Under the pieces are notes generated by a model. The model searched no databases and was not told where the DNA came from. It saw only the letters and a list, made by a program, of their open reading frames with translations. Positions 1-39,780 of a stretch of 39,780 nucleotides of DNA are shown one piece after another. The DNA is taken from positions 1 to 39,780 of the forward strand of contig JAAYSQ010000092.1 of assembly GCA_012523925.1 (NCBI GenBank), written 5' to 3'. The position numbers and the translations under genes were made by a program. Position 1 is the stretch's first letter; every line of letters starts with the position of its first letter. Source of the DNA: Clostridiales bacterium. Lineage in GTDB: Bacteria > Bacillota > Clostridia > Lachnospirales > Lachnospiraceae.

Positions 1-37
1 AAATTTTGATATATTCACATGAAGACATAAATTGTAT

Positions 38-104
38 AATGGTATTTTGATATACCATTGAAACGATCAATCATGTGGGTTACTACCTCTTTCCCACGTG
101 GATC
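38..104 (+). repeat. Two consecutive hairpins ahead of the permease genes
   Basis: The first hairpin pairs AATGGTAT (38-45) with ATACCATT (52-59). The second pairs CATGTGGG (72-79) with CCCACGTG (93-100), and GATC on each side (65-68 and 101-104) can extend it. Neither has a downstream U-run, so they look like RNA structure or operator sites rather than terminators. A TATAAT lies at 35-40, but no good -35 is visible at the right distance. Confidence 0.45.
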
Positions 105-110
105 AAATAG

Positions 111-140
111 GGGGTGTTGTTTAATGCAACGCCCCTTTTT
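111..140 (+). terminator. Rho-independent terminator before the malF-like gene
   Basis: GGGGTGTTG (111-119) pairs with CAACGCCCC (127-135) with one G-U pair, and five T follow. It ends transcription from a gene left of the window. That gene could be the missing sugar-binding protein of this transporter, in which case this would be a partial terminator that lowers permease expression relative to the binding protein; this is inference. Confidence 0.8.
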
Positions 141-219
141 ACTTAAAAGAAATTGCTCAGAACGATAGTTTTGCGAGCGAAATTCTATCTCATAGAGTAG
201 AAAGAAGGACGGGTGAACG

Positions 220-1542
220 ATGGGTATAAGATTAAAGGAGGATGGATCCTCCAGAAAGAAGCTGTTTATTACTTCTATATTATTTATGGGACTTGGGCAT
301 ATAATCTATCTGAAGCAATATGTAAAAGGATTACTTTATGCAGGTATTGAAATAGCCATGCTGGTCATGCTCCCCAATATTATACATAAACTAAACGATA
401 TGATTACCTTAGGTACGCCGAAACCAGATCTGCCGGTAAAACTAAGGGACCACTCCATTTTCATGCTGATTGATGGTGTTATGATGCTGGCACTGATTTT
501 TCTGTTTGTGGCTATTTATATCATTTCAGTACGGAGTGCTATGGCAGATTATAAAGAATTTTGTACAGAGAAAAGGTTGAAAACTAATCGAGAATCCTTG
601 TCAAGAATCTTAGGAAAGGCCTTTCCTGTATTTGGTCTTGCACCGACTGTTGGCTTGGTGGTTTTCTTTGTAGTTGTACCTCTTATATTTTCTGCCTGTG
701 TAGCATTTACCAATTATTCTTCACCTGAGCATATTCCACCAAATAATACTGTGGATTGGGTTGGAATGGACAATTTCGTTGCTATGTTTGGTGGTGATAG
801 TACATGGACAATGGCGCTTGGAAGAGTGGCACTTTGGACTCTTGTTTGGGCAGTTCTTGCAACCGCAACCTGCTACTTTGGTGGTATGATTATGGCGGTT
901 GTATTGATGGATAATAAATTAAAGGTTGCACCTATTTTCCGCGGTATATTTATCTTGCCCTATGCAGTTCCTTCCGTTGTGAGTATGCTTGTATGGCAGA
1001 ATCTATTGAATGGTTCCTTTGGTACTGTTAACCGTACCCTAATGCAACTTGGTCTTATAGAAAAAGCAATCCCTTGGTTAAGTAATGAGTGGTTGGCTAA
1101 GTTTACGACTGTCTTGATCAACTTGTGGGCGGGATTTCCATATTTTATGTTATTGGTTACTGGGACTATGACTGCCATATCTGCGGATCTATATGAAGCG
1201 GCTAAAATCGATGGTGCTGGCCGTTTCCAGATATTTAAGAAGATTACTCTTCCTTTAGTTCTATACCAGACGATGCCGCTAATTATCATGTCTTTTACAC
1301 ATAATATCAATAATTTTGGTGCGATATTCTTCCTAACCGGCGGAAGTCCTGTGGTATCCGATTCTACGATAACCAATGCTGGCGGAACCGATATCTTAGT
1401 TACATGGATTTATAAATTGACGGTTAACTTAATGAAATATAATTATGCATCGGTATTAGCAATTATGATTTTCCTAATACTTGCACCGTTTGCAATCTTT
1501 CAGTTCCGTCGAACCAAATCATATAAGGAGGGTGAATTATAA
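220..1542 (+). CDS. MalF-type sugar ABC transporter permease
   Basis: Integral membrane subunit of a carbohydrate ABC importer (binding-protein-dependent transport inner-membrane family). The 440 residues begin with a positively charged start and an extra N-terminal hydrophobic region (about residues 15-105) of the kind found in MalF/GanP proteins, followed by the core permease domain. The EAA loop is seen as EAAKIDGAGRFQIFKKI, about 50 residues from the last membrane segments; it docks the ATPase. An AAGGACGGG ribosome site precedes the ATG. The stop overlaps the next start by one base (TAATG), so the two permeases are translationally coupled. With GH35 and GH53 neighbours, galacto- or arabinogalacto-oligosaccharides are the likely cargo. 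Neither an ATPase nor a binding protein is in view; a shared MsmX-type ATPase is the usual solution in Firmicutes. Confidence 0.92.
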   Translation: MGIRLKEDGSSRKKLFITSILFMGLGHIIYLKQYVKGLLYAGIEIAMLVMLPNIIHKLNDMITLGTPKPDLPVKLRDHSIFMLIDGVMMLALIFLFVAIYIISVRSAMADYKEFCTEKRLKTNRESLSRILGKAFPVFGLAPTVGLVVFFVVVPLIFSACVAFTNYSSPEHIPPNNTVDWVGMDNFVAMFGGDSTWTMALGRVALWTLVWAVLATATCYFGGMIMAVVLMDNKLKVAPIFRGIFILPYAVPSVVSMLVWQNLLNGSFGTVNRTLMQLGLIEKAIPWLSNEWLAKFTTVLINLWAGFPYFMLLVTGTMTAISADLYEAAKIDGAGRFQIFKKITLPLVLYQTMPLIIMSFTHNINNFGAIFFLTGGSPVVSDSTITNAGGTDILVTWIYKLTVNLMKYNYASVLAIMIFLILAPFAIFQFRRTKSYKEGEL

Positions 1543-2381
1543 TGGGAAACAAATGGATAAGTCGAATCAATCTTACGGTTGTACTAATTATTCTTACGAT
1601 TATTTCCCTTGGTGTCCTGTATCCTCTGGTGTATGTAGTTAGTGCAGCATTCTCACCTGGGAACTCTATCGCATCCCTTAATGTGATACCTTTTGGAGAT
1701 GGATTTACACTTAAGCATTTTACTCATTTATTTACAAAAACTAATTATCTTATTTGGTTTAAGAATACATTAATTATTGCTACCAGTACATCGATATCAA
1801 CTATATTTGTAGCTTCCTTAGGAGCTTATGTATTTTCAAGATTTCATTTTACTATGAAGAAGAGTATGATGCTAACGATGTTAATACTACAGATTTTCCC
1901 ATCCTTTGTTGGTATGATTGCAATCTATGTAATCCTTCTTCGTATCGGTGGATTGGATACTCTGTGGGGACTAGTTCTAGTGTATTTGGCTGGCAATATT
2001 CCATACAATACTTGGATGGTTAAAAGTTATATAGATACGATATCAAAAAGTTTGGATGAGTCAGCAAGAATCGATGGTGCCAACCATCTTACAATCTTTT
2101 GGAAAATAATTATGCCGATAGCACGGCCCATTATTACATTCCTCGGAATCACCAGTTTTACCGCGCCTTGGATGGACTTTATCTTTCCAAAGATGATCCT
2201 CCGTTCTGCGGATAAGCAGACCTTAGCACTTGGGCTATTTAGTTTTGTAACTGATAAGAAAAATGAATTCACAGTGTTTGCCGCTGGCGCATTACTAGTT
2301 GCAATTCCGTTTATAATTTTCTTTATTATAACGCAGAAAACAATGGTCACCTCCTTTGGCGGTGCAGCAGTAAAAGAATAG
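1542..2381 (+). CDS. MalG-type sugar ABC transporter permease
   Basis: Second membrane subunit of the same importer, 279 residues, the usual MalG/GanQ length. About six hydrophobic segments are visible, the first at residues 12-36. The EAA loop reads ESARIDGANHLTIFWKIIMP, and the C-terminus (TSFGGAAVKE) is typical of the MalG family. Its ATG overlaps the stop of the preceding permease and an AAGGAGGGTG ribosome site lies within that gene. A GH35 gene follows after 21 bases, so uptake and intracellular hydrolysis are probably co-expressed. The specific sugar is inferred from neighbours, not from the permease sequence. Confidence 0.92.
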   Translation: MGNKWISRINLTVVLIILTIISLGVLYPLVYVVSAAFSPGNSIASLNVIPFGDGFTLKHFTHLFTKTNYLIWFKNTLIIATSTSISTIFVASLGAYVFSRFHFTMKKSMMLTMLILQIFPSFVGMIAIYVILLRIGGLDTLWGLVLVYLAGNIPYNTWMVKSYIDTISKSLDESARIDGANHLTIFWKIIMPIARPIITFLGITSFTAPWMDFIFPKMILRSADKQTLALGLFSFVTDKKNEFTVFAAGALLVAIPFIIFFIITQKTMVTSFGGAAVKE

Positions 2382-2402
2382 ACGAAGGAGATACAAGCAG
2401 CA

Positions 2403-4469
2403 ATGAGAACTGAATTTGATTTTAACGAAAGATATTTAACTAAAGATAAGAAACCATGGTTTCCGATTATGGGAGAGATGCATTATACTAGATTTCCGAA
2501 AAGGGATTGGAAGGAATCTTTGTATAAAATGAAGGCTGGTGGCGTTAATGTGGCTTCCACCTATGTAATCTGGATACATCATGAGGAAATTGAAAATGAG
2601 TTTGATTTTAGCAGTAATCGTGATTTACGTGCATTTGTAAAACTTTGTGGGGAATGCGGATTATATATGTTTCTCCGGATTGGTCCATGGATCCATGGTG
2701 AAGTGAGAAATGGCGGATTTCCTGATTGGTTAATGAAGAAAGGTTATGAGCTTAGATCTAATGATCCTGGTTATCTAGCAGAAGTGAGAAAGTTTTATCA
2801 AAAGATTTATCAGCAGGTGGAAGGGCTCCTATATAAAGACGGAGGTCCGATTATTGGAGTTCAGATTGAAAATGAATTGGGTCATTGCGGAGGCGCCTAT
2901 GGTGAAGAAGGAGAAGCTCATATGCGTACCCTTTACCAAATGGCAAAGGATGTAGGATTTGAGGTACCCTATTATACAGCCACTGGATGGGGTGGTGCTG
3001 TTACTGGTGGACTTTTACCAGTAATGGGAGGTTATGCAGAGGCACCTTGGGATCAGAGGTTGACGGAAATTGAGCCCAGTGGTAACTATGTCTTTACCTA
3101 TGAAAGAAATGATCATAATATCGGAAGTGATTTTGGTCTAGGCGTTGGTGTTACTTTTGATTACAATAAGTTCCCATATCTGACAGCGGAACTGGGTGGC
3201 GGAATGCAAGTTACCCATCACCGTAGGCCAGTGGCAGAAGCTGAGGATATAGGAGCCATGTCTTTGGTGAAACTGGGAAGCGGTGTCAATCTTCTTGGGT
3301 ATTATATGTACCATGGAGGAACAAACCCGAAGGGCAAATTAACTACTCTTCAGGAATCAAGGGAGACTGGGTATCTTAATGATGTTCCTGAGTTGAGTTA
3401 TGATTTCCGAGCGCCGATTCGGGAGTATGGTCAAATCTCAGAGACTTATAAGGAAATAAAGTTATTTGCCATGTTTGCTAAGGATTTTGGTTTAGAACTC
3501 TGCGATATGCCTGCCTATATACCGGAAGATAATCCTCTTGATCCAATGAATTTTACTGACCTTAGATATTCTGTCAGACATAATGGTAAGCAGGGATATA
3601 TATTTGTTAATAATTATGTTAGAAGGTATGCAATGGCAGAGCATGCTAAGGCACACCTATCTGTTCAACTTCCCAACGAAGAGATATCATTTCCAGAGAT
3701 CACCGTCAAAGATAAGGACTATTACTTCTTTCCATTTAATATGAAGCTTGGCAATGCGGTTTTGAAAACGGCACTGGCCTCTCCATTGTGTATACTTAAG
3801 AATGTAACAGATACATATGTGTTCTATAGTGATTTTGATCCTCAGTACGAGATCCTGGGAGATCTAGGTGATGTTAAAATCATTACCATAAGTCGTGAGG
3901 AGGCGAAAAATGCTTGGAAGGTTTACCTGGGACGTGAACATTTGATTATCAGTAATTCTAATATTATTCAAACGGACCAAGGGCTCACAGTAATAGGTAG
4001 AAGTGAGCCTCGACTGAAAGTCTATCCGGATTTTGATAAAGTTCCGCAAGGTTGGACGAAGGCGGGAAAAGAAGGAGAGTTTGTAATATATGAGCAGAAT
4101 ATAGATCTGGATCTGGCAGAAGTGGATGTGAAACTCATTGATGAAACTCAGGAGAAAAAAGTATACGAATTGGAGATAAAATCACGAGAAATAGCTATAG
4201 ATTACTTCCTTCAGGTAACTTATCAAGGGGATCAAGCTAAACTTTATCTAGAAGACGAGATGATTGCGGATCATTTCTTTACTGGTAAGGATTGGGAGAT
4301 AAGCTTAGAACGTTTTGATTTTCCAAAGAAATTAAGATTGGAAATTTATCCTCTATATGAGGATGCAAAGATTTTCCTAGAGAAATGGCCGGTGATGACT
4401 AAGGGAGTCGCATGTGAATTAACAAAAGTTGTTACTGAAACGGAATATAAAACTATAATTACATTTTAA
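2403..4469 (+). CDS. GH35 family beta-galactosidase
   Basis: Retaining beta-galactosidase of clan GH-A, probably cytoplasmic because no signal peptide is present. The N-terminal half is the GH35 barrel. GEMHYTRFP (24-32) is the family's opening motif, GGPIIGVQIENELG (147-160) carries the acid/base Glu158, and TAELGGG (261-267) carries the nucleophile candidate Glu263. The C-terminal part (about 380-688) is beta-rich and probably holds the accessory jelly-roll domains. A GAAGGAG site sits ten bases before the ATG, and the gene follows the permeases by 21 bases, ending at a strong terminator. It probably releases terminal galactose from imported galacto-oligosaccharides. Activity on other beta-linked galactosides cannot be excluded. 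Confidence 0.88.
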   Translation: MRTEFDFNERYLTKDKKPWFPIMGEMHYTRFPKRDWKESLYKMKAGGVNVASTYVIWIHHEEIENEFDFSSNRDLRAFVKLCGECGLYMFLRIGPWIHGEVRNGGFPDWLMKKGYELRSNDPGYLAEVRKFYQKIYQQVEGLLYKDGGPIIGVQIENELGHCGGAYGEEGEAHMRTLYQMAKDVGFEVPYYTATGWGGAVTGGLLPVMGGYAEAPWDQRLTEIEPSGNYVFTYERNDHNIGSDFGLGVGVTFDYNKFPYLTAELGGGMQVTHHRRPVAEAEDIGAMSLVKLGSGVNLLGYYMYHGGTNPKGKLTTLQESRETGYLNDVPELSYDFRAPIREYGQISETYKEIKLFAMFAKDFGLELCDMPAYIPEDNPLDPMNFTDLRYSVRHNGKQGYIFVNNYVRRYAMAEHAKAHLSVQLPNEEISFPEITVKDKDYYFFPFNMKLGNAVLKTALASPLCILKNVTDTYVFYSDFDPQYEILGDLGDVKIITISREEAKNAWKVYLGREHLIISNSNIIQTDQGLTVIGRSEPRLKVYPDFDKVPQGWTKAGKEGEFVIYEQNIDLDLAEVDVKLIDETQEKKVYELEIKSREIAIDYFLQVTYQGDQAKLYLEDEMIADHFFTGKDWEISLERFDFPKKLRLEIYPLYEDAKIFLEKWPVMTKGVACELTKVVTETEYKTIITF

Positions 4470-4472
4470 AAG

Positions 4473-4526
4473 AAAAAGCATGAATGAATTACAACTAGTT
4501 GTGATATATCATTCATGCTTTTTTTA
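4473..4526 (+). terminator. Strong terminator after the permease-GH35 unit
   Basis: AAAAAGCATGAATGA (4473-4487) pairs with TCATTCATGCTTTTT (4509-4523) over about 15 bp. The loop holds a second short palindrome, CAACTAGTTG (4492-4501). A T-run follows. The A-rich left arm means it could also act on the other strand. Confidence 0.9.
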
Positions 4527-4633
4527 TTGAAGGGCTTTTATATAAAAATGTATTTGTATTAGGTGATTGCAAAAACTTATATCAAATCATATTTAATTAT
4601 AGTTTTGTAATCATGAAATACTGAAATGGTTAG

Positions 4634-6646
<2,013 letters not shown>

Positions 6647-6728
6647 GAATTTTGGTATTTAAGTATCCTCTTAAAATCAAAATGATTCATTTTTTAAATA
6701 AAGGGAGATATTCATTAAATTTCTGGAA

Positions 6729-6811
6729 TTAGTTTAATTAATTTACTAAAGGTATTGTATTATTTAAAAAAAGTGATTATAATATAGTTAAGAAGATGAA
6801 TTAACTAAACT
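6729..6811. promoter_or_regulatory. Candidate operator pair flanking the xylA promoter
   Basis: AGTTTAATTAATT (6731-6743) lies just upstream of the -35 box. Its inverted copy AATTAACTAAACT (6799-6811), matching at 12 of 13 positions, lies just downstream of the -10. The left site also reads TTAGT-N11-ACTAA, resembling the TTAGTTTG...CAAACTAA operators of ROK-family XylR repressors. Placement on both sides of a promoter suggests repression by occlusion or looping. No xylR gene is in the window, so the regulator is unproven. Confidence 0.4.
6755..6783 (+). promoter_or_regulatory. Promoter of xylA
   Basis: A -35 TTGTAT (6755-6760), a 17-bp spacer and a perfect -10 TATAAT (6778-6783) point to a vegetative sigma-A promoter. 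It leaves a leader of about 120 bases that contains a GTGAAAG/CTTTCAC stem (6830-6836 with 6851-6857). Confidence 0.7.
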
Positions 6812-6913
6812 ATCTTCCAATATCAGGTAGTGAAAGAAGTGAAGGAAGATCTTTCACAGAGCCGTGATATCAATAGAAAGTGAATTATTATTATATTTTA
6901 AGGAGGAATACGA

Positions 6914-8230
6914 ATGTCATATTTTAGAGTTGGTAAAATTCAATATGAAGGACCACAAAGTAAAAATCCTCTTTCATTTAAGTATTACAACCCAGACGAA
7001 GTAGTTATGGGTAAGACAATGAAAGAGCAGCTTCGTTTCGCTATGTCTTATTGGCATACATTTACATACATGGGAACGGACCCATTCGGTGGCACAACCA
7101 TGTTACGTGAATGGGATAAGACTGATGATGCAATGGAGAAAGCTAAGGAAAGAGTTCGTGCTGCTTTTGAATTTATGGAAAAAATGCAGATTCCTTTCTT
7201 CTGCTTCCATGATGTGGACGTTGCTCCTAGAGGAGAAACTTTAGAAGAGACAAACCGCAATTTAGATGAAATTGTTGAAGTTATTAAAGAAGAAATGGCA
7301 CGTACTGGAATCAAATGTCTATGGGGTACAACTAACGCTTTCGGTGACGAAAAATTCGTTCATGGTGCGAGCACCTCTTGCAATGCTTCCGTATTTGCTT
7401 ATACTGCAGCACAGGTTAAGAAAGCTATGGATATTACAAAGGAATTAGGCGGTGTTAACTATGTATTCTGGGGCGGACGCGAAGGTTATGAGACTTTACT
7501 GAATACAAAGACCGATTTAGAGCTTGATAACTTTGCAAGATTGCTTCAAATGGCAGTGGACTATGCTAAAGAAATTGGTTTCACTGGACAGTTATTAATT
7601 GAGCCTAAGCCAAAGGAGCCTACAAAGCATCAATATGACTTCGATACCGCTACGGTTCTTGCATTCTTAAGAAAATATAATTTACAAGACCATTTCAAGA
7701 TGAATATTGAAGCAAACCATGCAACTCTTGCAATGCATACCTTCCAGCATGAGTTAAATATGAGTAGAATCAATGGCGTTCTTGGTAGTGTGGATGCAAA
7801 CATGGGTGATCCATTGCTTGGATGGGATACAGATCAATTCCCTACCAACTTATATGATACAACCCTTGCTATGTATGAAATCCTTCTTGATGGTGGATTT
7901 ACGAAGGGTGGCTTGAACTTTGATGCTAAGGTTCGTCGTGCTTCCTTCGAAGATGAGGATTTATTCTATTCCTACATCGCAGGTATGGATGCTTTCGCGA
8001 AAGGCTTAAAGGTTGCTGCCAAACTTCTTGAAGATAAAGTGTTTGAGAACTTCAAGGATGAGCGTTATGCAAGCTACAATGAAGGCATTGGTAAAGATAT
8101 CGTTGAAGGTAAAGTAGGCTTTAAGGAATTAGAAGAGTATGCATTAAAGAATGGTGTAACTCCTAACAAATCCGGAAGACAGGAAATGCTTGAGAGTATC
8201 TTAAACCAATACATTCTTGAAACAAAATAA
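6914..8230 (+). CDS. xylA: Xylose isomerase
   Basis: Converts D-xylose to D-xylulose in the cytoplasm with divalent metals. It is 438 residues, matching the long class II enzymes. Visible signatures are FHDVD (98-102, catalytic His99 and Asp102), [30 protein letters not shown] (metal ligand Glu230 and catalytic Lys232), Glu266 in NIEANHA, and [10 protein letters not shown] plus GWDTDQ with further metal ligands. AAGGAGG precedes the ATG by six bases. It has its own promoter and terminator, and no xylulokinase follows, so xylB must lie elsewhere. Around residues 45-62 ([14 protein letters not shown]) it differs from the commoner WWHTLCAGGADPFG version, so it may be a divergent paralog-type branch; the core catalytic residues are intact. 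Confidence 0.96.
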
Positions 8231-8284
8231 TTCTTTGCTAATACAATAACTTGAATTAATAAGGCAAATATATTTATATTATAG

Positions 8285-8319
8285 AAAAGATGAATCGGCT
8301 TGCTGATTCATCTTTTTTT
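8285..8319 (+). terminator. Terminator of xylA
   Basis: AAAAGATGAATC (8285-8296) pairs with GATTCATCTTTT (8305-8316) around an eight-base loop, followed by more T. Confidence 0.9.
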
Positions 8320-8498
8320 CACTCTATTTCTCATAAAATAGACTATATACCATTAAGATTTTCTGATTTACAATTCATCCAACTTGTCGTATCCAGTTTG
8401 TTTACATTTGATATAGTTAGCAATAAGACAATTGGAAAAAGTGGAAATATAAAAGTTAAAAATATTCTTGCTTTTATCTGCTATTAGAAAAAATTTTC

Positions 8499-8527
8499 TT
8501 GTTTATTTAGTTAAAATATGGTATACA
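8499..8527 (+). promoter_or_regulatory. Candidate promoter of the rubredoxin gene
   Basis: TTGTTT (8499-8504), 17 bp, TATACA (8522-8527). Both boxes are near consensus, and the site lies 46 bases before the start codon, between two independent terminators. Confidence 0.5.
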
Positions 8528-8573
8528 TAGTTATGTAGCAACGTGTATAAAATATTAGCATGGAGGTTGTTAT

Positions 8574-8735
8574 ATGAGAAAATTTGAATGTTTGGTATGC
8601 GGATATATCTATGATGAAGAATTAGGCGATCCGGATAACGGAGTAGCTGCAGGAACCAAATGGGAAGATGTACCTGAAGATTGGGTATGCCCATTATGCG
8701 GTGTTGGTAAAGATGAATTCGAAGAAGTGAAATAA
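8574..8735 (+). CDS. Rubredoxin
   Basis: Small one-iron electron carrier of 53 residues, the usual rubredoxin length. Two CxxC knuckles are complete: CLVC at residues 6-9 (followed by [14 protein letters not shown]) and CPLC at 39-42. Together they hold a mononuclear Fe(Cys)4 centre, and the conserved W30 and the DWVCP motif are present. GGAGGTTG precedes the ATG by a few bases. In anaerobes such proteins feed electrons to rubrerythrin or flavodiiron proteins for oxygen and peroxide defence. The gene is monocistronic, between its own promoter and a strong terminator, immediately before a cysteine desulfurase gene. Confidence 0.96.
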
Positions 8736-8743
8736 TGTAATCT

Positions 8744-8793
8744 AAACTGTCTTGTAATAACTCATTCGATATGAGATATGCAAGACAGTTTTT
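8744..8793 (+). terminator. Terminator of the rubredoxin gene
   Basis: AAACTGTCTTG (8744-8754) pairs with CAAGACAGTTT (8781-8791), followed by T. The loop contains a smaller hairpin, CTCAT (8761-8765) with ATGAG (8771-8775). Confidence 0.9.
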
Positions 8794-8852
8794 CTGTTAT
8801 TATAGTCAATAAATTTGCCGTATTTCTTTAGATTTCAAGTATACATACTCCA

Positions 8853-8881
8853 TTGACATACTAGGAATTAGTTATTATAAT
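8853..8881 (+). promoter_or_regulatory. Consensus promoter of the cysteine desulfurase gene
   Basis: TTGACA (8853-8858), exactly 17 bp, TATAAT (8876-8881): a perfect sigma-A match. It implies a leader of roughly 45 bases and constitutive, strong expression unless a repressor binds. No IscR-like site is obvious. Confidence 0.8.
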
Positions 8882-8934
8882 AAAATTCGATTGTTTTTAT
8901 GTTGGCAGTTGGAATAAATTCTTGAGGTGATAAA

Positions 8935-10062
8935 TTGTTTTATTTTGATTATGCAGCGAATACTCCAGTAGATCCTGCAGTTATAGAATGTTTTAGCGAA
9001 GAATGTACTCGTCATATAGCAAATCCGAATTCTTCCCATTTCCTAGGTAGAGAAGCGAAAGGGAGAATGGAGCAGATAACAAAACAAATCGCTGGGATGC
9101 TAGAAGTAAATATGAATGAAATTATCTATACCTCTGGTGCCAGCGAAGCAAATAATCTAGCAATCAAAGGTCTTGCTCATGCGCAAAGACAGCTTGGTAA
9201 ACATATCATTTCAACCAGCTTGGAACATTCCTCAGTCAGTGGAGCTTTAACCTTCTTGCAGTCCCAAGGTTATGAAATAGATCTGTTGGATGTTACCAGT
9301 GAAGGAATTATTGATATCCAACATCTACAAGAACTTCTACGAAAGGATACTATACTCGTATCCATTTGCTATGTTGATAGTGAACTTGGCGTTCAGCAGC
9401 CGATCGAAGAAATTGGTAAATTACTTAAAGAATATCCGAATTGCTATTTCCATACAGATGCAACACAGGCTATGGGAAAAATACCAGTTCATTTTGATAC
9501 AGTGGATATGATGACCTTTGCACCCCATAAATTTTATGGATTGAATAGTTGTGGCGTGCTTGTGAAGCGAGAACATGTGATTCTGGAGCCATTGATTCAT
9601 GGTGGTGCCAGTACAACAATGTATCGTAGCGGAACGCCTGATATTGCCCATGCAGCTTCGATAGAAAAGGCTTTGGAAATTGCTCTTAGGGAAATGGAGT
9701 CGCGATATGCCTATGTGGATCGTCTTAAGGGAGACGTGATAAAGACACTTTCGACCTATTCCAAGGTAAGAATTAATAGTACCAAGAAAAGCATTCCTCA
9801 TATTATTAATCTTAGCGTACAAGGTGTAAAAGCACCGATATTTGTGAAGGCCTTAGAAGAGGAAGGAATCTGCGTTTCCATTAAATCGGCTTGTTCCGTT
9901 GCCAATACACCATCAAGGCCTGTATATGCAGTTACTAGGGATCGTAAGAATGCCATGTCTTCATGGAGAATTAGCTTAAGCCATTTAACAAGGCAAGAGG
10001 AATTGGAGCATTTTAAGGAAGCTTTCGATAAATGCTACAATAAGTTAACGTTTGGCCCTTGA
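8935..10062 (+). CDS. Cysteine desulfurase (NifS/IscS family)
   Basis: PLP enzyme that takes sulfur from cysteine as an enzyme persulfide for Fe-S clusters or tRNA thiolation. It is 375 residues. DYAANTPVDP opens the fold, His98 (SLEH) and Asp175 (HTDATQ) contact PLP, Lys199 in FAPHKFYG is the Schiff-base lysine, and Cys320 in KSACSV is the sulfur-carrying cysteine. The start is a TTG preceded by GAGGTGA; the N-terminal sequence matches the family from this codon. The motif YVDSELGVQQPI replaces the usual HVNNEIGTIQPI, so it is a divergent NifS-like branch. A TtcA-like thiolase and TcdA follow, suggesting it supplies sulfur for tRNA modification. No IscU-like scaffold is adjacent. Confidence 0.92.
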   Translation: MFYFDYAANTPVDPAVIECFSEECTRHIANPNSSHFLGREAKGRMEQITKQIAGMLEVNMNEIIYTSGASEANNLAIKGLAHAQRQLGKHIISTSLEHSSVSGALTFLQSQGYEIDLLDVTSEGIIDIQHLQELLRKDTILVSICYVDSELGVQQPIEEIGKLLKEYPNCYFHTDATQAMGKIPVHFDTVDMMTFAPHKFYGLNSCGVLVKREHVILEPLIHGGASTTMYRSGTPDIAHAASIEKALEIALREMESRYAYVDRLKGDVIKTLSTYSKVRINSTKKSIPHIINLSVQGVKAPIFVKALEEEGICVSIKSACSVANTPSRPVYAVTRDRKNAMSSWRISLSHLTRQEELEHFKEAFDKCYNKLTFGP

Positions 10063-10092
10063 TTTACTCTCACTAGAAATCATTGGCTGTGC

Positions 10093-10106
10093 AATTGATA
10101 TCAATT
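10093..10106. repeat. Perfect 14-bp palindrome AATTGATATCAATT
   Basis: The site lies in the 178-base gap between the cysteine desulfurase and TtcA-like genes. It is too short in G/C for a terminator and no T-run follows. It could be an operator for the downstream genes; nothing else supports this. Confidence 0.35.
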
Positions 10107-10240
10107 TTGCAAGTGCTAAACTATAACTGAAATGATAATGAAATTATAAATTATTTATGATACTATAAATGATTGTGTAATATAGGATGATAGTGAAAAG
10201 AGATATACGCAATATACTGAATAGAAAGTGGTAATGATAG

Positions 10241-11089
10241 ATGGAAAGATATCAAGAAATAGAAAGAAGTATTATAAAAAAATACCGCAAACCTATATGG
10301 AAGCGGTTTATTAAAGGAGTTAATGAATATAAATTAATTCAGGAGGGGGACAAGATTGCTGTATGCATCTCCGGAGGTAAGGATTCTATGCTTTTGGCAA
10401 AGCTTATCCAGGAAGTACAGCGCCACGGAGTGGTTAATTTTGATGCAGAATATCTTGTAATGGATCCTGGCTATAATCAGATTAACCGTCAGGTAGTTGA
10501 GAATAATGCAAAACTGTTAAATATACCAATAACCATATTTGAAACGAATATTTATGATTCAGTAGCTGAAGTTGATTCCTCCCCTTGTTATCTCTGTGCC
10601 AGAATGCGTAGGGGCTATCTCTATAAGGAAGCCCAGAAATTAGGCTGTAATAAAATTGCTCTTGGTCATCACTTCGACGACGTGATTGAAACCATCTTAT
10701 TAGGTATGTTATACGGTGGACAGGTACAAACAATGATGCCCAAACTTCATAGTACGAATCATCCGGGCATGGAATTGATACGACCAATGTATCTAGTTAG
10801 AGAAGCTGATATTATTGCATGGAGCCGTTATAATGATCTGCAATTTATCCAATGTGCCTGCAGATTAACGGAGAACTGTTCCCTTTGCGATAATGGTGGA
10901 GGCGGTTCAAAGCGTCAAGAGATTAAGGCTTTGCTTAAAAGATTGCGGAAAGACAGTCCATATATAGATACGAACATATATAATAGTGTGCAGAACGTTA
11001 ACTTAAATACCATTATCGGTTACCATGACGATAAAAAGAAATATCATTTCCTTGATGATTATGACACAAAGGGAGGACAAGGATGTTAA
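10241..11089 (+). CDS. TtcA-family tRNA 2-thiocytidine synthase-like PP-loop ATPase
   Basis: Member of the TtcA/TtuA ATPase group that adenylates a tRNA base before sulfur insertion. The PP-loop SGGKDS is at residues 44-49. Cys116 and Cys119 (PCYLC) and cysteines near the C-terminal third (Cys205, Cys207, Cys213, Cys216) can supply the Fe-S ligands that TtcA requires; the last cluster, CACRLTENCSLC, is richer in Cys than the single ligand I expect for classic TtcA. GHHFDD (142-147) is the conserved His-Asp motif of the fold. It follows a cysteine desulfurase and overlaps tcdA by seven bases, so the latter two are coupled. Position-32 thiocytidine is the expected product, but the exact target cannot be read from sequence. 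Confidence 0.85.
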   Translation: MERYQEIERSIIKKYRKPIWKRFIKGVNEYKLIQEGDKIAVCISGGKDSMLLAKLIQEVQRHGVVNFDAEYLVMDPGYNQINRQVVENNAKLLNIPITIFETNIYDSVAEVDSSPCYLCARMRRGYLYKEAQKLGCNKIALGHHFDDVIETILLGMLYGGQVQTMMPKLHSTNHPGMELIRPMYLVREADIIAWSRYNDLQFIQCACRLTENCSLCDNGGGGSKRQEIKALLKRLRKDSPYIDTNIYNSVQNVNLNTIIGYHDDKKKYHFLDDYDTKGGQGC

Positions 11090-11841
11090 ACCAGTTTTCT
11101 AGGACAGAACTGTTGCTTGGTGGGGAAGCAATGGAATTATTAAGTAAGGCAAGAGTAGCAGTATTTGGTATCGGGGGAGTCGGCGGTTATACGGTGGAAG
11201 CCCTAGCTCGTAGTGGAGTGGGGACGATTGATCTTATCGATGATGATAAGGTCTGCCTAACTAATATTAACAGACAAATAATTGCAACAAGAAAGACCAT
11301 AGGCAAATATAAAGTGGATGTAATGAAAGAACGGGTTTTAGAAATTAATCCTAAAGCTATAGTAAATACCCATCAATGCTTCTTTAGTGCAGAGACAGCG
11401 GATCAGTTTGATTTTTCCGCCTACGATTATGTCGTTGATGCTATTGATACAGTATCCGGTAAAATTGAGTTGGTGATGCGTGCACAAGAACATAATGTAC
11501 CAATCATTAGCTGTATGGGTGCCGGTAATAAATTAGATCCTACACAATTTGAAGTTACCGATATCTATAAGACCTCTATCTGCCCTTTGGCAAAAGTTAT
11601 GCGTAAGGAACTGAGAGCTCGTGGGGTTAAAGGCTTAAAAGTGGTATATTCCAAAGAGCCAGCAAGAAAGCCGATTGAAGATACCTCCAACAGCTGTAAG
11701 CATCATTGCATTTGCCCTCCAGGTACCGCTAGAAAGTGTACAGAAAGAAGGCAGATACCAGGCAGCAGTGCCTTTGTACCACCGGTGGCGGGGCTGATTA
11801 TTGCTGGCGAGGTAATCAAGGATCTGGGGAATGTACAATAA
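11083..11841 (+). CDS. tcdA: tRNA threonylcarbamoyladenosine dehydratase (TcdA/CsdL)
   Basis: E1/ThiF-like ATP-dependent dehydratase that cyclises t6A37 in tRNA to ct6A. The nucleotide-binding loop GIGGVGGYTVEALARSG (about residues 29-45) and the following acidic DLIDDDKVCLTNINRQ motif are complete. The C-terminal part holds a Cys-rich stretch (SCKHHCICPPG) and the family ending GSSAFVPPVAGL. Its 252 residues are a normal TcdA length. The ATG overlaps the upstream stop (TGTTAA), indicating translational coupling with the TtcA-like ATPase. In E. coli the orthologue (CsdL) works with the cysteine desulfurase CsdA, and a cysteine desulfurase lies two genes upstream here, which supports the same partnership by inference. 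Confidence 0.92.
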   Translation: MLNQFSRTELLLGGEAMELLSKARVAVFGIGGVGGYTVEALARSGVGTIDLIDDDKVCLTNINRQIIATRKTIGKYKVDVMKERVLEINPKAIVNTHQCFFSAETADQFDFSAYDYVVDAIDTVSGKIELVMRAQEHNVPIISCMGAGNKLDPTQFEVTDIYKTSICPLAKVMRKELRARGVKGLKVVYSKEPARKPIEDTSNSCKHHCICPPGTARKCTERRQIPGSSAFVPPVAGLIIAGEVIKDLGNVQ

Positions 11842-11975
11842 ATCATAATTATTCAAGTTCACAAAGGAGCACCCTTTATGAAAGTTTGGAAGCTATTCTA
11901 ATCGTAATCAATATAGATAGATACATTTTCACTTGCTTCTTAAAGCGGGGTATGTTATTATAATCAGAACATTTT

Positions 11976-12003
11976 AAGCAGGTTAGGATTGTCTAATCTG
12001 CTT
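11976..12003 (+). terminator. Hairpin after tcdA, weak terminator
   Basis: AAGCAGGTTAGG (11976-11987) pairs with CTAATCTGCTT (11993-12003) with G-U pairs. The tail TATCTTTATA is only moderately T-rich, so termination may be incomplete and the HD-domain gene could be partly co-transcribed. Confidence 0.5.
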
Positions 12004-12066
12004 ATCTTTATATCGTAATGGTAATGTTATCAAAATGGTATCAATAATTCGAAAGGGATGATAAAA

Positions 12067-12639
12067 ATGGGTAAAATACCAACACGAGAAGAAGCATGGG
12101 AACTTCTATGTGAATATAACCAAGAGGAATTTCACCTAAAACATGCAAGAATTGTGGAAGGAGCTATGCGTTACTTCGCTAGAGAATTAGGATATCAGGA
12201 GGAAGAAGAATTCTGGGGCATAGTAGGACTTCTTCACGATTTGGATTTTGAGAAGTATCCTCAGCAACATTGCATTAAATCCCAAGGGATTATGAAGGAA
12301 CATGATCTTGATGATCGGATAATCCATGCTACGGCAAGTCATGGATTTGGAATTACTGTTGATATTAAACCAGAACATACCATGGAAAAGGTTCTTTATG
12401 CGGTAGACGAGCTAACTGGCCTTATCGGTGCGGTTGCTATTATGCGTCCTTCCAAAAGTACCATGGATTTGGAAGTGAGCTCTGTTAAAAAGAAATACAA
12501 AAACAAAAAGTTTGCTGCTGGTTGCTCTAGGGAAGTTATCTCAAATGGTGCTAAGATGCTTGGATGGGAACTTGAGGATTTAATTCAAAGAACGATTTAT
12601 GCTTTGAGGGATGTTGAGCAAAGTACGGGACTTGTATAG
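12067..12639 (+). CDS. HD-domain protein (predicted phosphohydrolase)
   Basis: Soluble protein of 190 residues with an HD metal-binding domain. It shows FHLKHARIVEGAM near the N-terminus, the signature GLLHDLDFEKYP with His57-Asp58, and TASHGFG further on, as in HDIG-type proteins. I chose the ATG at 12067 because AAAGGG lies nine bases before it; an ATG at 12058 would touch that site. HD proteins hydrolyse phosphoesters, often nucleotides, and this subgroup is uncharacterised as far as I know. It ends at a clear terminator. The link to the preceding tRNA genes is only positional. Confidence 0.8.
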   Translation: MGKIPTREEAWELLCEYNQEEFHLKHARIVEGAMRYFARELGYQEEEEFWGIVGLLHDLDFEKYPQQHCIKSQGIMKEHDLDDRIIHATASHGFGITVDIKPEHTMEKVLYAVDELTGLIGAVAIMRPSKSTMDLEVSSVKKKYKNKKFAAGCSREVISNGAKMLGWELEDLIQRTIYALRDVEQSTGLV

Positions 12640-12668
12640 TCTGATTTAAAGCCCAATGTTATACAACT

Positions 12669-12716
12669 AAGACCTTTATGCTATTTGCTGTTAAGCAGAT
12701 ATATAAGGTCTTTTTT
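12669..12716 (+). terminator. Terminator after the HD-domain gene
   Basis: AAGACCTT (12669-12676) pairs with AAGGTCTT (12705-12712), followed by six T. The loop contains a second small stem around TTGCTG/TTAAGCAG. Confidence 0.85.
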
Positions 12717-12734
12717 GTTACCGATTGCATAAAC

Positions 12735-12763
12735 TTGAATTTTGAAAAGTTATATGTTATTAT
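12735..12763 (+). promoter_or_regulatory. Candidate promoter of the DUF554 gene
   Basis: TTGAAT (12735-12740), 17 bp, TATTAT (12758-12763). It leaves a leader of about 120 bases in which I see no known riboswitch. Confidence 0.5.
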
Positions 12764-12891
12764 CCAATAATATTATGTAGCGGATAGATGATAGGATTAA
12801 GATAAGGAGAAACCTGCGTATAATATTACAATTGGTAAATTTAATACATATTGATACATAAGAATAATGAAAAAGCAGGGTATAGAAATTT

Positions 12892-13623
12892 ATGATTGGA
12901 ATGGGAACGTTAGTTAATAGTATTTTGGTTCTGATAGGATCTACGATCGGAATACTGATTAAAGGTGGATTAAAAGAAAAATACCAGGTGACTACAATGA
13001 ACGCCTTAGGATTGGCTGTTATGTTTATTGGTATTAGTGGTGCTTTGCAGGGATTGTTATTAGTTGAGGGAAACCAACTAACTAGTACGAATGTTATGCT
13101 CATGATCATTTCTCTTGCATTGGGGGCCTTTATCGGGGAAGGGATTGATATCGAAGCCCGATTGGATAGATTGGGAGAATGGATTAAGAAAACTTTGAAA
13201 GTGAAAGATGATAAGGGGAACAGTTTTGTAGAAGGTTTTGTTAATAGTTCTCTACTTTTCTGTGTCGGTGCAATGGCAATTGTCGGCTCCCTACAGGATG
13301 GTCTTGCAGGGGATCCCTCCATATTAATAGCTAAAGGGGTAATTGATGGAGTGGTTGCAATCTTTTTCGCATCAACACTGGGGATTGGCGTATTCTTCTC
13401 GGTAATTTCGCTACTCCTATATCAGGGCGGAATAACGCTGGGAGCAACTTTTATTGAGCCGTTGCTAAGTGAGCAGCTTATTAGTAATATTTCCTTTATT
13501 GGTTCTATTCTTATCATGGGACTTGGTATTAATATGATCTTTGGCAAAAAGATTAAGGTAGGAAATCTGTTACCTGCTGTATTGGTACCCGTGATTTATG
13601 AAATTATTATTACTGTTTTTTAG
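12892..13623 (+). CDS. DUF554 family membrane protein
   Basis: Membrane protein of 243 residues with about six or seven hydrophobic segments, matching DUF554 (YdfK type). The opening MIGMGTLVNSILVLIGSTIG, the central Gly-rich FVNSSLLFCVGAMAIVGSLQDG and the ending LPAVLVPVIYE are the recognisable family parts. A hydrophilic loop (about 80-110, ARLDRLGEWIKKTLKVKDD) separates two halves. The ATG at 12892 gives the family's normal N-terminus although the ribosome site before it (CAGGG) is weak. Function is unknown; transport has been suggested for the family but nothing here specifies a substrate. It is a single-gene unit. Confidence 0.85.
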   Translation: MIGMGTLVNSILVLIGSTIGILIKGGLKEKYQVTTMNALGLAVMFIGISGALQGLLLVEGNQLTSTNVMLMIISLALGAFIGEGIDIEARLDRLGEWIKKTLKVKDDKGNSFVEGFVNSSLLFCVGAMAIVGSLQDGLAGDPSILIAKGVIDGVVAIFFASTLGIGVFFSVISLLLYQGGITLGATFIEPLLSEQLISNISFIGSILIMGLGINMIFGKKIKVGNLLPAVLVPVIYEIIITVF

Positions 13624-13716
13624 AATAAGTATATCTATGACAAGAAGTATATCAATAAGAAGATTTTATTAATCGAACAATAAAATGAAAGAAAATACTT
13701 AAAATATGATATTTGA

Positions 13717-13760
13717 CCTTAATAATGTTTGTCAAAAACAGACTTATTAAGGACTTTTTT
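13717..13760 (+). terminator. Terminator of the DUF554 gene
   Basis: CCTTAATAATGTTTG (13717-13731) pairs with CAGACTTATTAAGG (13739-13752) with one bulge, followed by ACTTTTTT. Confidence 0.88.
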
Positions 13761-13780
13761 ATATCAATCGGAAAACCTTA

Positions 13781-13809
13781 TTGACATTATAAGTATTATT
13801 GTATACAAT
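13781..13809 (+). promoter_or_regulatory. Promoter of the Re-citrate synthase gene
   Basis: TTGACA (13781-13786), 17 bp, TACAAT (13804-13809). The same hexamers and spacing recur before the isocitrate dehydrogenase gene at 15302-15330. Confidence 0.75.
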
Positions 13810-13816
13810 TATACAA
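13799..13816. promoter_or_regulatory. FadR/GntR-type operator overlapping the -10 box
   Basis: TTGTATA-CAAT-TATACAA is a perfect 7-4-7 inverted repeat, and its left part contains the 10-bp palindrome TTGTATACAA. This fits the TNGTNNNACNA pattern known for FadR-subfamily GntR regulators, and a GntR/FCD gene ends this same cluster (16644-17312). The site covers the -10 hexamer, so binding should repress. The pairing of site and regulator is inference. Confidence 0.55.
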
Positions 13817-13843
13817 ATTTTAAAAAGGATGGAGACGATAGCA

Positions 13844-15229
13844 ATGGATCAAAGAAAAGTATTTATAAATCCCCATAATAATCTGCTTCAATTAGAGGAA
13901 CCGATTTATCCGCTCGTTGATATTGAGGAGCCGAATACCTTCCGAAATCTGTTCCCTTATGATGAGGTGCCAAAGATTGCCTTCAATGATCGGATTGTTC
14001 CACATCACCTTCCGGATGAGATTTTTATAACGGATACCACATTTCGTGATGGGCAGCAGTCTAGAGCACCCTATACCACAGAACAAATTGTTACTATGTA
14101 TGATTACTTTCACCGTTTGGGAGGGCCAAAGGGAATTATTCGTCAGTGTGAGTTCTTCCTTTATAGTAAGAAGGATAGGGACGCCGTATATAAATGCATG
14201 GAAAGAGGTTATAAGTTTCCTGAGGTAACTTCTTGGATTCGTGCCAGTAAAAAAGACTTTGAGCTTGTGAAAGATATTGGATTAAAAGAAACCGGTATAC
14301 TGGTAAGCTGTTCAGATTATCATATCTTCTACAAAATGAAGATGACCAGAAGAGAAGCGCTTAACCATTATCTTTCTGTCATTAGGGAATGCCTTGAGAC
14401 GGGAGTGTCACCAAGATGCCATCTAGAAGACATTACTCGCTCTGATATTCATGGTTTTGTTATTCCTTTCTGTAGGGAATTGATGAAACTATCCAAGGAA
14501 TATAATATACCGGTTAAGATACGTGCTTGCGATACAATGGGTTATGGAGTGAATTTCCCTGGAGCTGTAATACCACGTTCAGTACAAGGAATTATCTATG
14601 GTTTAATCACCCATGGTGGTGTTCCATCAGAATGGCTTGAGTGGCATGGGCACAATGATTTCTACAAGGCAGTAGCCAACTCAACGACCGCTTGGTTATA
14701 TGGTGCGGCTGGTGTGAATTGTTCCCTTTTTGGTATTGGAGAACGTACTGGCAATACACCACTAGAAGCTATGGTATTTGAATATGCACAGCTAAAAGGT
14801 ACATTAGACGGGATGGATACGACCGTGATCACAGAACTGGCGGAGTATTATGAAAAAGAGATTGGTTATCGTATCCCATCAAGAACGCCGTTTGTTGGTA
14901 GAAACTTTAATATAACCCGTGCTGGTATTCATGCGGATGGTTTATTAAAAAATGAGGAAATCTATAATATCTTCGATACTGATAAAATTCTAAATAGACC
15001 GGTTCGAGTAGCCATATCCAACACCTCTGGCCTAGCAGGGATTGCCCATTGGATAAATTCATACTACAATCTTAAGGAAGAGGAAGCAGTAGATAAGAAT
15101 AGCCCATACGTGGTGAAGGTGAAGGAATGGGTTGATTCTGAGTATGAAAATGGAAGAATTACAGTGATTACAGATGAGGAATTAGTAGAGATTCTACAAA
15201 AAGTAAAAGAGGGATTGGGGACCTGTTGA
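13844..15229 (+). CDS. Probable Re-citrate synthase (isopropylmalate/homocitrate synthase family)
   Basis: Claisen-type condensing enzyme with the HMGL-like TIM barrel: ITDTTFRDGQQSRAPYT (about residues 62-78) gives the catalytic Arg68 and metal ligand Asp69, and EWHGHNDF holds the metal ligands His268 and His270. The protein is 461 residues from the ATG at 13844, which follows AAGGATGGAG. An in-frame ATG at 13799 lies within the promoter and cannot be used from it. Members of this branch with the RDGQQSR motif include the Re-citrate synthase of Clostridium kluyveri, whose gene also neighbours isocitrate dehydrogenase. Here the dehydrogenase follows directly, so citrate synthesis for 2-oxoglutarate and glutamate is the best call. 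Homocitrate or citramalate synthase is possible. No leucine-regulatory LeuA dimer domain is evident. Confidence 0.8.
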   Translation: MDQRKVFINPHNNLLQLEEPIYPLVDIEEPNTFRNLFPYDEVPKIAFNDRIVPHHLPDEIFITDTTFRDGQQSRAPYTTEQIVTMYDYFHRLGGPKGIIRQCEFFLYSKKDRDAVYKCMERGYKFPEVTSWIRASKKDFELVKDIGLKETGILVSCSDYHIFYKMKMTRREALNHYLSVIRECLETGVSPRCHLEDITRSDIHGFVIPFCRELMKLSKEYNIPVKIRACDTMGYGVNFPGAVIPRSVQGIIYGLITHGGVPSEWLEWHGHNDFYKAVANSTTAWLYGAAGVNCSLFGIGERTGNTPLEAMVFEYAQLKGTLDGMDTTVITELAEYYEKEIGYRIPSRTPFVGRNFNITRAGIHADGLLKNEEIYNIFDTDKILNRPVRVAISNTSGLAGIAHWINSYYNLKEEEAVDKNSPYVVKVKEWVDSEYENGRITVITDEELVEILQKVKEGLGTC

Positions 15230-15301
15230 AATAAGACTTATATACATAGATTGCGAGCGAAAGAGTAGCTAGATTATCGGTAATTTTATACAGAACGGGA
15301 A

Positions 15302-15330
15302 TTGACAAGCTTTAAAGAAAGACATACAAT
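15302..15330 (+). promoter_or_regulatory. Promoter of the isocitrate dehydrogenase gene
   Basis: TTGACA (15302-15307), 17 bp, TACAAT (15325-15330). Just downstream, ATGTA-ACAA-TACAT (15338-15351) is an inverted repeat whose arms partly resemble the operator at 13799-13816. No terminator separates this gene from the citrate synthase gene, so it can probably be read from both promoters. Confidence 0.65.
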
Positions 15331-15413
15331 GGTAAATATGTAACAATACATTATAAGAGCTTGGAGTACCAATGCTCTGATAAGTACTAGATAAGCAATG
15401 ATAGGAGGATGTT

Positions 15414-16583
15414 ATGATAGCAACTGATAAAATTGAGGCGGCTAAGGAAAGATTCGGACAGTTACTTGAAGAACAACTACGTCGAGTTGAGGAAATGAAA
15501 GCACAAGGGGATTTTATTGATTATAATTCTTTAGACCAGATTATTATTGGCGTATGCGGCGGTGATGGTATTGGTCCTGCAATTACAGCGCAGGCGCAAA
15601 GGGTACTGGAATATCTACTGAAGGATGAAGTTAAGTCTGGTAAAGTAGCATTTCGTGTTATCGATGGCTTGACCATAGAAAGAAGAGCAGAAGAAAATGC
15701 AGCCATTCCTCCTGCAGTATTAGAGGAATTAAAGCAGTGCCATGTTATATTGAAAGGGCCTACCACAACACCAAGAAAGGGAGATCCATGGCCAAACGTA
15801 GAAAGTGCTAATGTAGCAATGAGAAAGGAATTGGACCTATTTGCCAATGTAAGACCGGTTCGAGTTCCGGATCAGGGCATTGATTGGACTTTCTATCGTG
15901 AGAATACTGAAGGTGCCTATGCAGTTGGTAGTAAAGGTGTTAATGTAACTGAGGATCTGGGTGTGGATTTCACAGTGGTAACAACTCAGGGAACCGAAAG
16001 AATTATCCGTGCTGCTTTTGAATTTGCCAAAGCGAATGGTAAGACAAGGGTTACCGCGGTTACTAAGGCAAATATTATTAAGACAACAGATGGTAAATTC
16101 CTTGATATCTTCCGTGAGATTGCTAAAGACTATCCGGATATTACAGCGGATGATTGGTATATTGATATCATGACGGCAAAACTCGTAGATGAGAAGAGAA
16201 GGAAAGACTTCCAGGTGATGGTTCTTCCAAACCTCTATGGTGATATCCTTACGGATGAGGCGGCAGAATTCCAAGGTGGAGTAGGTACTGCTGGAAGCGC
16301 CAATATCGGAAAGCGTTACGCAATGTTTGAAGCAATCCATGGTTCTGCCCCTCGTATGGTGCAGGAAGGCAGAGATAAGTATGCGGATCCTTCCAGTATC
16401 ATTCGTGCTGGTGCCATGTTACTGAATCATATTGGTTATTCAGATAAAGCAGATAAATTATATCGTGCATTAGATATATGTACTGTTACAGAGAAAAAGC
16501 TTGTTCTAACAGGTCGAGATACAGGTGCTACAGGAGAAGAATTTGCTGATTATCTGATGGAGACCATTGAGAACTTAAAGTAA
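15414..16583 (+). CDS. Isocitrate/isopropylmalate dehydrogenase family, probably NAD-dependent isocitrate dehydrogenase
   Basis: Beta-decarboxylating dehydrogenase of 389 residues. The N-terminal extension of about 40 residues is charged and helical. The core opens with IIGVCGGDGIGPAI, and RENTEGAYA, VTKANIIKTTDG, NLYGDILTDEAAEFQGGVG and FEAIHGSAPR are the family's substrate, metal and cofactor segments. The context after a Re-citrate synthase-like gene favours isocitrate oxidation to 2-oxoglutarate over isopropylmalate oxidation, because no leuC, leuD or leuA set is present. AGGAGG lies five bases before the ATG. Aconitase, needed between the two enzymes, is not in the window. Cofactor choice (NAD or NADP) cannot be decided by eye. 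Confidence 0.85.
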   Translation: MIATDKIEAAKERFGQLLEEQLRRVEEMKAQGDFIDYNSLDQIIIGVCGGDGIGPAITAQAQRVLEYLLKDEVKSGKVAFRVIDGLTIERRAEENAAIPPAVLEELKQCHVILKGPTTTPRKGDPWPNVESANVAMRKELDLFANVRPVRVPDQGIDWTFYRENTEGAYAVGSKGVNVTEDLGVDFTVVTTQGTERIIRAAFEFAKANGKTRVTAVTKANIIKTTDGKFLDIFREIAKDYPDITADDWYIDIMTAKLVDEKRRKDFQVMVLPNLYGDILTDEAAEFQGGVGTAGSANIGKRYAMFEAIHGSAPRMVQEGRDKYADPSSIIRAGAMLLNHIGYSDKADKLYRALDICTVTEKKLVLTGRDTGATGEEFADYLMETIENLK

Positions 16584-16643
16584 ACTGAATAGCACTTATT
16601 TGCTTTTCAAGTGCTTTAGGGAGTACTTAAAGGAGGAAGGTTC

Positions 16644-17312
16644 TTGGAGGAATTTCATTTTCAGAAAGAAATGTCGGATAAGTATTCCTTACGAGGCCGT
16701 GTCTTTACAAAAATCAGGGAAGATATTCTGGCTGGAGTATATAAAGAGAATGAGGAATTAAAGGAAGTTACTCTAGGGCAGGAATTAGGTGTTAGTCGGA
16801 CCCCGGTAAGAGAAGCTTTGAGGCAGCTTGAATTAGAAGGACTGGTTAGCATCATTCCAAACAAAGGAGCCTATGTAACTGGAATAACGAGGAAGGATAT
16901 CCATGATATCTATGCAATTCGTTCCTATTTGGAAGGTTTATGTGCAAAATGGGCCTGCCGGTATATTACTGAAGAGCAGATTGAAGCACTTGATGAGACC
17001 ATCTATTTATCTGCATTCCATGCGCGCAGGAGTCACCATAAACAGCTGGTTATGCTGGATAATAAATTCCACGATTTGATTTATAAAGCATCAGGCAGTA
17101 AGATACTAAATCATGTTCTTTCTGACTTCCATCATTATGTAGAACGAATCCGTAAGGTATCCTTGTCAAGTACTAATAGGGCTTCAAAATCCATTGCGGA
17201 GCATGAGGCAATCCTAGAAGCAATTAAACAGCGGGATGAAGAACTTGCAGAATCCTTAGCTCATGAACACATAATGAATACAATAAAAAATATTAGTGAC
17301 CAAGGGTTGTAA
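16644..17312 (+). CDS. GntR-family transcriptional regulator with FCD domain
   Basis: DNA-binding regulator of the FadR subfamily, 222 residues. The winged helix (about 15-80) shows LGQELGVSRTPVREALRQLE and the wing IIPNKGAYV. The all-helical FCD ligand-binding domain (about 85-215) has His residues in NKFHDLIY, AEHEAI and AHEHIM that can hold a metal and an organic acid, as in citrate- or lactate-responsive members. The start is TTG after AAAGGAGGA. It lies 60 bases after isocitrate dehydrogenase without a terminator, so it is likely part of the operon and its product may bind the palindrome at 13799-13816 in response to citrate or a related acid (inference). Confidence 0.9.
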   Translation: MEEFHFQKEMSDKYSLRGRVFTKIREDILAGVYKENEELKEVTLGQELGVSRTPVREALRQLELEGLVSIIPNKGAYVTGITRKDIHDIYAIRSYLEGLCAKWACRYITEEQIEALDETIYLSAFHARRSHHKQLVMLDNKFHDLIYKASGSKILNHVLSDFHHYVERIRKVSLSSTNRASKSIAEHEAILEAIKQRDEELAESLAHEHIMNTIKNISDQGL

Positions 17313-17333
17313 ATAAAAGTAGTCTAAGCAAAG

Positions 17334-17395
17334 AGAACCGTTTATATGAGTAAGTCATCATTGGAGATGTCTACTCATACAAACGGTTCTTTAAT
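17334..17395 (+). terminator. Terminator between convergent GntR and AraC genes
   Basis: AGAACCGTTTATATGAGTA (17334-17352) pairs with TACTCATACAAACGGTTCT (17372-17390) with one mismatch. TTAATTTT follows. The left side is purine-rich, so it may also stop minus-strand transcripts. Confidence 0.88.
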
Positions 17396-17509
17396 TTTCC
17401 CTTACAAACTGATAAAGCCACAGATTGATATTTATATCCATGGTACCAGTATTATGTATCTACCCATTCCTTCAGAAGTACTTTGTAACCGGTATCACAC
17501 TGGGTTCTA

Positions 17510-18319
17510 TTAATGGTGTAGCTGGCGAAACTCAAATGGAGTACATCCGATTGCTCTTTTAAACATTGCAATAAAATGGCTAGTATCATGATATCCTACA
17601 AGGAAGCTTACCTGGCTAATTGGCAGATGCGTTCGATTAACCAGAAGCTCCTTCGCTTTACTTAAACGGTAATTAGTAAGGTACTGGTAAGTTCCACAGC
17701 CAAGAAAGCGTTTAAACAGCCTGTTAAGATATTGGGGAGTTATATATACAGTGTTAGCAAGGCTCTGAACAGTAATGTTTTTTGGATAATTAGTTTCGAT
17801 TTCTTTTATTACCGGTGCAATATAGTTTTGGTAAAGCGGTTGAGCTTGAAATTCACGATAATCACGTAGCTTATTAATATTCATGAGGAAAGTATAGCAG
17901 TTAATCGACAGCTGTATCGGATCAATAGGACCTGCTTCGTGATAGGAAATGGTACCATCAATCCAGTCCTGGAATGAAAAATCAGCGTTGTCCTCTACCG
18001 GAATAAATTGCTCATGTCCTACTATTTTATTAATGTCAGCTTCCAGTTTTCCAGAAAAGGTTACGAATGAGGTTGACCAATCTTCATTAATTGCGCGATA
18101 TGAATGGGGAATAAACGGTGCAATTAGAATACCTGACCTTTCTGGCAGGAGGAATCGTTTTCCCCCAATAATAACTTCCCCGGCGCCACTTTCTGTCTGC
18201 AACCAATGATAGTGGGGAAATCCATTAGGTCGCTGTACACTTTCTTGGTACCAACGGTTTCCTATACTATCAACGGTGAGAGGAAGCTTATGTGAGGATA
18301 GATCAAAGTAAATTGGCAT
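17510..18319 (-). CDS. AraC-family transcriptional regulator
   Basis: Sugar-responsive regulator of 269 residues. The N-terminal cupin-like domain (about 10-110) includes FPHYHWLQTESGAGE and PFIPHSYRAI, as in AraC-type sensors. The C-terminal pair of helix-turn-helix motifs (about 168-265) shows ITVQSLANTVYITPQYLNRLFKR and ISQVSFLVGYHDTSHFIAMFKR. AAGGTGATA precedes the minus-strand ATG. It is divergent from the GH42 beta-galactosidase gene across a 201-base gap, the usual layout for a local activator, so it probably switches that gene on in the presence of a galactoside. No obvious direct-repeat operator was resolved in the gap. Confidence 0.92.
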   Translation of the reverse strand: MPIYFDLSSHKLPLTVDSIGNRWYQESVQRPNGFPHYHWLQTESGAGEVIIGGKRFLLPERSGILIAPFIPHSYRAINEDWSTSFVTFSGKLEADINKIVGHEQFIPVEDNADFSFQDWIDGTISYHEAGPIDPIQLSINCYTFLMNINKLRDYREFQAQPLYQNYIAPVIKEIETNYPKNITVQSLANTVYITPQYLNRLFKRFLGCGTYQYLTNYRLSKAKELLVNRTHLPISQVSFLVGYHDTSHFIAMFKRAIGCTPFEFRQLHH

Positions 18320-18520
18320 ATATTATCACCTTGTTTCGAAATGTTATATTTTTTAGTTTAACATATCCTACATTTTTTTAAAACAACATTTATAATAGAG
18401 GTAGGCGTATAACATTAAATGCCAAGCAAGGATATGAAATATACAATACATGATATTACTTGCCAATGCGTATATCTTAATTGAGTTTTATACTTAGATT
18501 ATAATAAGGAGGAAAAAAGT

Positions 18521-20530
18521 ATGAAAAAATTCCGTAGAATTTTATACGGCGGGGATTATAATCCCAATCAATGGCCTAGAGAAATCTGGGACGAAGATAT
18601 TCGTCTGTTTCGTAAGGCAGGCATAAACAGTGCGACGATTAATGTGTTCTCCTGGGCGAAAATTCAGCCATCAGAACACGAATACTATTTTGACGAGCTA
18701 GATGAAATAGTGGAGATGTTAAGTCGTGAGAAATTCGATATTGTTATGGGTACTTCCACAGCAGCTATGCCAGCATGGATGTACAAGAAATATCCGGAGA
18801 TTGCTCGAACAGATTATAAGGGCAGAAGACATAAATTCGGACAGAGGCACAACTCATGTCCCAATAGCCTGGTGTACCAGAAGTTTGCCAAGCGTCTTGT
18901 AGAAAAACTAGCTGAGCGTTATGGTAGCAATGAACATGTCACCTGCTGGCATGTCAATAATGAATACAGTGGGGATTGCTACTGTGAAAACTGTGAAAAG
19001 GCGTTCCGTGTATGGCTAAAAGACAAATATAAGACCATTGAAGCATTGAATAAGGCATGGAATCTTGAATTCTGGGGTCATACAATCTATGACTGGGATG
19101 AGATTGTCCTACCAAACGAACTTAGCGAAGGATTGGAAAATGACAAAACTGCCTTTGCTGGAATATCCATTGATTATCGTCGCTTTAATTCGGATAGCTT
19201 ACTTAATAATTTTAAAATGGAGAGGGATGCTATTCGTAAATATGATCCTGATACTCTGATAACAACCAATTTGATGGGTACATACAAAAATCTTGACTAC
19301 TTTAAATGGGCCAAAGAGATGGATATCGTATCCTGGGATAACTATCCTTCTTACGATACTCCATGGAGTATGGTAGCCATGAACCATGATTTGATGCGTG
19401 GTTTGAAAGGACAGCCATTTATGCTAATGGAGCAGACTCCAAGCCAGCAAAACTGGCAGCCTTACAACTCCTTGAAAAAACCTGGACTAATGCGAGCACA
19501 GAGCTATCAGACAGTGGCTCATGGTGCGGATACCATACAGTTTTTCCAACTGCGCCGTTCAGTAGGAGCCTGCGAAAAATTTCATGGTGCTGTAATTGAG
19601 CATGTTGGAACGGAAAACACCCGAGTATTCAGAGAGGTTGCCGAACTGGGCGAGGAACTTCACAACCTGGGTGACCAATTGCTTGGTGCTGATAATCCGG
19701 CTCAGGTAGGAATAATCTTTGATTGGGATAACTACTGGGCACTAGAATACACCAGTGGACCAAACAAAGACTTAAAGTATGTAGATCAGATTCATCAATA
19801 TTACAGATATTTTTATGAAAAAAATATTCCGGTTGATATGATTCCGGTAGATGGTGATTTTTCAAAATATAAGGTAGTAGTTGCACCGGTTCTTTATATG
19901 ATCAAGGATGGAATGCAAGAGGCCTTGGAAAACTATGTGGAAAATGGTGGCGTACTGGTTACCGGTTTTATGAGCGGACTTGTGGATCAGTCTGATAACG
20001 TTCATCTTGGCGGATATCCAGGTCCCCTACGTAAGTTAGCTGGCATCTGGGTGGAAGAAATAGATGCTCTGGCACCGGAGCAGAGTAATAACATACGATT
20101 TACTGATGGAATGGAGTATGACTGTCATCTTCTATGCGATATTATCCATCTTGAGGGTGCGGAAAGTCTAGCCGATTACAGTAGCAATTTTTATGCCAAC
20201 TCACCGGCAGTGACAAAGAATAGTTTTGGACAGGGAGCTGTTTACTACGTGGGAACCCAGCCAGAACAAAAAGCTTTGGAAAAAATATTAGATCAGGTAA
20301 CAGTTTACTCTAATGTTAAACCCTTAATTGACATCGAGACAAAACTGGAAATCGTTCGCCGTACTGTCTCAGATAAGAACTACTATTTTATTTTAAATTT
20401 GACAAACGAAACACTTAGCATTCCGCAGGTTTTTGCAGATAAAGTTGATATACTTACTGGTAATAAATTGACATCACAAACAACTTTTGCGCCATATGAC
20501 GTTGCTTTGTTGTGTGTGGATAGTTTATAG
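18521..20530 (+). CDS. GH42 family beta-galactosidase
   Basis: Cytoplasmic beta-galactosidase of 669 residues, normal for GH42. GGDYNPNQWP opens the barrel. WHVNNEYSG holds Asn147 and the acid/base Glu148, and MEQTPSQQNW holds the nucleophile Glu304. Cys113, Cys153, Cys155 and Cys158 form the zinc cluster typical of the family. A beta-galactosidase trimerisation-like domain follows (about 400-600, VGIIFDWDNYWALE) with a small C-terminal beta domain. AAGGAGG precedes the ATG by about seven bases. The TATAAT at 18391-18396 lacks a good -35 (CTACAT), fitting activator-dependent expression by the divergent AraC protein. It would cut galactan or galacto-oligosaccharide products made by GH53. Confidence 0.94.
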   Translation: MKKFRRILYGGDYNPNQWPREIWDEDIRLFRKAGINSATINVFSWAKIQPSEHEYYFDELDEIVEMLSREKFDIVMGTSTAAMPAWMYKKYPEIARTDYKGRRHKFGQRHNSCPNSLVYQKFAKRLVEKLAERYGSNEHVTCWHVNNEYSGDCYCENCEKAFRVWLKDKYKTIEALNKAWNLEFWGHTIYDWDEIVLPNELSEGLENDKTAFAGISIDYRRFNSDSLLNNFKMERDAIRKYDPDTLITTNLMGTYKNLDYFKWAKEMDIVSWDNYPSYDTPWSMVAMNHDLMRGLKGQPFMLMEQTPSQQNWQPYNSLKKPGLMRAQSYQTVAHGADTIQFFQLRRSVGACEKFHGAVIEHVGTENTRVFREVAELGEELHNLGDQLLGADNPAQVGIIFDWDNYWALEYTSGPNKDLKYVDQIHQYYRYFYEKNIPVDMIPVDGDFSKYKVVVAPVLYMIKDGMQEALENYVENGGVLVTGFMSGLVDQSDNVHLGGYPGPLRKLAGIWVEEIDALAPEQSNNIRFTDGMEYDCHLLCDIIHLEGAESLADYSSNFYANSPAVTKNSFGQGAVYYVGTQPEQKALEKILDQVTVYSNVKPLIDIETKLEIVRRTVSDKNYYFILNLTNETLSIPQVFADKVDILTGNKLTSQTTFAPYDVALLCVDSL

Positions 20531-20594
20531 GAAACAAGAAAAAGCTTCGCTTGCGTAACACTCGCGCCGAGGACGTTCTGCCCTTAATTTGTGT

Positions 20595-20755
20595 AGCGCC
20601 TTTCTTGGTAGTGATGTTTATCACATCAAAGCATAAAAGAATAGCATATGATTTTTAATCCATAAGTGGACCGTTTGTCGCCATTGGATAAAAATCATAT
20701 GCTATTTTTCAAAAAGCTACTATGTGATAAACATTGTGGTTTTACTGAAGGCGCT
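20595..20755. repeat. 161-nt nested inverted repeat containing a terminator
   Basis: Outer arms AGCGCCTT (20595-20602) and AAGGCGCT (20748-20755) pair. Next, ATGTTTATCACAT (20614-20626) pairs with ATGTGATAAACAT (20722-20734). Inside, AATAGCATATGAT and following bases (20640-20662) pair with the copy at 20685-20706, ending in TTTTT. The innermost stem is a bidirectional terminator for the convergent genes; the outer 21 paired bases are not needed for that and could be the trace of a miniature inverted-repeat element. Confidence 0.6.
20640..20709 (+). terminator. Terminator of the GH42 gene (both directions)
   Basis: A stem of about 22 bp formed by 20640-20662 and 20685-20706, with T-runs at both ends on the respective strands. 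It suits termination of the GH42 transcript and of the oncoming ABC-F transcript. Confidence 0.85.
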
Positions 20756-20854
20756 GATACATATTATTGTTGCGACAGCCACTATTTATATATTTAAAAC
20801 GAATAAAATATTACATACTTAGAAAGGATTCGGCGGATTTAGCCGCAGGTGTTG

Positions 20855-22846
20855 TTATTCGTCTGCTAGTTGTTCCCATATTTCTAATAATTCTTCAAGT
20901 CTTGCCTCAATTTCCTTCTTTTCGTTATTTAGTTCAATTAATTTTGGTACATTGGTATAGATTTCCTCTAGAGTTAGGAGACTATCGATTTCCTCGTTGC
21001 GGGTCTCTAACTGGGTAATCTCCTCCTCGGTTTTCTTCAACCTATTCTGACGTTTACGTTGCCTTGCTTGCTCCTCTTTTTGCTGTTGCCAGCTGAGTTT
21101 GTTCTCACTGACGGGGGCGGATGAAGCAGTATTTTTTGAAGCGGAACCAGCATTCCATGTATTTGGAAGTTGAAAAGCACCGGGTTTTGTGGATATATCA
21201 GATAGATTTGTATCCACAGATTTCCCCAAATATGCTGCTTCTACTTCTGGTTTCTTTTCTAAGTAATAATCATAATTGCCAATGTAATTTAGTATTGTCT
21301 GTTCCGTAAGATCTAATATTCTAGTGGCTGTTTTATTAATAAAGTAACGGTCATGAGAAACATAGAGTACCGTGCCACTGTAATTGTTAATAACATTTTC
21401 AAGGATTTCTTTAGAAGTAATATCTAAATGGTTGGTTGGCTCATCAAGAATTAACAGATTCGCTTCGGAAAGCATTAATTTCGCAAGGGAAACTCGGCCC
21501 CGCTCTCCACCGCTGAGATCCTTAATTCGCTTAAATACATCATCATCCGTAAATAGAAAGGCAGCTAGTATATTGCGAACTGTAGTATTATCCAAGTGTG
21601 GATATGTATCCTGTAATTCATCGAATAATGTCTTATCCAAATCTAATTCCTGCTGCTCTTGATCGTAGTAAGCTATATGAACTTTGGAACCAATATTTAC
21701 TTCACCTCTGTCTGCTGCTACTTGGCCACAGATAATTTTTAAAATTGTGGTCTTACCGGTTCCATTATTACCAATAATGGCTACTTTCTCGCCACGCTTT
21801 ATTTCAAAGGAGATATCATTAAATAAATGTAAATTTCCATAAGATTTTGATAAACCATTGATTTCAAGTACATCATTTCCGCTAACAACTCTAGGTTCCA
21901 AATTAAAATGCATCTGAGCATTTTCGATGGGCTTTTCCACGCGTTCTATCTTGGCTAGCATCTTTTCTCGGCTTTCAGCTCTTCTGATTGACTTCTCCCG
22001 ATTAAAAGAACGAAGTTTTGCAATAACCTCTTCATGGTGTTTGATTTCCTGTTGTTGATTTAGATATTGCTTCAACATCGCTTCCCGCTGCTGGGATTTC
22101 TTATATGCATAGTCAGAGTAATTCCCATCAAAGGTTTGGCATTTTGTATTATCTAGCTCAATCACTTTAGAGACTACTTTATCTAAGAAATAACGGTCAT
22201 GGGCAACCACGATAACCGCACCATTGTAGTTCAGGAGGAATGTTTCAAGCCATGCAATGGAAATGAGATCGAGATGGTTCGTAGGCTCATCCAGAAGAAT
22301 AATATCTGGTTTAGAAAGGAGTAACTTTCCTAATGCAATTCTTGTCTTCTGTCCACCAGATAGGGTGTCTATTTTCTTGTCAAAATCCTCCTCGGTAAAG
22401 CCAAGCCCCTTTAATATCCCAGTTACTTCACTCTGGTAGGCATACCCATTCTTAGTTTCAAATTCATGTACCAAGCGAGTGTAAGAGTTCAGCATCGACT
22501 CAAGTTTATCGCCTTCTGCATTCTTCATTTCCAATTCCAGAGTTCTTATATTATGATTTAAGTCTATAATATCCTGCTTAACAGTTAACATTTCCTCATA
22601 GATGGAGGCTTCGGAAGTTAGGTTTTGATGCTGCGCTAGGTAGCCAATAGTACTTCCCTTTGCCAGAATAACTTCACCATCATCTGCAGATAATTCCCCT
22701 ATAATAATTTTTAATAATGTAGATTTACCAGCACCATTGATGCCAACGATTGCTGCTTTTTCCCTATCATTAATATGAAAGGAAACAGATTGCAGAATCT
22801 GCGTCGTACCAAATGCTTTACTTATATTTTGACATGCAAGTACCAT
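20855..22846 (-). CDS. ABC-F family ATPase (YdiF-like)
   Basis: Soluble protein with two ABC ATPase domains and no membrane segments, 663 residues. Domain 1 has Walker A GINGAGKST (35-43), signature LSGGQKTR and Walker B LLDEPTNHLD. An arginine/lysine-rich linker follows (LRSFNREKSIRRAESREK). Domain 2 has GNNGTGKTT, LSGGERGR and LILDEPTNHLD. A C-terminal coiled coil of about 80 residues (QQQKEEQARQRKRQNRLKK onward) is like YdiF/Uup. Such proteins act on the ribosome or, in some cases, give antibiotic protection; the resistance subgroups cannot be told from housekeeping ones by eye, and I favour housekeeping. The ATG follows GAGGGATGATAA on the minus strand. Confidence 0.93.
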   Translation of the reverse strand: MVLACQNISKAFGTTQILQSVSFHINDREKAAIVGINGAGKSTLLKIIIGELSADDGEVILAKGSTIGYLAQHQNLTSEASIYEEMLTVKQDIIDLNHNIRTLELEMKNAEGDKLESMLNSYTRLVHEFETKNGYAYQSEVTGILKGLGFTEEDFDKKIDTLSGGQKTRIALGKLLLSKPDIILLDEPTNHLDLISIAWLETFLLNYNGAVIVVAHDRYFLDKVVSKVIELDNTKCQTFDGNYSDYAYKKSQQREAMLKQYLNQQQEIKHHEEVIAKLRSFNREKSIRRAESREKMLAKIERVEKPIENAQMHFNLEPRVVSGNDVLEINGLSKSYGNLHLFNDISFEIKRGEKVAIIGNNGTGKTTILKIICGQVAADRGEVNIGSKVHIAYYDQEQQELDLDKTLFDELQDTYPHLDNTTVRNILAAFLFTDDDVFKRIKDLSGGERGRVSLAKLMLSEANLLILDEPTNHLDITSKEILENVINNYSGTVLYVSHDRYFINKTATRILDLTEQTILNYIGNYDYYLEKKPEVEAAYLGKSVDTNLSDISTKPGAFQLPNTWNAGSASKNTASSAPVSENKLSWQQQKEEQARQRKRQNRLKKTEEEITQLETRNEEIDSLLTLEEIYTNVPKLIELNNEKKEIEARLEELLEIWEQLADE

Positions 22847-22985
22847 TTATCATCCCTCATAAATTTAAAGTTTTCTTACCTTTCGTTAACAAAACACATA
22901 CATTTACTTATTCTATCATAGATGGGTCAATTAAGTAAAGGTTACAGTTTAGCCAAACTAGTATGAAGTGAACATTGAACCAACA

Positions 22986-23003
22986 TTGACTTATTATTAA
23001 CAA
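22986..23003. promoter_or_regulatory. Candidate Rex operator within the rex promoter
   Basis: TTGACTTATTATTAACAA keeps the outer TTG...CAA and the complete right half TTAACAA of the clostridial Rex box TTGTTAANNNNTTAACAA. The left half deviates at four positions because it doubles as the -35 hexamer. It would allow NADH-sensitive autoregulation. It is a match by eye only. Confidence 0.45.
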
Positions 23004-23014
23004 TTTAATATAAT
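22986..23014 (+). promoter_or_regulatory. Promoter of rex
   Basis: TTGACT (22986-22991), 17 bp, TATAAT (23009-23014), followed by a leader of about 117 bases before the TTG start. Confidence 0.7.
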
Positions 23015-23137
23015 AATGATTACAGGTCAAAAGTCGTGATGTTTTGGCTTTTGAAAGTTTATTGGTATTAATGTCAGAAGTTATGGTCGTCGATGGTTGA
23101 TTTTGACATTTCTAATATAGGAAGAGGAGGTAAATCT

Positions 23138-23839
23138 TTGCAAAAAAAAGAGATTTCTAAAGCAGTTATAAATAGATTACCTAGGTATTATCGTTACCTT
23201 GGAGATTTACTTGAGAAAGATGTAGTACGCATTTCATCTAAGGAACTGAGCCAAAAGATGAAGGTGACCGCGTCTCAGATAAGACAGGATTTGAATAACT
23301 TTGGAGGTTTTGGTCAACAGGGGTATGGATATAATGTTGAATACCTCCATTCTGAAATTGGAAAGATACTTGGACTTGAAAAGAAATATAATATTATAAT
23401 CGTAGGTGCTGGTAATTTAGGGCAAGCGTTAGCGAATTATGTGGATTTTGAAAGGCGAGGCTTTGTATTTACAGCACTATTTGATGTCAATCCTCAGTTG
23501 GTCGGTACTAAGATTAGAGATATCGTTGTGCGTCCAGCGGATGAACTAGAAGAATATATTAAAAATAACCAGGTTGACATAGTTGCGATTACAGTACCTA
23601 AAATACGAGCACCTATTCTTGCTGCGGATCTTGTAAAATGGGGTATAAAAGGTATATGGAACTTTGCACCGACGGACTTAAATTTACCGAAAGATGTAAC
23701 AGTTGAAAATGTACATTTAGCAGAGAGTCTTATGAAACTTTCCTACCGGTTATCAACAAAGAAGAGCCAAGAGGAGAAGCATAAGACTGCTGTAGAAGGA
23801 TCGGATAAAACTAATGAAAAGAAGAACAAAGAAGATTGA
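23138..23839 (+). CDS. rex: Redox-sensing transcriptional repressor Rex
   Basis: Repressor that releases DNA when NADH rises relative to NAD+, controlling fermentation genes. The start is the TTG at 23138, seven bases after GAGGAGG; the peptide then begins with KKEISKAVINRLPRYYRYL, as Rex proteins do. The in-frame ATG at 23093 has no ribosome site. The winged helix spans about residues 1-75 with SQKMKVTASQIRQDLNNFG. The Rossmann domain starts at IIIVGAGNLGQALANY, with FDVNPQLVG after it. C-terminal SLMKLSYRL is the domain-swapped helix. The tail after it is lysine- and glutamate-rich and overlaps the next gene by 26 bases. It heads a run of genes for acyl-carrier activation, metabolite repair and cell-wall precursor synthesis. 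Confidence 0.95.
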   Translation: MQKKEISKAVINRLPRYYRYLGDLLEKDVVRISSKELSQKMKVTASQIRQDLNNFGGFGQQGYGYNVEYLHSEIGKILGLEKKYNIIIVGAGNLGQALANYVDFERRGFVFTALFDVNPQLVGTKIRDIVVRPADELEEYIKNNQVDIVAITVPKIRAPILAADLVKWGIKGIWNFAPTDLNLPKDVTVENVHLAESLMKLSYRLSTKKSQEEKHKTAVEGSDKTNEKKNKED

Positions 23840-24422
23840 TTTTAATCTTGTTAGAGATCGGAAACTACCTATTCTTACACTAGATTCTCGCTGGCATGAA
23901 ATGTTTTCAGAGGAAGAGAAAACAGCGGCTATTCGAGAATTAGAGCAAAAATTAAATGATCTTCTTGCAAAGCAAGGCAAATTGGTAAATGAGATTAAGG
24001 ATTTGAAGCAATTAAAGAAAAAATTGATGGCGGATATCGTATCTAATATGGAAATCGATAACAGTCCTATTGGAAAAGCGAAGGCTAAGAAGCAAGAAAA
24101 GAACAAACAATATATTCTTGATATTAATGAGAAAATTGATAGGGAAATGGATACCTTATCAGAGCTTCCATATCAAATCAAAGAGGTAAATGAAGATCTC
24201 TTGATAGAGACTCTTTCCATTTGCTATAAACGTACCAGAAAACAGTCAAATGAAATCAAAGAATTGTCTGAATGGATTACGAAAGCTAGGGAAGAACTTA
24301 AGGAGAAAATTCTTTTAAAACAGGATTTGGAAGAAAAGAACGACCTAATGTATTCTTATATTCATGATATACTGGGAGTTGATCTTATGGAAAATCTAGA
24401 TCGTAAGCATTTCTTAGATTAA
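23814..24422 (+). CDS. Conserved coiled-coil protein of unknown function
   Basis: Soluble, charged protein of 202 residues with no recognised enzyme motif. After an N-terminal segment ending LPILTLDSRWHEMF there are long heptad-rich helices (about 35-80, 90-120 and 145-185) that predict coiled coil. It has no signal peptide or membrane segment. It starts inside the end of rex, overlapping by 26 bases in another frame, so the two are probably translated from one message. I recall proteins of this kind only as hypothetical in Lachnospiraceae and give no function. A role as an adaptor or structural protein would be guesswork. Confidence 0.8.
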   Translation: MKRRTKKIDFNLVRDRKLPILTLDSRWHEMFSEEEKTAAIRELEQKLNDLLAKQGKLVNEIKDLKQLKKKLMADIVSNMEIDNSPIGKAKAKKQEKNKQYILDINEKIDREMDTLSELPYQIKEVNEDLLIETLSICYKRTRKQSNEIKELSEWITKAREELKEKILLKQDLEEKNDLMYSYIHDILGVDLMENLDRKHFLD

Positions 24423-24471
24423 AATTAGTATCCCATTAGAATTTCTTGTTTTGCAAAATATTGTGTATAGT

Positions 24472-24500
24472 AAGCATGAGAAACTGTGATTTTCATGCTT
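24472..24500 (+). repeat. Hairpin in the acpS leader
   Basis: AAGCATGAGAA (24472-24482) pairs with TTTTCATGCTT (24490-24500) with one mismatch. No T-run follows, so it is unlikely to stop transcription. It lies 31 bases before the acpS start and may be a leader structure. Confidence 0.4.
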
Positions 24501-24531
24501 CGCTCACTTTAAAGAAAGGCATGGTTATGAT

Positions 24532-24900
24532 ATGATTATAGGGATTGGTGTTGATTTAATCGAGGTTGACCGGGTAGTTAAAGCCTGTCAAAAAGAATCT
24601 TTTCTGTCTCGCTACTTCACGGAAGAGGAGATTGCACTTATTACCCAAGATATTAAAAAATCTGCCGGCAATTTTGCTGTAAAAGAGGCGATATCTAAAA
24701 TGTTTGGGACGGGATTTAGAGAAATAACGCCAATCGAAATTGAGGTTCTTCGAAATTCTGAGGGAAAACCTTATGTAAATTTATATGGAAATGCTGCCAA
24801 GTTGGCAATAAAGAAGCAAATAACTGATATTCATGTATCGATAACAAATACAAAGGACTTTGCCAATGCATTTGTTATAGGAGAACACAGGGAAAGTTGA
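24532..24900 (+). CDS. acpS: Holo-[acyl-carrier-protein] synthase
   Basis: Transfers the phosphopantetheine arm of CoA to acyl carrier protein, needed for fatty-acid synthesis. It is 122 residues, the usual AcpS length. IGIGVDLIEVDR holds the metal-binding Asp8, and NFAVKEAISKMFG holds the second ligand Glu. SEGKPYV and HVSITNTKDFANAFVI complete the fold. The next gene (nnr) follows after 33 bases and alr comes after that, the familiar Firmicute order acpS-nnr-alr. Confidence 0.96.
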   Translation: MIIGIGVDLIEVDRVVKACQKESFLSRYFTEEEIALITQDIKKSAGNFAVKEAISKMFGTGFREITPIEIEVLRNSEGKPYVNLYGNAAKLAIKKQITDIHVSITNTKDFANAFVIGEHRES

Positions 24901-24933
24901 TTTATTAAGTTGATTTAATGGAGGCCAAAGCGT

Positions 24934-26466
24934 ATGTATTATGCACTCGATTCGAATCAGATAAAAGAAATAGATAACTATACTATAAAATCGATAGGGA
25001 TTCCTTCCCTTGTTCTTATGGAAAGGGCTGCATTAGAGGTAGCTAATCATATTAAGAAAAAAATACAAAAGTCAGACCGGATACTAGCGATTTGTGGAAA
25101 TGGAAATAATGGCGGAGATGGAATTGCAGCAGGTAGAATCCTGTTTTTACAGGGTTATCAGGTTGCGATTCTTTTTATTGGAAAATATGAAAATGCAACT
25201 GAGCAGACAAAAAGGCAGTTAGATATAGCTAAAAACATGGGAATTCCAATTGAGAACAACAACAAGCTTGATGAATATAATATAATAATTGATGCTATTT
25301 TTGGTGTAGGACTATCTCGACCGGTTACTGGAGAATATGCAGATATCATTGAAGAAATAAACCGTCAGGATGCAAGTGTTTTTTCGGTGGATATGCCTTC
25401 AGGAATATCTGCAGATGATGGTAGGATTCATAACGTTGCTGTCCGCGCCGATGAAACCATTACCATTGGATTTAATAAGCTAGGATTACTTCTGTATCCT
25501 GGTGCAGAGTATGCTGGAGATGTTACAATTGTGGATATCGGCTATCCAGATCTTGCTTTTCAACAGGTGAAATCGGATACCTTTTATTATGGTGACGAAG
25601 ATTTGAAGCTTTTGCCTAAGAGAAAGCAAAATGGTCATAAAGGAACTTTTGGAAAGGTTCTTGTAATCGCAGGAAGCAAAGGAATGAGCGGTGCGGCATA
25701 CTTTTCTGCTAAAGCTGCTTATAAGACCGGGGCTGGCTTAGTTAAAATCCTAACATCCTCAGATAATCGCCAGATTCTTCAAACCTTATTGCCAGAGGCT
25801 TTATTGGCTTCCTATGATGAAAGTAAAAGCATAGAAGGAACCGATGAATTACTAGAAAGTTTATCTTGGGCCTCTGTTATCGTAATAGGACCTGGATTGG
25901 GGCAATCTGAACAAACTAAATCAATTCTGTGTACTGTAATAAAAGAAGCCAAGGTTCCAGTAATAATTGATGCGGATGGTCTTAACCTTTTAGCAAAAAT
26001 TATAGAAACTGACTCTATGAATGTGGAAACTAGAATAAATTCTCTAGCTGAATTCATGAAGGCTCCTACAATATTAACACCACATCTAATGGAACTTTCT
26101 AGATTACTTAATATTCCTGTAACACAAATAAAAGAGAATATTATTGACACTGCAAAGCAATGTTCCTATAATAATAAATTAATCTATGTAATAAAAGATG
26201 TAAGAACAATTGTTACTCATAAAGGAAATCATTATATCAACTTATCTGGTAATCATGGAATGGCTACCGGTGGAAGTGGTGATGTGTTAACCGGCATAAT
26301 TGCTGCCTTGGTTGCACAAGGGATGGCGCCCTATGATGCTGCTTGCCTGGGGGTATATCTTCATGGATTGGCTGGTAATGATGCAGCAAGGAATAAGGGG
26401 CCATACTCAATGATTGCTAGCGATATCCTTACTTCTATTGAAAATGTAATTAAATCAGTAGAATAA
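24934..26466 (+). CDS. nnr: Bifunctional NAD(P)H-hydrate epimerase and ADP-dependent dehydratase
   Basis: Metabolite-repair enzyme that restores NADH or NADPH damaged by hydration. It is a natural fusion of 510 residues. The N-terminal YjeF epimerase domain (about 1-215) has GNGNNGGDGIAAGR and VFSVDMPSGI. The C-terminal ribokinase-like dehydratase (about 220-505) has KGTFGKVLVIAGSKGMSGA, VIGPGLGQ, DADGLNLL and MATGGSGDVLTGIIAAL, which binds ADP or ATP. GGAGGCC precedes the ATG. Its place between acpS and alr is conserved in many Firmicutes. Confidence 0.95.
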   Translation: MYYALDSNQIKEIDNYTIKSIGIPSLVLMERAALEVANHIKKKIQKSDRILAICGNGNNGGDGIAAGRILFLQGYQVAILFIGKYENATEQTKRQLDIAKNMGIPIENNNKLDEYNIIIDAIFGVGLSRPVTGEYADIIEEINRQDASVFSVDMPSGISADDGRIHNVAVRADETITIGFNKLGLLLYPGAEYAGDVTIVDIGYPDLAFQQVKSDTFYYGDEDLKLLPKRKQNGHKGTFGKVLVIAGSKGMSGAAYFSAKAAYKTGAGLVKILTSSDNRQILQTLLPEALLASYDESKSIEGTDELLESLSWASVIVIGPGLGQSEQTKSILCTVIKEAKVPVIIDADGLNLLAKIIETDSMNVETRINSLAEFMKAPTILTPHLMELSRLLNIPVTQIKENIIDTAKQCSYNNKLIYVIKDVRTIVTHKGNHYINLSGNHGMATGGSGDVLTGIIAALVAQGMAPYDAACLGVYLHGLAGNDAARNKGPYSMIASDILTSIENVIKSVE

Positions 26467-26507
26467 TCTTATAGATAAAGAAACATAATTTTAACAAGGA
26501 AATCTTC

Positions 26508-27689
26508 ATGGATTGGGAGAAAGTGCATAATATGAAAGAAGAAATACAAAGTACGGATCTAGATAGCTATTACCGAGTCCAGGCGAATGTGAATTTAAAA
26601 GCGATCCGTCATAATATTAGAGAAGTTAAAAATAAATTACAAGAAAATACGAAACTTATGCTTATTATTAAAGCAGACGCTTATGGGCATGGTGCCATTC
26701 CAATTGCAAAGGCTATTAGCAATGATAATCTTGCGGATGCTTATGGAGTGGCAATTATTGAAGAAGCAATAGAGCTTCGAAATGCAGGAATTAGCCTACC
26801 AATCTTAGTCCTTGGGTTTACACCGAAGGAGCAATACCACCTAGTTGTTGCTAACGATGTCATGCAGACCGTATTCCAATATGAGATGGCCAAAGAACTT
26901 TCAATGGAAGCAAAAAAACAAGGAAAGACGGCTAAAATTCATATTAAAATAGACACCGGAATGAGCCGGATTGGTTTCAATACTGAAGAGGGAATTAATG
27001 AAATTAAGCGAATTGCAAAGCTGGAAAATATTCAAATAGAAGGTCTATTTTCTCATTTTGCACAGGCTGATGAAAGTGATAAATCAAGTACGATGAAACA
27101 ATTAAAAAGATATATGGATTTTGTTCATCGTTTGGAGAGGGAAGGAATACATATACCAGTAAAACACATCTCTAATAGTGCTGGTGTACTTAACTTTCCA
27201 GAAGCAGAGTTTGATATGGTGCGATGTGGTATCGTAACCTATGGAATATATCCTTCCAATGAGGTCAATAAGACCGAAGTGGAATTAATTCCAGTAATGG
27301 AAATAAAGACCCATGTGATTTTCGTAAAAGAGGTGGATGCTGGTGTACCAATAAGCTATGGTGCAACGTATTACACTAAAAGAAAGACGAAAGTCGCAAC
27401 TATACCAGTAGGATACGCCGATGGATATTCTAGGAATTTATCCGGTTGTGGTATGGTTATTATCCATGGTAAATTCGCTCCGATTATCGGTAGAATCTGT
27501 ATGGATCAATTTATGGTTGATGTTACTGATATTGATGATATAAATCAAGGAGATACTGTAACTCTTTTAGGTAAAGACGGGGACGTATGTATAACTGCAG
27601 AGGAATTATCCGAGTGGTCTCATTCGTTTCCTTATGAACTGGTCTGTACCGTAGGAAAAAGAATTCCAAGGGTATATTTTGATAATTAA
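26508..27689 (+). CDS. alr: Alanine racemase
   Basis: PLP enzyme that interconverts L- and D-alanine for peptidoglycan. It is 393 residues, slightly long because of a non-conserved N-terminal stretch of about 22 residues. IIKADAYGHGA holds the PLP lysine Lys55, and SYGATYY holds the catalytic Tyr284. KIDTGMSRIGF and GRICMDQFMVDVTD are further family motifs. AAGGAA lies six bases before the ATG at 26508; an internal ATG at 26532 (MKEEIQ) has a weaker site and is the alternative. A MazF gene follows after about 100 bases. Confidence 0.95.
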   Translation: MDWEKVHNMKEEIQSTDLDSYYRVQANVNLKAIRHNIREVKNKLQENTKLMLIIKADAYGHGAIPIAKAISNDNLADAYGVAIIEEAIELRNAGISLPILVLGFTPKEQYHLVVANDVMQTVFQYEMAKELSMEAKKQGKTAKIHIKIDTGMSRIGFNTEEGINEIKRIAKLENIQIEGLFSHFAQADESDKSSTMKQLKRYMDFVHRLEREGIHIPVKHISNSAGVLNFPEAEFDMVRCGIVTYGIYPSNEVNKTEVELIPVMEIKTHVIFVKEVDAGVPISYGATYYTKRKTKVATIPVGYADGYSRNLSGCGMVIIHGKFAPIIGRICMDQFMVDVTDIDDINQGDTVTLLGKDGDVCITAEELSEWSHSFPYELVCTVGKRIPRVYFDN

Positions 27690-27704
27690 ATAAAAATTTT
27701 GTTA

Positions 27705-27788
27705 ATGGGGCACAAAAACGATAACACTTTATGGAATACACGCGAGGAAATTGGCAATAATAAAGGTAAAGCCTACAATGGAGTGTGA
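27705..27788 (+). CDS. Possible 27-codon ORF in the alr-mazF gap
   Basis: An ATG frame encodes a hydrophilic 27-residue peptide starting [16 protein letters not shown] and ends seven bases before the GTG I assign to mazF. It has no ribosome site and no likeness to MazE that I can see. It occupies the position where the antitoxin normally sits, so it is listed only as a possible remnant or chance frame. Confidence 0.15.
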
Positions 27789-27793
27789 GTAAA

Positions 27794-28150
27794 GTGATTA
27801 TTAAAAGAGGAGATATCTTTTATGCGGATTTAAGACCTGTAGTCGGCTCCGAACAAGGCGGTGTTAGACCGGTTTTAATTATTCAGAATGATACTGGCAA
27901 TAAACATAGTCCAACAGTTATTTGTGCAGCGATTACTTCGAAAATGAATAAGGCAAAACTGCCTACTCATGTGGAACTGGATGCCGACAAATATGGAATT
28001 GTAAAAGATTCTGTTATACTATTAGAACAGGTAAGAACCATTGACAAATCCAGATTAAAGGAAAAAGTATGTCACCTTGATCGAAATGTATTAAAGAGAA
28101 TTGATAAGGCTTTAATTATTAGTTTATCTTTAGATACATATTTTAAATAA
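27794..28150 (+). CDS. mazF: MazF/NdoA-type endoribonuclease toxin
   Basis: mRNA-cleaving toxin of the PemK/MazF family, about 118 residues. [31 protein letters not shown] is the conserved beta-barrel start (cited here only by its ends at residues 3-33), followed by [19 protein letters not shown] and [15 protein letters not shown] choose the GTG at 27794, ten bases after GGAG, since it gives the family's short N-terminus; a GTG at 27785 is nearly on the ribosome site. In Bacillus the order is alr, antitoxin ndoAI, ndoA. Here the 95-104 bases after alr contain no plausible antitoxin gene, so the toxin is unpaired locally. Confidence 0.92.
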
Positions 28151-28198
28151 TTATAAGTAGGGGGGGTGCTTAACCCAATCCTCTTATTTATTATAATG

Positions 28199-28253
28199 AT
28201 AAAAAGTTTTCTTTAAACTTTTATTATGCTTTTGTCATACATGATGATAAAAG
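28199..28253 (+). repeat. Two hairpins after mazF, possible weak terminator
   Basis: ATAAAAAGTTT (28199-28209) pairs with AAACTTTTAT (28215-28224) with one bulged A. CTTTTGTCAT (28229-28238) pairs with ATGATAAAAG (28244-28253). Both are AT-rich with no clean T-run, so read-through into the next gene is likely. Confidence 0.4.
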
Positions 28254-28309
28254 CAACTACATTATGTAAAATTATATAAAATATATAAAAAAAAAGGAGA
28301 TTTTTCACT

Positions 28310-29653
28310 ATGGAAGATGGCAGTCCCCGATCGGGAATCTTAAATTTAGTTGTTTTAATTTTGTTCAATGCAATTATAATTATTGCGAAGACCACTTTTG
28401 ACAACATCAGCGAAAGTATGGTAAGAAAAAAAGTGGAGGATGGAGATAAAAGATATACAAGGCTATCACAGATATTAGATCGACCAGATCATTATCGATA
28501 TGCTTTACAATTTACTTTGATTGTAACGAATACGCTTATCGGAATAATTTGGATGAAACAAGTTCTCCACTATGTCAGCATATTATCAGTGAAAAGCTAT
28601 GTTAAAAATTGCTACTATGTGATATATACGATATTTATGGTTATGGTATCCACCTTGGTGGGTTTCCTATTGCCACAAAAGTACGCAATAAATCACATGC
28701 AGAATATTGCTTACCGCTACGCTGGGATGATACAGATTTTGGGATTTTTACTACGACCATTTACATGGATATTAGAAAAGTCGATGCATATCTTTCTTAG
28801 AGCAATCGGTGTAAAAGTTTCCGAGCTTCAAGAGAATATTACAGAAGATGAGATTATCTCTATGGTTAATGAAGGTCATGAACAAGGGGTGTTCGATGCT
28901 GGTGAGGTGGAGATGATATCTAATATCATAGAATTGGATGAAAAAGAAGCACAGGATATCATGACACCTAAAAAAAGAATTGTGGCAGTAAATGCAACAA
29001 TGAATATCGAAGATGCATTACAATTTATGTTATCTGGAAAGTATACCAGATATCCTTTATATGAAGAAAATCGAGATAATATTATCGGTATATTGCATTT
29101 GAAAGATGTAATTACAGCATACATAGCAGAAGGTCAAAGAGACAAATTATTAAAGGAAGTTGCCAGAGAAGCCTATTATGTGCCGGATACCCAGAACATC
29201 AACATTCTTTTCCATGAGATGCAAGCTAAGAAAATTCATATGGCAATAGTCATTGATGAATATGGACAAACTGCCGGGTTAGTTGCTATGGAGGATTTTA
29301 TTGAAGAAATTGTCGGCAACATACAGGATGAATACGATGAAGAAGAAAAATTAATCATAGCTAAAGGGAATGATTATCTTATTGTAAAGGGAACGATTAA
29401 CTTAGAAGATTTGGAGGAAGAGACAGGAATCTATCTGAATCACGAAGATTTTGATACCCTCAATGGTCTCTTAATTTCTCTATTGGATCGTATCCCAGAG
29501 GATGGTGAGCGGGCTGTTTTAAATTCTGATGGTTATCAATTTGAAATATTGGAAACAAAAAATAAGATGATTGAACGAGTAAGAATAACAAAACTGCCTG
29601 AGCAAGAGCTGGAAAGTGAAGAAATACCATTAGAAAAAGTGGAAAATATATAA
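28310..29653 (+). CDS. CNNM/CorC-type membrane protein with CBS pair
   Basis: Predicted ion-transport-related membrane protein (HlyC/CorC family), 447 residues. The N-terminal DUF21/CNNM region (about 8-165) has hydrophobic segments near 10-27, 66-90 and 102-122 and a following half-inserted stretch. A CBS pair follows (about 215-335) with IMTPKKRIVAV and HMAIVIDEYGQTAGLV. A CorC_HlyC domain of about 80 residues ends the protein (KGTINLEDLEEETG to RVRITKLP). AAGGAG precedes the ATG by about ten bases. The family is linked to magnesium or other cation homeostasis; no haemolysin function is implied. It ends at a clear terminator. Confidence 0.9.
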   Translation: MEDGSPRSGILNLVVLILFNAIIIIAKTTFDNISESMVRKKVEDGDKRYTRLSQILDRPDHYRYALQFTLIVTNTLIGIIWMKQVLHYVSILSVKSYVKNCYYVIYTIFMVMVSTLVGFLLPQKYAINHMQNIAYRYAGMIQILGFLLRPFTWILEKSMHIFLRAIGVKVSELQENITEDEIISMVNEGHEQGVFDAGEVEMISNIIELDEKEAQDIMTPKKRIVAVNATMNIEDALQFMLSGKYTRYPLYEENRDNIIGILHLKDVITAYIAEGQRDKLLKEVAREAYYVPDTQNINILFHEMQAKKIHMAIVIDEYGQTAGLVAMEDFIEEIVGNIQDEYDEEEKLIIAKGNDYLIVKGTINLEDLEEETGIYLNHEDFDTLNGLLISLLDRIPEDGERAVLNSDGYQFEILETKNKMIERVRITKLPEQELESEEIPLEKVENI

Positions 29654-29660
29654 AATATAA

Positions 29661-29693
29661 AAAAATACCCATCGGGGAGATGGGTATTTTTTT
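29661..29693 (+). terminator. Terminator of the CNNM/CorC gene
   Basis: AAAAATACCCATC (29661-29673) pairs perfectly with GATGGGTATTTTT (29679-29691) around a five-base GGGGA loop, followed by T. A second hairpin follows at once: GGTAAACAACT with AGTTGTTACC (about 29694-29718). Confidence 0.93.
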
Positions 29694-30088
29694 GGTAAAC
29701 AACTGGGGAGTTGTTACCTTTAGCGTATAATAGGGTGGGAGTAGAAAGTGTTTTATCACTATCTATGTAAAACATTATAAAAGAAAAATGTGTCCACTTT
29801 GTGATGATATTCTTAAAGAAATATTAAGAAGGAAAATAATATATAAAGAAATGATATAGATCTTAGATATAAAAGAAAGCAAGGTCGAATTGTCATTTGT
29901 TTTATAAAAATATTATTTGCATTTATTCATTTTAAATTTTATAAGGATAATAAATATTAAAGAGGATTTAAATCATGAGATAGGACTAGCATAAGATAAA
30001 AATTAATTCTTTGATTTTAATAAGTTAGAAAAATACCATATATAAAAAACATATATAAAGGAATAATAAAGATTAGAAATTAGTTAAG

Positions 30089-30133
30089 TATAAATTAAAA
30101 TATGCTGGCATAGCCAGCATATTTTAATTTATA
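30089..30133. repeat. 45-nt near-perfect palindrome
   Basis: The left arm TAAATTAAAATATGCTGGC (30091-30109) and its exact complement (30113-30131) enclose the three-base loop ATA, and two more pairs extend the outer end. The 21-bp stem has no mismatch. The GC-rich GCTGGC/GCCAGC core sits next to the loop and the AT-rich base lies outside. It may be a bidirectional terminator, an RNA 3' end or a protein-binding cruciform. Confidence 0.75.
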
Positions 30134-30352
30134 TATAATGTAGGGAGGAGAAGAGTGAAAATAATCACTTCTAAGTAAAGTATAGCCCGAAGTTGTGATT
30201 AAAATATGGATAGAATAAAGACATTTTGTGAACATTTTGGTTCAAATTTATGTCAAATAGTTATATATGCCTAAAAATGTAAATGGTTGGAAGGTTGGTA
30301 ACAAATGAATCAATAATAACTATTACAACCAATTTATTCTATGGATTTTTTC

Positions 30353-30381
30353 TTGTAAAATTTAATAGAATTATGTAATAT
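30353..30381 (+). promoter_or_regulatory. Candidate promoter of the histidine phosphatase-rlmH unit
   Basis: TTGTAA (30353-30358), 17 bp, TAATAT (30376-30381). The inverted repeat TTAGTT-AGT-AACTAA (30411-30425) lies about 30 bases downstream and could be an operator. Confidence 0.4.
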
Positions 30382-30472
30382 AGAGTTGTAAATAATAATA
30401 CATTAAAATCTTAGTTAGTAACTAAATGAATAGAGCAAAATTATAAACAGTTATTTGGGAGAAAGATTATAG

Positions 30473-31012
30473 ATGCGAATTGGTTTGTTGAGGCATTTTA
30501 AAGTGAATTGTCCACACAAAAGGATGATGACGTCCCGAGAATTTCGGGAATGGTCAAAGAAATACGAAGAATCCAAGGTGATTAAGAAAAAAGTAGAAAT
30601 GTATGGTATCGAGTGGGATATCTGCTATGTTAGTGATATGCCAAGAGCAATCACTACTGCAAAGGAAGTTTATAGTGGTAACTTGATGATTGATAAGTTA
30701 CTAAGAGAAGTTGATAATGCGCCTTTTATACATATAGAACGTTTGAAGTTACCCTTTGAGATTTGGCATATCTGTGGCAGGTTAGCTTGGTATTTTAAAT
30801 CTAAGAGCCAGCCTGAGACCATTGATGGAACTAGGAAGAGGATTAATAAATTTCTTGATTGCATCGATTGGTCCAAAGAAAATATATTGATAGTGTTTCA
30901 TGGATGGATGATTTATAATTTTCAGAAAGAACTTCGTAAACGAGGCTTTAAGGGAGATAAGCTTAAATTTGTAAAGAATGGAGTTCTGTATGAATATATA
31001 AAAGAAGATTAA
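30473..31012 (+). CDS. Histidine phosphatase family protein
   Basis: Predicted phosphatase of the phosphoglycerate-mutase-like superfamily, 179 residues. LLRHFKVN gives Arg7 and the phospho-accepting His8; [10 protein letters not shown] (Arg58), [10 protein letters not shown] (Glu79) and VFHGW (His143) complete the catalytic pocket. RHF in place of the common RHG is a mild deviation. The substrate is unknown. GGGAGAAAG precedes the ATG by about eight bases. rlmH follows after 19 bases, so they are probably co-transcribed. Confidence 0.85.
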
Positions 31013-31031
31013 GCGAAGGAAGCAGCGAAAA

Positions 31032-31511
31032 ATGAAAATAACTCTAATTTGTGTGGGTAAATTGAAGGAGAAATATTTAAGCCAAGGCGTGGATGAATAT
31101 GTAAAACGATTAGGAAGGTATTGTAACCTAAAGATTATTCAGCTACAGGATGAGAAAACACCAGATAATGCTAGCGAGGCTATGGAGTTAATGATAAAGA
31201 AGAAGGAAGGGGAACGGATTTTGAAGGCACTTAAACATGATTCCTATGTGATTGCTTTAGCAATCGAAGGAAAGATGCTTTCCTCCGAGGAACTTGCCAA
31301 AGAAATTGAAACCCTAGGAGTGTCTGGAACCAGCCATATTAGTTTTATAATTGGAGGCTCTTTGGGATTATCCCAAGAAGTATTAAATCGTGCCGATGAG
31401 AAGCTAAGTTTCTCTAAAATGACATTTCCCCACCAATTAATGCGGATGATTCTATTGGAGCAAGTTTACCGTGCATATAGGATAAACAATCATCAGCCTT
31501 ACCATAAATAA
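31032..31511 (+). CDS. rlmH: 23S rRNA pseudouridine1915 N3-methyltransferase RlmH
   Basis: SPOUT-class methyltransferase acting on a pseudouridine in helix 69 of 23S rRNA. It is 159 residues, the family's normal length. [14 protein letters not shown] opens the protein, [15 protein letters not shown] and [10 protein letters not shown] form part of the knotted SAM-binding site, and the C-terminus [24 protein letters not shown]...HQPYHK is near-invariant in the family. It is followed by a strong terminator shared with the convergent amidase gene. Confidence 0.97.
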
Positions 31512-31537
31512 AAATAAATTATAGTAATAACTAACAT

Positions 31538-31574
31538 AAGGCTCTGACAGAATACCACTGATCAGAGCCTTTTT
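31538..31574 (+). terminator. Terminator between rlmH and the convergent amidase gene
   Basis: AAGGCTCTGA (31538-31547) pairs with TCAGAGCCTT (31562-31571), followed by T. The A-run on the left lets it serve the minus strand too. Confidence 0.9.
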
Positions 31575-31587
31575 GTTTGCATAATAA

Positions 31588-32166
31588 TTATTGGGTTGGA
31601 GTAAATCCAAAGTAACGCATTATACCCAGATAGATACCATAGGCAAAACCCCATTGATTATCACGGAGTTTTTGAGCATCAGACCAATTAGATAGGTATC
31701 CAAGCTCAATCAAAAGCGAAGGCATCTGCGTACGTCGAAGTACGTAGAGGGTTGGATTTAAACGAATACCATTATTGTTAGTCCCAACAGTTTGTGTAAT
31801 TCCATCCATAATATGTTGAGCGAGCCAGTTCGCCTGCGTGCCATATTGAAAAAGATATACTTCTGTACCATTAATCGCAGGATTTGGGTTGATATTACAA
31901 TGGATGCTTATAAAATAATCTGCAGGCCATGCATTGGCCATCTGTACTCTCTGTTGCAAACTTGTGGCATTGCTCGTACCTATAACTGTCGTAGGAGTTG
32001 GCCGTGATAATCTCGCTTCAAAACGATTGTCATTATTAAGTAAATTTGCTAGATAAAGGCCTACCTGGAAATTGATATCGCCTTCATATAGTCCATTACC
32101 AACGGCTCCTGCATTAACATTACCAGCTGGATTATGGCCTTGATCTATAAAAATCTTAATAGCCAA
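31588..32166 (-). CDS. N-acetylmuramoyl-L-alanine amidase (Amidase_3)
   Basis: Zinc amidase that cuts the bond between muramic acid and the peptide stem of peptidoglycan. The whole 192-residue protein is one Amidase_3 domain. Zinc ligands are His11 (DQGHNP), Glu28 (LYEGDIN) and His89 (SIHCN), with the catalytic Glu154 in LLIELGYLSN. The start is TTG after GGAAAGGAAG on the minus strand. No signal peptide, membrane segment or wall-binding repeat is present, so export is unclear. CwlD-like sporulation or phage-type lysins are alternatives, but no phage genes are nearby. Confidence 0.9.
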   Translation of the reverse strand: MAIKIFIDQGHNPAGNVNAGAVGNGLYEGDINFQVGLYLANLLNNDNRFEARLSRPTPTTVIGTSNATSLQQRVQMANAWPADYFISIHCNINPNPAINGTEVYLFQYGTQANWLAQHIMDGITQTVGTNNNGIRLNPTLYVLRRTQMPSLLIELGYLSNWSDAQKLRDNQWGFAYGIYLGIMRYFGFTPTQ

Positions 32167-32312
32167 AGGAACACTTCCTTTCCATTATACTAGTATATCT
32201 TATTCTTGCTCAGGAAAGGTGTTACTTTATGTATTATTCAAATAAAAAATTTTTAGATAATATGTTATACTTATAATAATAATTAGCTATTTAATTCCAA
32301 GGAGCATACACT

Positions 32313-33170
32313 ATGAGGAAATTTATCGGAAAATCACATAATATCAATAAGAATACTATGATCACAATTGCAATGATATCTAGCTTGGCTGTCGGCATTC
32401 TAATTCTTGTTCTTGGAATGAGCTTTTACAAATACCGCATTGCAGAATTGGGTTTTGCGGATACTTTTGATAATCAGGGGTATCAATATCATTATGTGGT
32501 AATATCAGAGCAAATGGATGATCCTTTTTGGGAATTGATATATCAAGGCGCCTATGAGAAAGGGAAGGAGCAAGGTGCATTGATTGAGAAACTAGGAAGC
32601 AATCTTTCGATTTCCTATTCTTTGGAGGAATTGATGGAGATAGCAATTGCTTCAGAAGTTGATGGGATCCTATTGGAGCCCAACGGAGAAACGACATTAA
32701 CAGAGCTAATTAATGAAGCTGATATGGCAGGAATTCCAGTTATTACGGTGCTTAAAGATGATCCAATTAGTAGAAGGAAGAGTTTTGTTGGTATTAATAG
32801 TTACAACCAGGGACAAGCCTATGGGGAGCAGATTGTATCGATAGCCAATGGAAGGAATTGTGATGTTGTAGTCCTATTAAGTATGGATTCCAAGGATACA
32901 AGTAAGAACATTATTTATTCCGGCATCCGTGATGCCGTTGGCGGACATAATATTACCTTAGAAGCCGAAAGTATCAATAGACATAGTGCGTTTGGATCGG
33001 AGGAAGATATCCGTAAGATAAATAAAGCTAAAGCATTATTACATGATACAGATATAAGCATCAAGAGTATCTGCATCGAAACCGGCTATAGTGATCCAAA
33101 TTACTTCAGTAGAATATTTAAAAAACATGTGGGAATAACACCAACGGAATTTCGAGAGAAGTTTGTTTGA
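32313..33170 (+). pseudogene. In-frame fusion scar: sensor-type sugar-binding protein joined to AraC response-regulator tail
   Basis: The first part (residues 1 to about 231) has a basic cytoplasmic N-terminus, one membrane segment (about 16-40) and most of a periplasmic-binding-protein-like sugar domain (YHYVVISEQMDDPFWEL, GILLEPNGETTL, SFVGINSYNQGQAYGEQ). From about 232 (INKAKALLHDTDISI) it becomes the second helix-turn-helix of an AraC protein, ending GYSDPNYFSRIFKKHVGITP. The first helix-turn-helix, the receiver domain and the end of the sugar domain are missing. In related clusters I know the order sensor-type binding protein, histidine kinase, AraC response regulator, sugar-binding lipoprotein; here it looks as if a deletion removed the middle. 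The topology puts the DNA-binding part outside the cell, so the fused product is unlikely to work as a regulator. An assembly error is the alternative. Confidence 0.75.
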
Positions 33171-33187
33171 AAGGTATGGTTATTGGT

Positions 33188-34225
33188 ATGAGGAAAGTTA
33201 CTAAAAGTTTAGGAATATGGATAGTCTTGATTGTGTTCTTATTTGGGTGTAAACATAGGAAAGAAGTTCCTGGGAATGGCAATATTGTGGATGAGAAAAT
33301 TCAGATAGGGCTTTCGTTTGATTCTTTCGTCATTGAACGCTGGCAAAGGGAGAGGGATATCTTCGTATCTACTGCAAAGGGTCTAGGAGCAGAGGTCAAT
33401 GTTCAAAATGCCAATGGTGACATTAAGGAGCAAATATCACAGATTGAGTACCTAATAGAAAAGAAGATGGATGCCATAGTTGTAATTGCCCAAGATTGTA
33501 CTGCAATCAGTGAAGTGCTAAAGAAAGCGAAGGAAGCAGGGATTATAACCATTGCCTATGATAGGTTAGTTCACAATGCAGACGTAGATCTATACATATC
33601 AATTGACAGTGAAGAAGTGGGTAAATTAATGGCACAAACTCTTATAGACGAAATACCGGAAGGAGGTAATGTTGTTATCATCTATGGTTCACCAGTTGAT
33701 TATAATGTAGCCCTTATGGAGAAAGGGGTTCAGGAAACGCTTATTGATAGTGGACTTCATATTATATATGAAACCTATGCAGAGAATTGGCTTGCTGAGG
33801 AAGCGTTTCATGGTGTGAATACAGCCCTTACGATATCGGAGGAGATTGCTGGTGTTCTATGTGGTAACGATGATCTGGCTAGTCAAGCTTTTCGTGCTCT
33901 TTCTGAGAACCGTATGGCAGGAAATGTTGTCTTAACCGGCCAAGACGCCGAATTAGCTGCTTGTCAAAGAATAGTGGAAGGTACGCAGACCATGACAGTA
34001 TATAAACAGGTAGACAAGTTGGCAAAAAATGTTGCGGAATATGCAATTAAGTTAGTAAAAGGGGAACAAATTGATGTCTCTACAACAATATTTGACGGCA
34101 CATATGAAGTTCCTTATGTTAAACTAGAGGCAATACCAGTTACAAAGGACAATATCGATGAGATAATCATTGAAGGGGGATTTCAGCAGAAGGAAGATGT
34201 ATATCTAAATGTCCCTTCTAAGTAA
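33188..34225 (+). CDS. Sugar-binding lipoprotein (periplasmic-binding-protein family, XylF/ChvE-like)
   Basis: Type I periplasmic-binding-fold protein with a lipobox (FLFGC, Cys21 from the ATG at 33188), so anchored on the outer face of the membrane. It shows DAIVVIAQDCTAISEVLKKAKE, IITIAYDRLV and LTGQDAELAACQRIVEGTQTMTVYK, the usual sugar-pocket segments of XylF/ChvE proteins. The start is uncertain: TTG 33167 overlaps the upstream stop and would be coupled, ATG 33176 and ATG 33188 are in frame; 33188 gives the most typical signal peptide. It is a paralogue of the ChvE-like protein that follows and may serve sensing together with the lost two-component system, or widen substrate range. Confidence 0.82.
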   Translation: MRKVTKSLGIWIVLIVFLFGCKHRKEVPGNGNIVDEKIQIGLSFDSFVIERWQRERDIFVSTAKGLGAEVNVQNANGDIKEQISQIEYLIEKKMDAIVVIAQDCTAISEVLKKAKEAGIITIAYDRLVHNADVDLYISIDSEEVGKLMAQTLIDEIPEGGNVVIIYGSPVDYNVALMEKGVQETLIDSGLHIIYETYAENWLAEEAFHGVNTALTISEEIAGVLCGNDDLASQAFRALSENRMAGNVVLTGQDAELAACQRIVEGTQTMTVYKQVDKLAKNVAEYAIKLVKGEQIDVSTTIFDGTYEVPYVKLEAIPVTKDNIDEIIIEGGFQQKEDVYLNVPSK

Positions 34226-34265
34226 CAATGAGTCTGTGCAAATTTGCACTGAAATAATTGAAATA

Positions 34266-34405
34266 AATAATAGGAAACGTATTTCAATGAGCAGCTGTTT
34301 GAAGTCGTTGGTACTTAGACCACGTATTTTGTGGTCTTACGTACCATTACGTACTTCAATCAAGCGGAAGCGTGCTGCAAATGAAATATGTTTCCTATTA
34401 TTTTT
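34266..34405 (+). terminator. Long 140-nt hairpin ending in a T-run
   Basis: Outer arms AATAATAGGAAAC (34266-34278) and GTTTCCTATTATT (34390-34402) pair. TATTTCA/TGAAATA and GCAGC/GCTGC continue inward. GAAGT-CGT-TGGTAC pairs with its partner around 34341-34357, and AGACCAC pairs with GTGGTCT at the tip. The 3' arm runs into TTTTT. It probably terminates the lipoprotein transcript; its length suggests additional RNA function or an inserted repeat. Confidence 0.7.
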
Positions 34406-34452
34406 CATTACATTAATGCAAATTTGTAAAGTGTCATAAAGCGCCTTTTATT

Positions 34453-34490
34453 ATGATAGGAAATTATTGGCCTATCATTAGCATTTTATT
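34453..34490 (+). terminator. Second hairpin before chvE
   Basis: ATGATAGG (34453-34460) pairs with CCTATCAT (34471-34478), followed by TAGCATTTTATT. It is a weaker back-up terminator. Confidence 0.55.
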
Positions 34491-34619
34491 GTTATCTAGT
34501 AAAGAGGGGATGAAAAATAAAATTATCATCACTAAAATTTACAGTGGTTTGCAAATTTGTCCTACTTTGTATGTGATATATATAAGGAGTAACAAAAATT
34601 ATATAAGGGAGGATTTCAT

Positions 34620-35699
34620 ATGAAGAAAAGATTACTTGCAATTGTACTTTGTCTCATGATGTTATCTACTATGTTGGCTGGCTGTAGTAAGGACGCACAG
34701 ACCTCTGGAAAAGGAGGCAAAAAAATTGGTGTTGCAATGCCTACAAAGGATCTTCAACGTTGGAACCAAGACGGGGAGAACATGAAGAAGGAATTAGAGG
34801 AAGCAGGCTATAAGGTTGACTTACAGTATGCTAATAATGAAATTGCACAACAGGTTTCCCAGATTGAGAATATGATTACTGGTGGTTGTGACGCATTAGT
34901 TATTGCTTCTATTGACGGTGGTTCCTTAGGTACAGTTTTAGAGGAAGCTAAAAAAGCAAAAATTCCTGTAATTGCTTATGACCGTTTAATCATGGGAACG
35001 GATGCTGTTTCCTACTATGCAACCTTTGATAACTACATGGTTGGAACGATCCAAGGACAATATATCGTAGATCAATTGGATCTTGAAAATGCAGCAGGAC
35101 CATTTAATATTGAATTATTTACTGGTTCCCCAGATGATAACAATGCCCGCTACTTCTTTGGTGGTGCAATGGATATCTTAAATCCTTACATTGATAGTGG
35201 AAAACTCAATGTTGTATCTGGACAGAAAGCATTTGAAGAAGTTGCTACCTTAAACTGGTCAACCGAGGAAGCACAGAAACGTATGGAAAACTTACTTACC
35301 GCTTATTATGCGGATGGAACAAAGCTTGACGTTGTTTTATCCTCCAACGATTCCTGCGCAATTGGTATCACCAATGCTTTAGTGAATGGCGGATATACTT
35401 CTGAGAACTTCCCAATTCTTACCGGTCAGGATTGCGATATTACCTCCGTTAAGAATATTCTTGCAGGAACACAATCCATGTCCATCTTTAAAGATACCCG
35501 TACATTAGCTGCACAGGTAGTTAAGATGGTAAATTCAATTATGAAGGGTGAAGAGGTTCCTATTAATGATACCGAAACTTATGATAATGGCACCGGTATC
35601 GTTCCTACCTATCTATGCGAACCAGTTTTTGCAGATGTAGACAATTACAAGGAACTATTAATTGACTCAGGTTACTATACAGAAGATCAATTGAAATAA
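34620..35699 (+). CDS. chvE: ChvE-type multiple-monosaccharide-binding lipoprotein
   Basis: Extracellular binding component of a monosaccharide ABC importer, 359 residues. The signal peptide ends in the lipobox LAGC (Cys22). IGVAMPTKDLQRWNQDGENM, DALVIASIDGGSLG, VIAYDRLIMGTDAVSYYATFDN (start and end of that segment about residues 119-140), SNDSCAIG, ILTGQDCD and TQSMSIFKD are hallmarks of the ChvE group that binds galactose, arabinose, xylose or glucose. AAGGGAGG lies six bases before the ATG. A hairpin separates it from gguA, so the binding protein is likely made in excess of the membrane parts, as is common. Confidence 0.92.
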   Translation: MKKRLLAIVLCLMMLSTMLAGCSKDAQTSGKGGKKIGVAMPTKDLQRWNQDGENMKKELEEAGYKVDLQYANNEIAQQVSQIENMITGGCDALVIASIDGGSLGTVLEEAKKAKIPVIAYDRLIMGTDAVSYYATFDNYMVGTIQGQYIVDQLDLENAAGPFNIELFTGSPDDNNARYFFGGAMDILNPYIDSGKLNVVSGQKAFEEVATLNWSTEEAQKRMENLLTAYYADGTKLDVVLSSNDSCAIGITNALVNGGYTSENFPILTGQDCDITSVKNILAGTQSMSIFKDTRTLAAQVVKMVNSIMKGEEVPINDTETYDNGTGIVPTYLCEPVFADVDNYKELLIDSGYYTEDQLK

Positions 35700-35714
35700 G
35701 ACAAAATAAGGTAT

Positions 35715-35761
35715 TGGGCTATTGTAGAAGCTCTTATATACAATAGTCCAGCCTTTCTTTT
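35715..35761 (+). terminator. Intercistronic hairpin between chvE and gguA
   Basis: TGGGCTATTGTA (35715-35726) pairs with TACAATAGTCCA (35739-35750) with one mismatch, followed by GCCTTTCTTTT. No separate promoter is obvious before gguA, so it is probably a partial terminator that sets binding-protein excess. Confidence 0.65.
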
Positions 35762-35802
35762 GGCATACAATCACCGATAAAGTTTAGAGAGGAGGGGGTT
35801 AT

Positions 35803-37341
35803 TTGCCTGGTTACTTGTTAGAAATGACAAATATCACGAAGCGTTTCCCGGGTGTTATCGCTTTGGACCATGTTAACCTTCAGGTTGAAGAAGGGGAAAT
35901 CCATGCTTTAGTTGGTGAAAATGGCGCTGGGAAATCAACCTTGATGAATATTTTAAGTGGTGTCTACGGATACGGAAGCTATGAAGGAAAGATTATATAT
36001 CAGGGAGAAGAATGTAAATTTTCTGAAATTAAAGATAGTGAACGGAAAGGGATCGTTATCATACACCAGGAGCTTGCCCTTGTACCATATATGACCATTG
36101 GAGAAAATATGTTTCTTGGGAACGAGCAGGGTGGTAAATATCGTGTTGATTGGGAGGAAACTTACCGTAAAGCAGATCAGTTGCTGAATACCGTGGGACT
36201 TCGAGAGTCTTCAAGAACCTTAATCAAAGATATCGGTATAGGAAAACAGCAGTTGGTTGAAATAGCGAAAGCATTGGCTAAGAATGTAAAACTTCTGATT
36301 TTGGATGAGCCTACCGCATCATTAAATGAAGCGGAAGCTCGTAAATTGCTGGATTTATTATTGCAATTAAAAGAAGAAGGGGTAACCTCGATAATAATAT
36401 CTCATAAATTAAATGAGATTTCTTATGTTGCAGATAAAATTACAATCCTCCGGGATGGTGCTACGATTGAAACCTTGGATAAGAATAAGGATGATATCAG
36501 TGAGGAACGTATCATCAGCGGTATGGTTGGAAGAAAAATGGTGGATCGTTTTCCTAAGAGAGAAGATACAACCATTGGAGAAGTCAATTTAGAAGTAAAG
36601 AATTGGACGGTTTATCATCCGCTATATGCAGGACGTAAGGTAGTGGATAATGTATCCTTGCATGTTCGTAAAGGGGAAGTTGTAGGGATAGCAGGTTTAA
36701 TGGGGGCCGGAAGAACGGAATTAGCTCTAAGTATTTTTGGAAAGAGTTATGGTTTGAATATATCAGGGAGTATTTTTATAAATGGGGAAGAAGTAAAACT
36801 AAATAATTCACGGCAGGCGATTGAAAGGAAACTTGCTTATATTTCGGAAGATCGAAAGGGGAATGGATTGATATTATCCAATCCGATCAGAGAAAATATA
36901 ACGCTTGCGAAGATGGATAAAGTCAGTAGCCATAGTGTTATTGATGGAAATGCAGAGGTAATTGCTGCAAGTGAATTCGTTGAGAAATTACAAACAAAAT
37001 GTACTTCCATCGAGCAACCTGTTGGAAATTTGAGCGGAGGTAATCAGCAAAAAGTATTGGTTAGTAAGTGGATGTTTGCAGATCCCGATATCATGATTTT
37101 AGATGAACCAACCCGCGGAATTGATGTTGGTGCAAAATACGAAATATATTGTATTATCAATCAGTTAGTATCGGAAGGCAAATCAATCCTTATGATATCC
37201 TCGGAACTACCGGAGTTAATTGGTATGTGTGATCGAATCTATATCATGAACGAGGGAAGAATTGTGGGAGAGGTATCAAAAGAGGAAGCTTCACAGGAAC
37301 GAATTATGGGGCAGATTCTAAAAACGAGCAAAGGAGTATAG
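35803..37341 (+). CDS. gguA: Monosaccharide ABC transporter ATP-binding protein (GguA/MmsA)
   Basis: Double ATPase subunit of a CUT2-class importer, 512 residues. The N-terminal domain has GENGAGKST and, later, [18 protein letters not shown]-type signature and [11 protein letters not shown]. The C-terminal domain has a degenerate Walker A ([13 protein letters not shown]), LSGGNQQKV and [19 protein letters not shown], as in RbsA/MglA/GguA proteins. The start is TTG, five bases after GGAGGGGG; from here [13 protein letters not shown] matches the family. It precedes the permease gene by two bases. Confidence 0.94.
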
Positions 37342-37343
37342 AG

Positions 37344-38501
37344 ATGGATAGAGCAAAAGACATATTAAAAAAGAATACCATGTTAATCGCACTAATGATA
37401 ATAACTATATTTTTTGCTTTATTAACTGGTGGAACCTTATTGGTGCCGAGAAATGTAACTAATTTGATTGCCCAGAACGGTTATGTGGTTGTACTTGCCG
37501 TAGGTATGTTAATGTGCATTTTAACTGGTGGTAATATCGACTTATCGGTTGGTTCCGTAGTTGCGCTGGTAGGTGCACTAGCAGGTACGCTGGTTGTTAA
37601 TAAAGGAATGAATATTTGGCTAGCAATGGCAATCTGCCTTGGCGTAGGAATATTAATTGGCGCATGGCAAGGATTTTGGATTGCCTACATACGAATTCCT
37701 GCATTTATTGTAACCTTGGCAGGAATGCTGCTTTGGCGAGGCGTTGCATTAATTATTCTTGGAGGCTTGACAATATCACCTTTCCCAGAAAATTATTTGA
37801 ACATATTTAATAGCTACATTCCCGATGTATTTGGGGGTAATATTAATATCGTAAGTATTATTATCGGCTTTTTAATTTGTGTAGTATATTGTGTTATTCA
37901 AATAATTAATCGGTTAAAATTACGTCGTAAAGGGTATTCCACGGAAAAACCTATCACTACTGTTATAAAGACAGCGGTTATTTGCATCGCAATTATGGTA
38001 TTATCCTATACATTAGCAAGACATGAAGGAATTCCTGCCATTTTAATTCTATTGGGAGTGGTTGTATTGATCTATTCCTATTTCACCAAGAAAACCGTCC
38101 CAGGACGTTATCTCTATGCTGTTGGTGGAAATGAAAAGGCAGCAAAGTTAAGTGGTATCAATACCAATAAAGTGTTGTTCTTTGCCTATGTAAATATGGC
38201 ATTTCTAAGCGCTTTGGCAGCCTTAATGTGCGTAGCAAGATTTAATTCTGCAGCTCCAACTGCAGGAACTAACTATGAGATGGATGCCATTGGCTCTTGC
38301 TATATTGGTGGTGCTTCTGCTTATGGTGGTATTGGTACCGTAGCAGGTGTTGTGATTGGTGCTATATTCATGGGTGTGTTGAATAACGGTATGTCAATCA
38401 TGGGAATTGATTCCAATGTTCAGAAAGCAGTAAAAGGCTTGGTTCTTTTAGCAGCAGTAGCCTTTGACGTACTTTCTAAAAAACGAGGAAAGACTGCTTA
38501 A
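37344..38501 (+). CDS. gguB: Monosaccharide ABC transporter permease (GguB/MmsB)
   Basis: Membrane subunit of the same CUT2 importer, 385 residues with about nine or ten hydrophobic segments. LAVGMLMCILTGGNIDLSVGS and the C-terminal AIGSCYIGGASAYGGIGTVAGVVIGA are the family's conserved parts. A charged cytoplasmic loop (about 190-205, RLKLRRKGYST) is typical of GguB rather than RbsC. An AAAGGAG site lies in the end of gguA. A terminator follows, closing the chvE-gguA-gguB unit. Confidence 0.94.
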   Translation: MDRAKDILKKNTMLIALMIITIFFALLTGGTLLVPRNVTNLIAQNGYVVVLAVGMLMCILTGGNIDLSVGSVVALVGALAGTLVVNKGMNIWLAMAICLGVGILIGAWQGFWIAYIRIPAFIVTLAGMLLWRGVALIILGGLTISPFPENYLNIFNSYIPDVFGGNINIVSIIIGFLICVVYCVIQIINRLKLRRKGYSTEKPITTVIKTAVICIAIMVLSYTLARHEGIPAILILLGVVVLIYSYFTKKTVPGRYLYAVGGNEKAAKLSGINTNKVLFFAYVNMAFLSALAALMCVARFNSAAPTAGTNYEMDAIGSCYIGGASAYGGIGTVAGVVIGAIFMGVLNNGMSIMGIDSNVQKAVKGLVLLAAVAFDVLSKKRGKTA

Positions 38502-38526
38502 AGTAAATATAATACTGATTATGAAG

Positions 38527-38572
38527 AAGGTATATCAACGTTTCCTTAGGAAATGCTTGTTATACCTTTTTA
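38527..38572 (+). terminator. Terminator of the chvE-gguAB unit
   Basis: AAGGTATA (38527-38534) pairs with TATACCTT (38561-38568), followed by T. The inner TTTCCTTAGGAAA palindrome adds a second stem. Confidence 0.8.
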
Positions 38573-38603
38573 TATTTTAATGCTAATTCTGTTCATGCGA
38601 TAA

Positions 38604-38632
38604 TTGACAAAAAAACGATATGATTGTAAAAT
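38604..38632 (+). promoter_or_regulatory. Promoter of asnA
   Basis: TTGACA (38604-38609), 17 bp, TAAAAT (38627-38632). The leader of about 140 bases lacks the conserved T-box sequence, so tRNA-Asn-dependent control is not indicated. Confidence 0.7.
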
Positions 38633-38778
38633 GGGCTAGATATCTTTTTTTAGAATAGCACATACTTTTAATTAATATTAACATTTGAATTTGTAAAACA
38701 ATCCAATTGTAAATAGTGATAATAAAGTTTGAGCGAATAGACAATTATAAACCGCAATAGGAAATGGAGGGTAGGATA

Positions 38779-39780
38779 ATGAATTTTATTATCCCAGAAG
38801 GCTATCGGCCAGCGATTAATATTAAGGAAACGGAAATTGCAATCAAGTTAGTAAAGGATTATTTTGAGCGAGAGCTAGCGAGACAATTAAGTCTTACAAG
38901 AGTATCTGCACCGCTTTTCGTAAAACCGGAGTCAGGATTGAATGATAATCTAAACGGAATAGAAAGACCAGTAAGTTTTGGTGTAAAAGAACAGAATGAT
39001 GCAGAGGTAGAGATTGTTCATTCTTTGGCAAAGTGGAAGAGGGAAGCGTTAAAACGATATGGGTTTTCCTATGGCGAAGGGATCTATACAGATATGAACG
39101 CAATTCGTAGGGATGAAGATACGGATAATATTCATTCACTTTTTGTGGATCAATGGGATTGGGAGAAAATTATTGATAAAGAGGAACGTAATGAAGCGAC
39201 CTTAAAAGTTATCGTGAAAAAGGTATATACTGCCTTGAAGAATACCGAGCATTATATTGCAGGAATCTATGATTATATTGGCGAATTTCTTCCCGAACAT
39301 ATAACCTTTATCACTTCACAAGAATTAGAAGATCGTTTTTCCGATAAGACACCTAAGGAGAGAGAGTATCTTATTGCTAAAGAAGCTGGTGCTGTCTTTA
39401 TTATGCAGATTGGTGGTGCACTAGCCTCTGGAGAACCGCATGACGGAAGGGCACCGGATTACGACGATTGGAAATTGAATGGAGATATCATTGTGTACTA
39501 TCCGTTACTTGATATCGCATTGGAGTTGTCTTCTATGGGTATTCGTGTAGATGAGGATACCTTATTGGAGCAGTTAAAGATTGCAGACTGTATGGATCGT
39601 GCTGAGCTTCCATTCCAAAAAGCATTATTAAACAAGGAATTGCCATATACCGTTGGTGGCGGTATTGGACAATCTAGAATATGTATGTTCTATCTACGTA
39701 AAGCTCATATTGGAGAAGTACAAGCATCCATATGGCCAGATGAAGTTATGGAAAAGGCTAAGAAGTATGGGATTCCTCTC
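38779..39780 (+). CDS. asnA: Aspartate--ammonia ligase, cut at the window edge
   Basis: Ammonia-dependent asparagine synthetase, related to class II aminoacyl-tRNA synthetases. The frame is open to the last base with 334 codons, so only a few residues and the stop are missing (the E. coli enzyme is 330). LTRVSAPLFVKPESGLNDNLNG, GEGIYTDMNAIRRDEDTDNIHS (start and end of that segment about residues 94-115), DQWDWEK, PYTVGGGIGQSR and EVQASIWP are family motifs. GGAGGGTAGG precedes the ATG. It is a single-gene unit as far as the window shows. Confidence 0.96.
   Translation, partial: MNFIIPEGYRPAINIKETEIAIKLVKDYFERELARQLSLTRVSAPLFVKPESGLNDNLNGIERPVSFGVKEQNDAEVEIVHSLAKWKREALKRYGFSYGEGIYTDMNAIRRDEDTDNIHSLFVDQWDWEKIIDKEERNEATLKVIVKKVYTALKNTEHYIAGIYDYIGEFLPEHITFITSQELEDRFSDKTPKEREYLIAKEAGAVFIMQIGGALASGEPHDGRAPDYDDWKLNGDIIVYYPLLDIALELSSMGIRVDEDTLLEQLKIADCMDRAELPFQKALLNKELPYTVGGGIGQSRICMFYLRKAHIGEVQASIWPDEVMEKAKKYGIPL

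Follow-up and report, generated by a model that had tools for sequence, protein, structure and literature searches.

The open reading frame at 32313-33170 of the window, by which we mean the whole stretch of 39,780 nucleotides that was analysed, is likely to be the scar of one recent deletion that took away a kinase gene and most of a sensor-regulator gene pair and left a stub in frame. A sequence-only reading of this DNA had proposed a deletion that merged the sensor and regulator genes and removed the kinase and the receiver domain, and the relatives' loci and the genome searches described below support that proposal.

Anatomy of the Fused Open Reading Frame

The fused open reading frame is preceded by AAGGAG at 32299-32304, 5′ of its ATG, which resembles a ribosome-binding site. 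Its parts are as follows.

32313-33170, plus strand: fused open reading frame, 285 amino acids, ATG start, no internal stop
32313-33017, plus strand: residues 1-235, remnant of an XylFII-type membrane-anchored sugar sensor, identified by PF13407 and by identity to the sensors of relatives
33018-33170, plus strand: residues 236-285 and the stop codon, remnant of an AraC-type response regulator (second helix-turn-helix), identified by HTH_18 and by identity to the cognate regulators
33018-33021, plus strand: deletion joint, ATAA, assignable to either side, located by comparing its codons with those of 20 sensors and 20 regulators

In the Pfam comparison, Peripla_BP_4 (PF13407) covered profile positions 2-158 of 258 and HTH_18 covered positions 31-79 of 80, with no receiver domain, and in the separate genes of two intact loci (L062 and L063) the same models covered 3-253 of 258 and 2-80 of 80, respectively. 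Residues 1-235 were 69% identical to the sensor of genome G010 (L062), 63% identical to that of G030, 48-58% identical to those of the other 17 same-genus loci, and 38% identical to that of G037, and they make up about the first two-thirds of a sensor. Residues 236-285 were 62-75% identical to the C-termini of the 20 cognate regulators (66% for G010). These results agree with the earlier description of a sugar-binding domain fused in frame to the last AraC helix-turn-helix; the split into sensor and regulator tail was correctly recognised, but it lies after residue 235 (33017/33018, with ATAA ambiguous) and not after residue 231.

An intact system of this kind has a full sugar-binding sensor domain with an N-terminal anchor and a regulator with a receiver and a complete AraC domain. 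In the window, the sensor domain is partial (its anchor was judged by eye), and the regulator part has neither a receiver nor a complete AraC domain. Residues of about 15 to 38 look to the eye like a hydrophobic anchor, which would place the tail outside the cell. The fused product is almost certainly a dead stub, being without kinase, receiver, complete binding domain, or complete DNA-binding domain.

It is very improbable that selection has maintained the fusion as a protein in a new role, with an extracellular sugar-binding domain and a helix-turn-helix tail. An open frame with a start codon, a ribosome-binding-site-like sequence, and no stops in 285 codons is what such a protein would have, but its sugar-binding domain ends at profile position 158 and its AraC domain begins at position 31, the tail would be outside the cell going by the N-terminal anchor, and none of the listed matches from 60 relatives combines the sensor and regulator parts in one open reading frame.

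The Intact Locus in Relatives

Loci were fetched from 20 relatives, 19 of the same genus and one belonging to a different family in the order. In all 20 there is an intact orthologous locus in which the sensor and the regulator are separate open reading frames, in the same order and on the same strand as the joined fragments in the window; alignment of both halves to intact clusters, the check that the sequence-only reading had recommended, thus returned two separate genes in every case. The positions homologous to residues 232 and 237 of the fusion were 3315-3805 nt apart in the 20 fetched loci and are 15 nt apart in the window. The missing DNA therefore amounts to about 3.3-3.8 kb by the relatives' spacing, more than the 2-3 kb first estimated.

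The gene order in L063 is a divergent amidase gene, the sensor, a kinase (HAMP and His_kinase domains), a response regulator (receiver and AraC domains), a lipoprotein, a ChvE-like protein, and an ABC ATPase, the last two named by their likeness to the proteins of the window. In the window, the divergent upstream neighbour is the same.

31588-32166, minus strand: N-acetylmuramoyl-L-alanine amidase (Amidase_3; Pfam PF01520, E 5e-45)

L062 has an amidase gene in this position too, and the filtered search recovered an amidase homologue in 16 of the 19 same-genus fetched loci. A named genome collection (29 loci) contributed two sensor loci, of which L033 is intact and L034 (genome G024) has the sensor joined to a permease gene, and 27 helix-turn-helix matches.

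The Probable Deletion Joint

The codons at the joint of the window are GAT ATC CGT AAG ATA AAT AAA GCT AAA. At this position the sensors of relatives read E-(D/E/S)-I-R-x-(I/L), where x is Lys in 3 of 20, including the nearest relative G010, and is Lys in G024 too. In the regulators, Arg precedes (I/M)-(E/N)-x-A-K in all 20, and the window has Lys (AAG) there; the codons were checked in the regulator DNA of 17 of the 20 loci plus two more. Because the regulators uniformly carry Arg, AAG is sensor sequence, and the regulator sequence starts at or within ATAA. Therefore, the two sides can share ATAA and no more than one or two further bases, an overlap of about 4-6 bp (ATAA at 33018-33021) whose exact extent depends on the lost Arg codon. 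A 9-bp repeat, GATATCCGT, had been suggested as microhomology common to the sensor and regulator genes. We rejected it as the crossover, since a crossover there would yield Arg-Ile without Lys, whereas the window has AAG after GATATCCGT and the regulator does not resume directly after it.

Deletion pseudogenes that arise in bacterial genomes through short homology have few shared bases at the joint, remnants of the flanking genes, and a young age. The scar in the window has the same features, but it is in frame by chance and so looks like one gene. A single deletion of about 3.3-3.8 kb would have removed the last third of the sensor gene, the entire gene for the LytS-like kinase, and some 90% of the YesN/AraC-like regulator gene, of which only the final 50 codons are left. 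It would have run between very short matches (approximately ATAA), the reading frame being kept by chance, and would have brought the stub directly in front of the XylF-like lipoprotein gene.

It is unlikely that the joint is an assembly or read chimera, with an intact operon in the cells and a wrongly joined contig. An overlap of about 4-6 bp alone cannot make a k-mer assembler collapse a locus, the shared bases being far fewer than assembler k-mers. The assembly collapse that the sequence-only reading gave as its alternative is thus improbable in that form, and a chimeric read or join is the form left standing. Also against a chimera, the 371-base junction region has a single match in its own assembly, and a random join would be in frame only one time in three.

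Absence of the Kinase and Regulator from the Assembly

The cognate LytS-type histidine kinase gene that an intact system would have is absent from the window locus. In the rest of the assembly, the top-scoring match was 32% identical for the kinase, with one short stretch of 40% at the edge of a contig, and 26% identical for the regulator among full-length matches. A cognate kinase or regulator that had been relocated to another contig of the assembly was looked for and not found. Among 33 other genomes of the genus, 22 carry the lipoprotein with at least 54% identity, and these are also the 22 that carry the kinase with at least 50% (the G004 copy is damaged). This makes the genome of the window the only one with the lipoprotein but without the kinase among the 34 genus genomes searched. 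The locus comparison and the search of the assembly agree with the original statement that the kinase gene and the receiver domain are missing.

The assembly consists of 322 contigs and is 85% complete, and the contig is continuous at the locus. For a draft of this kind, the case that the kinase and regulator are absent from the cells is strong but not absolute: fragmentation and incompleteness would suit a chimera, as the missing genes could be unassembled, whereas the failure to find the cognate kinase and regulator on another contig speaks against it. We infer that the join produced by the deletion is present in the cells.

The Transporter and Its Operator-Like Box

The following features lie downstream of the stub.

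33188-34225, plus strand: XylF-like substrate-binding lipoprotein, intact, 75% identical to the G010 orthologue; such a gene normally follows the regulator gene
34534-34562, plus strand: operator-like box AAAATnTACnGTnnnTnGCAAnTTnGTCC, 29 bp, between the lipoprotein gene and chvE, 0 of 21 fixed bases mismatched
34620-35699, plus strand: ChvE, multiple-monosaccharide ABC transporter binding protein (NCBIfam NF040907, above cut-off)
35803-37341, plus strand: GguA, transporter ATP-binding protein (NCBIfam NF040905, above cut-off)
37344-38501, plus strand: GguB, transporter permease (NCBIfam NF040906, above cut-off)

The start codon of the lipoprotein gene was picked by eye (the open reading frame as listed begins at TTG 33167), and the best NCBIfam models for its product are xylF, below their cut-offs. 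The neighbouring genes had been read as a monosaccharide transporter, an assignment borne out by the scores of ChvE, GguA, and GguB.

The box ends 57 bp 5′ of the chvE start codon. It was found with at most 3 of 21 mismatches in all 20 same-genus loci that extend this far (18 of the fetched 20 and two more), where the next-best same-strand sites had at least 7 mismatches and five shuffles per locus gave at least 5. In its own assembly, it is the single site at up to 3 mismatches. The exact pattern was met only in the window, L069, L074, and L075; as the pattern came from an alignment that included the window, the perfect match of the window is not independent, whereas the conservation across relatives is. 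In L062 and L074, the sequence after the box differs from the usual short leader. The box was not found in L073, where the contig ends, in L081, from the other family, or in L098 (G004), which has no transporter behind. An Rfam search of the window gave no match.

Of an intact system, the window thus retains the neighbouring sugar ABC transporter and the conserved box that precedes it. From the position of the box, the lost regulator presumably bound it. The transporter is intact and its box is kept, but it probably operates without its specific sugar induction.

Genes for the use of sugars were also seen elsewhere in this genome. A xylose isomerase-like open reading frame was recognised by eye at 6914-8230 of the window, and a xylulokinase above the XylB cut-off is encoded on another contig (C43); xylose use may be intact despite the lost sensor system. 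The stretch at 220-20530 of the window contains genes that look by eye like those for galactan and galactoside use (sugar ABC permeases and GH35-, GH53-, and GH42-like enzymes).

Age of the Probable Loss

The stub contains no stops, and one of 41 sensor sites that are invariant in 19 other sequences was changed (0-4 in the others by the same test). In the regulator tail, 0 of 20 invariant sites were changed (0-2 in the others). In a neutral-drift simulation, which is a simple model, a stub this clean was obtained in 0.95% of runs at 0.05 substitutions per site and in 0 of 2000 runs at 0.1 substitutions per site. Because the synonymous sites of the sensor fragment are saturated in the comparison with G010, yet the stub is nearly undecayed, the deletion is far younger than the split between the window and G010. 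The loss is probably recent, as had been proposed, the near-absence of decay and the drift simulation both supporting this view. Near-zero decay would also suit the zero elapsed time of a chimera.

The non-synonymous branch of the sensor fragment was 0.143 for the window (bootstrap 0.106-0.182) compared to 0.074 and 0.110 in two comparison genomes, and that of the regulator tail was 0.132 (bootstrap 0.057-0.233) compared to 0.066 and 0.057, in a weak comparison of three sequences only with saturated synonymous sites. There was no such excess for the lipoprotein (0.095 in the window; 0.084 and 0.107 in the others), ChvE (0.025; 0.046 and 0.026), or the amidase (0.021; 0.076 and 0.062). The longer branch hints at relaxed constraint for a while and not at a loss of yesterday; constraint may have been relaxed before the deletion or for a time since. 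A longer branch would be unexpected for the intact functional gene that a chimera implies.

The same branches, and the retention in genome G004 of the same regulator tail after loss of the stretch before it, would fit an older loss in which the remnant has been constrained in another way, for example, because its DNA acts as leader or promoter of the lipoprotein gene. This is hardly to be expected, however, as the constraint (one of 41 invariant sites changed) is at the protein level, which is not what a promoter role preserves. A recent deletion is the reading that we retain.

Other Decayed Copies in the Genus

Two further genus genomes have damaged copies of the locus. In G004 (L098, 1220-5223), which represents another species of the genus, the lipoprotein is kept, a ChvE-like gene is in the place of the sensor before the kinase, the kinase match begins only at residue 36, and there is a frame change near the regulator start. 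The regulator has a deletion from approximately residue 355 to 480 and resumes at M-N-K-A-K, with an endpoint within about 5 bp of that in the window (R/K followed by I/M-N-K-A-K). By our own rough, post hoc arithmetic, two endpoints this close in a 1593-bp gene have about a 1% chance of coincidence.

In G024 (L034, 3-994), the sensor gene leads at residue 262 directly into the central part of a gene for a GguB-like permease, in a different reading frame and with few bases in common at the join; an AsnA-like gene follows. This sensor piece is identical to the intact G010 sensor at 155 of 165 residues. By the sum of the distances in L063 and the window, about 8 kb is missing, and a search of G024 for kinase and lipoprotein orthologues found none. 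The contig has 3526 bases, in an assembly that is 61% complete, and the join reflects either a further deletion (about 8 kb) or a chimera in the contig. Immediately after the interrupted permease gene, at 1022-1250 of L034 and preceded by a masked stretch, there are short reverse-strand open reading frames ending in CPVCGTHHDRDYNAAMNI, by eye the end of a TnpB-type transposon protein.

Deletions were therefore seen in 3 of the 24 genus genomes with a recognisable piece of the locus, all of them draft assemblies, and because G004 and G024 carry different deletions, loss at this locus recurs. A family-wide search for regulators gave a match in 97 of 397 genomes, and five shortened regulators were checked for a deletion in the same place: those of G068 and G227 stop at contig ends, that of G178 has a masked stretch, and those of G141 and G088 retain the whole tail in a single frame. 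We judge it quite improbable that the control circuit behaves as a module that is excised again and again at favoured endpoints. If more strains agree, there would be a hot spot for deletions where the second helix-turn-helix begins, or the DNA of the tail would serve the downstream lipoprotein gene.

Some of these copies bear on the possibility of a chimera. In G001 and G031 (L099-L102), a contig break splits the same regulator gene, and the two contig ends of G001 share 127 bases, which resembles a branch in an assembly graph. The other odd join at this locus is that on the short contig of the incomplete G024 assembly. The decayed loci of G004 and G024, being drafts also, are no proof that joins of this kind are genuine. 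These points are included in our judgement that a chimera is unlikely and that a deletion is the likely cause.

Comparison with Known Systems

Among solved structures, the L063 sensor matched 5xsd, 5xss, and 5xsj best, and we take 5xsd and 5xsj to be the same XylFII protein or complex. 5XSS is XylFII of Clostridium beijerinckii (PMC9601137), and in this organism, xylFGH is regulated by LytS and YesN (PMC7098912). The relatives' loci share the order of parts of this XylFII-LytS/YesN three-component D-xylose system, namely an anchored XylF-like sensor, a LytS-like kinase, an AraC response regulator, and a sugar ABC transporter. They differ from it in that the transporter is of the ChvE/GguA/GguB type, and the window keeps only pieces of the sensor and regulator.

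A further likeness is to CuaDSR of Ruminiclostridium cellulolyticum, in which a binding protein, a kinase, and a regulator activate a neighbouring sugar ABC transporter, whose production ceases when the signalling genes are silenced (PMC10384115). Both are cases of three-component control of an adjacent sugar ABC transporter, but CuaD is a cellobiose lipoprotein, and all three CuaDSR parts are intact. We found no paper on the loss of such a system, which does not prove that none exists.

Taken together, the scar probably reflects the usual decay of genes, here in a three-component sugar-sensing system of a known kind. It is a caution that an in-frame deletion scar can be misannotated as a novel fusion of a sensor and a transcription factor. 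It also offers a clean natural case of a transporter that keeps its conserved box without the sensor, kinase, and regulator, while the kinase and lipoprotein persist in 22 of the 33 other genomes of the genus.
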